NCBI GenBank assembly: GCA_002077065.1
Contig: NAJO01000002.1
Span: 372,001-436,000, forward strand
Direction: 5' to 3'
DNA: 64,000 bases
From: Cryoendolithus antarcticus
Lineage: Eukaryota; Ascomycota; Dothideomycetes; Cladosporiales; Cladosporiaceae
The notes under the pieces were generated by a model. The model was not told the origin of the DNA and made no database searches. It was given only the letters and a program-made list of their open reading frames with translations. How positions within the stretch are numbered: the first letter of the stretch is position 1; each line of letters starts with the position of its first letter. Both the position numbers and the translations under genes were made by a program. Below are positions 1-64,000 of this stretch, one piece after another.

Positions 1-453
1 TATAATGGCAAGCTTCATGCTCTATATTGTAGCCGCGCGCATGATCGGACACTGATGTTCCTGACTGCGTGTCTGGCGACTCGGTCTCTGCATCTCGTCA
101 AGATCCACCGGAATGTCACATCGGCGAGCACTTTGCTCGTATTACTGAAGCGCAATGCGGCCAGGTTACGAGACCTTACACTGGTGGATATTTACATTCG
201 CCCATCGCAAACTTGGCAGCCTGTCCTTCAGTTTATCGCTAACAAGCTGGGTTTGACACATCTGGCACTCTCGAATCTTTGGCAACTAAACGATGTACCT
301 GATGTACGTGCACTAAGTGTTGGCCGACCCGAAGGCTTCGATCGCCGCAAATCAAGACCGCATGGGGTTGTAACGGGTGAGAAGGAGATCAGAATCTTTG
401 CGCGGCTCATGGCGCAGCAGGCGAAGAATATACGCTTGACAGGGCGGATATGA
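1..453 (+). CDS. 3' end of an unidentified protein, truncated by the window edge
   Basis: The frame is open from base 1 and closes with TGA at 451-453, so this is the C-terminal part of a gene that starts outside the window. The visible part is leucine-rich with alternating hydrophobic segments, which resembles the leucine-rich C-termini of fungal F-box-type proteins, but no F-box or diagnostic motif is in view. The last residues are basic. I do not recognise the family. The stop is 180 bp from the convergent scramblase gene. Confidence 0.5.
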   Translation, partial: YNGKLHALYCSRAHDRTLMFLTACLATRSLHLVKIHRNVTSASTLLVLLKRNAARLRDLTLVDIYIRPSQTWQPVLQFIANKLGLTHLALSNLWQLNDVPDVRALSVGRPEGFDRRKSRPHGVVTGEKEIRIFARLMAQQAKNIRLTGRI

Positions 454-632
454 GCGAATAATTGGGGGAGTAGAGAGGGATTCAGATTGCCCGATCGTAC
501 GTTCTATCTTATATCTCGTAATTTCGTAACTGCTCCTATGCCACTATACCTCACCCCAGTATATAGCCATCGCTATGCGTCAGTATCAGACAGAGCACTT
601 CCGTCCAACAAATCCGCACACCGGGATGCCGT

Positions 633-2375
633 TCAGTCGGAGAAGAAGTCAGAAAATACATCTCCCCAGCCACCTCCTTCGCCGCCTTCACCACCGCCTC
701 CAGCGGGCGGCGGTGCACCACCACCACCACCTGACCCACCCCAAGGATCCTGACCTTCGCCCCAAGTGTCGTTACTCGGCGGAGTCTGACCTGGCGATGC
801 GTCGCTGTAAGGCTCATTTGCTGTCGGACTCGCATCATCGCCGCCTCTCGGTCCATAGGCTCCCCGTTGCATCGCCTCATACCCCGCCATCGTGCCCGCG
901 CCAGCGATCGCACCTTCACCAGCAGCTCCAGCGCCAGATCCAAGACCTCTACCCGCTGCGCCGACGGCACCGCCTGCAACTCCCTCGACTGCACCTCCAG
1001 CGGCCCCAGCTCCGGCTGCGCCGACGCCTTCAGCTGCTGCTCCGCCACCGCCGAATGGCCACCATATGGGCATGAAGCCGACTCCACTGGCATGGCTCGA
1101 GTGACGAGAGAAGTAGTCGAAATCTATGCTTACTGCTGTTGCCAGCATGACAGCGCGCTGGTCGAGCGTCAGACTTGTGGCTTCCTTCTCGTAACGAGCT
1201 ACTTCTTGGCCGGCGGATGTCTCGAGTGCGGATGTTTGGGAGGCGGAGTCCATGCGTAAGGCGTACGCACCTGTGTCTGTGAAGATCTCCCGACCGAAGC
1301 CACGGAAGTTGCGGTTCACAGCGCCGATGGTTTTGGCGTCAGTGGAGGTGAGGTTGAAGTCCCAGGAGAGCATTTGGGCGTCTATGGCGGCGAATTGGGC
1401 GAGGTTACCAGCTTCGGGTTGAGGATTGCTGTTTGTCAGAGCGGCTATGCGTGATGCACTGGCGGCATTGCTAGCCTGTGATGTCTCATCTACGCTGGGC
1501 CGGTGCGCAAACAAATGGTATTTTCTCCGCAGCGGCGCCCATTCCTGTTGGACTTCACCTATTATGCGCATCTCCTCCAAATTCAGTGGCGATAGCTGTG
1601 GTGTAATAGGACCCTGGGTAGCCACTGCCGTAGTCGTATCATTTTGCACGCCTTGTGCAGCTGCATAACCCTCATACCCGCCTTCCGGCACAGCATCATG
1701 AATCCGAACCTTGCTGTTGATCCACGCAAATGGCCTGTGAATTCGCAACACTTCCCTTCCCTGCGCATCGAAAATATGCGCGCTGAACGATCGATGCGTT
1801 TTCGCAAATTGTCGCATCATCGACTTCCCAATGCCGTTGTCCATTTCCGCTATCGAGCCATGCGTGTTCCCTTCACCATCCATGATCGTGTATCGATTCG
1901 CCTGCTCCATACCAATTATGAGGTTCATGAACTCCATCTGACGCGTAATGACCAGACTGCTGTTGCCCAAGATGGACGTGGCTGGGTGCCCGGGCTGCAG
2001 AACGCCATCTGCATCCTTTGGAATGTGCACTTCAGTGACCAGATCATTGTCTTCGGACTGGGCGAGTGCAGATGCCAAAGCAGCTGTGCGGCTGACTTGG
2101 GGCTCAGGTTGGGGCTGTGGTGTCGCTTGCTGTTGTTGTGCTTGCTCCGCGCCATAGCTTTTCTGCGTTCGCTGCAAAGCACTCTGCGTGTCTTCCGCAT
2201 TCGACTTGCCTGTGTTGGCCCAAACCCTCGAGCGCGGTGACGGCCTTGGTTTCGGTGGCGGTGGCGGCCTTGCTTGTAGCCATCGCCGCTGATTGACAAA
2301 TCGGGCAGATCGCTGGACCTCGTGCCCAAAGGCAATCGATCTTGGTAGACGCATAGTCCATGTTGGGGGAGGCAT
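633..2375 (-). CDS. AIM25: Phospholipid scramblase family protein (Aim25-like)
   Basis: Single-exon gene of 580 residues; ATG at 2373-2375, with a second candidate Met at residue 8. The N-terminus is rich in Arg and low in acidic residues, consistent with a mitochondrial presequence, followed by a Pro/Gln-rich linker. The scramblase fold spans roughly residues 115-425, with the family features: a short beta segment ending in a QMEFMNLIIG-like stretch, conserved NRYTIMD, and RPFAWINSKV. The C-terminal 140 residues are Gly/Ala-rich and acidic, as in other filamentous fungal members. In yeast Aim25 affects mitochondrial inheritance and stress response; lipid scrambling by the fungal proteins is inferred from the family. 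An antisense open frame over the Gly/Pro-rich end is a codon-bias artefact. Confidence 0.85.
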   Translation of the reverse strand: MPPPTWTMRLPRSIAFGHEVQRSARFVNQRRWLQARPPPPPKPRPSPRSRVWANTGKSNAEDTQSALQRTQKSYGAEQAQQQQATPQPQPEPQVSRTAALASALAQSEDNDLVTEVHIPKDADGVLQPGHPATSILGNSSLVITRQMEFMNLIIGMEQANRYTIMDGEGNTHGSIAEMDNGIGKSMMRQFAKTHRSFSAHIFDAQGREVLRIHRPFAWINSKVRIHDAVPEGGYEGYAAAQGVQNDTTTAVATQGPITPQLSPLNLEEMRIIGEVQQEWAPLRRKYHLFAHRPSVDETSQASNAASASRIAALTNSNPQPEAGNLAQFAAIDAQMLSWDFNLTSTDAKTIGAVNRNFRGFGREIFTDTGAYALRMDSASQTSALETSAGQEVARYEKEATSLTLDQRAVMLATAVSIDFDYFSRHSSHASGVGFMPIWWPFGGGGAAAEGVGAAGAGAAGGAVEGVAGGAVGAAGRGLGSGAGAAGEGAIAGAGTMAGYEAMQRGAYGPRGGDDASPTANEPYSDASPGQTPPSNDTWGEGQDPWGGSGGGGGAPPPAGGGGEGGEGGGWGDVFSDFFSD

Positions 2376-2904
2376 ACTTGACAGAGTTGTGATATGGTTT
2401 CGCAGTAGGCATCTTGCCTACGTATATACCTCCAATCTGTACCCTACCCGAATCGGTTAGCGTCGCTTCTCGCAGTATCAAAGTCGACGTGCAGTTCGGT
2501 CATAATTTCAGTGTATATACACTGACTTTCATCGATCAACGAAGACTTTAACGAAGGGATACATTCATTGCGAACCAGAGGACTGAATGATTGCGCGCAG
2601 TCCCTGACGATTTTGAACATCAACGGCGGTTTTTGGTTGTCAAACGCCGCTCGATTCGAAGCAGGAAAGCGGACCGACACAACACCAGCGGCCTCGACGA
2701 CTTCGCACGACACTGATCATCCCTCTTGATCACGTACTTGCTACCGTTGGCTCTCAAGGTCGCAACGATCACGGCCGAGATACCGGATGGAATCGAACTT
2801 TTTCCGGTACAGCATTACCAAGTTGACATTAGCGATCAATCGTAACGTGGCATTACACTCACCACATTTGTGGGTTTGACGTCACATTTGATTGATTCGA
2901 CGAT
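2376..2904. promoter_or_regulatory. Divergent intergenic region between the scramblase and SEN2 genes
   Basis: A 529 bp gap between two genes transcribed away from each other, so it must hold both promoters. I see no open frame with coding character and no clear TATA box or repeat. Confidence 0.4.
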
Positions 2905-4407
2905 ATGGGCGAGACCAAAGTCATTGCGCCCGAAGCGAACGGCGAGGTCGGTCATGCAACGGACCTGAACGGATACGCAATCGGATCTGGACCACATCAA
3001 TCGAGCCAAACGAACGAACATACTGCATCATCGATAGTCCAATCGAAGCCACCTCCACGACCGAAGAAGCCAAATTACCAGCACATCCACCGCTTTCCCC
3101 TACCCCTTCAAACGTACCCGCTACCCATTTTCCACCCCACAAACCCTCTATCTCTCCTACAACTAGCTTACACCTACCTCTCACATCTCCTCTCTCCACC
3201 GTTCTCACATCCTCCAAGGCTCTACAAGGCGACTTTCCACCACGAGTCCCGAAGCTGTCATGTGACAGACCCGGAGTCCATCAAAGCGTTATGGGAGATG
3301 GGCTTCTTCGGCAAGGGCACGCTGAGTCGAAGTGAGTTAACTTGGGAAGTGAGGGAGCGGGCCAAGAGGGCGAGCGGCATTGGATTCACGGCTGCTGAGG
3401 ACGCCACGCGGCGGCGACGGGACGAGAGGAAGGCGTTCAAGTTGGAGAGGGCCAGGGAGGGGGCCGAGAAGGTGGCGTTGCAGAGGGAGAGGGAAAGGGA
3501 AAGTGAGCAGGTTGAGGGAGAGGCTGGTCTCGACGAAGCAGAGGAAGTGGAAGCACATGATGAGCTACCGAAGCATGATGCGCGAGCGGAAGACAAATCG
3601 CGTGTCGACGATCGCGTCGATTCAGCAGAGCCAGAGGCATGGACCAAAACCGGTTCCGCAGCTGGAGACGGCGAAAGGACGCCACTGCTGGCCAGTATCA
3701 ACGGTGAAGCCAAGTCAAAGTCGCTAGCGTTACCGCCAAAGCCGGATTCGCTCGAGGACAATGTGATCAATGAGGCTGCTTTTGCCAACGAGGAACACCT
3801 CCAATTGACGCTCGAAGAAGGCTTCTTCCTAGCCTACGGTCTTGGTGTCCTCGACATCGCTCTGCCGCCAGAGTTCAAGCCGAGGGAGGAAGCCTCGCCT
3901 CTGCTGGGCCCTGCCGCGACCTTCTCACACCTTCTCCATACATTCGCCGCTCACTCTGCATTCCCCATCCAACCCTCGGATCAATCGCTGAGCCCCGCGA
4001 ATCCATTCTTCCTGCACTATGCAACCTATCACCACTTCCGCTCCCTTGGCTGGGTCGTCCGACCGGGCACAAAGTTCAGCTGCGACTATCTGCTCTACAA
4101 CCGCGGACCGGTATTCTCACACGCCGAGTTCGCAGTCATCATCATCCCCGCGTTCGAAGACGAGTACTGGCGGACTCCTGATGGGATCGCGTTGAGGGGC
4201 GATCAGAAGGAACGGGACTGGTGGTGGCTGCATTGTATCAATAGGGTGCAGAGTCAGGTCAAGAAGACTCTAGTGCTATGTTACGTAGAAGTGCCGGCAC
4301 CGATGGAGGAGGGGCGGGACCGGGTAGTAGGAGTGGCAGAGGTGTTGGGAAGGTACAAAGTCAGGGAGTTTGTGCTGAAGAGATGGTCGATGAATAGGAG
4401 TAGATGA
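2905..4407 (+). CDS. SEN2: tRNA-splicing endonuclease catalytic subunit Sen2
   Basis: Single exon, 500 residues, ATG at 2905. Sen2 is one of the two catalytic subunits of the heterotetrameric tRNA-splicing endonuclease; it cuts the 5' splice site of pre-tRNAs. The endonuclease fold is C-terminal (about residues 300-490): the YHHFRSLGWVVRPG helix-strand, then DYLLYNRGPVFSHAEFAV. The expected catalytic triad is present as Tyr398, His406 and Lys453/454 (in QVKKTLVL). The middle (residues 150-290) is a charged, Arg/Glu-rich linker typical of fungal Sen2. The same window carries an intron-containing tRNA-Pro, a substrate class for this enzyme. Identification is secure. Confidence 0.93.
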   Translation: MGETKVIAPEANGEVGHATDLNGYAIGSGPHQSSQTNEHTASSIVQSKPPPRPKKPNYQHIHRFPLPLQTYPLPIFHPTNPLSLLQLAYTYLSHLLSPPFSHPPRLYKATFHHESRSCHVTDPESIKALWEMGFFGKGTLSRSELTWEVRERAKRASGIGFTAAEDATRRRRDERKAFKLERAREGAEKVALQRERERESEQVEGEAGLDEAEEVEAHDELPKHDARAEDKSRVDDRVDSAEPEAWTKTGSAAGDGERTPLLASINGEAKSKSLALPPKPDSLEDNVINEAAFANEEHLQLTLEEGFFLAYGLGVLDIALPPEFKPREEASPLLGPAATFSHLLHTFAAHSAFPIQPSDQSLSPANPFFLHYATYHHFRSLGWVVRPGTKFSCDYLLYNRGPVFSHAEFAVIIIPAFEDEYWRTPDGIALRGDQKERDWWWLHCINRVQSQVKKTLVLCYVEVPAPMEEGRDRVVGVAEVLGRYKVREFVLKRWSMNRSR

Positions 4408-4631
4408 GATCTGTATCAACATGTTGCGAGTGGTCCTGCCCTGAGACCTTCTTCCTAGTCGACCGTGGTGCCGTCAATGAAGTTTCCGTTCCCGGCCTCG
4501 CCGTCGCCCCACGTGATGATCGACCGCTAATGCAGGTTCCGGTAATGTGCATATAAGCTCTAGTCCGAGCTTCGAGATTTTCGAGATGCTACCATAGTGT
4601 CTTGAGTAAATACTGCTACGACAAACCTTCA

Positions 4632-5465
4632 ATGAACCACTCGGCATCTAGTATGGCGATCAGCAGCATCTCCTCTCCACCAGCTGGTGAGGACTTTACC
4701 GCCCTCTCCGCCCATCAAGAGCAGACGCCCACCACTTTCTTCGCCTCGAAGCCGGTCCTGCACTTCCACACCTTACAGCCAGCAAGCTTGCACGTCCGCT
4801 CAGAAGACCTCAGCGCACAACCCGACTTTAAGTCTCTAGCCGGCGATAATGCCACACAGGATGGCGACAACACCACGATCCCCAACATAGACGTCTGGGT
4901 GACCTCTACCTCGCTCTTACTCTACTCTACATCAACCTCAGCCGGCCTCTCCCTCCCATATCCCCACATCACAGTTCACGCTCTCTCTGGCTCCTCAGTG
5001 CTCCTCGAGCTCTCCCTCTCAGACCCCAACACAGCATCAGACGACGAAGACTTCCAGCACCTTACCCTGCACATCACGCCCGCATCCTCCACATCGCCAG
5101 ACCAGAGCGCCGAGGCGCTGTACCGCGCCATTGGCGATTGTCAGGAGCTGAATCCTGATCCCGATGATGAAGATGAGGCTGGTATGCCTGGCGAGGGCGG
5201 GTGGATCACGAGCGAGAACATGGGGAGTTTTGTTGGGGAGGATGGTGAGTTTAGGGCGCCGGAGGGTGTGACTGTGTATGGGGATGATGAGGAAGATGAG
5301 GAGGAAGGTGCGAGTGGAGGAGCTCTGGGTCCTGGCGCAGGGAGGACAAGAGGGGTGGATGAGGTGGATGGTGATGATGATGGGGGGGCCGGGGAGGGGA
5401 GTAAGTGGATTCGGACTGCTGATGAGGATCAGCCGACGAGTGAGCACAGAACTAACGGCATTTGA
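4632..5465 (+). CDS. pICln-like protein (methylosome/volume-decrease regulator family)
   Basis: Single exon of 277 residues if the ATG at 4632 is used; the next Met (4653) fits family N-termini equally well. The N-terminal half has the pleckstrin-like fold of pICln/Lot5: a PTTFFASKPVLHFH strand, a DVWVTSTSLLLYS strand pair, and LPYPHITVHAL. The C-terminal half is strongly acidic, with repeated Asp/Glu runs from about residue 180. In animals and fission yeast pICln chaperones Sm proteins for methylation and snRNP assembly; that role here is inferred from the family. It lies 225 bp downstream of SEN2 on the same strand and converges on the gene ending at 5640. Confidence 0.8.
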   Translation: MNHSASSMAISSISSPPAGEDFTALSAHQEQTPTTFFASKPVLHFHTLQPASLHVRSEDLSAQPDFKSLAGDNATQDGDNTTIPNIDVWVTSTSLLLYSTSTSAGLSLPYPHITVHALSGSSVLLELSLSDPNTASDDEDFQHLTLHITPASSTSPDQSAEALYRAIGDCQELNPDPDDEDEAGMPGEGGWITSENMGSFVGEDGEFRAPEGVTVYGDDEEDEEEGASGGALGPGAGRTRGVDEVDGDDDGGAGEGSKWIRTADEDQPTSEHRTNGI

Positions 5466-5639
5466 GGGAAGGAGTAGAGTGACTACACGCCCGAACACTC
5501 GGCATGATGAGGCTAACCATGGAGAGTGCACCCACGATGATGATACCCAAAAGTACAGACTTTGCAATGCTAGATGGCAAAAAATGATCCATTGATCAAT
5601 ACATGATTCCATTACATTCGTCTGACTCAACATACCAGA

Positions 5640-8600
5640 TCAGCCCTCGCTTCGCAAGAACCCATCAGCGTCATACAGACTCTTCGGCGTAGCCATGATG
5701 CTCACCGGCCTTTCCCTTTCCCTCGTCTTCAGCCACCCCTCCCCACCCTCCCTCTTCTTCGGTGTCTGCGCATCCTGGCCTGCAACCTCCACTCCAAACC
5801 CGACTTCAATTCCTCCCGGACTACTTCCCGGAATAGTACTCAAACTAATCCTCTGCCAAAACCTCTCCCCATCTTCCCAAACACTGATTCCCATCCTCAA
5901 TCCCCTCGGCACCAACTCAGCCTCCTCAAGCACCAGATCTTCTCCATCGTCCTCTAACTGCACCCCACTATCATCCCCATCCTCATGCTCAGGCACATCA
6001 AATCCTCCAATCGCGCCATCGAGCTGCCTTCCAAGATCACTGATGCCAATCTCGTCCAGCGCTCCCGCGGCTCCACACCCAGCAGCCGTGTCAATTGGAT
6101 CGAAGTCGAAGTTGAAGAAACCTTCTATGCCACCGTGGGCGTCGAGATCGGGTGTGCCTATAAAAGGGAGCAGAGGTGATGGTTCACGGGTGAGGCCGTG
6201 AATGTAGCGGCGAGATTGTCGGTTCGCGGAGGTGTCGATCTCGGAGTTCATGCGCCTCAAAGCTAGTGTAGTCTGGAGGACGGACTTCGAGGGCGCAGGA
6301 CGGGGACCGGATGGCGAGAGTGAGGAAATGCGGAGGTTCTGCGTCGGGATTGGGCGATGAATGTACAGTGGCTGAGCGGGCTGAGAGTGGGGAATGGGCG
6401 AGTAGTCTCGAGGTGGCGAGAGGTGGGGAAGGTTCGCGAGGTCGAGCGAAGGGGAGATGATGCTAGCGAGATGCGCGCTGGCGTTGGCAGATGTGAGTGG
6501 TTCCGCGATGGTGCGAGGTATCGAAGATGCGGACGCAGAGGCCGGTTTCGCAGTCGCTGCTCCGGAGAAGAACGCTTCGAAGCCTGCAGGCATCGTTTTG
6601 GGGGAGCAGGGAGGCGTATCTTGGTACGCTGAGGACGTCGGCCGGCTTTGTGGAGAGGATGCAGCATCAGAGAAGGTAATCGTGCTTGCGACATTCGGTG
6701 AGCTGAGGTCTACCACAGGCGCGCCCTGGACGACGACCGCTGGACTGGCTGGATCGTACTCCTGCGAGCCTGTGCGCGAGGCAATGTGCAGTAGTGGCCA
6801 CGCTGGATCGTACTCGTTCGCGGACGGTATCTGCGCTGGCGGGCTCGACATTATCTCTGCACCATGGTTCGCCGCATGATCTGCCACACTACTGTGCTCA
6901 TCAAGTCCCTCGAACCCCCAAGTCGGCTCATCAGTGGATGGTCTCGTAACCCAAAACTCAGGCACCGGCTGATCACACTGCACAGGCGCAAGCGTAGTCT
7001 TACTCGGACTTGGAAACGCCGATAAACTGAATGCCATGGACTGCACCGACGCTCTCTCGGCGAGAGTATTCTTCATAGCTCCTATATCCGTGCTTGGCGA
7101 AGCGGACACCGAGAGCAACGAGTCCGAATGCTGCGACGGCAGGCCATGCTCCTGATACGCATTCCATGCACTCAGAGTAGGCGATGAAGGCGTCAGACTA
7201 GCTCTCAGCGACTGTACGCGAAGCTTCGGCGCGAAGGCCGAACTGGGCGGGCGAGAACGTCTCGCGGCGGACACGAAGGGTAGGCCGTGTACGCCGTCGC
7301 TCTCGCGGTCCGAAGAGCCGTCCTCTTCGATTCCGTGCATGATACTAGGACTCGTTGGTTGACTAGGTGGCGGGCCTAAGATCTGGGGTGTCAGGGTCGA
7401 GATCCTAACGCAGTTCTGTCGCTTGTGGCCTTTGCGGGCGTTTGGGCTGCCTTTCATGGCCGAAGGCTTGCGCAGTGGCTTACTGTCCCACTGAAAGGGA
7501 TCGCCATTGCTGCTTTGCGTTGAGTCTTGGGTGGCGATGCTGGCTTGCCGCGAGGGTGCGCAGGCGTTGCCGCAGATGTCTCGAAGAATGCCGGACTTTC
7601 TGCGCTCGGCTGGGGAGCTTGTGGCTGAGACTGTATTGCCGCGGCGTAGTGAGACCTTCCGCGGAGTGCTGACTTTGCTGATACCTGAACCTGACTTGAA
7701 AGATGATGCTGAGGAAGAGACGCGGCTCATGCTCATCCGATCGACGGTGGCAATCTGCGGTATCGAAAGGCGGTTGTGGGCGTTATTGTCAAGCGAAGCC
7801 GTTGTGCTTGCTGAAGATCTTTGTCGACTGAGCGTGCTGTCCGTGCTGTACCTGACTGAACTGCTGTGTATCGACGACCGATGGGTGATGTTCGGCACTG
7901 GTGGACTCGATGGGATCAGCATATTGCCATGCTCATCACAGGCTAGCGGCTGGTGCCACCTTCGATGTGACACATCTTTGAGCGATGCAGTGTCATCATC
8001 GGCGACTATCTGCTCCAGACTCGGTGACTGGGTGGAACTGCTGCCGTCGGGCCCCCGGAGTAAAGGACTGGTGACCAAGACCGAGCTTCCAGTCGACTCA
8101 TCGCTAGACACCGACATGCGTGAGACGCAGACGCCTTGTCTAGCAGTGTCAGAGCCCATGCCGTGTGGCGCGATGACAGGTAAGGGTGGTACAGGACCCT
8201 TCGGTGGCAAGCTGTGTGCGCCTAAACTTATAGAACGAGCGTGTCTTTCCGCTCGTGTCTTGCCGAAGATAGCGTTGCGGATGTCAGGCATTGTCAGAGC
8301 GCCGAGAGACACTGATCTTGGCGTCTTCTGCGTGTTGTGCTGGTCGTTGAATATAGCTCCATATCGGCCAGGTGATCGGATCGCAAATGAAGGCAGGACA
8401 TGTGACTTTGGGCTGTCCGGGCAAGTGAAGACGTCTACTTCTTCCACGATTATTGTTGCCGTTCCTTGAGCCATACTGTTCGCTCTACTGCGAATCTTTG
8501 CCACCGGCAATGCCCCCTCTGAGCCGAGTGCAGGCATAGGAGAGCGAGCGGACCGATTTCGTGGACTCTCCAAGATGGCTGACAGATACTTTAGTCGCTT

Positions 8601-9089
8601 CAGAGGTATGCCTCCTTGTTTGATCCGCTTTGGCAAGGAAACGGAGTCTCGCTTCCGATTGCTAGGGTGGTTTGAAAGATCTGGGCCAATGATCTCTTCT
8701 GTCGAGCTCAAAGCGCCCCATCCAGCTTTGCAATGTGCTGGAAGCAAGCTGCCTTTCCGTGGGAACAATGTCGGTCTCGGGAAGTCACCAATCTTTCTGA
8801 CTCCTCGCGTCCGCTCTGTGACATCACGAACCCCTCCCTCCTCTAGCAATGCCATTGCTCTCTTGTGCGCCATCCGTTTCCGTACGATTTGCACAATGAC
8901 CACAGCGCTCGCGAGGAGCATCGCACCTACTACGCCCACAGCGATGCCGATGATGGTTGTCGAAGTTGGCGCTGACACAGCCGGATGGATCTGTGTCATG
9001 GCCGCTGCTTTGACTTCTAGATCCTGCGATATTCTGGCCCGTACCAGCAGCGCATTCACTGCGCCAGATGAGTCCGACGTTTGCGACAT
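5640..9089 (-). CDS. Large fungal single-pass membrane protein of unknown function
   Basis: A continuous frame reading to the TAG/TGA at 5640. The first ATG in the conserved part is at 9087-9089, giving 1149 residues; the open frame extends upstream to about 9326 without a convincing ATG start, so a 5' exon is possible. A short N-terminal segment is followed by one transmembrane helix (about residues 44-69, IIGIAVGVVGAMLLASAVV) and a basic stop-transfer (RKRMAHKR). The remaining cytoplasmic part of over 1000 residues is Ser/Pro-rich and mostly disordered, with many RS/SP sites that could be phosphorylated, and it ends in an acidic stretch and a conserved-looking SLYDADGFL tail. I recognise no catalytic domain. 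The topology suggests a plasma-membrane or septal scaffold or sensor, but this is inference. Confidence 0.7.
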   Translation of the reverse strand: MSQTSDSSGAVNALLVRARISQDLEVKAAAMTQIHPAVSAPTSTTIIGIAVGVVGAMLLASAVVIVQIVRKRMAHKRAMALLEEGGVRDVTERTRGVRKIGDFPRPTLFPRKGSLLPAHCKAGWGALSSTEEIIGPDLSNHPSNRKRDSVSLPKRIKQGGIPLKRLKYLSAILESPRNRSARSPMPALGSEGALPVAKIRSRANSMAQGTATIIVEEVDVFTCPDSPKSHVLPSFAIRSPGRYGAIFNDQHNTQKTPRSVSLGALTMPDIRNAIFGKTRAERHARSISLGAHSLPPKGPVPPLPVIAPHGMGSDTARQGVCVSRMSVSSDESTGSSVLVTSPLLRGPDGSSSTQSPSLEQIVADDDTASLKDVSHRRWHQPLACDEHGNMLIPSSPPVPNITHRSSIHSSSVRYSTDSTLSRQRSSASTTASLDNNAHNRLSIPQIATVDRMSMSRVSSSASSFKSGSGISKVSTPRKVSLRRGNTVSATSSPAERRKSGILRDICGNACAPSRQASIATQDSTQSSNGDPFQWDSKPLRKPSAMKGSPNARKGHKRQNCVRISTLTPQILGPPPSQPTSPSIMHGIEEDGSSDRESDGVHGLPFVSAARRSRPPSSAFAPKLRVQSLRASLTPSSPTLSAWNAYQEHGLPSQHSDSLLSVSASPSTDIGAMKNTLAERASVQSMAFSLSAFPSPSKTTLAPVQCDQPVPEFWVTRPSTDEPTWGFEGLDEHSSVADHAANHGAEIMSSPPAQIPSANEYDPAWPLLHIASRTGSQEYDPASPAVVVQGAPVVDLSSPNVASTITFSDAASSPQSRPTSSAYQDTPPCSPKTMPAGFEAFFSGAATAKPASASASSIPRTIAEPLTSANASAHLASIISPSLDLANLPHLSPPRDYSPIPHSQPAQPLYIHRPIPTQNLRISSLSPSGPRPAPSKSVLQTTLALRRMNSEIDTSANRQSRRYIHGLTREPSPLLPFIGTPDLDAHGGIEGFFNFDFDPIDTAAGCGAAGALDEIGISDLGRQLDGAIGGFDVPEHEDGDDSGVQLEDDGEDLVLEEAELVPRGLRMGISVWEDGERFWQRISLSTIPGSSPGGIEVGFGVEVAGQDAQTPKKREGGEGWLKTRERERPVSIMATPKSLYDADGFLRSEG

Positions 9090-10166
9090 GGCGTCGATGG
9101 TGCTGTCAAGAGGTACGAGCCTAATTGATGCCTCGCTGCTTGTGTGCTTGGAGCTGCATCGCGAGCCTTCGCATAGTGACTTAGTCGCGATAGTCGATCC
9201 GTCCTTCCATATCAGCCTTTCAGACAGAAGCAATCGTCGCAGCAATTGCGTCGAGCTATGCCATGCTGGACGCTCCAGGCTGGACCGTGGCATGTGTGTT
9301 GTGCGGTATGCGGCCCGTTGCCTCAACGAGTGTTCAGGAATGCGGTCGAATTTCGCGACAAACCATGGAAGTCTGGTGTACCATTGCGACTACAGGTCAC
9401 GATACCCACCTTAGTTGCATGCTAGTCTATCGTCGATAGTTAAGTAGCGTAAATCAACGTGGATGCGTAGTGTATCTGCGTCTGCAACAGGTGAGCTGAA
9501 GCGAGTTGGAAATCTCGCTATCACATAGTGGAAGGAGATATGCTACGCCGGGAGAGCAAAAAGTGCAGTCACGCAATTCATACTGGGGTGATATCAACTT
9601 CATGCTGCCTATCCCGCTCTGCGGAGTGGTGCGTTGGGAAATCAGCGCGGTCGTATTCATACTCCTACCTTACCGTTCCATCGATCTTGGCATGGCAGCC
9701 AGTAGATGGTAACTCATGTATCGAGGTCTCGAATCCACGTCCGATGGACCAAGCCTCAGATTATGCAGGGCGAGTTGGAGGGTCTGTACAATCCTACGCA
9801 CCTTGATAACGACATTCGAGCGTATTAGGAAGGGCAGGAGGACTTCGCAGAGATGATGGCAGAACTAAATAGCTGGCACTGTCCTCGCTCTCGAAAGTCG
9901 ACCGGCAGTGGAAAGTCCTCAATAATGCCACTGAGGGATAGATGTTGGCAGCATTTGCCCGACCCTGTGGCAGATCTATGCCGGTTAGATCTTGCAGACT
10001 GCTGTGCGACTCGGCAGCTGAGTAGAGAGTGCCACAATGTGTCGCGTCGTACATCTAGTGCTCCCCAGACAGTGTCGTCTTCTGGCACCATCAATACAAA
10101 TGCAACCATGTGAAGTCCATTTTGCGCTTCATGGCGGGAAACCTGCCACGTCCTGATTCGCTACGA

Positions 10167-10190
10167 GGCGGCCACCGTGTCGTGGCCGCC
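10167..10190. repeat. Perfect 9-bp inverted repeat (hairpin 1)
   Basis: GGCGGCCAC at 10167-10175 is the exact reverse complement of GTGGCCGCC at 10182-10190, with a 6-nt loop. It lies in noncoding DNA. Confidence 0.7.
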
Positions 10191-10197
10191 AGCACGT

Positions 10198-10214
10198 CCT
10201 GCATGTCGTGCAGG
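10198..10214. repeat. Perfect 6-bp inverted repeat (hairpin 2)
   Basis: CCTGCA at 10198-10203 pairs with TGCAGG at 10209-10214 around a 5-nt loop, 7 nt after hairpin 1. Confidence 0.6.
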
Positions 10215-10954
10215 CTGTCCAGTGAGAGAGAAGGCTCCGCTGCATGACCGACCTCAAACGATGCGCTGTAGCCAATGATGTAACGCTATGTTGCGCAAGT
10301 GTGTCCTTCATGCAGGCCAATACGCTTGTTGATTTCGCCCGGTCTCAAGACTGGACGCCAGCGCTGTGCCATCTGATTGGACAGCCACGTACCCACCTTC
10401 AATCATTGCCACACCTTGTGATCTCTGTGTCTTCAAGCTGCATATTCCACTTCGAATATTTCCAGCATACTCGCCGCGTGAAGTCGTCAAATAGGCGTTG
10501 CTGCCGTCGTCGCGGCGCTCTCCTTCCGCCACCACTGCCCCAGCACCGTCAGTCCGCCTCCACGATTTGATGTTTACGCGCCCACAACGGATGAATTTCA
10601 TTCGGCAAGGTGCAGCGCGCCGATGCTCCCGATGACTAGGATCAGGACAGTGCAGCGGCACATCTTCGCGATGGTGTAGCATTGCTGCTTATCCAAGATT
10701 CATTCCTCCACACTCGTCGGCCGTCGCAAGACAGTCGGTGTTTGGTCTGATGAAAACGCCTCCCACCGAATAAGCTGACAGCAATCCAACCTCGCAGTCG
10801 AGAACAAATCGTACGTTCATCCGTTCTATGCATCTCGAGCACTGCCGGCCAATCAAGTCGACCTTTCACACCCCGGCTGCTGATGAGCTGGCAACGCCAA
10901 CATGAGCATGAGCTAATCTAGGTTGCCTTTGCTGCAGAGCGCGTGTCACTGCAG

Positions 10955-13900
10955 ATGAGCTCCCACCATGCGCGATCAAAAAGGTCTTCAATGCCGGACG
11001 CCCTCTTGTGCTCCTCGGAGGCGTCTCACGGTCTTACCTCGCCGTCGCCAAGGCTTCCCCGCCCGGTGTCCGCCCCTCCCCTGATCGTGTTGGCTGAGCG
11101 GCCGAAGTCAGCACCACCTCTCACCATGGCTGCCTCGATGTTGCAAATGATGCTGGCCATCAGCCCGGCTACTGTGGACGACACACCGAGGCCTTTGGCA
11201 AAGACCAGTGACGTATTACCAGCCGAGTGCCCACCAGCTTCCAACCCGGCCTGTCCATCTACGGCAAACTTCGAGCTTGAACTAAAGGCCCCAAATTTCG
11301 CACCCGTAGGACCAGCTGAGTCTGCTGCCACGGCTCGTCCTTTACCTGACTTTGCCGCCATTGCTCGTACGATGCGACTGGCCGATATTCACTGCCGGCG
11401 ACGGATCCAGGCGGAGGTTGCATTTCGCGACTTGCAAGTCGTGGTCACTAAAGCTACGAGACTGATCACAGCAGCACGCCACGTGCAACGTACACTCACT
11501 GACTGTCTTCGTGCGGAAGACAAGTACAGCTTCGCCAGGCTGAATAATGGATATGCGGACGCCTGTAAGAAGCTAACTAGCAGCACTACATATCCGCACT
11601 TGGCCGGACCATGGCCCGGAGCGAAGCAGAGTCTCGAAACTGGTAATGGCTTCTTGGAGGATGTATCACCCACTACCCGGGCCCAGGTCGTCGAAACTCT
11701 AGCCAGCTTGAGATATGACAGCGGCTTCATTGCGAAGCGTCTCGGTGCTCTTTCACGTAGACAGCTTGCCGCTCTGTTACCTGATGGTGGGACTTCCCGA
11801 TCAAGCGGTTCTATCTTTGGCAGCTTGTCTCGAGCCTCATCTAGAAGCGCTCAGCCGCTAGGATATCTTGTTGATAGCTTGCTCGATGACTTGTCTACGT
11901 CTAGATTTCGGACTTCCCTGGAGACCCTGGTGCATATACACATGCCCGTGACCCATCACTCTCCAGATGCTGTTGTTCACCTGCAAGTCTGGGCCGAGGC
12001 TTGCGCCATACTGATCGAGGAACGACGTCCAGCAGGTACACGACTTCTCCCGAGCTTACTCGATATTTGGGCGTCTCACGTACCATGGACTGGTAAGGAG
12101 AAGCTTCGTTCTTGGCTCGTTCGGACGTTGCGGAAAGGCCACTTCCTCCTGGAGCCGAATAGACCATCATTCTCAGCGCGCGTTCATGGCCAGCCAAAGA
12201 TCGATGCAGCTGCTCGAGCAGAGGCTTTCTACGCCGAATCTGTCGCCGAGCTGCTTGATGTGCTTGGCGATGAAAGTGGCTCGAGTGCCATTCCCGATGG
12301 TGCAATCGTGGTTTGTCACGCTGTGAATGACGCACTGCGTCGGTCGCCAGCGAATCAAAATGGTCTTGCTAGCTTCGTACTCACACGATGGTTGTTCGCT
12401 TCATTTCTGCCGGATCTCCTTGTCAGCCCGGAAAGCTATGGCTTGCTTATCGATCATCATATCTCAGATCTGGCACGCCAACGGATCTGCCACGAGATTG
12501 CGCTACGTGCTCAGAAAGTCGTTTCTGACGCATTCTATGATCGGTGCGTTTATTGCGGCGTCGTCAACGATACGTTTGCTGACTAGAATGCAGCCCGTTC
12601 GCGCCATCTGTAGTGCCCGAGATCAGGACACTGGTCCACCGTGTGGAAGCACGACTGCAATTTGCGGCTTCATCGACATTGGACAGGATTGCTATTCTGC
12701 CTGGTATTGAAGGATCCAGTGGGACCACATTTGTCAACATCTGCGCTGCAGATGCTCTCGCTGTCATGAAAGTCCTCTATCCTCCATCAGAGGTGGGTAA
12801 TGCTGCGACGGACTTTACAGGGGTGCGATCTTCAGCTTCATCGATGTCGGGCTTCTCGCTTTTCCGAGCTATCGACTATACGGAGCAACAGTGGACTGCC
12901 ACACCGTACAATATACCCGGCGCTGAAGACTGTCCTCCATTTTTCTCTGCTTCTGGAACAGAGCAGGTCGCCATTCCGAGTCCTCCAGCCGATGTTACTG
13001 AGACACTTTTAGTCCGACGGGCGTGCCATGAGCTTACAGATTGCGTCACTGCGACCGATGCTTCATCATACAGCACTTGGAGCGTTCTGATTTCACAGGA
13101 TGAGGGGCACAAGCTGACGATGCATCACTGCCGCGTACAGGACGCGACACGTCTACCTTTACCTTTACATGGTTGCTGGTCACTCCGTGATGTACTAAAG
13201 TTGTTATTGGAACACTGGGATAGTCGCAAGGCGGACTTGAATACTGGTACCGACAGTGAACACCATACGCCATCATCTGATCTATTGACGGCCTTGCTGG
13301 CCCGTACTGACACAATGCGAGCGGACTGCGAGGCAGCATCCGACTTCGTTGGCGCGCATCGCTGGATGCAATATGCCGACATGATAGAGTCCCATGACGC
13401 GTCCGATGGCCGTGCAGTTCTGCTCAATAACATCGCTGCCATACTAAGGGATGCGGAGAGTGATGTTGACTACACCTTGGCCTCACTCAAGCAGTACGAG
13501 ACGTGGGAGATTACTACCGCTGCTCTGCTGTCTGCGACACTACAGTCGATGATCCCTCCTACAAAGCTTTGTGCTCAGCTCAGGACGAAGATGTGGTATC
13601 ATGCTGATGTTCGTACTACTGGGGTGTACGACAACCTCAGAAGTGTCGCGAATGCTCTACGAACGATGCACAAGACTGCAAAGCTAGCTGGACCCGTACT
13701 ACCCGGACCTATCCCGACCCGGGGTATGGCGTCGCCAAATCTCGCAGCGTCCGCTGGCCAATGGAAGTCCGAGAGCATGATCTTGGATCTACTAGGTGTT
13801 CCAGCAGCGCACGGCGGGCCAAATAAGCTTAACGATATGCACGTCAAACAGGTACTAGCATGGCAGCAACGAAGCCATATTCATTCCGTTTGCGAAGGTG

Positions 13901-15420
13901 AAGAGCGTATACACAAGTTTTGTATGGAGGTGCGAAAGTGCGTCGATCATTTCACGACCATTGGAACATTGGAAGATATCGACCAGCAGAGCGCAAGGCC
14001 CTCGGCTCACCAGCAGCACTACTCTTATGTGCCGAAGTCAGATGCTGGCAACCATCCACAGGCATACCTGAGACATCGCGCGGACTCGTTGACGCTGCAA
14101 ACGCAGGTGCCCCCTGGCATCGACTCAATCTCTACAGCATCACACACTTTGTCGAATGCAAGCTCGCGGGAGTACTTTGATGGCAGGAGCCCGACTTTGA
14201 CGAGCAAGTCATCTGCTACGTTCTGGTCGCCAACACTCAGTGAAGCACGATCACCGTCAAGTGCGACCAGTGTGGGTTCCTACGCACCACCTGTGCACGT
14301 AGAAAGGATGTTTTCCAAGGATGTCACCGGCACGTCCGATTTGATCTCCCTGAAACAAAACTTCACTGGGCTTCTGTTGAGCGAGATTGGCGATGTGCTT
14401 TTCGCGCATGGTAGCGAGACAGATCAAGCATTCTGGGACGGCGTGGGAGGGGAGCTTACACAATCGCACCTTTCAGACGCGCACACGAGCTTGCAAGAGC
14501 ATCTCAAGACACTTCATACGAGTCGCACTATTACACATGCCTCGCGAAGACAACCCTTTGACTATTACAGCGCGATTCGGCAACTGTTCAAGCTTTTCGG
14601 GGGCGCGGAAGACCCATACAGCAAGCTTCGGTACCTGGTCCGAGTACAAGAGCTCTTGATACCCTTCATGGCACCTCCGATGCAAGATCGAAAGAGTGAT
14701 TACGAGAAGAACAAGACGTCAGCAACACCGTCCGAAGTATCGGCTTCGCTAGGCAGATACAGCTCTGGAGGTGACGCTGCTATTGAAGGCTTCTATCTTC
14801 TGTTCGCCGACCCTATTTTGCGACCAGCATATCTGTTCCGTGACCTACAGTACATCGCTTCTCTGCTCCCAAGCTCGATACTCGAATCTCAGCCGGACGG
14901 CAAAGCGTTCTGGAATGCAGTCGCTGCAGTTACGCGTATCAAGAACGAGATGTGCAAGATCTACATCGAAACATCAGACACCATCATAGACTTCCATACC
15001 AACGCCAGAGGCCACAGTCGGTCCTCGTCGCAAGCGCAACAGCAGCGCGATGATGCATCTTTCACCTCACCGTCTTGTACACCACCTCTCGATTACGGTA
15101 CTAAGTACACCATGGCAGACGCAGCTCACTTGCTGCAAATCGCTGCCAAGGAGGGCTCGCCTGTTGCTCAGCGCGAGCTCGCTACACTCTACCTCACGCA
15201 TCCTGACCTGATGGATAGAGTCCTGGCACCCTGGGCGCTACCGAAGGAGGTTTTCAGGGAAGAGATTGAAGGAAGGAGCAGGAAAGAACGGGACCTCGAG
15301 CGGTATGATCCGGGGACTATGTGTGTAGCCATACACTGGATGATAAAAGCTGCTGAGGGAGGAGATGCACTGGCCAAGGCGCATCTGCGGCAGCGAGAAG
15401 AGATGGAGAAGCTGGGGTGA
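10955..15420 (+). CDS. Large fungal protein with C-terminal Sel1-like repeats
   Basis: Two exons, 10955-12543 and 12594-15420; the 50-nt intron starts GTGCGT and has a GCTGAC branch and CAG end. The joined frame gives 1471 residues. The ATG at 10955 is the first in frame. The N-terminal 130 residues are Ser/Pro-rich and disordered. Residues 140-950 are mostly alpha-helical with no family I can name. A Ser-rich linker follows, and the last 120 residues contain two Sel1-type helix pairs (ADAAHLLQIAAKEGSPVAQR and a WMIKAAEGGDALAKAHLR pair). Sel1 repeats usually mediate protein interactions, as in chitin-synthase regulators and ER-associated degradation adaptors. A scaffold role is inferred only. 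Confidence 0.75.
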
Positions 15421-15859
15421 TGATGGACGAATTTGCCACAATATCATGAGGCCATCTATGCAACGTCTGTAGTGTACTATGCGTAACGGCTCACTTATCT
15501 CCCGCGTGTCATCTTGTCCGTCTCAGTCCATCTCGTGAGAGAGATCCTGGCCCACTACTCGTATCGTCGACAAGCTTTGCTCACATGCTTGGCTATCGCG
15601 TTCCGCCATCTACTTCCTCATAGGGCTAGCTTCAGCCGAGGCCGATCGCGGTCGAGACGAGGCGAAAAAGCACGACTCCACCTTTTTGCATGCCCGGCGA
15701 TAAGAATATGTATGAACAGCCGGTGTGTGACTGGATGATGCACTGACTGGCGGTAGAGGTAGGTTCGTTATTTGGTTGTGCTTTCAATCTCCCCAGAGTC
15801 CATACTCTGTTGACTTTGCCACTGTATTTGCTCCCACTGCTTCCGTCTGGATTACATCA
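15421..15859. promoter_or_regulatory. Intergenic region upstream of the permease gene
   Basis: 439 bp between two genes in the same direction. It must hold the 3' end of the Sel1 gene and the permease promoter. No distinctive element was seen. Confidence 0.3.
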
Positions 15860-17492
15860 ATGGCGAACAGCAAATTGGCGACCGAGGCCACCGCACCTCA
15901 CCGTCTCCACGATGACGAGAAAGACATCGCGTCCCCAAAGTCCTCGGGCTCAGACTCCATCCGCGAATATAACGCCACAGCAGTCCACCAAGATGGCGGC
16001 ATTCTGTCCAAGCTCCGCAACATCGAGGCAACGATGGACCGTAGATTCGGCATCGAGTCCGAAGCCATAGATCGCAAACTGCCCGAGGAGCGGATGGTGA
16101 TGACCTGGCGGGAAACCCTTACGTTGGCCACACTTTGGGCTTCTGGCACGATGAATCTGTCTTGTTTCGCTACCGGCTTCTTGGGCTGGGAGTTCGGACT
16201 CAGCTTAAAGCAGAACTTACTGTGTTGTATCTTCGGATCGCTACTCGGTGGTGCGACTTCGGGATCCATGGCTGTGTTCGGCGCGCCGACCGGCTTACGA
16301 CAGATCAGCATCAGTCGCTATCAGTTCGGGTGGTGGTTCGCCAAGGTGATCGCGGCGCTGAACGTTATCCAGCAGATCGGATGGAGCGCTGTGGGGTGTA
16401 TCACTGGCGGAATCGCACTGAACGCTGTGGCTGACAATGGGGTGTCAATCGCGCTGGGAGTGTTCATCATTGCCTTCTTCTCTATGGTCGTGAGCTTCGT
16501 GGGCTTGAAGGCGATCCTACCTTACGAGCGCTGGGCCTGGGTTGTATATCTCGTGGTATTCCTGGTTATTCTGGGGCAGACTGGAAGGTTCGCTACGAAC
16601 GATCTTGCACAGGATCCTTTGACTGGTATGAACCTGACGGCGGTGGTACTGTCGTTGCTCAGCATCATTTATGGGAGCTCGAGTAGCTGGGCATTGGGTG
16701 AGTGTTTCGATTCCATGGCTATCACTTCTTTGTGCTGACAGTCACGCAGTGGTCTCCGACTATTACGTCCTCTACCCGACCACTATCTCCAGACCCAAAG
16801 TCTTCATCCTCACCATGCTTGGCATTGCACTGCCCACTGGCTTTGGGATGTGCACCGGTGCCGTCGTAGCTTCGACTCTCAACGTTCGCGCCGACTGGAG
16901 CGAAGCCTACGAGAAGAGCATCGGCTATCTCATTCAGGAAGCCCTACCACCGATCGGGTGGGGCAAGTTCATCCTCGTCCTCCTAGTCCTGAGCGGCATC
17001 AACTGCAACATCATCAACACTTACTCCGCAGCGATTTCCTGCCAGCAGTTCGCGCGCCCCTTCGCGAAGCTCCCACGCTTCATCTGGACGATCATCTGCT
17101 TCGCTGTGATCCTCGCGCTCGGCGTAGCAGGCCGCGACCACCTGCTCTCCTACCTCCAGAACTTCCTCAGCCTGCTCGGATACATCGCCACGAGCTACTT
17201 CGCCATCGTGCTGCTGGAGCACTTTGTCTTCCGTAAGGGCGACTTTAGGAACTACGATCTCGACGGCTGGAGTATTCCGGCTAGACTGCCATTGGGTCTG
17301 GCTGCCAGCACGACGTTCCTGCTAGGTGTCGCGGTGTGGGTGCTGTTTATGGTGCAGACATGGTGGGTTGGACCTGGTGCTAGGCAGATCGGAGAGTTTG
17401 GAGGGGATCTGGCGAACGAGATCACGCTCGGTGTAACGCTGATTGCTTATATGCCGTTGAGATGGGCGGAGAGGAAGTACGTAGGACGATAG
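15860..17492 (+). CDS. Purine-cytosine permease (NCS1 family, Fcy2-like)
   Basis: Two exons, 15860-16697 and 16750-17492; the 52-nt intron has GTGAGT, a GCTGAC branch and CAG. The product is 526 residues. An N-terminal cytosolic segment of about 80 residues precedes roughly twelve transmembrane helices. NCS1 features include TLTLATLWASGTMNLSCFAT at the start of the membrane domain, a GLRQISISRYQFGWW segment, IYGSSSSWALVVSDYYVLYP (the exon junction falls inside this motif) and the NCNIINTYSA region. Fcy2-type proteins are plasma-membrane proton symporters for adenine, guanine, hypoxanthine and cytosine. The exact substrate range cannot be read from sequence alone. Confidence 0.9.
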
Positions 17493-18126
17493 TCGTAATG
17501 AGATCTCGCAGCAAAGACTGCGAATTATCCGTCGTCTACCTATCGATCTTTCTATGACTCCTGACTTCTACATTCCGGAGAATCTCCCGCGAAATCAGAC
17601 AATATCTGGATCCGCTTGCTAATACCATCTCATGTTTTCGGCTGATCATTCAGCCGGATGCCGATGGCGCCATCGAGGAGCTCACCTGAACTAGGGACGC
17701 CCTTCAGTCGCGTGATGTCGTACGTCGATTGTAGTGACCGGATAGAATGGCGGCATTGGTCAGGCAGGCAATCGCCTGTAGCCGTTCTGCTGGTACAGGA
17801 TTGGAAATCACCCTGGCAAGTCGATGATTTCACTGTCGTACTTCCCTTCACATCAAACGCCGTAGGCACACGATTAGTAGAACGCTCTCCTATACCACTC
17901 TCTGAACCCTACAGGTCGTTGCCATTTGACGCAGAATACGTTTTGCAAGATTGAGTGGCGCAGCCTAGCTGTTCCTACGAGATCGAATAGACCGATCGAA
18001 CGACATTACTACAATCCCCAAGACGTCGAGCAACTTCCGCGAGGACCGCGCTGACCTCTTACTCGCCTTCGTGCGAACTAAGTGCGCCCCACTAGATCAC
18101 CTTCTCACGGCCTCTACGACTTCATA
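17493..18126. other. Gene-free stretch
   Basis: 634 bp downstream of the permease. Short open frames occur on both strands but none has coding character, and no repeats were seen. Confidence 0.35.
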
Positions 18127-18321
18127 ATGAGATTACCGATCCAGCACCTCTATGCCGGAGCACGTCGCCTGTACTCCACTCAGGCTGGTAACGCACGCGT
18201 CGACCGGATAGCAGCTACAATCGTGGCGACCTACTGCGGAATCGCATTTGGCGCACCTCTAGCAGGCGCAGCACTTGTGAGCAGGAACGCGAAGCGAGAT
18301 TCGCGGTACGCGGACATGTGA
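18127..18321 (+). CDS. Possible small mitochondrial membrane protein
   Basis: ATG at 18127 gives 64 residues. The N-terminus is basic, free of acidic residues and contains ARRLYSTQA, which matches the Arg-x-Tyr/Ser cleavage pattern of fungal mitochondrial presequences. A hydrophobic helix (TIVATYCGIAFGAPLAGAAL) follows, then a basic tail. This is a reasonable layout for a small inner-membrane protein. I do not recognise the family and there is no splice or neighbour evidence, so it could be a chance frame. Confidence 0.4.
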   Translation: MRLPIQHLYAGARRLYSTQAGNARVDRIAATIVATYCGIAFGAPLAGAALVSRNAKRDSRYADM

Positions 18322-18885
18322 GGTCGATCTGGCTCTCAATGGGAAGGCTATGCTGATTGGCATCACAGGCGACCACTGAGCTTCCGAGACTGTTTGCCGG
18401 GCTCACCGTTGGAGGACTATGCCGGGCTGCTGCAGAGGGTCCAGGGTCGACGGTTAATTGAGTGACAAGGCTGCAATCCTGCGTCCGATGGGGTTGTGTC
18501 TTGGGGCTGCAGCATAGATGGGTAGCATATCTGGGGTAAATGGGGCATGTGTAATGTACAGGATATCGACAATATCATACAACGTTCCTTCGTAGTTGGC
18601 TTCGACAGGCCCTTTCGTTCGTTTACTCTCTGTACAACCGACAACATATTCGATCATTCATCAGCAAGCCTATGTGTAGTTCGAAGTCTCGTGTTCTCCG
18701 CCACCTTCTCCGCCGATCCTCGACGTCCTCACGCCATCGTGATGCAAGTCCGGGTACATCGAGGATGCTGGGATGGATCCTCGAGGGCCTGATTCCAACG
18801 AAAGAGGTCTACGTGTAGTGTTCCATTCGTGGCCAGCGGTGGGAGAGACGATCAAGGCGCCCTTTGGATGTTCGATTGCACTCCA
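18322..18885. other. Gene-free stretch
   Basis: 564 bp between the candidate small gene and the convergent DUF4748-type gene. I see no supported gene or repeat. Confidence 0.3.
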
Positions 18886-19311
18886 TCAGCTGAAACGATC
18901 TCCCTTCCGACTTCGATACGGCGCAGCAGCCTCGTACTGGCTCTTTGCGCTCATCTCAGCTTGCACCTGACTCGCTGACGCTGAAGCGTAATCCACACTA
19001 GGCTTGATATTTGGCGTTGCAGCCGCGTTGATGCCATCTGCAGCCTTCTCGAGTACACCGCTGCTTGCATGAGCACGCTTCGATGGTGCACTGTCTTGAT
19101 ACCGCCGTCTGTTCCCCTGCGATGCTATACGGCGTTCCTCATTGAGAGCTGCGCGCTCGTCTCGGTCGGCGTTGATGCTGCGTTTGGCGAAGAAATATGC
19201 GCCTCCGCCGGCGAGGACGAGGATGCCCCAGCCGTAGGCTACTGATGCTTTCTGCGTTGATGTCAGTGATTGTACTCCGACTTGATAACGAATGTGACTT
19301 ACAGTGTTCAT
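18886..19311 (-). CDS. Small DUF4748-type protein, likely mitochondrial
   Basis: Two exons: 19303-19311 (only 9 coding nt, Met-Asn-Thr) and 18886-19251. The 51-nt intron begins GTAAGT and ends with a CACTGACATCAACGCAG branch and acceptor. Spliced product 124 residues. After the tiny first exon the protein reads KASVAYGWGILVLAGGGAYFFAKR followed by a basic, Arg/Glu-rich helix and a disordered Ala/Ser tail. That short helix plus basic cluster is what I associate with the fungal DUF4748 family; the name is from memory and not searched. The intron is a multiple of three with no stop, so an unspliced message would encode a 141-residue form. Confidence 0.7.
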   Translation of the reverse strand: MNTVSHIRYQVGVQSLTSTQKASVAYGWGILVLAGGGAYFFAKRSINADRDERAALNEERRIASQGNRRRYQDSAPSKRAHASSGVLEKAADGINAAATPNIKPSVDYASASASQVQAEMSAKSQYEAAAPYRSRKGDRFS

Positions 19312-19663
19312 GATAGAGGAAGGGGATTAGATAGTGAAGGCTTGCAAAGGGAAGGCGAGATAGAAAGATATGATATAGTCTTCATGATCGCCGTTCATTG
19401 ATCTCGAACCATCGGCGGCATCGGGCGTGATCGGGGAAGGGTTCCGTGAGGCTGACATTTGCATGTGAAGTGCCGTCATGAGTACATGACTCAGTCCATC
19501 AGTCACTGGACCCATGCATAGCCACCATCACACTGCCTCAAAGTCTTCATCCTCTTCCTTGTGCCGTCCACCAGCGCCATCCTTCCTGCCGACTCAAAAC
19601 TTCCGCGGTTCTACCTCGTAGTCCTCAGGGGTAGACGGCGAGAAGAAGGCGACAGTGCTCATC
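19312..19663. promoter_or_regulatory. Divergent promoter region: DUF4748-type gene / SSL2
   Basis: 352 bp between two divergently transcribed genes. No clear TATA box or other element was recognised. Confidence 0.3.
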
Positions 19664-22259
19664 ATGGCGCCCAAACGCAAGGCAAGCGCGGCAGCTGGTC
19701 GCCCTTCAAAGCGCATCGCCTCCGGCATCAGCACACCAGTTAGCGTCTCTGAAGACCAGGACTTCTCCATGGGCAGCGAGTCCGACCCAGAGGACCACGA
19801 TGTCGCCAGCAAGTACGACAGTCAGTACCCCCTGCTGCGTGCTCTGCCTAGCTTCGTTCCTCTAACATGCGTGCACAGAAACGGTAGAGAAATTCTCAAT
19901 TGCCTCGAGCGCGAAGAAGCAGCCTCCTCGAGAGGGTCACGATGCTGCTTCACATCTCTTTACTTCCCTTCGAGACTTGTCTGGCGAGGAGTTGAAACCT
20001 GATCATTATCTCAGACCGATATGGCTGAATGCTACGAGTGGCAAGGTGGTGTTGGAGACGTTCTCGCCGAGCTTCAAGCAGGCGCAGACGTTTCTCATCA
20101 ACATCGCGGAGCCGCAGAGTCGGACAACTCATATGCATGAGTATAAGATCAATAGTCATAGTCTGTTCGCTGCCGTAAGTGTTGGGTTGACAGAGCAGGA
20201 TATCATACGTGATCTGGAGCTATTCTCGAAGTCGAAGTTGCCGGAAAGCATCAAAGACTACATACATCGGAACACACAGTCCTTCGGAAAGGTGAGACTG
20301 GTTTTAAAGCACAATCGCTACTACATCGAGAGCTCGGATCCTAGCGTGCTGCAGAGACTGTTGAAAGATCCAGTCATTGCACCATGCAGAGTTGAAGAAA
20401 CCGATGAGCTCAGGACGGACGTGGCACCAAAGATGGGTCAGCTCGTCATTTCAGGTACAAAAGAGGCAGCAGGGGTAAGAGAAGCACAAGCGCAGGTCGC
20501 AAGGCAAGTCAAGAGGCCAGAGGACGACGATGAGTCTGACGACGAATATGGTGGTCGGGAGCTGGAGCAGGACATGACGGACTTGCTCCGTGATGAGGAC
20601 GATGACGAGGAGATTGATCAAGTACATTCCTTCGAGATTGACGGCACGAAGATTCAGCAGGTTCAAGAGAGATGTAATGTCGAACTTGGTCTGCCTTTGA
20701 CAGAGGAGTACGACTTCCGGAACGATGATATGAACGCCACCCTTGACATAGATCTGCGACCTAATGTACAGATTCGTTACTACCAAGAGCACGCACTCAG
20801 TAAAATGTTCGGCAACGGCAGAGCAAGATCCGGGATCATCGTACTGCCTTGCGGAGCAGGTAAGACGCTGGTGGGCATCACAGCGGCTTGCACAGTGAAG
20901 AAGAGCGCGATTGTACTGTGCACTTCAGCTATGAGTGTCGTGCAGTGGAAGGAGGAGTTCAAGAAGTGGTCGAACATCAATCCTGATGACATCGCTATCT
21001 TTACTTCTGGCGAGAAAGAGAAGCTCAATCACAAAGCTGGTATCATCATATGCACATATAGCATGGTAACCCAAAACACTCGACGAGCGCACGACAGTCA
21101 GCTTATCATGGACTTCATCACAAGTCGCGAGTGGGGTCTTATGGTCCTCGACGAAGTCCACGTCGTGCCTGCGGAGATGTTTCGACGCGTCACGAGTAAG
21201 ATCAAGACACACTCGAAACTTGGTTTGACTGCCACGCTCCTCCGAGAAGACGACAAGATCAAGGATCTGAACTTCCTGATCGGTCCCAAGCTGTACGAAG
21301 CCAACTGGCTACAGCTCAGCGAAGAGGGTCACATCGCGCGTGTCCAGTGCGCTGAGGTCTGGTGCCCGATGACTACTGAGTTCTACACAGAGTATATGAA
21401 CGCTGCTGGCAACGTCAACAAGCAGTTCCTCCTCTCCACCATGAACCCACGCAAGTTCCAGGCCTGCCAATTCCTGATCAACTTCCACGAGAAGCGAGGC
21501 GACAAGATTATAGTCTTCTCAGACAACGTGTACGCCCTGAAGAAGTACGCCGAGGGCATGACAAAGCCCTACATCTACGGCGACACCTCCCAACGCGAGC
21601 GCGAGCTCGTACTAGCTAACTTTCAAATGAACGAAGCAGTCTCCACAGTCTTCCTCTCCAAGATCGGGGACACCTCGCTCGATCTCCCCGAAGCCACGTG
21701 CCTCATCCAAGTCTCCTCCCACTACGGCAGTCGGCGTCAAGAAGCCCAGCGTCTCGGCCGCATCCTCCGCGCCAAGCGCCGTAACGACGAAGGTTTCAAT
21801 GCCTTCTTCTACTCCCTCGTCAGCAAGGATACAAACGAGATGTTCTACTCCGCGAAACGGCAAGCCTTTCTCGTTGACCAGGGCTACGCATTCAAAGTCA
21901 TCACGCACTTGAATGGCATCGACAAAATGCCCAATCTCCACTTTTCAACGCAGCAGGAGCGCATGTCGCTGCTCACTGATGTGCTACTTCAGAATGAGAC
22001 TGCGGGGGATGTGGAGGATATCAAGGATGATTTGTTCAGTGATAGGAACGTGGCTAGAAACCGCGGGCGGAAGGCGCTGGTCAAGCGGCAGGCGGGGACG
22101 TTGAGCAGTCTGGCTGGAGGGGAGAGTATGGCTTACATGGAGTATGCTAGGGGAAGCAAGACGAATAAGGAGTTGGCGAAGCAGAGGAATCAGTTCTTCA
22201 GGAAGGAGGATCGGGCGAAGGAGAGGCGGAAGAAGGCTACGGCTAGTATGTTGGATTAG
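19664..22259 (+). CDS. SSL2: TFIIH DNA helicase/translocase subunit (XPB/Ssl2)
   Basis: Two exons, 19664-19820 and 19879-22259, with a 58-nt intron (GTCAGT donor, CTAAC branch, CACAG). Product 845 residues. Ssl2/XPB is the ATP-driven DNA translocase of TFIIH that opens promoters and acts in nucleotide excision repair. Superfamily 2 helicase motifs are all visible: Walker A LPCGAGKTLVG (about residue 375), the DEVH box LDEVHVVP (about 477), TATLLRED (motif III), and SRRQEAQRLGRILRAKRR (motif VI). An acidic stretch precedes the helicase core, and the C-terminus is Lys/Arg-rich. Length and motif order match the family; identification is secure. Confidence 0.96.
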
Positions 22260-22590
22260 TCGCAGTCATTCAGCCAGCGGTCAATTCGTGTACCTTTCTG
22301 AGCAAGACTATGTCATCCGGCATTTACCTCTACTCGTCTCACGCTGTGGATCGGCGCTCCTGATGAGTAATTGTGCCAATGCCTTCACACCAAATTCTTA
22401 GGCTCTCGGCCCGTGATGCAGGTACAGCCGGGGAAATGTTATCGCTAACCTTAACCTCGTACGATGCGGCTCGCAGATCTAGAACGAGCCATTGACTTAA
22501 CACTTCGATCCATCGAGCCTCCAAAAGCGCGGTAAAATCCACAGGGACCCGTTAGCCCACTTCATACCGAGTTCCGCGCTACCAGCGACC
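22260..22590. promoter_or_regulatory. Intergenic region upstream of ERG20
   Basis: 331 bp between two genes in the same direction. It holds the SSL2 terminator and the ERG20 promoter. No distinct site was recognised. Confidence 0.3.
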
Positions 22591-23693
22591 ATGCCGGCTA
22601 CTTTGAAGGACTTCGAGGCGGTCTTCCCCAAGTTGGTGGAGGACCTAAAGCAGCACTGCGAGCACTACAAACTTCCTACACAAGCCCTGGATTGGTTCGA
22701 AAAGGTACCACACCCTCCACCGACTCTCTCAAGTCAGTCCGTCAGCCATTGACTCACTACCAGCCCTAGTCCCTTACTTACAACACCCTCGGCGGGAAGT
22801 GCAACCGCGGTCTCTCCGTGATCGACACCACCCAGATCCTGCTCGGCCGTGATCTCACTTCGGACGAGTACTTCCACGCCGCAACGCTAGGATGGATGAT
22901 CGAGCTCCTGCAAGCCTTCTTCCTCGTCTCAGACGACATAATGGACTCCTCCAAAACCCGCCGCGGTCAGCCGTGCTGGTACCTCGCTCCGAATGTCGGC
23001 ATGATCGCCATAAACGACGCCTTCATGCTCGAGAGCTCGATCTACGTGCTGCTGAAGAAGTACTTCAAGAGCCACCCTGCGTATGTGGAGCTGATGGAGT
23101 TGTTCCATGAGGTGTCGTTTCAAACTGAGCTTGGGCAGACTTGCGACTTATTGACTGCGCCGGAGGATCATGTGGATTTGGAGAATTTCAGTTTGGAGAA
23201 GTATACGTTTATTGTGATTTACAAGACGGCGTACTACAGCTTCTACCTGCCTGTTGCGTTGGCGCTGCTGTATACTGGGAAGGCTTCGGCGGAGAACTTG
23301 AAGCAGGCGGAGGACATTCTGATACCGATGGGCGAGTACTTTCAGGTGCAGGATGATTATCTGGACAACTTCGCGGATCCGGAGACGCTGGGCAAGATTG
23401 GGACGGACATTCAGGACAACAAGTGCTCGTGGCTTGTCAACCAGGCGTTGAAGAAGTGTAGTAAGGAGCAAAGGAAGGCGTTGGAGGAGAACTACGGGCG
23501 GAAAGAGAAGGCGTGTGAAGCGAAGGTGAAGAAGCTGTTCGATGAGCTGGAGCTTGAGAAGGTGTACAAAGAGTATGAGGAGGAGCGTGTCGCGGATCTG
23601 CGGAAGAAGATTGCGGCTGTGGACGAAAGGCAGGGCATGAAGAAGGAGGTCTTCGAGGAGTTCTTGAGGAAGATCTACAAGAGATCGAAGTAG
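22591..23693 (+). CDS. ERG20: Farnesyl diphosphate synthase
   Basis: Two exons, 22591-22704 and 22770-23693; the 65-nt intron ends CCCTAG just before the [10 protein letters not shown] motif. Product 345 residues, the usual fungal length. The enzyme condenses dimethylallyl and geranyl diphosphate with isopentenyl diphosphate to make farnesyl diphosphate for sterols, dolichol, ubiquinone and prenylation. The first Asp-rich motif is [20 protein letters not shown] (residues about 93-97) and the second is [10 protein letters not shown] (about 233-237), followed by [15 protein letters not shown]. The C-terminus ends IYKRSK, as expected for the family. The sterol-cyclising enzyme ERG7 lies 18 kb downstream in the same window. 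Confidence 0.96.
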
Positions 23694-23880
23694 AGCTATG
23701 CCGATGCTAGCTTTGCAGTCGTGAGCCACGAAGTACATGGATGCTTTGCTTCCTTCGGTCCCAAATCTCCTTGTCTGCAGACCTCTCGCTGATGTATCGC
23801 AGTCGCGTGCGACGAATGTCAGCTCTCCGCAGCCTTGCTGGTAACGCACCCTTTCATCTGACCTTAAATTCCAGTCACCC

Positions 23881-24855
23881 CTATGCGTCCCCTACGCCAT
23901 CCCACATCATTCCCTCAACCCCACACTTCCCATCACACGCCCCATCTCCTAGCCCACCACTAACATACTCCTCCTCCACAAACCACGGCTCCTGCTCGTC
24001 GTCCGACCAGAAATAGCGATCGCGCCTATGCCTCGGCCGGACTCGACTCCACACGAGCCTCTCCTGGCGCCACTCGTCTTCGCGCATCAGTTCCGGCGGC
24101 ATGCGGCGATCGCCTTCGATACGGGGCGGACTAGCTGGAACGCGGGATAGATCGAGATCGAGACGAGAGGCACGAGAGCGTAGTTTGCGGCGTGGTGGAA
24201 GGGGTGTGGGTGTAGCTGGTGGCGAGGGTGTGCTGGGTGGAGGTGGAGGTGGAGCCGGTGAAGGTGTGGTCTCAGCTGCTGCGCGGTCTCTCGGCGGTAT
24301 CAGCTCCTTGGAGTCCACGGACATAGACCTGTGGGGTGCGTCGACCACAGGTGTGTCTGAGGGTGCTTCTGCCATGACTTCTGGTTCCGATTTTGGCATG
24401 ACGTCCGCCTGCGAAGGATCCGCCTCGGCTGCTGCCTCATCGTTGGCAGGTGGCAGACCATTTGAACTCACCGGCACAGGAGGGTTGGTTTCATCGATTG
24501 CCAGCTGCATAGAAGGTGCCTCTGTCTTGATTTGTGGCCCTACACCGGTTCCAGCGGTCGCCGGCGGCGTGAGATCCGCCATGAGGATGTTGGCCGATCC
24601 GTGTCCGTTCGATGGCAGCTGCGCGTGCGCAGGCAGTATGAGCTGTGCGTGATACTCAGTTGGCGAGCTGGGCGGAGCAGTGAGAAAGGCGCCCAGATCC
24701 CAAGGCTCCTCGCATATCGTTGCCGCCATTTTGGAAAGGTGCCTGGTCGGAAAATGGAGATGCTGAATGCGAGGGAGGAAGGAGCGATGTGTAGATGTAC
24801 GTGGAAGGAAGGAACGAACAACTTCACCTGAGAAGCAAGTGCGATCGAGTGACAT
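23881..24855 (-). CDS. Pro/Ser-rich fungal protein of unknown function
   Basis: Open frame of 324 residues from ATG 24853-24855; the Met at 24727-24729 (residue 43, MAATICEEPWDLGAFL) is the more likely start and gives 282 residues. The middle is low-complexity (Pro/Thr/Ser with polyproline), and the end is rich in Arg then acidic, with DRYFWSDDEQEPWFVEEEY. The short sequences around the start and near the C-terminus look conserved in character, while the centre looks disordered. I recognise no domain. It is convergent with ERG20, with under 200 bp between stops. Confidence 0.55.
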   Translation of the reverse strand: MSLDRTCFSGEVVRSFLPRTSTHRSFLPRIQHLHFPTRHLSKMAATICEEPWDLGAFLTAPPSSPTEYHAQLILPAHAQLPSNGHGSANILMADLTPPATAGTGVGPQIKTEAPSMQLAIDETNPPVPVSSNGLPPANDEAAAEADPSQADVMPKSEPEVMAEAPSDTPVVDAPHRSMSVDSKELIPPRDRAAAETTPSPAPPPPPPSTPSPPATPTPLPPRRKLRSRASRLDLDLSRVPASPPRIEGDRRMPPELMREDEWRQERLVWSRVRPRHRRDRYFWSDDEQEPWFVEEEYVSGGLGDGACDGKCGVEGMMWDGVGDA

Positions 24856-25233
24856 GTGTGCTGCCGCTCACGTTGGTTCTGGGCATCATCACTGACTGTG
24901 GGCGTCGTCACTGAGTTCAGTCTATGAGTAAAGAAGTCGTCAGTCAAGATCAACGTCGTTCTTGGTTGTTGTTCCTCTTGCGATTCTATGCTAAGTGAGA
25001 GTGAGCATCGTCACCTGAGGAAAGGAGTCGCTACTGCAACAGAGACTTGTTGGTTGATACTGATACGCGTTGGTGAAAGTAGAGCAGATGGTGGATTGTC
25101 TTAATGACATTGTTATCCTCATTGAAGTGTTTACCCTACTACTGTCGACGTGACGCCAGACATACCCTATGTGGTAACTATAGCCTCCACTGCGATCACA
25201 TTCAACACAGGTCCATCGATGGCCACTCTCAGC
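24856..25233. other. Intergenic region between two minus-strand genes
   Basis: 378 bp with no supported gene; it would contain the promoter of the gene ending at 23881. Confidence 0.3.
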
Positions 25234-26023
25234 TCACGACTTCAAGAACGCCATTCTCTTTGCGTTCTTCTTCTCCTTGCGCTTCGCATTCATCTCCTTG
25301 ATCTCCTCCTTGCTGTACTTCACGGCCTGCCTCTCAGCTTTGAGACTCTTCCCATCATTCATGTTAGCTGCAGCCTGAGCGTCGAAGAAGGCCTCCATCT
25401 GACGACCGGACTTGTTGTAGTCGTTGTGGCGCTCTGCAGTCACGTCCTCACGCTGGAAGCCACCAGTGCGTGAGTTGAAGCCGGCTGCGGCGCCGTAGTC
25501 AGCGTTCTCTTGGGCTTGCTGTGCCTGCTGGGCAGATGAGGAGTTGGCGAGGCGTTCACTGTACTTCAGCCACTGATGCCAAGCGTCGTAGTACTTTGTC
25601 GCATCATAAGAACCGTGGACGCGGGGGTTGTAGCCTTGATACGCGAAGGTCTTCGGCTTGGGCTCATCGTAGTGTAGTGGTGCGGTCTGGTCGTGCGCCT
25701 CCTCTGCCTCTTCCGCGACTGTTGCGAGTGAATTGATTAGCAGGACAATAGCGTACATGCATGGATTCTTTCTTACGGATCTTGGGATCTGTCGGCTGCT
25801 GCAGGCCGGAGACATGCACAGCTTGATTCGTGTAGTCCCATAGCCAGAATTGCTCGCCTGGCTCCTTCTCCATGCGTTCGTTCGTTGTGAGGTTCATGAA
25901 GCAGTAGTCTTGCCCGCACGGGGAGGTTGCCTTGTCAATGAAGACCTTGCACCATGGGTATGTCTGTTGCGAGTCGTTATTAGTGGGCTGGGTCGCCTTA
26001 CTATCCTTCGAAAACGTTGACAT
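25234..26023 (-). CDS. WW-like domain protein of unknown function
   Basis: Two exons: 25777-26023 and 25234-25718, with a 58-nt intron (GTAAGA donor, GCTAAT branch, CAACAG). The spliced frame gives 243 residues from ATG 26021-26023. Residues about 23-57 resemble a WW domain: a first Trp in YPWCKVF, then YCFMNLTTNERMEKEP where the second signature Trp is replaced by Met. A second aromatic-rich piece follows (GEQFWLWDYTNQ). The central part is Tyr/Gln-rich with a YDAWHQWLKY helix. The C-terminal 40 residues are Lys/Glu-rich (EEIKEMNAKRKEKKNAKRM), a likely nuclear-type basic coil. An mRNA-processing adaptor is a guess; no function is proven. Confidence 0.7.
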
Positions 26024-26970
26024 GTTGTGTAGAATATGGAAGATAGGTGGCACTGTCGGTTAGGATGATGAAAGAGTTCTCGAGGTTGCATTCAAGATTT
26101 GTGTGATGTCAGAGCTTGAAGTGTGATCGCGCCGGCTCGCTGACTATTGTTGTTGTCGTCGTGGCTTGGCGGAGGTATTGGGGCAGGAGCGACCGAGAGC
26201 TGGCATCCCTGCCTCGGTACCGTCATCACGAAAGGCTAGAATAAGTCAAGCGATCAAGCACATGTAAAGGAGAACTCTCCAGAACGTAAAGTCATCGAGG
26301 AATGAAAAAGCAGAAGTCAACAAGACGCCGTGAATATCGCAGTGCACTGATATGCCGCTCAACTTACAATCGTATCAGGTACTGCATCCTGCTATTGACC
26401 GTTAGCACGATCGAAGAAGTAATTGTACGACTTACGGAGTGCGCTGTGTTGATGCATTTCGCGCCAGTCGTGATACAACAGAATTGAAGATCGACGGAGT
26501 GTGTATTCGTGAACGTCGCTCGATGCCAGACATACCTGGCCCTGGCTCTCTGCTTGGGCAGTTGTATCGCGCGTTGTTGCCATTACAGGCACTTCTGCTG
26601 TCTCTTTGAGGTTCGCCATCATGTCTCTTCCATCAGCCCCCAAGGCGACGGACATCTACGGAAGCGTGTGTGAAGTCGTCTTTCGGCCAAGGTAACCTTA
26701 GTCATCACCCGCTGTTCCTCCCGAAACCCCGATTTCCCACCCGATAGATGTCAAGATCAAGGAGCTTACACCACATATAGCAACAAGCGCGAGGTTCAGC
26801 TCACACTATCGCGACTTGGCGCGTCTGTTGCCTAACGGGCGAGGGGCTCGTCTTATTCCCAGGTCGATCGGCGGTGAGTCACACGGCCTGGCAGGTAGGC
26901 CATAGATAATAGCTGGTCAACGACCGTTCCATCCATCGTCCTCTGCAAAACATCACAGCTTCGTCTCATC
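26024..26970. other. Intergenic region with splice-like signals
   Basis: 947 bp between divergently transcribed genes. It contains one candidate spliced small gene on the minus strand (listed separately), otherwise nothing supported. Confidence 0.35.
26362..26655 (-). CDS. Candidate small spliced gene, low confidence
   Basis: An ATG at 26653-26655 opens an 87-residue frame reading MSVALGADGRDMMANL and later SILLYHDWREMHQHSALR. Just after that, the minus strand has a consensus donor (GTAAGT, 26430-26435), then GTGCTAACGGTCAATAGCAG, an ideal branch-plus-acceptor, and a further GTAAGT donor at 26362-26367. These signals are as good as those of confirmed introns nearby. I cannot assemble a longer frame and do not recognise the product; they could equally be 5' UTR introns of an unrecognised transcript. 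Confidence 0.25.
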
Positions 26971-27489
26971 ATGTCTTCAATGGAACGCAAGAAAGTCAAT
27001 GGCAGCTGCCACTGTGGGTGAGTGACGAACGAGTATCACGTGAGAGGAAGAGAACCCTCCTGACATTGACCTAGCTTCATCAAATACACCGCCATTATCA
27101 AGATCAACCCAGAAACGGGCGACATCAAACCGGCCAATCGCTGCAACTGCAGTTTCTGCCGGAAAATGTCCACCACAAATCACCATCTCGACGGACCTCA
27201 AGACTTCGAGCTCATCAGCCCCGCCTCAGCAGACGAGGTGGCAACGTATTCGGGCGAGGTCAAAACCTGTCCCCGTCGTTTCTGCTCGAAGTGCGGGGTC
27301 CATGTTTGGATGGAGGGCTACTACGAGTACGCGGGCACGAAGCACGAGCTCAATGTGATCAATTTGGCGACTATCGATCAGCCGCAGGAGGGCGTGGATC
27401 TAAGTAAGGTCAAGCCAACGTACAGCAACATGTTGAACGGTCAGCCAGGTCCGCCAGGCGATGTGCCGTTTCCGCATGGGATGATTTGA
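26971..27489 (+). CDS. GFA-family protein (CENP-V/GFA zinc-binding fold)
   Basis: Two exons, 26971-27017 and 27075-27489; the 57-nt intron has GTGAGT, a CATTGAC branch and CTAG. Product 153 residues. Zinc-ligand cysteines of the GFA fold are visible: GSCHCG (Cys13, Cys15), NRCNCSFCRK (Cys39/41/44) and FCSKCGVHVWM. The family is named after glutathione-dependent formaldehyde-activating enzyme; most fungal members are uncharacterised and the chemical role here is unknown. The stop is only 75 bp from the convergent stop of the HET-domain gene. Confidence 0.88.
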
Positions 27490-27564
27490 GGCATGTGTGT
27501 CATATATAGCAAGGACAGTGTGGATTGATGGGCGTCGTCCGCGATAACATCATCCGCTGTCAGC

Positions 27565-29538
27565 TCATACAAGCGCGACCTCGGTCTCGCAGGCTGCTTG
27601 CTTGTTGAAGGATCGAGTAGATAAAAAGCAAATACCGATGCGACTGAACAATGGCTTTGCTGTACGCACGTCGTGACCATCTGCCTTGAGAACCAGAGCA
27701 ATACTTGTAACCTCACTCTCCCTGAACAGCTCCATGATATACACACTTTGGCCGTCGGCTGGGATGTTGTCTGTGGTATCGGGAACGAACTCATGCGCCG
27801 ATCGCCCGGCTGCGGTGAGAATCTTATCGGAATCGCACCCTTGGAGCGCCCCGTGTATCCTGGGGTCGAACAAATAGGCGTATTCGGTGCGACAGCCCTG
27901 TGTATGTTTACGGTCCCTGGCGACGGTAGACACAATGATCATTCTCTGCAGGCGTCCACGTATCCTGATAGAGCACTCCAGGAATCTACCCAAGGGATTA
28001 TCGAGCGCTGGCTCGAGACAGACAACTTCCGCCGTGCTCACCTGGCGATAAGAAGCATGCCATGGCTCCTTGAAGTACTCGCAGGCGCCGATGCGCGATG
28101 CCCAGGAGAATGAGGGGACGATATATTGTGCGTGCGGAGGTGGGTCTCGCAGCTGACGAGGCCATACGCCGCAGTTTTCACAGCCGCTGTTGAGAGCGCC
28201 AAAAAGTGCGATGCGGGCACTTTTCCAGCAAAGCCAGCGAACGATATCGTGGGACCAAAGCCCAGCTACGTAGTCACCCATGCCGTGCTTCTGCTGAAAG
28301 CGTCGCGCAATGCCAGCGAGGCCGGGCAAGATGTCCCACGGTCGGCTGAAAGCCTTCTGTGTGTATTGGGCAACAACCTCCCGCCATTGTTCGGATGGTG
28401 ACTTGCAGCCGATTAGTCCGGGACGTTTGTCCTTCGCGATGCAGAACTCATGGGGAATGCGGACTTCGCACTGACATTTGATACGACCTCGAGAGTCCTC
28501 GTGCAGTACTTCTGTCCCCGTCAAATGTAAAATTTGCTGCGAAAGCAATCTCTCCTGGTAACACCAACCCCTACCATATATCTCATCAGGGGGAACATCA
28601 CCAACTCCGCCCAGAACTGGGCCAACCGAGGATAAAAACTCATGCCTTGGCACTCTTCGACAATATAATGTCCCAGCTAGCCCGGACAAAGTCGTTGAGA
28701 TTGGACATGATTCGTACGACGGTAAGATGGATTCTCCAGCAGATCCGTGAGCTGCTATAGTGAAATGCGCATTTTCGTAGATAGTGTCCATTTGGGCTGC
28801 CTGCTGCTCCCAGTCGACCGGATCATCTTGGACTATACACAGACTGTCGATCCAAATGTACTGGATACTGAGCCATCTGCAGACCATGATGGCCTCTCGA
28901 AATGTCTGCGGGAGCGACTCGACATCGATAGAATCGAGACGGGAGTGCAGGTTTGCTGCCGTGGTGGTGGGGATAGTTCGATTCACCCAGCAGTGACTCA
29001 GCGTCACGTAAGGAGCAGTCTCTGCCGTGGGCTCGAGCAGTCGAAGAATAGAATCACCTTGGCCTGGCCGTCGACGCAAGTCAAGCACCCGGCGTGGTAA
29101 TGGATTTTCTTTCAATGTGTGTCCAATCCATCGTTGCAACTGCGTCCGGACAGCCTCATCCCAGAATCTTGTTGGTGGCGCATAGAACTTGATGGCACTG
29201 TTAGTACCCGAATCTTGAGGCGACCGTGGACTAGGGCCAGCTTCCACTGATTGCACAGGCGCCGTTCGGTAGAACTGAACAGTGGTTTCCACACCTGACT
29301 GTCCTAGAATATTTTGGAGTGTCAATCGGAGTGTCTCGGTCACGCAATAAGAGAAGATACTAGGGCTGACTCCTAATCCTACCCCAGTTATGCCATCCCA
29401 CAGAATCTTACAGAATGGACATGTGGCCGAGCTAGCAGCGAGCGATAATGAATAAATTGTAGCCTTTGATCGATACGCAACAGCATTCATAGCAGCCTCG
29501 TCTAGATCGTGACAAATGGCACATGCATCCTGGGACAT
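27565..29538 (-). CDS. Heterokaryon incompatibility (HET) domain protein
   Basis: Single exon, 657 residues, ATG at 29536-29538. The N-terminus has the Cys pairs often seen in these proteins (CAICHDL at 6-12, CPFCKILW at 40-47). The HET domain starts at about residue 177 with PYVTLSHCW, followed by LPQTFREAIMVCRWLSIQYI, the hallmark WIDSLCIVQDDPVDW, and YENAHFTIAA. The C-terminal half is typical HET-associated sequence (YGRGWCYQERLLS). HET domains trigger cell death during non-self recognition between fungal strains; the partner and trigger of this one are unknown. The frame is intact. Confidence 0.93.
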   Translation of the reverse strand: MSQDACAICHDLDEAAMNAVAYRSKATIYSLSLAASSATCPFCKILWDGITGVGLGVSPSIFSYCVTETLRLTLQNILGQSGVETTVQFYRTAPVQSVEAGPSPRSPQDSGTNSAIKFYAPPTRFWDEAVRTQLQRWIGHTLKENPLPRRVLDLRRRPGQGDSILRLLEPTAETAPYVTLSHCWVNRTIPTTTAANLHSRLDSIDVESLPQTFREAIMVCRWLSIQYIWIDSLCIVQDDPVDWEQQAAQMDTIYENAHFTIAAHGSAGESILPSYESCPISTTLSGLAGTLYCRRVPRHEFLSSVGPVLGGVGDVPPDEIYGRGWCYQERLLSQQILHLTGTEVLHEDSRGRIKCQCEVRIPHEFCIAKDKRPGLIGCKSPSEQWREVVAQYTQKAFSRPWDILPGLAGIARRFQQKHGMGDYVAGLWSHDIVRWLCWKSARIALFGALNSGCENCGVWPRQLRDPPPHAQYIVPSFSWASRIGACEYFKEPWHASYRQVSTAEVVCLEPALDNPLGRFLECSIRIRGRLQRMIIVSTVARDRKHTQGCRTEYAYLFDPRIHGALQGCDSDKILTAAGRSAHEFVPDTTDNIPADGQSVYIMELFRESEVTSIALVLKADGHDVRTAKPLFSRIGICFLSTRSFNKQAACETEVALV

Positions 29539-29871
29539 CTTGTAGACTCGTCAAGCTTGGTTCGTATCGCGAATCGCAGTACAATGATAGACGAAGCTCC
29601 ATGCTCACGAAGAGGCGGCTCGGTCAGCCTCGTTGCTGGACACGGCCATCGGAACCACGCGCTGACAACGTGAGGATCAAGCGAGTGCCAAGCGATCGTG
29701 CCGAGAGTCACCTCGATCGTGACGTTCGCAGCGCCTCCGCTGGGATAGCATGCGCTCTGTCGCATGCCAAAGACAAAAGTGTCTCAGCCGCTCATAGTCC
29801 ACGCGAGGTAGGTAAACCTCCCTTTCGCAGTCCACTTTCATTCTCTGCCTCTCGAGGCTCAGATCGGTACA
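29539..29871. promoter_or_regulatory. Divergent promoter region: HET gene / hydrolase gene
   Basis: 333 bp shared upstream region. No distinct motif was recognised. Confidence 0.3.
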
Positions 29872-30927
29872 ATGTCGTCCACCGGTCCAGAATCCAAAGC
29901 ACCTCCGCCGTCCTCAATCCGCCTAATACACCGCACGAACCGCACCCTCCCCACGCATGCGCTCCACCTGATCCTCCGGCCCCTCGCCCCTTTCCTGACA
30001 AAAGACCGCAAGACCTTCCCCCAAGGCTCACCCCAACTCTCGATCCCCGCCTCAGCCAGAAAGCGCGCTACAGTGACAGAGCGCAAAGTATGCGACATCT
30101 TCTGCTACGACATCGTTGCCAAATCGTCCTTCTCGAAAGCGGTCAGGAACAGCGATAGATGTTCTCGATCGCCGAAGCGGATCTACTACTTCGCTGGTGG
30201 CGGCTGGAGAGGCCCGCCGAGCGGCGAGCATTGGGGATTGGTGGTGGAGCTGGCGAAAAGATGTCCTGACACGACTGTGACGCTGGTGTCGTACCCGTTG
30301 GCGCCTGCGAGTCCGGCGCCAATGGCGTTCCCGATGTTGCAGAAGCTGTATGCCGAGGTTTTGGAGAAGTCAAGACGGGATGGGGAGAAGGTGATACTAG
30401 CGGGCGACTCGGCGGGTGGGAATATCGTCCTTGCTCTTATCTTAGACGCAGTGATACAGCAGGGCGAGCAAGGCGAGAAATCACTAGTATCAGAGTCAGA
30501 GCCGCTTCTACCAGATGCGATTCTGGCAATAAGTCCCTCCACCGACCTCCGCCGCTCGAACCCCGACATCGCCAAAATCGCACCAAACGACCCCATCCTC
30601 CGCATCCCCTTCATCAAAGAAACGGCGGCGGGCTGGAAAGGCAACTGGGACGCCTCGGATCCTCGATTGTCCCCTCTGCTCGCGCCGGACTGGGCTTTCA
30701 CAGCTCTAGCCGACCGAGGCGTGCAGATTCACGGCCTCACAGGCGGGTACGATATCCTGTACCCGGATGCGGTGTTATTCAGGGAGAAGTGCGAGAAGGC
30801 TGGCGTGCAGGGGGAGTGGCTGCATTGGGAGAAGCAGATGCATGTCTGGCCTTTGACTTGGAAATTTTATTTGCCGGAGGCGAGGGAGGCGAAGCAGTGG
30901 ATGGTGGGGGTTTTGGGGAGGTGTTGA
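29872..30927 (+). CDS. Alpha/beta hydrolase fold-3 esterase
   Basis: Single exon, 351 residues, ATG at 29872. The oxyanion-hole region is RIYYFAGGGWRGPP, a variant of the usual HGGG motif with Ala-Gly-Gly-Gly. The nucleophile elbow is GDSAGGN (Ser180), and the other triad residues fit Asp294 (GGYDILYPDA) and His324 (KQMHVWPL). This layout matches the hormone-sensitive-lipase-like group that includes fungal steryl acetyl hydrolases and secondary-metabolite esterases. The N-terminus lacks a clear signal peptide. Substrate unknown. Confidence 0.85.
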   Translation: MSSTGPESKAPPPSSIRLIHRTNRTLPTHALHLILRPLAPFLTKDRKTFPQGSPQLSIPASARKRATVTERKVCDIFCYDIVAKSSFSKAVRNSDRCSRSPKRIYYFAGGGWRGPPSGEHWGLVVELAKRCPDTTVTLVSYPLAPASPAPMAFPMLQKLYAEVLEKSRRDGEKVILAGDSAGGNIVLALILDAVIQQGEQGEKSLVSESEPLLPDAILAISPSTDLRRSNPDIAKIAPNDPILRIPFIKETAAGWKGNWDASDPRLSPLLAPDWAFTALADRGVQIHGLTGGYDILYPDAVLFREKCEKAGVQGEWLHWEKQMHVWPLTWKFYLPEAREAKQWMVGVLGRC

Positions 30928-31271
30928 CAGTGCGGGAAGAGATCAAGCCATAGGGGCTGTGGTTGACTTCAAGGTGTGGCGAAGAAGATGATACCCTTTT
31001 GTGGCATTTGGAAGCGAAGGCGTTCATGAGCAAATTGATGGAAGCATTTATGGATTTAGAGCGATTATTCGGAGTAGAGCAACGTGTGTACCAACGTTAG
31101 CTAGCGAGCTTGACCACCGCGCCTTCGTCTTCATCTGCAGCTGCCTTCCTGAGTTTTGGGTCCCTCAATTCTAGCATCGTCTGGGGTCCATGCCTGTCCG
31201 TTCACAACGCCGTTACGATGCTCCGTCAACTCCGATTGCGATGCAAGTAAGTGCAGCCTGATATCCCTAGG
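30928..31271. other. Intergenic region between convergent genes
   Basis: 344 bp between convergent stops of the hydrolase and GLC8. Nothing beyond terminator regions is expected or seen. Confidence 0.3.
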
Positions 31272-32216
31272 TCAAGGATCCTCGTCCATTGCATCGAGTT
31301 CCTCGGGGTGCCTGTAATTACATGTTAGCACATAGTCCGCCTCCTGAGATCAAACACATCAACCACTCACCCCAGCAAGTTCTTAACATTCCTCATCTCA
31401 TAATGCCTCTTCCTCATCTCCTCAAACCGCCTATGCTTCACCAGCTCCTCCCCAGTCATACCCTCCTCATCCTCGCCATGATGTCCCTCATCCCCTTCTC
31501 CACCCTCAGCCTGTAAAACCACACTCCTCTCCCCCTCGCTCTCCTTCCTACTCAAGCCCTCCATCTCTGGCTCCCCGATATCCAGACCCGGGATCTCGCT
31601 CTCCCGCCGGCCCGGCGTAGATCTCGACATATCCAGCTCGTCGACATTCAGGTTCTCGGCGTCTAGACGGGACAACTCGGCTTCATCGGTGGAAGGGTCG
31701 TACTGCCTGGCATAAGGCGTTTTAGGCTCATCGATCTTCATCTTGCCGCCCATCTGGCCTTCGTTGAGGTAGAGATTTGCTTCATCCCATTGCAACCGTT
31801 GACTAGATGCCTCTGCGGTGCCGTTCGTGCCGTTCGTGCCATTGCCGTTCTCTGATTGCCGGCGAGAGACACTACCACGCGATGGGTTTGAGCTTGTACG
31901 CCGATGGCCGCCGGCGTTGATCTCGGTGTTCTTCTGGACGATCTCTTTCTCGGAGAGCTCGCGGTTTAGGCCTGGGCGGTCGCTTGAAGGGGCGGGTGCG
32001 TCGGACATGGCTGATTCAGAGGGCAGGGCTGGGTGATGCTCGGATGTGGGGGAGACATTGTCGGGGTGGATGTTCTGGTAGGAGGACGAGTTCTTGAGGA
32101 TGCCTGGGATGGTATCAGCAAGGTGGTAATTAATGGTATGAGCAGATGGTGTGCAAACCTTTGGGCCTCCTAGGTGCGTCTGTCGGCGAGTGTGGTTCAT
32201 GAGCGCTATGCGGCAT
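31272..32216 (-). CDS. GLC8: Protein phosphatase inhibitor-2 family regulator (Glc8)
   Basis: Three exons: 32159-32216, 31371-32103 and 31272-31311, with introns of 55 and 59 nt; the second has GTGAGT, a GTGCTAAC branch and TTACAG. Spliced product 276 residues from the ATG at 32214-32216; an overlapping ATG at 32198 is in the wrong frame for the splice. The family hallmarks appear only with this model: RPKGILKNSS at the N-terminus (first PP1-binding site), [11 protein letters not shown] and KIDEPKTPY (with the Thr phosphorylated by Mck1/GSK3-type kinases in the family), and a C-terminal helix [17 protein letters not shown]. Glc8 modulates type-1 phosphatase Glc7. The long Glu/Asp/Ser-rich region before the last helix is probably disordered. 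Confidence 0.92.
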
Positions 32217-32758
32217 ATTGACGACTGTGTGGTGACGGTAGGTGTTCAGTGTTTGCAGCTATTGTTGTTACGACAGAGTAAGATTCGAGTTGAAGGACCA
32301 GCACGGCAGTGACGATCAGCGTCACGGAGGTAAGATCTTCAAAGTCGGCACAAGCTCTTTCCAAACGACAATCCAAGCTTCACGTCATGATAAGCTGGTC
32401 GTCTGCTACAGGCTATGCTATACGCGTGAGGAGGCTGGTCATGCATGTGATCCATCACCCGATCCATCGACTCGCATAGAACCACCACCGTCATAACGCG
32501 TAGTGGGGCACGCCCGGACGGCAGTAACCGGAAGTCTGAGAAAGTGAAGTGGGGTGGTGGGGGACGGGAGTCCTTGGCAGAGCAAGAGACAGCGACATGG
32601 ACAACAGACGTAGTTATGCCAGGAGTAGATAGTAGTCACTCAAAACGCCGATGTAGTGGAAGTATGCGCCCAGAGACGCCTGAACGTCCACGATGCGCCC
32701 CGCCGTACATCTTCGTAGATCATTCAATCATTCCCCTTCGCAATGCATGCTGACCAGC
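32217..32758. other. Intergenic region
   Basis: 542 bp between two minus-strand genes; it holds the GLC8 promoter and the end of the 703-residue protein gene. No gene or repeat seen. Confidence 0.3.
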
Positions 32759-34870
32759 CTAAGACCAAAACCACCCCTTCTTCTTCTGCTCAGCCTTACC
32801 CTCCTCGAAATGCTGCCTCGCTACTGGCCCATCGTCCTTGTAAGTGTGCACATTCTCATGCGACTCCTCGCTCCCGTCAGCGAATCTCCGCTTCAGCACG
32901 ACCTTGGTCACCACGGTGCCGTCTGCCGAGCGCGTCGTATGTGTAGTTGTGAGCGCGGACAAGACTTGTGGTCGAGATGGCTGAGCCTCTGTATTCGCTG
33001 AGGCAAGATGTGATCGTACAGTCTCGCGTGCAACGTGATGAGGACTCCAGAGCTCGCCAGGGAGATCGTCGTCGTCTTCGTCATCGTCTTCATCTTCTTC
33101 ATAATCCTCTTCATCATCATCATCATCATCCATAGCCATGGCAGGGCACATCGACAGACGCGACATCTGCCGCCCAAGATCATCAGGACAACCGGATTGC
33201 TCACGAGCAGCTCCAGCCACCGCACGACCTAACTCATCGGGGCAGCCACTTTGCTGGCGCATCGCTAGCGCAACCTCGTGGCCAACATGGTCGGGGCAGC
33301 CACTTTCTCCACGCATCGCTCGAGCAACCTGCCGACCGACTGGGTCGGGACACTCGACGTGCGCTACACCACTGCTTTCCTGCCTCTCCCCCTCTTGCAT
33401 CGCTCTCTCGATATCATCCGCATTAATATCAGTCTTCATATCACCTTGTTGCTCGTACATATCAAGCTCTGTTAGCTCGACCCAAGGATCAAAAGATTTC
33501 GCTATCTCATCCCGGTCTGCACGAACGTACTCGCGTGCGTCGATTGCTTCGTGCTTATTAAGCAGGCCAGCATAAACCGCCTCCTCGATTTGCTTCAGGA
33601 GCTCATCGTTATCGTTCACGGCTTCCGTCAACGCGTCGATCGCTGCTTTATGGAGTGAGTCGCCGCTCAGCTGGCCCCGCTTGGCCATTCGCCTCACATG
33701 GCCTATCGGATCTTGCCCGAAGCCATCATCATCACTGGCTTCCCAATTCTCGCCATTAATCTGGGGTCGCGCCCACGACAAGGACGTCTGCGCGGTTTGT
33801 TGTCCACGGGAAGCGACGGGCGGCGTTCTCAGTTCTGTGACCAGCTGCATGAACTCGCTTCGCACATCTTTGTCCCTGAGCACCCAGGGCTCGTAATTCA
33901 CCATCGATAGCTCTCTCAACGAGTAGGGATGTTGCCGAAGAGGGAACATCTGCCCATCCACACTTGGCAGATTTCGGCCGTACCTGCCCGTGAGCGCCTC
34001 GTAAAGCGATGGTAGTTGTGGAGGCAAGATCCCCTTGCACTGAAGCGACAGCATCCAATCTAGGCCGGCCGCCTTCCACGCTGAGACCACTGGTCCGAGA
34101 GGTGGCCGGAAGCCAGTGCTGTTGGTAGATGTCATGGGTTTGTCTAGAGAAGCCTCGAGTAGATCCTCAAAGGCATTTCGCCACTTCGTATCGTAGTCTC
34201 CCAGTATCGGGTGACTCTCCAGCACAACAGGCGAGTACCGGTCTCTCTTGAACCAGTCCACGCTCAGCCACCTCCAACCCGCTCGTTTACCTACCTTCGC
34301 CACAGCAGTGGAAGGCAGATTCGCCTCCGTCTCTGGCTTGTAGTAGCACGCGCCCCCCATGCTGAGCATCGGATTCCCAAACGCATCCTCTCCCACCTCC
34401 TCCCCACCACCGAATTCAGGATCATCGTACAGCCTCGCCATCTTCGTCACAGGCACCTCCCGGTTCTTCTCAAGACTCTGCCTGAGCAACATCATCACAG
34501 CCGCCTCTCGCTCCTCCTGCATCGGCGTATCCGGCAGTCCTCGTAACGGCCCAGTGTGCCGACCAGTCCAGCGCCGTAGCACACTCTCCTCATCTTCCTC
34601 CGACTCGGGGGCGAGAGGCGACAGCTCATCGTGCCACGAGCGAAGATCGTGGGCCATTGCTGAGCGAGCGCGGTGGAGACGGGCGTCGACGAAGTGTTTG
34701 AATGCTATGAAGGGGTCCCAGGCATCTGTCTCGGTGTCGAGAGTCTGTGTTGGTGTCTGAGGGGCGGGAGGCTGCTGATGGCGGTGTTGGAGGAGGCGTT
34801 GGTCGTTGGGTTGCAGGTAGGTTCGCCATCGCGCTTGCTGGCGTGTGCTGTGCTCGTTGTCGTCCGCCAT
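32759..34870 (-). CDS. Large fungal protein with a four-copy 18-residue repeat
   Basis: Single exon, 703 residues, ATG at 34868-34870. Residues 50-400 are a mixed helical region with several Trp-rich conserved-looking stretches (GWRWLSVDWFKRDRYSPVVL, MVNYEPWVLRDKDVRSEFMQ) but no family I can name. Residues 505-574 consist of four tandem 18-residue units built on the pattern S-G-C-P-D-x-[VL]-G-x-x-V-A-x-A-M-R. An acidic run of about 22 Asp/Glu follows (581-603), then a compact C-terminal piece (RSADGTVVTKVVLKRRFADG) and a Lys-rich, Trp-ending tail. Function unknown. Confidence 0.75.
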   Translation of the reverse strand: MADDNEHSTRQQARWRTYLQPNDQRLLQHRHQQPPAPQTPTQTLDTETDAWDPFIAFKHFVDARLHRARSAMAHDLRSWHDELSPLAPESEEDEESVLRRWTGRHTGPLRGLPDTPMQEEREAAVMMLLRQSLEKNREVPVTKMARLYDDPEFGGGEEVGEDAFGNPMLSMGGACYYKPETEANLPSTAVAKVGKRAGWRWLSVDWFKRDRYSPVVLESHPILGDYDTKWRNAFEDLLEASLDKPMTSTNSTGFRPPLGPVVSAWKAAGLDWMLSLQCKGILPPQLPSLYEALTGRYGRNLPSVDGQMFPLRQHPYSLRELSMVNYEPWVLRDKDVRSEFMQLVTELRTPPVASRGQQTAQTSLSWARPQINGENWEASDDDGFGQDPIGHVRRMAKRGQLSGDSLHKAAIDALTEAVNDNDELLKQIEEAVYAGLLNKHEAIDAREYVRADRDEIAKSFDPWVELTELDMYEQQGDMKTDINADDIERAMQEGERQESSGVAHVECPDPVGRQVARAMRGESGCPDHVGHEVALAMRQQSGCPDELGRAVAGAAREQSGCPDDLGRQMSRLSMCPAMAMDDDDDDEEDYEEDEDDDEDDDDLPGELWSPHHVARETVRSHLASANTEAQPSRPQVLSALTTTHTTRSADGTVVTKVVLKRRFADGSEESHENVHTYKDDGPVARQHFEEGKAEQKKKGWFWS
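33149..33358 (-). repeat. Tandem 54-bp coding repeat, four units
   Basis: Encodes four consecutive 18-residue units; the third and fourth begin SGCPDELGRAVAGAAREQ and SGCPDDLGRQMSRLSM. Each unit has one Cys and ends in an amphipathic helix. Confidence 0.85.
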
Positions 34871-35203
34871 GTTGGTTGCACGTGGGTTGTATGGCCGGTC
34901 AGGTTGATGATGTCGATGATAGGTGTGGAGTAGAGGGCGATGCTAGCGCCGTGTTTCATCGGCGTGGCGGGGTCGAGATCGTGGGGTGGTGGATGGAGCT
35001 ACATTAAGGTAGGTATCACAACGCCAGATCGTATCACGGGAGAGCGTGAATCAGACATACATCGTCGTCGGAGTCCTCACTCCATCGCCATGATTTCATG
35101 GGTTGACGGCTATGTATCTACCGTGATTACAGCTTGTGGGATACCCCAAGCCTCAGATTTGACAACACAGCGCAGTCCTCTCCATGTTCGACATGGACAT
35201 CAA
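34871..35203. other. Intergenic region
   Basis: 333 bp between two minus-strand genes, holding a promoter and a terminator. No distinct element seen. Confidence 0.3.
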
Positions 35204-36861
35204 TCAAGCAATGATCAACTGCTTCTCCTTCTTCAACGTCTTCACAACACTCTCCGGCACCTTCAACACACTCGCCACTATACTGCTCGGCGTCAATGCC
35301 AGCCACTGCGTCAGACTGATGTCCACCACGCGATCGCTCTTGTAGATCTCAATGAACTGCAGCGTCTCGTTCGATGTGTTCTCAATATAGTGCCCAGAAT
35401 TGTCCGGGAAGACGGCCGTGTCGCCGGCGGAGAAGTCGAAGGTACGTGCGTTGGTCTGTGGTGAAGGTCAGCGGGGATGATGAGGGGAAAGATGGGAGAG
35501 AGTGTAGTACGTTGCCGACGAAAGCTGTTGCGCGAGCGGTGCCGGTCAGGAAGTAGAGCCACTCCTCAGCCTGTGCGGTAAGGTCAGCTCATGGCGCGGG
35601 GGCATGTATGGTATGGCAAGCCATACATTGGGATGCCAGTGCAACTCCCTCAGCGCTCCGGGCTTTAGCGTCGTGATTGTAGACGCGATCGTCTTGGCCG
35701 CTGGGAAGTTGTTCGAGTCCACGATCTTGATGTTGCCACCGCCTCCAGGTGCGGTGATTCCAGCATCTTTGCTAGCGTAGTAGACGTATGAAGCATTCCC
35801 GCTGAGCTCGCCAAATGGATGTGCGATGTCGTTCCCGGCGACTGTGGCGTTGAGGATGTAGGGGTTGGTAGTGGGGAGTGTGCCGAGGAGGGACTCATCG
35901 ATACCTGTACAAAGATCAGCTTGAGATCGTAGTGGACTCTGGCAGTCTAAACTTACCGAGACTCTTCGCGATGATCCTCTTCGGGGTGTGCGCAAGCCAG
36001 TCATCGACATTGAAAGTCGTGCCCGGCGCTTCGAAGTTGCCCTCATCGAACACGAGAAGATACTCGTTCTGATCGTCCAAGCCTTGAATTACATGTGCTT
36101 CGCCCTTGGGGAAGTACTAGAGCTTGTGTCAGCAACGCGCTCCTGGGAGATAAGTACGATTCTACTTACCCAAATATCGCCTACGTTGAGTATGCTGTAC
36201 TGGTTGCGGCCATGTTCATCGACTACGCCGACTGCTACGCGGCCGCTGTAGACGTAGCCCCATTCCGCCTGGCTCGCTATCAGCAGGTTTCCGGCGCTCC
36301 CGTATTAGAACACGACTCACGACTCTGTGCCAGTGCAGCTCCCGGATCGAGCCCCTGGTCAAGTGCTGCTGCGCTGCTGCAATGTCGCCAGAAGCCGGCA
36401 GATCCGTGATGAGCTGTGCACCGCATGAGATTGGCACTTCATAACTTCGTCATGTGAATTAGCTTACCTGCTCCCGCACCCAGCCTCCGTTCAAAAGACG
36501 CGTCTTTGAGTCACTGAATGACCATTTCAGATTGGCCACGTTGCCATTATCCGTGGATTGCTGACCTAGATTGTCGGGGTTCTGGAGATCGAGAGCTTTA
36601 TTCGTACCACCTAGCAAGTCTCAGTGGAGGACGCTAGTACGCTGTGCTTCGCTACGGAGTACCTAGTAGTGGCGCACCCTTGCCTTTCCCGTCAATTGGC
36701 TGTCCATTCGCAAATTGCGGACCATCTCTCTTGACGTGCTCGTACCGCAAGTGCTTGCTAGTAGGCTTCGATGGCAAACTCTTGCCGGCAATGGGCGTTG
36801 CAACGACCGAGTCCAGCGCGCAGAGCGCGAGAGCAGATGCGAGAATTGAGTAGGAACGCAT
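35204..36861 (-). CDS. Secreted bicupin oxalate decarboxylase
   Basis: Eight exons: 36663-36861, 36468-36610, 36321-36413, 36170-36268, 35957-36116, 35627-35904, 35511-35570, 35204-35455; all seven introns are 52-56 nt with GT..AG. Spliced product 427 residues. The N-terminus is a signal peptide (MRSYSILASALALCALDSVVA). Two cupin domains each carry the Mn-binding set: cupin 1 has ELHWHRVAEWGYV with GDIWYFPKGEAHVIQG, cupin 2 has ELHWHPNAEEWLYF with GDTAVFPDNSGHYIE. The N-terminal NPDNLG and NLKWSFSDSKTRLLNGGWVREQ match fungal oxalate decarboxylases. These enzymes convert oxalate to formate and CO2, which detoxifies self-made or host oxalate and buffers pH. Intron 6 is unusual; see findings. 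Confidence 0.93.
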
Positions 36862-37461
36862 AATGGGGACTTGGGATCGAAATGGCAAATCGGAAAGGAT
36901 ACTCACTTGTGCCGGCAGCGCGTTCAGAGCTATATGCTGCGGAGCACAAACTACCGTCAGCCGTTGTGATCGACGACATTGGAATAAACAATGGCGACAG
37001 CGATGATGTGCGCGAGCGCGTTGGAACCGAAGACTATGTCATCGCGCGGTAGTCGGGTACGCGATCTTCCAACCTGGTAGTAAGACTCGATCCGAACGGA
37101 CAAGGGACCATGTCGTGCTCGAATGCCGAGGGACGCGAAGATGAAGCTTGGTTCGGATAGGGGAGACTTGACTGGCGAGCTAACGCGGAACACGCAGTGA
37201 GATGCTCTCAGCTAAGACTGGGGCGCATGGAGGAGAGCCGATGTAGTGTAGTGTGGCCGATGCGACGTGGTGGAGATCTGCGAAGAGAAGGTGAGATGTG
37301 AAGTGCGTAAGAGGTGATCAGGATGGCGTGCTTTGAGAGGCTTGGCAGTTGCAGCTGCTACGGAAGCGTTTCGAGGTCCTCGGTTGAGCAGTTCTTCATT
37401 AATGACCGGAAATGTCGTATATACATAGATCTGTTTCTGGACGAGATAGCTGCTCAGGCCA
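36862..37461. promoter_or_regulatory. Upstream region of the oxalate decarboxylase gene
   Basis: 600 bp between two minus-strand genes, containing the decarboxylase promoter. Short overlapping frames only; no distinct acid-response site was recognised by eye. Confidence 0.3.
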
Positions 37462-38000
37462 TCAGGCCGGCGACGCTTTCAGTCCGATCTGCACGCGCAA
37501 AGTCTCGCGTCTCTTCGCCTCGCCGCCAGAGCGCTCGGCCTCTAGTGCAGTGAGGATCTGGTCGATATGAACCACTAAACGAGCATCACTATCAGCAAGA
37601 CTCGCCGCGATCAAGCATCCATTTGCACGTAGGCTCCCACAGACGAGAGCAGGATTAACTTACGATTCAGCTTCTCCAGCCCTTTGCTGGTAGTAGGGAA
37701 GTTCTCCAGCGACTTGCCAGTCTTGAGGCTCACAAGCGGAAGCAGCTTCTCATCGCTGCTAGTCAGCTGGCTGTTGGCCACGCGAGCAATATTGTTGGCG
37801 TTGACAGCTTTGGTGCGAGTCTCGAGCTTCTCGATGGCCTTGGCTGGGTCGTTCTGGGCGATTGCCGCTGCGCTCTCGTCCGCTTTCTTGCTCGCAGCAG
37901 TGCTGCCGGCTTCGGAAGGGGCTTTGTCTTTAGATGGGAGATTGGGATTGGGGATGTTGAGGCTCTTGCTTGTGCCTTTCGTGGATGGGGCTGTAGACAT
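37462..38000 (-). CDS. Small helical fungal protein of unknown function
   Basis: Two exons: 37664-38000 and 37462-37574; the 89-nt intron has a GTAAGT donor and ends ...CTCGTTTAG. Spliced product 149 residues from the ATG at 37998-38000. The first 65 residues are Ser/Lys/Pro-rich and disordered. The rest is helical: a KAIEKLETRTKAVNANNIAR segment, then KGLEKLNLVHIDQILTALEA and a basic RRETLRVQIGLKASPA tail. The intron removes an early stop that would otherwise end the protein at 37611. No family recognised; the conserved-looking C-terminus appears only after splicing, which supports the model. Confidence 0.65.
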
Positions 38001-38463
38001 GTTGATTGTAGAGATGAGTGTTACACAGCAGGAAGTGAGGCGTGATGTTGGTGAGAAGATGAGATAGATTAACACCTACTCCAATGCCTTTTGCATCAGA
38101 CCACAGCTCTGCCAGGCTTGCCAACATCGCCGTTCAGCTCCCGTCCCCAACGACGAGTCAACAGGGTTTCGTTCCGCTGACGCAACAGGGCGATTCTGAC
38201 TTTACAATCGCACAGCCACATCTTCATCTGAAACATGTGGCGCGAGCTGGGGAGTAAGCAGGGTGGATCCGCTCGATGAGGCAGCTACGTTGGTAGATTG
38301 GGGGAGTCGTGACAACAGGCTGCCTCCGTTGTGTCTCACTGCCGTGCTCGACACTGGTTGTTGTAATCCTCTTCCTCACACCATCGAGCACATACCACAT
38401 CACCTTTAACACCAGCCCAAACCTCTGGATCTTTACGCAACCGCACACATCTGAAGTCAGAGC
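38001..38463. promoter_or_regulatory. Divergent promoter region
   Basis: 463 bp between the small helical protein gene and the aminopeptidase gene. No distinct motif seen. Confidence 0.3.
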
Positions 38464-40928
38464 ATGGTTCGCAACGCCGCGTCTATACAATACCTACGTG
38501 AAAGCATGGAGTACTACAAGCCGTCTTCGCCTTCTCCTGTAACACCCAGCGAGCCTCAATCGGTGGCTCTTCAAGGCAACCTGCAGCTGCCATATCGAGG
38601 CAGCCAGCCCATCGCTCAGTTGGTCGGCAATGATGAGACGACGAAGCGGTTGATGAACCGCGTGGCAACAGGCGAGGCCACCGAAGCTGAACACCGCGAG
38701 TTCGCAGCTCATGTTCAGCAGACCCGCGCGCAACAGGTCCATGAGGATCAGGCTCGGGCGCAAGAGGCCCGGATGCAGTTCATGAGGCAGCGGCAGCAAC
38801 AGGTTTCCATGGCGCAGCAGCAACGGCAGCAGCAACAGATGGCTTCACATGCGTCGCCTGCAGGATATGCTCAACAGATGCAGCATATGCTGGGTAACAC
38901 GGGCGGCGTAAGCAATGGTAGCAGTGGTGCAAGCGCTGCTTCCACTGAGAAAGCACCAGAGCCAACGCAGACGCAGCCGAACCATAAGCTTCAGGACTAC
39001 CAGATGCAGATGATGCTATTAGAGCAGCAGAACAAGAAGCGCTTGCTGATGGCAAGGCAGGCTCAAGATGAAACGTCGTCGCCGGGGGCGATGCATAATG
39101 GCTCTCCTGCAGTGGACAACATGAGCCTACCAATGAGCTCGGCACCGGGCGGTAATCATGCTCTACAAGACTACCAGATCCAGCTCATGTTACTTGAAGA
39201 GCAGAACAAGAAGAGAAGGGCGGCGGCAGGGCTTGAACCAGCCACGAGCAGTGTGTCGCCACCTGACGGCAACATCGCGTTACAAAACTACCAGGAGCAG
39301 CTCATGTTTCTAGCATCTAAAGACAAGAATCCTGCATTTCTTGTCTCGAGGGCAGAGCAGGATGCGATTGCGAATGGACCATCGCCCGCGCGCACTCAGC
39401 GACCCGACTTGTCGCAACCCAAGGAATTGCCTCTTCACCATCGCGCCATCCGCGTCAACGCTGAGAAGTATGCCAAGCCCTTTTGTGACTTTCTGACCGA
39501 GAATCCTACCGTCTTCCACGCAGTCGACGCTGTCAAGCGTCAGCTCGCTGGCGAAGGCTTCAAAGAGCTCAGTGAGCGCGACAAGTGGAATATCGGAGAG
39601 GGCGGCAAGTACTTCGTCGAGCGCAACGGCTCGTCCCTCATCGCCTTCGTTGTCGGCGAGAACTATGAGCCTGGTAATGGAGCTGCGATCCTTGCAGGTC
39701 ATGTCGATGCCCTCACTGCTAAGTTGAAGCCTGTTTCGGAGGTCCCGAACAAGGCTGGCTACTTGCAGCTTGGCGTAGCACCCTATGCCGGTGCGCCGAA
39801 CAACACCTGGTGGGATCGCGACTTGAGCATCGGTGGTCGCGTCATCGTGAAGAACGGTGACAAGATCGAATCGAGACTTGTCAAGCTCGACTGGCCCATA
39901 CCACGTATCCCGACGCTGGCGCCTCGTTTCGGTGCTGCAGCTGTTGGCCCGTTCAATCCCGAGACCCAGATGACACCTATCATTGGTCTTGAGGGTACTG
40001 ATGCTCGCGATTTGGGTGAGCCTTTCAGCAAGCCGTCATTCATTGGTACTGCCGACAACAAGGTGGGCAGCTTCATTTCCACGCAACCTCCACGTCTTGT
40101 GCGTGCCATAGGATCGGCTCTAGGCCTCAAGGGAAGCAGCGTTGCGAACATCATCAACTGGGAGCTTGAGCTCTTCGACATTCAGCCTGCCACTCTTCTT
40201 GGGCTGGACAAGGAGTTCATCAGCGCAGGACGCATTGACGATAAGCTGGTAAGTCTTCTCACGATCTACGTAGATACATTTCATGCATGCTTACCACCAC
40301 TCAGTGCTCTTGGTCCGCAATCCAAGCCCTCATCGAAGCCGACAAGTCAGACACCGCTTCATCTTCCATCATGAAGGTCGTTGGCCTCTTCGACGACGAG
40401 GAGATCGGCTCCGGTTTGCGCCAAGGCGCTCGCGGCAATCTCTTGCCGTCAGTCCTCGAGCGCGCTGTCGGCTCGCTGAACGGCGGCATCGATGCCGAGC
40501 TCATCGGCCGCACCTACGCGAACTCATTCCTCGTCTCCTCTGATGTCACCCACGCCGTGAACCCCAACTTCCTCAACGCTTACCTCGAGAACCACTCGCC
40601 ACAGCTCAACGTGGGGCTCGTTGTCAGCGCGGACTCGAATGGACACATGACAACCGATTCTGTCAGCACGGCCGTGCTGCAGAGGTGTGCTGATAAGGTG
40701 GGGGCAAAGCTACAGGTGTTCCAGATCAGGAATGATAGCAGAAGTGGCGGTACTGTGGGGCCAATGTTGAGCTCTGCTACGGGTATCCGGGCCATCGATG
40801 CTGGTATTCCGCAGTTGAGCATGCATAGCATTAGGGCTACGACGGGTGCGCTGGACCCAGGATTGGGTGTGCTTGCGTTCTTGGGCTTCCTCAATGGTTT
40901 CGAGAGCGTGGACAAGGAGTTCGAGTGA
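38464..40928 (+). CDS. M18 aspartyl/vacuolar aminopeptidase with long Gln-rich N-terminal extension
   Basis: Two exons, 38464-40248 and 40305-40928; the 56-nt intron has GTAAGT and ends CACTCAG. Product 802 residues. The peptidase domain begins near residue 325 and has the M18 metal and catalytic residues: GHVDALTAKLKP, NTWWDRDLSIGGR, AGRIDDKL-CSW across the exon junction, LFDDEEIGSGLRQGARG, SSDVTHAVNPNF and the final MHSIRATTG. It most resembles vacuolar aminopeptidase I (Ape1/Lap4), a tetrahedral dodecamer delivered to the vacuole. Residues 1-320 are unusual: Gln-rich (QRQQQQM-type runs) with three copies of a motif like LQDYQMQMMLLEQQNKKR. The extension is in one exon with the catalytic domain, so it is not a splice artefact of my model. 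A fused or mis-started gene cannot be excluded without transcripts. Confidence 0.85.
38983..39327 (+). repeat. Three dispersed copies of a ~20-residue coding motif
   Basis: Copies at residues 174-193 (HKLQDYQMQMMLLEQQNKKR), 232-251 (HALQDYQIQLMLLEEQNKKR) and 271-288 (IALQNYQEQLMFLASKDK). Spacing is 58 and 39 residues, so they are separate elements in a disordered linker. Confidence 0.85.
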
Positions 40929-41242
40929 AGCGGAGTGACAAGACATGACCGAGATTGACGACACGATGACACCATGGGCAAGTAAGCATTAGCTAGCATA
41001 GTAGAGTATTAGAATTGCATTCAAGAGCGTTGATGTGGAGTTCATATGAGATATCGAAGACCCTGGCGACGTCAAATGCAGGTACGCACCAATCGGAAAC
41101 GAGCATTACAGCGCCGACGATCTCTAAAGCCAAAATATCGGACCACTTCATGCTCTAACTTCACAATTGCACATCTTGTTTCTATGAGTCGTCTCCAGCA
41201 TCTAATGATTAGCAGGGTGGTCTGCATTCCCGCAAGTTCAAT
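40929..41242. promoter_or_regulatory. Intergenic region upstream of ERG7
   Basis: 314 bp between two genes in the same direction. No sterol-regulatory element could be assigned by eye. Confidence 0.3.
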
Positions 41243-43790
41243 ATGAGCGTACGCCGTCGTGGTGAGGCGAAGCAAGCCAACGGCTTCGCAAGCGGGCGCG
41301 CCAATGGCCACTCCAATGGTCGTCTGCGTGGCCAACAGGGAGTGCTAAGTCCGACAGACGCGAAGACTGATCATAGCCGATGGCGATTGCGGGATACTAA
41401 TGGCGTTCATACGTGGCATTACCTTGAGAGTGAAGAGCAGATTGCAGCATGGCCTCAGTCGGCTGCTGAACTACATTATCTTGGCCAGGATACAGTGAGT
41501 GGACGTTGACTTGGAGCACACTTGATGTGATACTGATCACGACAGGGTGCGCCACCTCTGCCTAAAGCAGCAACACCACTCCAAGCCGCAGAAAATGGCA
41601 TCGCTTTCTACGAACGCATGCAACTCCCCACCGGCCACTGGGGTGCTGAATACGGCGGCCCAATGTTCCTCATGCCCGGCTACGTGATCACCTGCTACGT
41701 GACCGAGTCTCGCTTCTCGCAAGCCGAAGAGACAGAGATGATACGCTACCTCTTCAGCGTACAGAATCTCGGAACCAAGAACGGTGGCGATGGCGGCTGG
41801 GGACTGCATGTTGAAGCTGATTCTTCTGTCTTTGGGACTGCGATGAACTACACGACTTTACGACTGCTTGGTGTACCGGCTGAGGATCCGAGGATGAGGA
41901 GAGCGAGAGGATGTTTGTATGATCTGAATGGCGCCTTGCTGGGGCCGCATTGGGCGAAGTGGTGGTTGAGTGTCTTGGGGGTGATGGAGTGGGATGTGGT
42001 CAATCCGGTACCGCCTGAGTTGTGGTTGCTACCGGACTGGGTGCCTATCGCTCCATATCGATGGTGGTACGTAAAGAAGGCATTCGTCCAGGTGCCACTG
42101 CAATCACCTGCTTTCGTTCATCTCACATGTGCTGACGATTACTTTCCCACCTTGTAGGATCCATATGCGGCAAGTAATGCTTCCAATGAGCTATATCTGG
42201 TCAAAGCAGTGGGTATATCCCAAGGCCGACTCGGATCCTCTAATCCGCCAGCTAAGGCAAGAGCTGTTCACGCAATCACACGACGAGATCAAGTGGGCGA
42301 GATACCGAAATGCTATCAGCCCAGCTGATAACTATCACCCAAAGACGCATTTGTTAGACTTCCTCAACCTGATTCTAGTTCTACTATGGATCCCCTTTCT
42401 CCGCACAGCAGCTATCGCTCGCAAAGCTGAGGCATGGACGTGGAAGCTCATACAGATGGAGGATGCTAATACAGACTATGGATGTCTAGCAACCGTGAAT
42501 GCGCCGATGAATACGCTTGCTTGCTTTGTAGCAGAAGGGCTGGACTCTCACTCATTCAAGCGCCATCGCGAGAAGCTGCACGAAGGGATGTGGATGACCG
42601 GCCGAGGCATGCTTGTCTGCGGTACGGACGGACTTCAGACCTGGGACACTTCACTCTCGATTCAGTCTCTCACAGGCATTGGGCTCGCGCACGAGGCGAG
42701 ATACAAGTCCATGCTGTTGGAGGCTCTGAAATTCCTGGAGACTCAACAATTCTCGGAACATTGTCAGGGCTACGAAGCATCCTCGCTATACTCTGACCCA
42801 CCCACCGCGAAGTTGAGCGCTCAATTCGCCTACAGGCACCCACGAAAAGGCGGCTGGGGCTTCAGCACCAAGTGTCAAGGCTACATAGTCTCCGACTGCG
42901 TCTCTGAAGCTCTCAAAGCCGTCCTCCTGTTGCAGACTACGACTAACCCGAAGGACACCTCCCAAAAAGTCTTCCCCGAAGTCATGTCCTTCGAACGCCT
43001 CCGCTGGGCCGTCGACATCATCCTCTCCATGCAGAACGACACAGGCGGCATCGCATCCTACGAGACCCGCCGCGGTAGCACCAAGCTTGAAGTGCTCAAC
43101 GCAGCCGAAGTCTTTGGCCGCATCATGGTCGAGTACGATTACCCAGAATGTACCACCTCCTGCGTAACAGCCGTCCACCTCTTCCGACAAGTCTACCCAG
43201 ATTACCGGACTAAAGACATCGAAACCTTCATGACCCGCGCCGTAGACTGGATTCGCAAAGACCAAAGAGAAGATGGCTCCTGGTACGGCAGCTGGGGAAT
43301 CTGTTTCACCTATGCCGGCTTCTTCGCGCTCGAATCGCTCGCCACGCAAGGCGAGACGTACGCGAACAGCGAGAGGGTGCAGTGGGCTTGTAAGTTCTTC
43401 CTGGATCGGCAGAATGCTGATGGCGGGTGGGGTGAGAGTTACAAGAGTTGTGAGACAGGCAGGTGGTGTGACCATCCTGATGGGAGTCAGGTCGTGCAGA
43501 CTGCTTGGGTTGTGTGTGCGATGCTTGAGGCGAAGTTTCCGCATCGGGAGCCGTTGGAGAGGGCGGTAAGGTTGATGATGGAGAGGCAGCAGGAGAATGG
43601 GGAGTGGTTGCAGGAGGGGATTGAGGGGGTGTTCAACAAGAGCTGGTGAGTATGAGATCGGCTGCGCGGAATCGTAAAGTGATACTGACAACGCTGCAGC
43701 ATGATCTCGTTCCCGAATTACAAGTTCATCTTCCCAATCAAGGCGCTGGGTATGTATGCTAGGCACTTCAGCGATGCTGGAGCGGAATAG
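41243..43790 (+). CDS. ERG7: Lanosterol synthase (oxidosqualene cyclase)
   Basis: Four exons: 41243-41494, 41546-42066, 42158-43645, 43700-43790 (introns 51, 91 and 54 nt). Spliced product 783 residues. The enzyme cyclises 2,3-oxidosqualene to lanosterol in the ER/lipid droplets. Visible: several QW repeats (ENGIAFYERMQLPTGHWG, KGGWGFSTKC, QREDGSWYGSWG, NADGGWGESYKSC), the catalytic acid motif VSDCVSEA with Asp504, WYGSWGICFTYAGFFALE, and the C-terminal GVFNKSCMISFPNYKFIFPI, which is the lanosterol-synthase form and not the form I associate with protostadienol synthases. The first 40 residues are a Gly/Asn/Arg-rich extension longer than in yeast. ERG20 is in the same window but the genes are not adjacent. 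Confidence 0.94.
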
Positions 43791-46364
43791 CAACCGGGAT
43801 AACGAAGGCTCCTATGGCGAGAGACACGAGCTTTTACACGCATACCGCAGGAGATATAATCCATTGAGGTCGGCTCTAGTATCAGTGCGTCTTCAGCGCT
43901 GCGTACGTGTTCAAGACCGAACTGAATTCCTTCCAGTATAGGCTACCTGAAACCAGATCCGCCAAAACCTCTCTGCCACATATGCTGATGGCATTCCGCG
44001 TACTACGGGCGGGATGTTGGATGCTCAGTTGGCTGTTCCTTCGGTCCATCTGTCAGAGTAAGCCCTATCTTGGCTCCGCTACGACTCCTTCGCGCCTGTG
44101 TCTTCACTATTTCCGAAGCGGAGGATCAGGCTCTGCTTGGTAGTGTTGAGGTCTTCCATTTCTTGCGTCATCCATTCCACCCAGTCGATCACCGGCGCTT
44201 CGTCTGTGGGAATGACGGGGTTCGCCGCCTCATGCGCAAGATCCACTTCATAATCGGCTAGATGGGCATGCACAGCAGCTGTTCGGACACGCTCCCATCT
44301 TTCTGCAAGATCTGTAGGCTCAGACTCGCGAGCGGCCACCAGAAGTCCTGCCGCCTTGTGATTAGTCCAAGCGGCGTGGTCGAAGGCGGTATGTCCGCGG
44401 CCGTTCTTGATATTCAACGAAGGGTTGTGCAGGAGTAGCAACTGAATGCTTCCAAGTCGGTCAAAATCGTCCACATCACATTCCCAGTATGCCGCCTGTA
44501 CTGCCCCGTGTAGCGGCGTACAACAATCATTCGAGTCACACGTTACGTTTATGTCAGCGCCACAGCGTAGTAAATGTTTCATGATTTCTTGATGCCCGTG
44601 GGTGGAGGCCTGGTGAAACGCAGTCGTCTCTCCTGAACTGGTACGAGCGTTGGGATCAGCACCATGCTCTAAAAGTAAGCGTACGATGTGAGTGACACCG
44701 GCTCCAGATGCTCGCACGATTATGGTATCTCGATTGGCGTCCGCACCACGTTCCAACATGTACGCGATCCTTTTCACGTTTCCGCACATATATGCGTGCT
44801 GGATCGCTGTGTGAATGGACTGATCCGGCTCCGCTTGGGGTTTCTCTGCATGTGCACACAGGGTATCTGCCAGGGAACGGACCCACGGCATGCTGTCGGA
44901 GCATACAGCCACATGGAGCGGAAGCATGTCAGGTGGCAGATATGGGTAATAGTAGTCTGCGTGGCTCTGCCATAGCGCCCAGCACGAGTATGCTGCAGAC
45001 GAATTCGAGGTGAAGAAACTCATCTTTGTTACTACCTCGGAGGCAGCTTCGGCAGCTTCCTGAAGATGAGAAAGCCAATAGTGCCAATGATAGGCCGCGT
45101 CACTCGACATCGGGCAGCTGTCGTCTTGACACATGGGCAAAGTCCCAGACGAGGAGGTTGGACAGTGGCGGCACCCAGTCGAAAGAGCGGTCACGCAGTC
45201 TTCCACAAGCCGTACGTGAACTTTTTCGACCTGCCATACATAGCTCGCTCCTTTCTTGCCTGTATGCTCCGCGGTATTCAGCAAATACTCTTTGACGGTG
45301 TCGTGCACGAAATTAACTTGTGTGCGGTTCCTATAGCGGGGCACTGGCTGGAGTAGCGTCTGGAACCGAGTGTTACCGAACAAGGTATCCCAATCATGCG
45401 CTTCTACTTCTTGCAGCTGCAGGAAAGGCCCACACAAAGCGATGTGGTCGCAGGTGAGCTCTATCTGCTCTTCAAATGCTGTTGTGGTGGGGCGTAGCAA
45501 AAATGCCAGTTCGCGGACGTGGAGTGGTCGTTTCGCCATAGCCACCCACTGCAACACTCGGACTACATCCGACTTGCAGTCGTCCTCGATATCGTCCAAG
45601 ATTCGGCGGTAGATACCGAAGAGACCTTCGGGCATCTTCTCCAGCGACTCCATGAGTCTGGTGTACGTTCCCTTTCGTGCGCACGCCGAGATTGCAAAGC
45701 TGATCCACAAGAAGCTACCCTGTGCACGCTCAGCCAAATCAAACTCGAGCATGGTCCTCTTGGCTTCGCTTAGATCAAGGCGATCTGCAATGGCTGTAGT
45801 CGCGGTGGAGATGTACAGCCGCACGTCCGATGCGATTTCAGGTGATGCCGCACCGTCTAGATCGATGTGTCTGGCGGATCGCAGGTCCAGCGTTGGTCTG
45901 CTGAGGCCCAATGTGCGCAGTATAGTTAGCCCGCCGTCAGGCCCGTTGCCAATGAGCTTTCTGGCGATCCAGTCTTGATCGTCTGAGATGCACTCGTCCA
46001 GCCCGTCAATGATACAATAGACTTCTCGTTGCTGCAGGGCGCCCACCAGCGCAGTGAACATCTTCCACATGGTCTCCGGCTCAGACATTACTTGCTTGCT
46101 CCGGACTGTGGACACCATGCACTCGCTCAAATGATTGACCAACTGCGGCTCGGCAGCAGTGTTGACAAGCTGCCAGATCAGGGTACGCATCATCGCCGTC
46201 GCATTGTCTCTTCGCGGGTCACCGGCCATGAAAAAGTAGTACACAAGGATCGAGCGTTTCATGAGATCGAGCTCTCCAGTCAGGTAGATTGACAACATAG
46301 TCTTGCCCTTTCCGGGCCCGCCACGAATATGAAGTAGATGTGGCGCATCATCTCGCCACGATTT

Positions 46365-46367
46365 TTA
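46365..46367 (-). other. In-frame TAA codon inside the NLR reading frame
   Basis: Reads GCG-TAA-AAA on the coding strand. Upstream and downstream segments share the frame exactly, with no insertion or deletion. Confidence 0.9.
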
Positions 46368-46508
46368 CGCTGCATGTCGTTGGATCCACAGGCAGGTACC
46401 CTGTATTGGCGCGCCCTTAAGTCTTTCAAGCTTGTCGCGATCCACTGCCGGATCGGTAACGAATAGTGCATCTAGATAGTCCTTGGCAGTCTCCAGAGAT
46501 GGGCTGAG

Positions 46509-46613
46509 AAAGTGCTGTGCCTGAGCTATGTATTGCGTGTTTTGCATGCCACCGCTCATAGTTGCGTTCGTTTGTTGACCATTACCACTGTTGAGATTCT
46601 GAGGGCCAGGGCC
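46509..46613 (-). other. Sigma-type motif coding segment of the NLR
   Basis: Encodes residues 17-51, starting GPGPQNLNSGNGQQTNATMS. Aligned without gaps to the effector motif (47509-47613), 19 of 35 positions are identical by my count, mostly Gly, Asn, Gln, Thr and the final aromatic residues. Confidence 0.85.
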
Positions 46614-46661
46614 GATCGCGAAGCCTGATACTGCGGCCGTGAGTTCCTCTGCTTCCGCCAT

Positions 46662-46947
46662 ATTGGATTAAACTCCTTCGTCAAATGGCCAAGATGTCTT
46701 AGCCTGTACAAATCTACATACGTCTAGACAGCTTCCTACTGAGCGAGGCTCCGTGAGTCTGCGACACGGCAGAAGGTGATCGGGATAGCCGGAAAGCCAG
46801 GCAGCACAGCATCTCACCGTTGTGGACAGTCCCGTGAACCTGCTTTCTCGCGGCATCTAGCTGCATCCCGGATATGCGGATGCCCGCTTCCGTTGCTGGG
46901 ATTGAAATACCAATTCTCAATCTCGTTCACTGGTCGCAATCCGCTTC
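46662..46947. promoter_or_regulatory. Shared divergent promoter of the NLR/effector pair
   Basis: 286 bp between the two start codons. The short gap suggests a bidirectional promoter and co-regulation. No TATA box was recognised. Confidence 0.5.
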
Positions 46948-47631
46948 ATGATGTCTGGTGCCGAAGTTGTTGTTGTTCTTGGTGTCATCTCATCCATCAT
47001 CGCAACTCTAGACGGACTCAAGAAAGTGTGGGACGCCGCCCACAACGCGAAAGGACTCTACGAAGCTTTTCGGAAAGTCGCAGAGAACATACCGTTGGTG
47101 CTCAGTACGCTCAAGAAAGTGCAGCAAGCGCTGAAGCTGGACTCCATGAACTCCACCGACACCACGCATCAGGAGATCATTGATCACTCTGCAGACGACA
47201 TCAAGCCAGTCTTCGAGACCTGCCAAGTCAATGCAAAGGCACTGCGCGAGATCTTTGGAGAAGTCGTACCAGCCGACGAAGACTCCAGAATGGAGCGATA
47301 CAAGAAGGTACTTAGCACGGTCTCGCCGGGGAAGAAGAGAAAAGTAGAGGAACTGATGAAGGAGATCTTGGAGAAGTTGCAGCTGCTCCACACACACCAG
47401 TTTTTCAAGCAAGTGGTGGGTCAAACGGGCTTGGAAGATGCAATCAAGGAGCTCGACGCGGTCGAGCCATCTCTGCCAGATGATGAGGGTGGGAAGTATG
47501 TCAACACTGGGTCCGGTCCGCAGAATATCCACGAAGGGTCGGGTGAGCAGTACAACAACACCATCAGCGGAGGGGAGAGGAATGTCCAGTATGTTGCGAA
47601 GAGCCAGACGTTCGGCGGACCAGGGCACTAG
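46948..47631 (+). CDS. SesA-type cell-death effector with C-terminal sigma-type motif
   Basis: Single exon, 227 residues; two adjacent ATGs (46948, 46951). The N-terminal ~150 residues match the fungal SesA-like N-terminal domain in pattern: a hydrophobic start (AEVVVVLGVISSIIATLDGL), then AKGLYEAFRKVAENIPLVLS and a helical bundle with KKVQQAL and VEELMKEILEKLQLL. Residues 188-222 carry the motif GSGPQNIHEGSGEQYNNTIS ending in QYVAKSQTF, the same as in the NLR across the 286 bp gap. In known systems such small proteins are switched on when the NLR's motif seeds amyloid conversion of theirs, and the N-terminal domain then damages membranes. Activity here is inferred from architecture. The frame is intact. 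Confidence 0.85.
   Translation: MMSGAEVVVVLGVISSIIATLDGLKKVWDAAHNAKGLYEAFRKVAENIPLVLSTLKKVQQALKLDSMNSTDTTHQEIIDHSADDIKPVFETCQVNAKALREIFGEVVPADEDSRMERYKKVLSTVSPGKKRKVEELMKEILEKLQLLHTHQFFKQVVGQTGLEDAIKELDAVEPSLPDDEGGKYVNTGSGPQNIHEGSGEQYNNTISGGERNVQYVAKSQTFGGPGH
47509..47613 (+). other. Sigma-type motif coding segment of the effector
   Basis: Encodes residues 188-222, the likely prion-forming region; partner of 46509-46613. Confidence 0.85.
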
Positions 47632-48985
47632 TCTGGATGCAGTGCAATGATGGGAAGCTTGAAGCCTGAGACGGGTCCACTGTGGAAGGTGGAACATGTC
47701 GAAGCAGGTGCAGTGCTGTCAGTAGGTTTGAGTAGTCAGCGAAGGGCGACTGGTCTGGAGGGACACGATCCGAAGGGAATGGTCCAAGCAGCGGTTGTAC
47801 TAGCATCAGTCAACACCTCAGAAAGATCCGGACAGCCAGCTTCTCATCAAGATTGGCTGTGCTCGCGTTCAAAATAAGATCGCACCGTGCATTCATTGTC
47901 AGTCCATGTGCGTTGGCCCCTAGTTAAATGGCTGTCAGCGACTTCGTTGATGCATCACCCGTCTTGACCTCGATGTTGTTGCCAGGCTCCGATTCCGTCG
48001 AACACTATGAGGGTGGATTTTCGTCTTGGAGCCCGGGCTGCCGGTTCCATCGGGTGCAACACGTCGCACGTTCGATCCAAAATAGGCCGCAATCTCATGA
48101 CCCATCCGTCTTGTTGACACCCGCGGCTTTGGCTGCATGTGTGCGACCGACGGCTGCCATGCATCCGGGAGAACATGTGCACGCGCCGGGCGTGGCCTTC
48201 TCGTGTTGTGCTCTCATCACCAGGCATGTGAGATGCCATCGAGACCAGGCTCAAAAGTCGGCGAAGAAAACAGCGAATACGTCCGGATCAAGGTAGAAAG
48301 GCGATTGTGATGGTCTAGAAGTGCTTATCACGAAGCATTAATGTGATGGCAGATGTCAAAACGGCCGGGAAACGTAGGCCCGCTCGAAGCCAAGTCGGCA
48401 AGTATAACAGTGGCGCAAACTGTGAAGACCGCACTGCAACAGTCAACGGCGATGAGCACCGAAGTATTGTAATTGCTTCTCACAGCAGCAGTAATCGCTT
48501 ATGGTCGATATGAGCTACCAGTCCACGAGGGCTGTCTCGTTTTGACCACCGCAAAGGCAGACCATTTGCCAGGCGAGCACGCTAATAAATCCTTAGCGCA
48601 CGAACCAGGATATGAAACCCTCGCCTATCCACTTTACTGCTCACTTCATCAAACTGGTGTTGCCCTCCTGAACACCCATTTCCTGCCCACCCTCCATCTG
48701 TCGTCGAGGTCACTGCCACTGTCACTGTACGCTTGCCACCCGTTTGCCTGCGCTGCGCTCTCGTTTGCCGATCCTACCTGAAGAAGATCCCCCGCTAACG
48801 TGGCCCTACGCTTAGCTACAGTCGCTCGAAATACCTTTCCCGATCCGCCGCAGGGTCCCATATTTCTCTCGAGGTCTTCCTACGTCTGGGAAGGAAGAGC
48901 GATTACAGCTGTATCATTGCATCGAACGGGCATTTGGAGCTGGGACTGTAAAGGAAACTATCTGTAGGAACAGATCACGGGAAAA
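47632..48985. other. Long gene-free stretch
   Basis: 1.35 kb downstream of the effector gene. Open frames on both strands are short and of non-coding composition; no transposon ends or tandem repeats seen. Confidence 0.4.
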
Positions 48986-51453
48986 ATGGCTACACCGACT
49001 CAATCGCAGCCTTATGGCGGCGCTACTGGAAGCAACGCATACCCTACACCTTCGAGCGAGCCACGACCAAGTGTCACCTCCGGGCAATTCGACAAGTACT
49101 GTGTTATCCACATTGCGACCACATGTGACGAGCACGGAGTGTATGTTACGAAGGACAGCGCTGAGGTGATCGAGATCGGCTGGGTCGTGGTCGATGCGAG
49201 AGACCCGAACTTAGCGGAGGTATGTATAAGGGCGACACTGTGTTGTGGCGAAGACAGCGCTGACACAGACAATAGCTCCACCACCAATCTGTACTGGTCC
49301 GCCCCACCAACACTCCAATCACCCCGCTTTGCACGTCCCTCACGACTTTGACTTGGGAACACGTCAAAAACGCTGGCGGATTCCGGGATGCAATCAACGC
49401 TTTCGATGCCTTCGCCAACGAGCACCTGCTCGAGAAGAACGCCAACGGCGCCGCACCGAAGTTCGCCTTTGTCACTCTGACACCATGGGACCTGCGCGTG
49501 CAGATGCCTCGCGAGGCTCGGGACAAGAACGTCGTGCTTCCAGCTTACCTGCAGCATCCTGTCCTCTTTGGTCTTCGCGGCGAATACCAAACCTACCAGT
49601 CGCACCACCCCGAGACTCTCGCCTTCAGCTCGTCCAGCTTGTCCTCGATCTGCGCTGGTCTCGAGGTCGAAGAAGTCCGCTCATCTGGCAAAGTCACCGG
49701 TGGTCTGCCTTTCCACTTGCAAGCTCTCGCGCCTTCTTCGCCACGCCGCGCCATCGAGGAGGCTATGACCCTCGCCCGCTGCTTGCGCTCCCTAGTGCAG
49801 AAGTCTCGACCATCGCCATCAAATCCGGCTGGTGACCCAGACGTTCTTACTAGCCCACTTGACGCCAGAAGCGACGTGCGCGCATTCCTTGGGGAACGAT
49901 CGAAAGTGCTGCATCTCAGTGGTTTGCCGCATGATACTACGCAGAGCGAGCTGGAGAGCTGGTTCACGCAATACAATGCGCGACCTATTGCATTCTGGAC
50001 GCTGCGGACTCCTGAGGGCGGCAAGCCGAGTGGGAGTGGATTCGTTGTGTTTGGGAGCCACGAAGATGTGAGTCTTATCCTTTCGTTCATTGCATTGACT
50101 CCTGCGATTCCGCCATCAGGTAGTCCGCTGCAGCCTTTCTCGCCGTCGTTGTGCGTGGACTGCAGGCAGGAAAGGTAGAGGATCGCTTACGTCACACTTC
50201 AACCCGTGTGCAACATCGCTGCATCAGGACTCGATGTTGCGCAGGTTGCCTACGCGTAGTACCAGAGTGTTTCGTGCGCTGCGATGCGGAACGCGCTTCA
50301 TCGCTTCTTCACTTGCCTGCATCTCTTTCACACTTCATACGCGACAATGGCTGACATCACCTCTTTCCAGGCTGCCGAGTCGCTAAGCATGAATGGACGT
50401 GCACTCAATGATAGAGCCATTGAGGTGTCTCCATCATCTTCTCGCGTACTCGACCGCGCCGCGCATTCGCAGCCACCTGGCGGACCACCCCTATTGACTC
50501 CATTCCCACCATCGAAGAACCGCCCTCGCCCAGGTGACTGGACCTGCCCGAGCTGTGGCTTTAGCAACTTCCAGCGTCGCACAGCATGTTTCCGATGCTC
50601 CTTCCCAGCAATGGGTGCTGGTCCTGGCGGCGATCCATACGGCCAGAGCTATGGCATGCCGCCTAACGCATACGGAGGAGGCGGTCAAGGATACGGCCAT
50701 CCCGGCATGATGGGCGGCAGTGGTGGTGGACACATGCACGGCGGTGGATATGGCGGAGGTCACATGAGTGGCGGTGGTGGTGGACGTGGTGGCGCTGTGC
50801 CGTTCCGCGCTGGCGATTGGCAGTGCGGCAATGAAAGCTGCAAGTACCACAACTTCGCTAAGAACACCAGCTGCTTGCGCTGCGGAGCTTCGCGCAGCAA
50901 CGCCGCAATCGTGGCAGAGGGCGGCATGACGAACTTTCCAGGCAACAACTACAGCCATGGCCCGCCTCCCAACATGTCCATGGGCAGCTCTATGGGTGGC
51001 CAGTCCTACGGCGGCATGAGCCAGGAGGGCAGTGGATACGGTGGTGGCAACCACATGGGCGGCGGTCCGCCAGGCGGCTACGGAGGTCAGCAGCAGCAGT
51101 CCTATGGCCCTCCGTCAACCTACGCTCTGCCCTCCGGTCTCGGCGCACCAAGCCCATACATGCCAGGAGGTGGCTACTCGCAGATGTCTGGCAACGGGAA
51201 CATGCCTCAGCAAGGCGGCTTCGATTCTCGTGCCGAGCAGGCTTTCAATCAGGGTACTTCGTCTGCCGCTGGTGGCGCTCCGGGTTATAGCAATGGCAGT
51301 TACGGCAACGCTAACAACTACGCCAACACCGACAGCGCTGGTGCCGACCCGTTCAGCTTCCTCAGCTCCGGCATGGGCAATCTCGGCATCGATGATAGCC
51401 GCCGGAATGGTGGTGGCCAGGGAGGTCCAGGCGCGAGTAAGTCTCCGCAGTAG
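48986..51453 (+). CDS. NRP1: RNA-binding protein with RRM and two RanBP2-type zinc fingers (Nrp1-like)
   Basis: Three exons: 48986-49219, 49276-50067, 50371-51453, with introns of 56 and 303 nt. Product 702 residues. The N-terminus resembles a DEDD exonuclease fold in pattern (YCVIHIATTC.., EVIEIGWVVVD, TPLCTSLTTLTWEHV) but the usual first acidic residues are replaced, so it is probably not catalytic. An RRM follows, starting VLHLSGLPHDTTQSELESWF and crossing the long intron. Two zinc fingers are clear: RPGDWTCPSCGFSNFQRRTA and RAGDWQCGNESCKYHNFAKN, each followed by CxRC. The remainder is Gly/Ser/Gln/Met-rich low complexity, as in stress-granule proteins. Yeast Nrp1 localises to stress granules. 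Confidence 0.88.
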
Positions 51454-52040
51454 GATGCAGAGGCTATGAGCCCACGCACTGTAGCGCCTGTGCCTGTATC
51501 GCCGGCGCCACGGAAAATCGACATGTTGCGGCCGGGTGTATACAGCGAAGCAGTGTTGAATGCGAGGGACTAAAGAGGGTGTGTACAATTACTTCTGACT
51601 CGACATATGGGGGACTATTGGAACGTACGGGGATGTTGCTTAGCGTGGCGCTGGGGACGGAATGGAAAAGAGTGTTCCGGACGTGCATCGTTGAGGGTTT
51701 AGCGAGGCGTCGGAGGGGTGGGAGTGGAGGATGGATAGGGGTGCATAGCGCTTACGGCCTGGTATCTGGTGTGTTTGTTGGTGCTTTCGTTTCTGGGATG
51801 GAGGTTGAGGGAATGGCATTCATATATGATTCTGGGTGTAGATTATGAGGTGCTGGAGGGCGGTCAGTCATTGATAGAGATGTAACGGAAGATGCTCAAG
51901 AGTGTGCTCACCTGACACCTGAGTCACCAACACCATTATCGTGAAACGGTAGCAGGTCTGCAATCAGCATCGAAGGCTCCACCTGCCCGTGTTCCCATAT
52001 AGCCTTTGCATCAACGGTAACAACTTTTCATGATAACATT
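51454..52040. other. Intergenic region between convergent genes
   Basis: 587 bp between convergent stops. No supported gene. Confidence 0.3.
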
Positions 52041-53282
52041 TTAGCCTTGCATGGCTTCTCGCAGCAGTGGTCCTACTTGCTTTCGACTTGCTGTTACATT
52101 ACCCTGGGTCCATTGTCGCCAATACGAAACATCAACCTCACTCTTGACTCCGACCTTGGACTCCCTCAGCTGCAATTCCCCACTCGACCGCTCCATAAAT
52201 CGGTTTGCAGCATCAGCTGCGTTCCCCTCCTCTCTAGCCATTACGACAAGGTCCCTTGCAAACTCTCCCTCCTCGTCAGTGAAAGCAGTCATCACTGCCA
52301 ATACTGCCAAGTCTCTCTCCTTCGCCCACTCCATCATTGCAATGGCCAGACCGCCGTCCCTCTTCTCCAACCACGCCACAGACTTCACGACGGAGCTGAT
52401 ACCTAGCTTGAGGTCGCCTTCGGTCCACTCTTTGTAGTCTTTGCGCAGGCAATCCCGCACAGTCAGGTCGTCCAGATTTGTCTTCGCCTCGGTGAGCTCC
52501 CGGAAGAGACGATCACGGTCATACCCTTTGCCCAATCTTGGCGACGCATTGATCCGCGCTTCGAGGTACTTCACCGCCTGTCGATCGTGCTCGGTGACTT
52601 TGTCCTCAGAGGTTAAGTTCTGCGTATCGATCAAGATCGCGCCTAGTGCGAGATATGCCACTTGAGCATCCCATGTTGAAGTGAAAGCAAAGTCGTCGGT
52701 AATGTGGTACGAAGTCTGGCCGAGAGCGGCGCCAATGTTTGAGCTAGAGGAAGATATCGTGTCCCACGTCGGTCTGAGATGATTCACGACCAGGCTTGAG
52801 CAGCTGCCAGAGCGAGTAATGATGCGAGGCTGAGCAGTCTTCGCCACAACGTTCTCGTCGTCGTGGTGATCGATCACCGCGTTCACTTGCGGAGCGAATG
52901 ATTGCGCAAGTACTCCAGTCAAGGCATTATGGTCGACTAGAGTCCAGGACGTCGTTTCTGGCGAGGGAGAGACACGAGAGATGTCATCGAGGGTTATGAG
53001 TTCTTCTGGTTGGATGTAGGTGTGGCGAAGTAGTGCTGTGAGTTCCGGGCGAAGACTGAGATCTGCGGCTGCGATGTTCGTGACAGGAATCGTGAAGCTA
53101 TTCGATTTGCGGGCTTCTACTGTGCTTGATTGGATGTATGCGTAGACTATTGAGGAAGATATGGAATCGAGATCTGCGGATTCGTTGCCAACGACGAACG
53201 ATGTCGTTCCACTGATTGAGTGGAGTTGGTTCAGTCGTTTCTTCGCATGGACTAGGAACGTCCGCACTGACATGCGAGACAT
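52041..53282 (-). CDS. PPX1: Exopolyphosphatase (Ppx1, DHH family)
   Basis: Single exon, 413 residues, ATG at 53280-53282 (a second Met at residue 4). Ppx1 hydrolyses terminal phosphates of inorganic polyphosphate in cytosol and mitochondria. DHH-superfamily metal motifs are present in order: GNESADLDS (residues 32-40), LVDHNALTG (Asp117), VIDHHDDE (Asp138, His139, His140), and a downstream AYLALGAILIDTQNL with the fourth Asp. The DHHA2-type C-terminal domain follows (LKLGISSVVKSVAWLEKR). Length is that of fungal Ppx1. It is divergent from SGT1 across 246 bp. Confidence 0.93.
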   Translation of the reverse strand: MSRMSVRTFLVHAKKRLNQLHSISGTTSFVVGNESADLDSISSSIVYAYIQSSTVEARKSNSFTIPVTNIAAADLSLRPELTALLRHTYIQPEELITLDDISRVSPSPETTSWTLVDHNALTGVLAQSFAPQVNAVIDHHDDENVVAKTAQPRIITRSGSCSSLVVNHLRPTWDTISSSSSNIGAALGQTSYHITDDFAFTSTWDAQVAYLALGAILIDTQNLTSEDKVTEHDRQAVKYLEARINASPRLGKGYDRDRLFRELTEAKTNLDDLTVRDCLRKDYKEWTEGDLKLGISSVVKSVAWLEKRDGGLAIAMMEWAKERDLAVLAVMTAFTDEEGEFARDLVVMAREEGNAADAANRFMERSSGELQLRESKVGVKSEVDVSYWRQWTQGNVTASRKQVGPLLREAMQG

Positions 53283-53528
53283 GCTTCAGTTGACGACAAT
53301 CAAGTAGACAGACCAGATATGTACCTGAATGAGCCGTTGACTTCACTGAAGACACTCACAAGCTTCACTGACCAGTGACAGGGATCACCGCGCCACTGCT
53401 GCACCCCAGAAAGCCTATTCTACTTGTAGGGTCTTGGCGTTTACAGCACATTATTGACTGAGCTCCATCGCTTATACTAGACTTCGTACATACATACACC
53501 TCGCAACTACACTCGACTGCGACACATC
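53283..53528. promoter_or_regulatory. Divergent promoter: PPX1 / SGT1
   Basis: 246 bp between start codons; a compact shared promoter. No distinct element recognised. Confidence 0.4.
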
Positions 53529-54734
53529 ATGGCCGACCACTCCGCTCGCGGCAAGAAGCTCGCAGAAGACAAGAAATACGTCGAAGCCATCGCAGCCTAC
53601 ACATCAGCTCTCCAACAATCTCCCACATCACCACAATACTTCATCGAGCGCTCCTCGGCATACCTCAAAGCCGGCAAGCTTCAAGAGTCACTGAACGACG
53701 CCGAGCATGCAGTGGTATACGCCAAGCAGCGCGAAAAGCGTGAACTCATCGTCACAGCACAGCTGCGTCGAGGCATAGCATTATTTCGATTCGATCGCTA
53801 TGCTGATGCTGCGTTTGTTCTGGGTATTGTGAAGAAGTTGCAGGAAAAGGAGACGACGCATGCAATGTGGCTGAAGAAGTCGGAGGATAAGTTGAGTGCG
53901 ATGGAGGAAGGGGATGAGAGGAGGAATGTCACGGTGCAGGAGGTGCCGATGCTGGATGCGAACACGAGTGGGGGAGCGGGGAAGACTGGGAATGGATCAG
54001 TGTCATATCAAGTGAAGGCCCCGCCTCCTCTGCCGCAGCAGACGCCAATCGACAAGATCAGGCATGACTGGTATCAGAACAACGAGTTCGTGTACTTCAC
54101 GCTACTGGCAAAGGGTGTGCCGAAGGAGAGCGCGAAGGTGGAGATTCTGGAACGCTCCCTGAGTATCTCGTTTCCTGTCGCCGCGAGCAACTCAGACTAC
54201 GACTTCACACTAGATCCGCTGTTCGCAGCTGTGCAGCCCGAAAACTCGACTGTTCGAGTCCTGACAACGAAGATCGAAGTCATACTTGCAAAGACTGTCG
54301 CCGGGCAGAAGTGGTCGAAGCTCGAGAGCGACGAGCCTGTCACAGCAGGAGCCGAAGACTCAACCTCAGAACCCACCTCCGACAACGTCGCCAAACGCGC
54401 CGTCTTCGCCGCTCCCGCAGCTGGGCCAGTCTACCCCACGTCCTCAAAATCCGGCCCCAAAAACTGGGACAAAATCACCGACGATCTCGGCAAGTCCGAC
54501 AAGAAGCACAAATCCGGCGGCATCGAAGACGACGACGATTACGAAGGCGGCGACGAAGCGAACCACTTCTTCAAGAAGCTTTTCAAGGGTAGCTCGCCGG
54601 AGGTGCAGAGGGCCATGATGAAGAGCTATACCGAGAGCAATGGGACTGCACTAAGTACGAATTGGGAGGAAGTCAGTAAGGCGAAGGTGGAGACTACGCC
54701 GCCGGATGGGATGGAAGCGAAGAAGTGGGGGTGA
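53529..54734 (+). CDS. SGT1: Co-chaperone SGT1 (TPR-CS-SGS)
   Basis: Single exon, 401 residues, ATG at 53529. Three-domain layout: TPR (about 1-120: RGKKLAEDKKYVEAIAAYTS, RGIALFRFDRYADAAFVL), CS domain (about 170-265: IRHDWYQNNEFVYFTLLAKG, LSISF), and C-terminal SGS (about 320-401: GPKNWDKITDDL, ANHFFKKLFKGSSPEVQRAM, MMKSYTESNGTALSTNWEEV). SGT1 works with Hsp90 and Skp1 in kinetochore assembly and SCF function, and stabilises NLR proteins in plants and animals. An NLR locus lies about 6 kb upstream; a functional link is not shown by position. Confidence 0.94.
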   Translation: MADHSARGKKLAEDKKYVEAIAAYTSALQQSPTSPQYFIERSSAYLKAGKLQESLNDAEHAVVYAKQREKRELIVTAQLRRGIALFRFDRYADAAFVLGIVKKLQEKETTHAMWLKKSEDKLSAMEEGDERRNVTVQEVPMLDANTSGGAGKTGNGSVSYQVKAPPPLPQQTPIDKIRHDWYQNNEFVYFTLLAKGVPKESAKVEILERSLSISFPVAASNSDYDFTLDPLFAAVQPENSTVRVLTTKIEVILAKTVAGQKWSKLESDEPVTAGAEDSTSEPTSDNVAKRAVFAAPAAGPVYPTSSKSGPKNWDKITDDLGKSDKKHKSGGIEDDDDYEGGDEANHFFKKLFKGSSPEVQRAMMKSYTESNGTALSTNWEEVSKAKVETTPPDGMEAKKWG

Positions 54735-54988
54735 GATCGTGGGAGGTTGGTGGATTTTAGCAAGGTGTTCTGGGGTTTCTTTGCATGGGACGGTGTTTGA
54801 TGCAAGGATTGCAAAAGAGGACAGGAACTTGATGGCCAGCGGTGCTATAGTGAGCGGTATCGGCGTCGATAGCTACAATGTGTCGAGAGCTTCACGTTTG
54901 AGCAATTGCCTGTGGGATGGATTGCCATTGAGCAGTCTGGATCGCAAGCACTGAAATTATAGTTGCTGTTACCGAAATCGTATTCATC

Positions 54989-55073
54989 GGCTCTATGGTC
55001 TAGTGGTATGATTGTCGCTTTGGGATTGATTCTTGACTGTGACAGGCCTCGGGTTCGAATCCCGATGGAGCCC
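54989..55073 (+). tRNA. tRNA-Pro (anticodon TGG) with a 13-nt intron
   Basis: The acceptor stem GGCTCTA pairs with TGGAGCC. The anticodon stem GTCGC/GTGAC (one G-T pair) flanks a loop TTTGGG plus a 13-nt insertion beginning ATTGATTC, then T. Placing the intron after position 37 gives anticodon TGG. The T arm is TCGGGTTCGAATCCCGA. The layout matches eukaryotic tRNA-Pro(UGG), and introns at this position are removed by the Sen2-containing endonuclease encoded in this window. Confidence 0.93.
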
Positions 55074-55431
55074 CCTTCGTTTTGCCATTCAGACGTGACA
55101 TATGGACCCTCCAAGTGCTCGCGCATGTAGACCTGCAGTTGGGGTCATCGTCGCGCTTGGTTCTCTCCGGCTTCTGCTGTGCAAATTAGACAGGGTGCGA
55201 TGAATCGCAGCGGCCCGCACCTTGATGTTCTCCCCGCTTGCTAAAGGACCCTGCATTTTGGGAGTCGCTGACATGTGTCAACCTACTGGCAACGTCGATT
55301 GAAACCTTGTACTAGACAACAAACAATTTAGGGGACCGGTTCGTACAAATCATCCAAGAGGACTGTTGAACAGCAGCCCGATATGCTCTGACAAACCGAC
55401 TCAACGGCATGCTCTTCCACCCACGGCCAAA
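55074..55431. other. Intergenic region
   Basis: 358 bp between the tRNA and HID1, presumably with the HID1 promoter. No element recognised. Confidence 0.3.
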
Positions 55432-58257
55432 ATGGGTGCCTCCGAAAGTAAGCTAGCCTTCAAAGAAGACATCTTCCGCCTCTCTGGCACACCGGACATC
55501 TCACCGACCGATCCCTGGTGGTCCCGCTTCTACACTCTCCCCGAGTCCGACTCAGACGTCTTCGCGCTATGGTCTCCAACCGATCTTCGTGCCCTTACAG
55601 CCTTCGACGCGCACTGCAGTCCTGACAGTCCGGCGCCGCAGAAGAATGCGGAGACGCTGATATTTGCTGTTGTGAGAAGACTGAGAGAGGTGGTGGAGCG
55701 GGGAAAGGTGGAGGGCGAGGAGGAGGGCAGGGAGATATTGAATTGTGTGAGGGTGTTGACGAGATTGTTGCCTTATCTGTGGGAGGTGGAGGGGTTGAGG
55801 GCGTGGGAGGATGCGTTTTTCTGGCAACAAAGGAGAGCGACTTGGGTGTGGGATACGAAATACAATCATCGCGGCCCGTTGTTCGATGGATTGGAACCAA
55901 ATAAGAAAGTGCCTGAGGGAAGTGCGGAGGGGAATCTCGGGAGACCGCTCGGAGAGGAATTGCTGGACCTGCTCGTCAATGCATTGTTCTTACCTGGACT
56001 CACGCTGCCGAGGCGAGGTGATGGTAATGAAAAAGCGGACAATGCTATAACGTACAGCATATGGCAGAGTGGGATCGGGTGCAAACAAAGTGTTGGAATG
56101 AGTAAGGAGAACGAGAGGAATGCTATGGAGGTGTTGAGGCTGCTATTGGCGATATGCAGTCGGGCGATGTACATGATGCCGAGTAAGTTGCGGATTGAAA
56201 GTATGTATTTGGACATAGGAGCAGCTGCTAACAGCCTGATAGACGTTGCAGCGCAGACAGATGTCAAAGCTTTGACGTATCTTACGACACAAAGCAGTCG
56301 ACAGGTCGTGCTGAGCTTACTTTGCTCGTTGCTCAACACAGTGAGTTTTACGACGTTGCATACCTGCTACACTGGACGAAGACGATCGTTTGTGATGACA
56401 GTGATCAGCTAACGACGGTCACAGGTGCTCAAGTACAATCCAGCGTCATGGCGAGTGCCACTAGATCTATCGGCCATTACAAAGGACCCGAAGCAACTGC
56501 TCGTTACTTATTCGCTACAGCTACTCACGGTGCTCATCATCTACCCTGCACCCGGAGACGAGCCGAATGCATTCAGAAAGGCCCTCGGCCGTTTGCACCG
56601 GGTTGAGGACTTCCAATTCATCCAGCAGGGTCTCACTGTTGTGCTATCGCAACCCATATCTGGTGTCGCCTCGTATGTACCCACCGCATCCAAAGCTGTA
56701 CCATGGGCATCCGAGATGTTGGTCTTGTCATGGGAGCTACTGCAATGCAATAAGCGCTTCCGGAGCTTTATTATAGACACAGATCGCGCGCACGACTTCT
56801 TTGTACTTGTCCTATACTACGCCATGGAAGCAAAGGACGATCCTGCACGACAGGGGATTGTGCGAATGGCGATCTTGATCTTACAGACACTGACTGTCGA
56901 GTCGACATTCGGAATCCGCCTGAACAAATCATTCAGCGGACAAGAATCACTACCCGCAGTGCTTCGCATACCGAACTTCCACGGCTCATACGCGGACTAT
57001 CTCATTACCAGCGTGCATTCGCTCATGACCACCACAAAAGGTCGACTAGAGACGGTCTATCCAGCGCTGCTGGCGATCATCGGTAATATCGCGCCATATG
57101 TCCGCGATCTACAACGCGCCACGAGCTCGAAGCTTCTCGATCTCTTCATCTCATTAGCATCGCCAACATTCCTGCTGTCAGGTGGTGACAATCATACAAT
57201 GCTTTCCTCTCTGCTCGAGTCACTCAACGCCATACTAGAGCATCAATACGAATCGAATAGACGATTTGTCGAGATCATTGCGCGGAGCCACAAGCGATTC
57301 GAGGCTTTGCGAGACTTTACCGTCAACGGAGCCCCAGCTGAAGTCGATCGCATGGCTCAGGAGCGCAAGGATCGCAACAGCGGCATCATGAGCCCGTTAC
57401 GCCGTGTCTCAACAGATAGACTTTCGGTGGACGGCGCTCGAAGTCCGAATGGGAACTCACGACAAACACCGCTTGGTAACGTCCCCGAACACAGTGCTTT
57501 CGCGATAGGGGATGACGACGACGAAGACGATGACGACATGACGCGGCCGACAGCTCCTCAAAGTCATGTCCGAGGTTCGAGAGCCAGCAGTGTTGATGAT
57601 GCAGTGCCTGTGCAGTCGAGATCGATGTCAGAGAAGGCGAGAGGGAAGTTGCCTGTCGGGCAAGGTAGCTTCTCACGCGAGACATCTCGTAACGCTTCGA
57701 CTACGAGTCTGGCAAGCATTCCCGCGACGCCAACAACCACGATTGGCAGTGGCATGCCTTCGACCTTCACGCCCACGCCCGAATGGCTGGAAACGTGGCT
57801 TCCTCATCTTCCTCTTCACACCATCCTCACAGTGATCGCCGCTGAGCATGATCATGACCCAAATTTGCGTCGACGACCGTTCTCATCCACGACTTCAATA
57901 CCAACACAACCGGCAGCCTCACTGAGCTCCCCTCTGACGGACCCGCCTTCGGCGCCGAAAGTACAGCACTTTCACTGGTCGCCACTCGCACTTGGCTGGT
58001 ACCTGAGTATGCTGTGGGGTTTCATATATGCCGCGGACGGACTCAACAATCCGGGTAGCAATGGGCTGTGGGCTGGCACGCACGTGAAACTATTTCTCGT
58101 AGAGCGACGCGCTGACGGAGGCGTGAGTCTAAGACGACCGAAGGGCGCTGTCGATGCTGTTGGAGGTGAGATTGCCAGGAGAGTGGCTGGTCTCGGATTC
58201 GGCGGAGGCGGATCGACAGCAAGCAGTCCTCTCGTAGGATCTGTTAGGGAAGTATAG
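55432..58257 (+). CDS. HID1: HID1-family Golgi/trafficking protein
   Basis: Three exons: 55432-56182, 56243-56340, 56425-58257 (introns 60 and 84 nt; the first has GTAAGT and a GCTGCTAACAG branch). Product 893 residues. The N-terminus is the family signature: Met-Gly (N-myristoylation context) ASESKLAFKEDIFRLS, then DPWWSRFYTLPESDSDVF. Also AFFWQQRRATWVWD, VVLSLLCSLLNT, and C-terminal HWSPLALGWYLSMLWGFIY. The middle contains a long Ser/Asp-rich insertion (about residues 600-720). HID1 proteins are peripheral membrane proteins acting at the medial/trans-Golgi in dense-core-vesicle sorting; fission yeast homologues anchor a Golgi deubiquitinase. Confidence 0.9.
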
Positions 58258-58594
58258 ACACTGCATCAAGGCATCTAACGAAATGGAGGTGTCGCAGAAC
58301 GAGGTCTGGCCTTTGTGTCCCCTTCGCATGGGACATAGAAAGTTCAGAACTATAATGACACTTCAGCCACTCATAATCACGATGATTCCATATCACACCA
58401 ACGCCAACCGTGACGCCGTGCACAGGCATTACCGACGACCAGGTAAGCATCCGAGTCTCTAGCACAGTCACACACCCCTCTTACCCCCTCATCACCTCTT
58501 TTGCTTGCCCTCTTTGCATAGCAGTGCTTGCCCGCGGCATTCCACTAAACATGGCTGCGCGGTTTCTCGCTTCACTTCCGTTTGCTCTTTCGCT
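58258..58594. other. Intergenic region
   Basis: 337 bp between two genes in the same direction; nothing distinct seen. Confidence 0.3.
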
Positions 58595-59872
58595 ATGGCG
58601 GTACTACTGCACAACCTGGCGGTCGTCAATGCAAGAGTCGCAAGCAGCAATGATACCGCGACTATCCCACCCTCGCCGCAGAACGTCGATTTTGGTACGA
58701 GAGAGATCGGCTGGCAGGCACTCGGGCCGGCGATAGCCTGTACTGCGCATGCAACCATAGCGGTCGCGTTGCGATGGTATACGAGGTGGAAAATCAGTCG
58801 GTGTTTGGGGAGGGATGATGTGGTGATTTTGTTCTCGATGGTGAGCGATTACTGTGCGAAAAAGTTTGGAATTTCGACTAACGAGATTACACAGATCTTG
58901 ACATGGTGCATGTGTGCCATCATAGGCGCCGAGCTGCACGAAGGCATGGGTGTCTATTCCAACAGCAGGATGATCGACCATCCGCATCTTGCCAAGCTGG
59001 CGGTAACTAACAATGATATCTGGGCTCTGGCTGTCAACGCTACAAAAGCGTCCATACTGGTGCAGTACCTACGTATCTTCAGTGACCGAGTCACTCGGAC
59101 TTGCTGCTGGATCCTTATGGCTATGCTGGTGCCAGCTGTGACATGGGCGAGCTTTGGCGGGACCTTCTTATGTAGGCCAGTGGCGAAGCTGTGGCATCCG
59201 GATCTTCCGGGGACTTGTTTGAGTGCTGAGGCTTACTGGCTTTCAGCTGCTGGGATTAACATCGGACTGGACTTCCTGGTGCTGATACTGCCATTACCAG
59301 GAGTCACGAAGCTGCGACTGCCAAGAAAGCAGAAGATCTGCCTTGTTGCAGTCTTCTTGTTAGGGTTCTTCGTCTGCCTTGTGAGCGTCGTGAGGTTAGC
59401 GACAGTTTGGACGGAAGCGAAGCGTGGGAACTTTGTTGGTGAGTTGAACAAAGCGACGCCGCGCAGATATTCTGCACTGACACTACACGCAGAGTCTGGC
59501 GTCCAAGCCATCATCTGGTCCATCGTCGAAGCGAACGTTGGCATCATCTGCGCTTGCCTCGTAGCATACAAGCCATTGCTGGCCAAGTACTTCCCAAGTA
59601 TGTTCGAGGAGCACGCCGTACCCGAGCACTGCATGCGCTTGCCGATGGTAGAGACTTCAGATGGGAGTACATCGGGAGCGAGGCTTTGCGCGCCGCCAAC
59701 GAACTCCCAGCCGTCTTCGCCATCGACGTCGAAGAGCCGCGACACGTTCATGACTATGCAAAGCAGTAGTATTGCTGCAACGATCAATGGAGCGCCTCAG
59801 GCGGAAGGGATGAGCTTCCTAGATATGCTTGCTTCTGGACCGGGAGAAAGGTCACGGACAATACGCCAATAG
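58595..59872 (+). CDS. Rhodopsin-fold (PTH11-like) integral membrane protein
   Basis: Three exons: 58595-58840, 58895-59438, 59493-59872 (introns 54 and 54 nt, both multiples of three without stops, with GACTAAC and CACTGAC branch sites). Spliced product 389 residues. About seven transmembrane helices with fungal rhodopsin-domain features: RWYTRWKISRCLGRDDVVIL, AELHEGMG, KASILVQYLRIF, CRPVAKLWHPDLPGTCLS, LVLILPLPGVTKLRLPRKQK, and IIWSIVEANVGIICACLV. The tail is cytoplasmic and Ser-rich. Such proteins include Pth11-type receptors for surface cues; no CFEM domain is present here. Ligand unknown. Confidence 0.88.
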   Translation: MAVLLHNLAVVNARVASSNDTATIPPSPQNVDFGTREIGWQALGPAIACTAHATIAVALRWYTRWKISRCLGRDDVVILFSMVSDYCAKKFGISTNEITQILTWCMCAIIGAELHEGMGVYSNSRMIDHPHLAKLAVTNNDIWALAVNATKASILVQYLRIFSDRVTRTCCWILMAMLVPAVTWASFGGTFLCRPVAKLWHPDLPGTCLSAEAYWLSAAGINIGLDFLVLILPLPGVTKLRLPRKQKICLVAVFLLGFFVCLVSVVRLATVWTEAKRGNFVGELNKATPRRYSALTLHAESGVQAIIWSIVEANVGIICACLVAYKPLLAKYFPSMFEEHAVPEHCMRLPMVETSDGSTSGARLCAPPTNSQPSSPSTSKSRDTFMTMQSSSIAATINGAPQAEGMSFLDMLASGPGERSRTIRQ

Positions 59873-60243
59873 ACGTGATCGATTACGTAGAGCATCCAGT
59901 ATTGCAGCCTTACCTACCTCCAACGCAAATCTACGCTACAAGTTTGCAGTCGAAGAAAGTGCCAAGAACGTCTGGAACAACCTCGCTAAGCGCGCACTCG
60001 GGAGAATCCTGCGTGCTGTGTCGCTGAGGCTCCGATGCTGCTGCCTAGGCAGGCGCCACTCTCGCTGAAGTAGCCGTGTCTCTTCACTCGACAGATTCCA
60101 TCAGCCGGAGATCTGCGAGCCGTTTCCGCTCATACTTTCGCAACCGGAAATCGGCGTTGTCACATACCATGCGGGTCACTCATGGGTGCTATAAAGTCGG
60201 GTGCAGCGTGCTTTTGGCATCTAACAAGGCGTCTGCGCTCCAA
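59873..60243. promoter_or_regulatory. Intergenic region with a TATA box
   Basis: 371 bp; TATAAA at 60190-60195 lies 49 bp upstream of the ATG of the ML-domain gene, a plausible core promoter. Confidence 0.4.
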
Positions 60244-60925
60244 ATGTTAGATCAGGCCAACATGCGGAGTCTAGGCTTGCTTCAACGAGCAGAATTGCCG
60301 GGCGGGACACCTCTACGCCTCTGCCCGCGATCGCGATCCACAGACCTGTACCAGATCAAGTCGATCGAGATCACCAAACAGCCATTGTATATGTGAGAGC
60401 TCCAGTGTTTTGCTACCACGTGCGTTGTTGACATCAATCAGTGAAGATGACTTCCTATTTCATATCTATGGGTCCTTTCTTGGGCCCATCGGGTACAACG
60501 CGACCATCAATGCGACTGTGGACTGCGGATCGCATTGTGAAGAATTCGGGGCGAAGCCAGGAGACCCTACTAGCGAATCCGACAAAGAGGACTTTTGCGA
60601 GATGACCAAGATTCAACAGCCTCTGGGAGGACGGCCGGCCAAGCAGTGCTTACCTGAACCCGGCTTTGGATTGATCACCGCCCCAGGGTATGCCTGGAGG
60701 ATGATATTCAATGGCCCCGTAGGCACATTCTTCGTCTCGGCGCAGCGAAGTTGCAGACTGACTTGGGCCTCATAGGGATGGTACAATGTCACCTTTGATG
60801 CAAAGACTGCCGAGGATAAACGCATCTTCTGCGTCACGGCAGAGGTGTGCTTGAGATTCGAAGATCCATCGATGAATGACGGATACGGGCCTTATCCTGG
60901 GTATAACTGCACATGGCCGTATTGA
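60244..60925 (+). CDS. ML-domain (MD-2-related lipid-recognition) protein
   Basis: Three exons: 60244-60392, 60442-60718, 60776-60925 (introns 49 and 57 nt, with TTGAC and GACTGAC branches). Spliced product 191 residues. Family features appear across the junctions: STDLYQIKSIEITKQPLY, HIYGSFLGPIGYNATINATV, DCGSHCEEFG, CLPEPGFGLI, and GPGWYNVTFDAKTAEDKRIF followed by CVTAEVCLRF. Several Cys and two N-glycosylation sites suggest secretion. ML proteins bind lipids (NPC2, fungal PG/PI transfer protein). The predicted N-terminus (MLDQANMRSLGLLQ..) lacks a clear signal peptide, so an upstream exon may be missing or the gene decayed. Confidence 0.75.
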
Positions 60926-61454
60926 GTTAGCTACTGGCAAGACTACTCTGACAATGGCAATCCACTTTCTGAGGACTGATGTACGAAATTCGATATCGGG
61001 CATGCCGAACCCTCGGAAGTACAGCTAAAGAAGGGCCACGAATGTTCTGCACGTACATGAGTCATGACCACATGGGTCGTACTTGCAACACTGCAAGGAA
61101 CGCATCTTGGCAGCACATCTCCCATGAGATTCCACATTGACGCCATCAGAATCCGAAGTCATGTCGACAGAACGCCTCATCGGTCATCTTGAAAAGCAAC
61201 TCAAGTGACGTTACTTCCCATGAGACCACTACAGCGCAGAACCATAGCACGTGGCAGACGAGTGACATGCTCCCCGCTCGTCGTAGGCGCAAGTCACTCA
61301 TCTGCGAATATCTTCCCACTACACAGTCTTGCTACCCATGTAGTCTGTGACAAGCGGTCGGTACGACATAAGTAGAGCCTGGGCGCCATGCTTGATGCCC
61401 TGGCAAGGTAAAGCTTGTCTGCTCCAGTCTTGACCTCTCAGAATCACCAGCACA
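60926..61454. other. Intergenic region
   Basis: 529 bp between two genes in the same direction; no supported feature. Confidence 0.3.
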
Positions 61455-63038
61455 ATGGCAACCCTGTTCTTCAGTCTCATCTTCACTGCGGCAGCAGCAC
61501 CACATGACTGGCATCATGGGCCACCAGGCTATCACCATGAAGGAAATGCCTACAAGCACGTCGTGGCAATCAGTGTTGACGGCATGCATGGTAGCGATGT
61601 TACGAAATGGGTAGCCCTCAGCCCGAATAGCAACATATCAAAGCTGCTGCAGACTGGCTACGAGTATACTGATGCGTGGACGAGCGCACCTTCTGACTCC
61701 TTTCCGGGCTCGCTTGCTCAGTTTACGGGTGCAACTCCAAAGACGACAGGGGTATGGTATGACGATACTTGGGATCGAACATTTTACGATCCAGGGAGCA
61801 ATTGTACCGGTCCAGCCGGTGCCGAAGGTGTGTTCGGCCATGACATGCAGGTTTAGCGGATTCAGACACTTACTGACGATCTCGCAGTCGTGTATGATGA
61901 GACGAATGACTACGACCCAACTCAGCTCTTCTCTGGTGGTATTGATCCGGCCAATCTTCCACAGGCATTTGTCGACGGCAAATGCCAGGAGATCTATCCG
62001 CATCAACGCCTGCGCGTGAACACGATCTTCGAGGTAGTCCACTCGAACGGGTTGCAGACTGCCTATGCCGACAAGCACCCCGCATATGATCTTGTTCGTG
62101 GCCCCAGTGGCACTGGTCTGACAGTCGGATACTTCCCGGAGATCGCTGCCGTGGCGAACACAGTGGCCGCTACTATCGCCTATGATCAGCTCCACGTCGA
62201 TGCTTGGCTCGACTGGATCAAGGCTGCAACGCCAGTCAACACTACTGTGTTCGATGGTCCCTTGACCACTACGCCAGCGCTGTTCGGCGGCAACTTCCAG
62301 GCGCTGTCCGTTGCCCAGAAGACAGTGGGCTACAACAATGGTAAAGTTAGCTCCTTAGATCGTCACCCTATACATCGCTGACGTTTGGCAGACTCGCAAA
62401 GCTCTTTCAGCCCCGCCATTGTCCGAGCGATGAGCTTCGTCGATGCGTCCATAGGTGCTGTCGTCAACGAGCTTGCAGCCACAGGTCTGCTCGAGGACAC
62501 GCTTATAGTCGTGGCATCCAAGCACGGCCAGGCTCCCATCGATCGTCACCTTTACGGCACAGTAGACCCACAACTCATCACGAACCTCACCGGTGTCCCG
62601 GTGGCTTTTCAGACCAGCGACGACATTGCTCTGATCTTCCTCGAGAACGCCGCAGATACGGCAACCGCAACTGCTAATCTCCGAGCTCACGCAGCTGAAG
62701 GTAAGATTCGCTCAGTCATCTGGGGTGCCAACCTTACTGCTTCCGGCTTCGGCGATCCAGCGACAGATCCTGCTGTCCCAAATATCATTGTACAGCCGGA
62801 GCTTGGAATCATCTACACGAATAGTCACGCCAAGGTCGCCGAGCACGGTGGCCTCAGCAGTGACGATCGGCAGGTGGCTTGCTTCGTGAGTAATCCGAGG
62901 CTGCGCAAACAGGTGTTCGACGAAAGAGTCGCGACGACGCAGGTTGCTCCTACTGTGCTTCATGCGCTTGGCATTCAGACGAGCTTATTGCAAGGTGCTG
63001 TGCAGGAGGGAACCCAGATCCTGCCGGGGTTCTGGTAG
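61455..63038 (+). CDS. Secreted type I phosphodiesterase/nucleotide pyrophosphatase-like protein
   Basis: Three exons: 61455-61827, 61888-62340, 62392-63038 (introns 60 and 51 nt, both with CTGAC branches). Product 490 residues. Signal peptide MATLFFSLIFTAAAAP. Alkaline-phosphatase-superfamily features: VVAISVDGMHGSDV (first metal Asp), DAWTSAPSDSFPGSLAQFTG with the region of the nucleophile, YADKHPAYDLVRGP, TLIVVASKHGQAPIDR (metal Lys/His region) and AEHGGLSSDDRQVACFV. The nucleophile is probably a Ser in the SDSFPG segment. The substrate could be a nucleotide, a phosphodiester or a lipid; it cannot be told from sequence. Confidence 0.88.
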
Positions 63039-63296
63039 TTGTAGAAAGATATTCCGCTGAATGAACCACAGAGGGAATATACCGTCTACGCGAAATGCAA
63101 TAAAGGAGAGCAGCGACAGAAATAGAATGCAGATAAGAAAACAAGTGAATCCGCGACCAAGCAGGTGTTTCCAACACACGACAATCGGATATTCCAACTT
63201 AGCCTCGCGCCTTAGCCGTCCCAACCTTCAAATTCCCAACATGCTGTAACGCCGCCCCATCCCCCGTTCGCCTTCCTCTTTCAAGCACCCAAGCTC

Positions 63297-64000
63297 TCAC
63301 GCATCAGGCGCATGCTTAAAGACATGCCTGCCGTCATCACCATAACCCGGCCAAGCGTCAATGCTATCGCGCTTGCTTGATTGTGACGGCGACGGAAAAA
63401 CGTGCTTTTCGTCATCACCATAGCCAGGCCAGTCTTCGATGCCAAACTCACGGCGCTTCGCGAAGTCCACAGCCCGCTTGCCAGCTCCATGGCAGTTGCC
63501 TGTGTCAGCTCCACCAACAGCGAGGAGTGCGTCACCAACACAACTCTTCGTGCCTATAGGAAGCGAGCAAGTCGCGTACCATTGAAATTTGACGTCGCCG
63601 GGAGTCCGCTCGAAGTTCCACGACGTCAAGGCACCGCAGCCAGAAAGCGCATCATGTAGCCCTTCGCCGTTGGCACCGAGCTTGGCGTCGGGAAGGTTCT
63701 TGCCGCGAATCTCGACAGCGTCCCATAAGAATTTGTAGGAGACGTCGCAGCTAACTTCGTTGACTTGTTTGCTCAGCGGCGTCAGTTTGTACTCCCATCC
63801 ATCCGCTGTAGTCAAAGTGGCCCCGAACTTGTAGTTGTGTGGGTTATTGACCGGATCATTGCCATCGCAGCCGTCGATCAGAGCTGCCTGGATACGTCCC
63901 ACACAGTCTGGAGCATCATGAGGAGTCTTAGTGTTGTCGCCAAGCCGTCGGACTGATAGCTCGAGCTCATTGACAGACCCTGCATTGTATGTCACTGTTT
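63297..64000 (-). CDS. C-terminal part of a secreted protein with dibasic-flanked peptide repeats
   Basis: The frame is open to the window edge, so only the last 233 or so residues are seen. They form a Cys-containing domain (DCVGRIQAALIDGCDGNDP, DVSYKFLWDAVEIRGKNLPD, LPIGTKSCVGDALLAVGG) of a type I associate with C-terminal regions of fungal secreted glycoside-hydrolase-like proteins; I cannot name the family. The last 60 residues hold three Lys-Arg sites and two similar 15-residue peptides. No catalytic domain is visible in this part. Confidence 0.7.
   Translation of the reverse strand, partial: TVTYNAGSVNELELSVRRLGDNTKTPHDAPDCVGRIQAALIDGCDGNDPVNNPHNYKFGATLTTADGWEYKLTPLSKQVNEVSCDVSYKFLWDAVEIRGKNLPDAKLGANGEGLHDALSGCGALTSWNFERTPGDVKFQWYATCSLPIGTKSCVGDALLAVGGADTGNCHGAGKRAVDFAKRREFGIEDWPGYGDDEKHVFPSPSQSSKRDSIDAWPGYGDDGRHVFKHAPDA
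63318..63440 (-). repeat. Two 15-residue peptide repeats after Lys-Arg sites
   Basis: IEDWPGYGDDEKHVF (63396-63440) and IDAWPGYGDDGRHVF (63318-63362), 11 of 15 identical, each preceded within a few residues by Lys-Arg. Confidence 0.85.

Follow-up and report, generated by a model that had tools for sequence, protein, structure and literature searches.

We analyzed a 64,000-nucleotide window of contig NAJO01000002.1 of Cryoendolithus antarcticus, in which a NACHT-ankyrin receptor gene and a SesA effector gene lie head-to-head on opposite strands and share a Gly/Asn/Gln-rich motif. An ancestral sigma-type pair is probably present in this genome in two homeologous copies, one of them in the window, with the effector kept and both receptors truncated. 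Features of the locus are listed in Table 1; literature searches found no paper on it. A sequence-only reading had proposed a sigma-type amyloid signalling pair. Motif sharing, the SesA assignment and the presence of a second pair support this proposal at the level of sequence, but an intact receptor and a receptor match to the curated sigma profile were not found.

Table 1. Features of the receptor/effector locus (window positions)
Feature	Position	Strand	Remark
NACHT-ankyrin receptor gene (NLR), one in-frame stop inside	44079..46661	-	public record B0A48_00903, different exon model
N-terminal open frame, 98 aa: sigma-like motif and linker	46365..46661	-	TAA at end
Receptor motif, 35 residues, Gly/Asn/Gln-rich, sigma-like	46509..46613	-	
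In-frame TAA of receptor	46365..46367	-	within NPHP3_N-matched region
Receptor nucleotide-binding region, NPHP3_N / NACHT-type	45972..46400	-	102.5 bits with stop read as X
Receptor P-loop (Walker A) GGPGKGKT	46299..46322	-	first post-stop in-frame ATG directly after
Receptor ankyrin repeats, best-scoring	44541..44759	-	
Divergent intergenic region, 289 bp	46662..46950		
SesA effector, open frame, 226 aa	46951..47631	+	upstream ATG at 46948 possible
SesA domain PF17107	46987..47388	+	113.6 bits (six-frame search)
Effector C-end sigma-like motif, 35 residues	47509..47613	+	
PF17106 match in effector tail	47494-47571	+	sub-threshold

The SesA effector and the interrupted receptor

The distance of 286 bp given earlier for the divergent genes is correct if it is taken between the receptor ATG (46661) and the upstream one of two effector ATGs (46948). 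Comparison with the family supports the second ATG, at 46951, as the effector start, and the spacing is then 289 bp.

The small protein is SesA, as had been proposed: PF17107 matched over its entire length (profile 1-122 of 122) with 112.5 bits against a cut-off of 26.3. Sixty-three relatives of the effector were found and 54 of these were scanned against Pfam; SesA was matched in all 54 and NACHT_sigma in 19 (E<=0.05). A full Gly/Asn/Gln-rich tail, judged by eye, is present in 56 of the 63. Seven SesA matches were detected in the whole genome. Five of these are located just upstream of, or within, a P-loop frame on the same strand, and the only stand-alone SesA genes are those of the window and of a second contig, C1. 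Searching PDB sequences with the effector profile yielded no meaningful match (best E 0.068), and Foldseek returned no match at E<=0.001. VIA-align placed MLKL among tied helical bundles; because it was only one of these and Foldseek had no match, an MLKL-type fold is not claimed.

The receptor had been given by its outer coordinates, with no mention of a stop, but it is not one open frame. A TAA splits the gene into two pieces in the same frame, one of 98 aa carrying the motif and a linker and one of 761 aa carrying the NACHT and ankyrin regions. The stop lies within a conserved domain, after the motif and ahead of NACHT, and there is no ATG from the stop to the P-loop. The 761-aa frame matched NPHP3_N with 88 bits (cut-off 24.8), NACHT with 28 (26.7) and Ank_2 with 66.7 (27.3); the NPHP3_N match covers profile positions 13-140 for this frame alone and extends to 1-140 if X is put in place of the stop.

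The receptor could nevertheless be functional, and the pair could signal as proposed, if the stop were spliced out, read through or an assembly error. It is the single stop in 859 codons, and the public model of the gene (B0A48_00903, P0064; 578 aa) spans it by implying a 48-nt intron (46352-46399), for which a GT...AG stretch does exist around the stop. However, this intron would delete 16 codons that are kept by the C1 receptor, P0067 of Rachicladosporium, P0066 of Oleoguttula and metagenomic relatives, and in the spliced model the NPHP3_N score drops from 102.5 to 84.2 bits with the loss of profile positions 1-19. The putative acceptor is GAG, which is unusual for fungi, and the public model also leaves out the ankyrin repeats. 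The genome was sequenced to an Illumina depth of 41x (PMC5502844), which makes a substitution error at the stop unlikely. We regard a functional receptor as unlikely.

A second pair on contig C1

The sequence-only reading had suggested a search for the same gene pair in related genomes. In the genome itself, a second head-to-head receptor/effector pair is present on contig C1, with an intergenic region of 288 bp (289 bp in the window) in which 196 of 282 aligned bases are identical. Both effectors are open frames. The C1 receptor carries a one-base deletion and in-frame stops; it is broken downstream of NACHT, and 370 aa (sigma-NACHT) are open from its ATG. An intact signalling pair is not supported: in the window receptor the stop separates the motif from NACHT, and the C1 copy is interrupted as well.

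Comparison of the two copies gave dN/dS of 0.143/0.961 for the effector and 0.41/1.446 for the first 343 comparable codons of the receptor. The effector tails are identical in 34 of 35 residues; in the tail comparison the counts for P0068, P0072 and P0075, whose segments were one residue out of register, were set aside. The 43-codon stretch surrounding the effector motif (dN/dS 0.035/0.629) contains 10 silent and 2 amino-acid differences. The effector motif is the most conserved stretch among those measured; the corresponding values for the receptor motif are 0.283/0.795. Gene conversion of the tail is not supported because of the 10 silent differences. Repeat-induced point mutation as a cause of the lesions likewise found no support, the dinucleotide indices of both receptor copies being near the window background.

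The C1 matches of three out of eight neighbour rows also contain stops (1, 1 and 2), located at residue 613 of 638, 10 of 727, and 43 and 61 of 1249. These positions are near the ends of stop-to-stop frames, where such frames may exit the coding part, and so they were not read as lesions.

In Oleoguttula an effector and a receptor have consecutive locus tags, which suggests a pair, and their contigs are both 5,810 bp. The receptor P0067 of Rachicladosporium sp. CCFEE 5018, 359 aa on record, is the closest relative of the C1 receptor among those compared (58.8% identity, FastTree support 0.995).

The shared motif and the receptor remnants

The two 35-residue segments were confirmed at exactly the positions reported, N-terminal in the NACHT-ankyrin gene and C-terminal in the SesA protein, and align ungapped with 19 identical residues. 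When one segment was shuffled 200,000 times the best result was 12 identities (mean 3.1), and the surrounding regions scored 114 in an ungapped BLOSUM62 comparison, in which 2,000 shuffles reached 51 at most. Chance or composition as the origin of the match is ruled out by these shuffles. When the whole genome was searched in six frames (E up to 10) with the 97-residue N-terminal piece of the receptor, only four places were identified: the window receptor (the query itself), its C1 paralogue and both effector tails (E 2.5e-7 and 5.5e-7).

Published sigma sequences are organized as three G-rich units in the available text of the source (PMC3321046). Judged by reading rather than by a statistic, motif units 1 and 2 fit the published types A (GxGxQFN) and B (GGTQNINT) well; unit 3 (SGGxxNxQY), judged in the same way, is loosely B-like, with an additional xAxxQxF behind it. 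A check of both proteins against NACHT_sigma (PF17106) had been suggested. The effector tail does match, but below the cut-off (18.9 against 27.6 bits) and at profile positions 3-27 of 42 only. Among nine effectors scanned singly the distant P0063 alone passed (30.4), four were below the cut-off and four were unmatched. The window receptor had no match; in a scan of nine receptor sequences with a full or partial motif, including two forms of the window gene, the metagenomic P0069 alone was matched, weakly, with 18.1 bits. The motif is thus a variant mostly missed by the Pfam sigma model. No Het-s prion profile was present among the Pfam matches of receptor or effector at E<=1.

When the protein collection was searched with the first 110 receptor residues, nothing came up beyond the receptor's own public record. 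A profile search, in which scoring was restricted to the 8,000 candidates with most words in common, reached further, and its 51 rows (the window gene's public record included) together with C1 make up a set of 52 receptors. We also built an HMM from 52 of the 63 effector tails, with Cryoendolithus and Oleoguttula rows left out. This HMM of tails from other fungi matched the N-end of the window receptor with 39.1 bits and 7 of the 52 receptors, always near the N-end. A pattern for the third unit, derived from these sequences, is present in those seven receptors within the first 75 aa, and in none of 544 later 75-aa blocks.

It might be argued that the shared segment is a trace of homology with no amyloid signalling, the tails being low-complexity sequences for ordinary contacts or condensates. 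The composition of the two segments is indeed simple (18/35 and 14/35 residues are G, N or Q), and AlphaFold pLDDT is <50 over most of the effector tail. However, the order of residues is conserved besides the composition, as the shuffles fall short, and of the effector parts measured this segment is under the strongest constraint. Moreover, both the genome search and the tail HMM place it solely at receptor N-ends and effector C-ends, and it fits, loosely, the three-unit sigma organization in the accessible part of PMC3321046. Such a role of the tails appears quite improbable.

An equally doubtful proposal is that the receptor remnants are working products which serve both effectors as seeds, brakes or sensor-less triggers. 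The sigma end is open in both copies (98 aa in the window, 370 aa in C1), the effector tails are near-identical, and P0067 is similarly short. On the other hand, C1 and P0067, compared as proteins, depart from the common frame at points about ten codons apart, so decay may have led twice, independently, to a similar length; the receptor motif is also less constrained. A more far-reaching reading starts from the double loss of the sensor in this Antarctic lineage, with both effectors and their tails strongly selected: the sigma-bearing pieces (98 aa in the window, 370 aa in C1, 359 aa in Rachicladosporium) would now drive or restrain SesA independently of ligand sensing, a prion-like switch as the sigma element was first described. 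We consider such a switch unlikely.

Known systems and the meaning of the pair

The reading we prefer is that of a sigma-type pair with truncated receptors. By analogy with the family, the NACHT-ankyrin receptor of the intact form would bind a ligand and oligomerize, and its N-terminal sigma motifs would then form an amyloid seed. The matching SesA tail would convert on this seed, and the freed helical SesA domain would damage the cell. In C. antarcticus the effector has stayed under constraint, most of all in the motif. The window receptor is truncated by the stop that separates its motif from NACHT, and the C1 receptor is truncated after NACHT. Since both receptors are cut, the window locus as assembled probably senses nothing; the effector would be an orphan, or may be served by the remaining sigma-bearing fragments.

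The ankyrin sensor had been presented as a departure from the usual arrangement. However, HET-eN, the founding sigma receptor, is a NACHT protein with ankyrin repeats according to the available sections of PMC3321046, and those of PMC4986451 also name NACHT-ANK receptors that carry motifs of this type. As far as the accessible texts describe it, the s locus of Nectria haematococca (HET-eN, SESA, SESB) is alike in having a NACHT-ankyrin receptor with N-terminal sigma beside SesA with a C-end motif (PMC3321046, PMC5485727), and, loosely, in its three Gly-rich units (PMC3321046). The C. antarcticus pair differs from it in the third unit and the C-terminal QxF end, in its broken receptor and in being doubled on homeologous contigs. 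The Ses_B profile had no match in the genome and none in any control genome either, so absence is not established.

Podospora anserina NWD2/HET-S, from the accessible part of PMC4518210, likewise has an adjacent receptor and effector with a shared short motif, and transfer of the amyloid fold is shown or thought; its effector carries two 21-residue repeats of the HET-s motif, whereas C. antarcticus has one sigma-like segment, and HeLo and WD take the place of SesA and ankyrin. In Chaetomium globosum PNT1/HELLP/SBP the motif is also N-terminal in the receptor and C-terminal in the effector, but the PP pattern, as given in the available text of PMC5485727, is absent, by reading, from both C. antarcticus 35-mers. 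In SesA-NACHT-ankyrin receptors the same SesA domain stands beside a NACHT-type receptor, apparently in one gene, which makes a shared motif unnecessary; the SesA of the window and of C1 stand alone.

An ordinary system is represented here in a somewhat unusual form, its sensor gene interrupted and its death gene intact. With it, a rock-inhabiting Dothideomycete contributes a further sigma-type receptor/effector pair, within a sequence group mostly missed by the curated sigma profile. For annotation, the public 578-aa receptor model is probably wrong. The locus also offers a natural case in which a doubled genome stretch retains two death effectors and breaks both receptors; if this is true, it becomes testable what maintains selection on an amyloid-controlled death protein after loss of its sensor.

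The shared motif and the two proteins

The sequence-only reading had described a sigma-type pair: a NACHT-ankyrin receptor and a divergently transcribed SesA effector sharing a 35-residue Gly/Asn/Gln-rich motif. Both motif positions were exact and the ungapped identity of 19/35 was reproduced; the best of 200,000 shuffles of one segment gave 12 identities. The intergenic gap of 286 bp holds from the first effector ATG, and is 289 bp from the second ATG, where the relatives begin. The effector matched the full SesA profile (112.5 bits). Its match to NACHT_sigma (PF17106) was partial (18.9 bits, profile positions 3-27 of 42) and sub-threshold. AlphaFold with a 54-row alignment predicted a helical bundle for effector residues 4-169, with the first helix at 4-22; residues 178-226 were mostly at pLDDT under 50. 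Comparison of the predicted fold returned MLKL executioner-domain entries as 5 of the top 11, with Z values common to unrelated helical bundles.

Six-frame searches covered the whole genome (46.97 Mb, 149 contigs, the window being G000:C62:372001-436000). We take Rachicladosporium antarcticum to be the older name of Cryoendolithus antarcticus. The published assembly of R. antarcticum CCFEE 5527 has 47.4 Mb and 18,781 genes (PMC5502844). The 97-residue N-terminal piece of the receptor matched only itself, its paralogue on another contig, C1, and the two effector tails. The effector matched itself, its C1 paralogue (public protein B0A48_00685) and the N-ends of both receptors; contig C148 gave a short SesA-like fragment, and there were two further, weak matches. 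The C148 fragment may be what is left of a third copy; no convincing receptor piece was found in the surrounding 5 kb. Of the seven SesA matches present in the genome, two are free-standing, namely the window and C1 copies. The other five (C128, C116, C75, C13 and C1:209 kb) look like single-gene receptors, since each lies upstream of, or within, a P-loop frame on the same strand.

Coordinates of the pair, its surroundings and related segments
Feature	Window position	Strand	Position elsewhere	Detail
Receptor	44079-46661	-
Receptor motif	46509-46613	-
Receptor in-frame TAA	46365-46367	-
Effector	46951-47631	+
Effector motif	47509-47613	+
Collinear blocks	1-43765		C1:1658655-1700360	82-88% DNA identity
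Part of pair	45411-47621		C1	69% DNA identity
Reversed match	52041-58257	reversed	C1:1379594-1385809	85% identity
HET-domain frame	27565-29550	-		661 aa; PF06985, 91.2 bits
Segment holding HET-domain frame	27490-29872			no match in C1 copy
Oxidosqualene/squalene-hopene cyclase frame	42075-43649	+		PF13243, 111.3 bits
'Fungal rhodopsin domain' frame	58463-59872	+		PF20684, 188.3 bits
SesA-like fragment			L057 2178-2285 = G000:C148:13677-13784	36 residues, 58% identity to effector SesA domain

Probable disruption of both receptor genes

An in-frame TAA in the window receptor had been missed in the sequence-only reading. In the frame downstream of it NPHP3_N, NACHT and ankyrin matches were all above cut-off. 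The NPHP3_N match there scored 88 bits from profile position 13; with the stop read as X it scored 102.5 bits and began at position 1 across the stop, which therefore sits within a conserved domain and not in a spacer. The translations of the compared relatives retain the stretch around the stop and are stop-free. The first in-frame ATG past the stop comes only after the P-loop, so that internal initiation would yield no intact NACHT. The public model (B0A48_00903, P0064; 578 aa) bypasses the stop with a 48-nt intron. It omits the beginning of the NACHT region, which is conserved, as well as the ankyrin repeats; its NPHP3_N score is 84.2 bits, and from its sequence it looks like a gene-caller artefact and is regarded as such. 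Overall, the sigma-type pair is real and mostly as described, but in the assembled sequence of the window it does not form an intact signalling unit; its signalling mechanism is one that we infer.

The C1 receptor frame spans 370 aa from its ATG. Homology departs from the frame at a one-base deletion, the middle part carries in-frame stops (two in the shorter piece and four in the longer), and the original frame picks up again later. Closest to it among the receptors compared (58.8% identity) is the receptor of Rachicladosporium sp. CCFEE 5018, recorded at 359 aa, which in a protein-level comparison departs from the shared sequence about ten codons from the C1 departure point. Judged from these sequences, this nearness may be a coincidence.

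The doubled locus and its divergence

Because of both C1 matches flanking the pair, the second of them reversed, we take this part of the genome to be doubled and the pair to lie at a rearrangement breakpoint. The collinear blocks are separated by gaps, and one 283-bp block is at 72% identity; beyond the pair no C1 match was found up to 1725999 at E<=1e-10. The collinear stretches indicate a genome that is either doubled or hybrid, in which the breakpoint of an inversion or translocation adjoins the effector 3′ end. The HET-domain (heterokaryon incompatibility) frame, in an otherwise collinear region, is a second incompatibility-type gene differing between homeologs. The cyclase frame lies beside the receptor, and its dS to the C1 copy (1.15) is above that of the other neighbours measured.

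Between window and C1, neighbour frames gave dN of 0.001-0.081 and dS of 0.22-1.15 (seven frames in eight rows, one gene being counted twice); stops in the C1 match occurred in 3/8 rows, all near frame ends. Corresponding values were 0.41 and 1.45 for the first 343 comparable receptor codons, and 0.143 and 0.961 for the effector. Constraint within the pair was strongest in a 43-codon stretch that spans the effector motif, with 10 silent and two amino-acid differences. The receptor motif was less constrained (dN/dS 0.283/0.795).

Relatives and known sigma-type loci

The protein collection held 63 effectors including that of the window (30 to 100% identity across the alignable part); the named sources were Cryoendolithus, Oleoguttula, Cladosporium, Hortaea and Polychaeton. 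When the final 58 residues of each of the 63 were read, and in P0002 the preceding ones as well, 56 showed the full Gly/Asn/Gln-rich tail. P0054, P0055, P0060 and P0061 stop short of it, P0062 has it in part, and P0057 and P0059 have other sequence in its place. By reading, two broad types were distinguished, window-like PQNI...QxNNTISGG and Hortaea-like MFINPG.GTQ.NY.QSG; a stricter pattern found the third motif unit in 39/63 and G.G.Q.N in 46/63. In an alignment of 54 effectors all matched SesA and 19 matched NACHT_sigma at E<=0.05. Among nine effectors scanned singly, P0063 alone passed the sigma cut-off; P0001, P0002, P0003 and P0004 matched below it, and P0016, P0022, P0024 and P0033 gave no sigma match.

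The motif was present near the N-end in six of 51 receptor profile-search rows (P0064, P0067, P0068, P0069, P0072 and P0075), and the pattern was absent from the first 75 residues of the remaining rows. It is also borne by the C1 receptor (P0065, translated here), and the Oleoguttula receptor P0066 begins inside it. A tail HMM was built from 52/63 effectors, excluding two Cryoendolithus, one Oleoguttula and eight incomplete or divergent rows. At E<=10 it matched the window receptor and, among the stored receptors, those six and C1 alone. The effector (LTR95_015220) and receptor (LTR95_015219) of Oleoguttula sp. CCFEE 5521 are very probably adjacent, since their locus tags are consecutive on contigs of 5,810 bp. 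None of the motif-bearing receptors among the 51 rows was named from Hortaea or Cladosporium; P0083, the sole named Cladosporium receptor, is without the motif pattern.

In Nectria haematococca, where sigma-type loci were defined, sesA and sesB are neighbours of het-eN, which encodes an ankyrin-repeat NACHT protein; the sigma motif is made up of two submotifs that are repeated three times (PMC3321046). This places the present pair in a known class. It differs from the Nectria loci in its weak sigma-profile fit, doubled locus and broken receptors. Furthermore, the receptor motifs of the window, C1 and Rachicladosporium are slightly more similar to each other (21-22/35 residues) than to the effectors (17-18/35), whereas in the earlier loci motifs grouped by cluster. 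The pair adds a further sigma-type locus, found in a rock-dwelling fungus, and is unusual in that effectors are kept and sensors lost.
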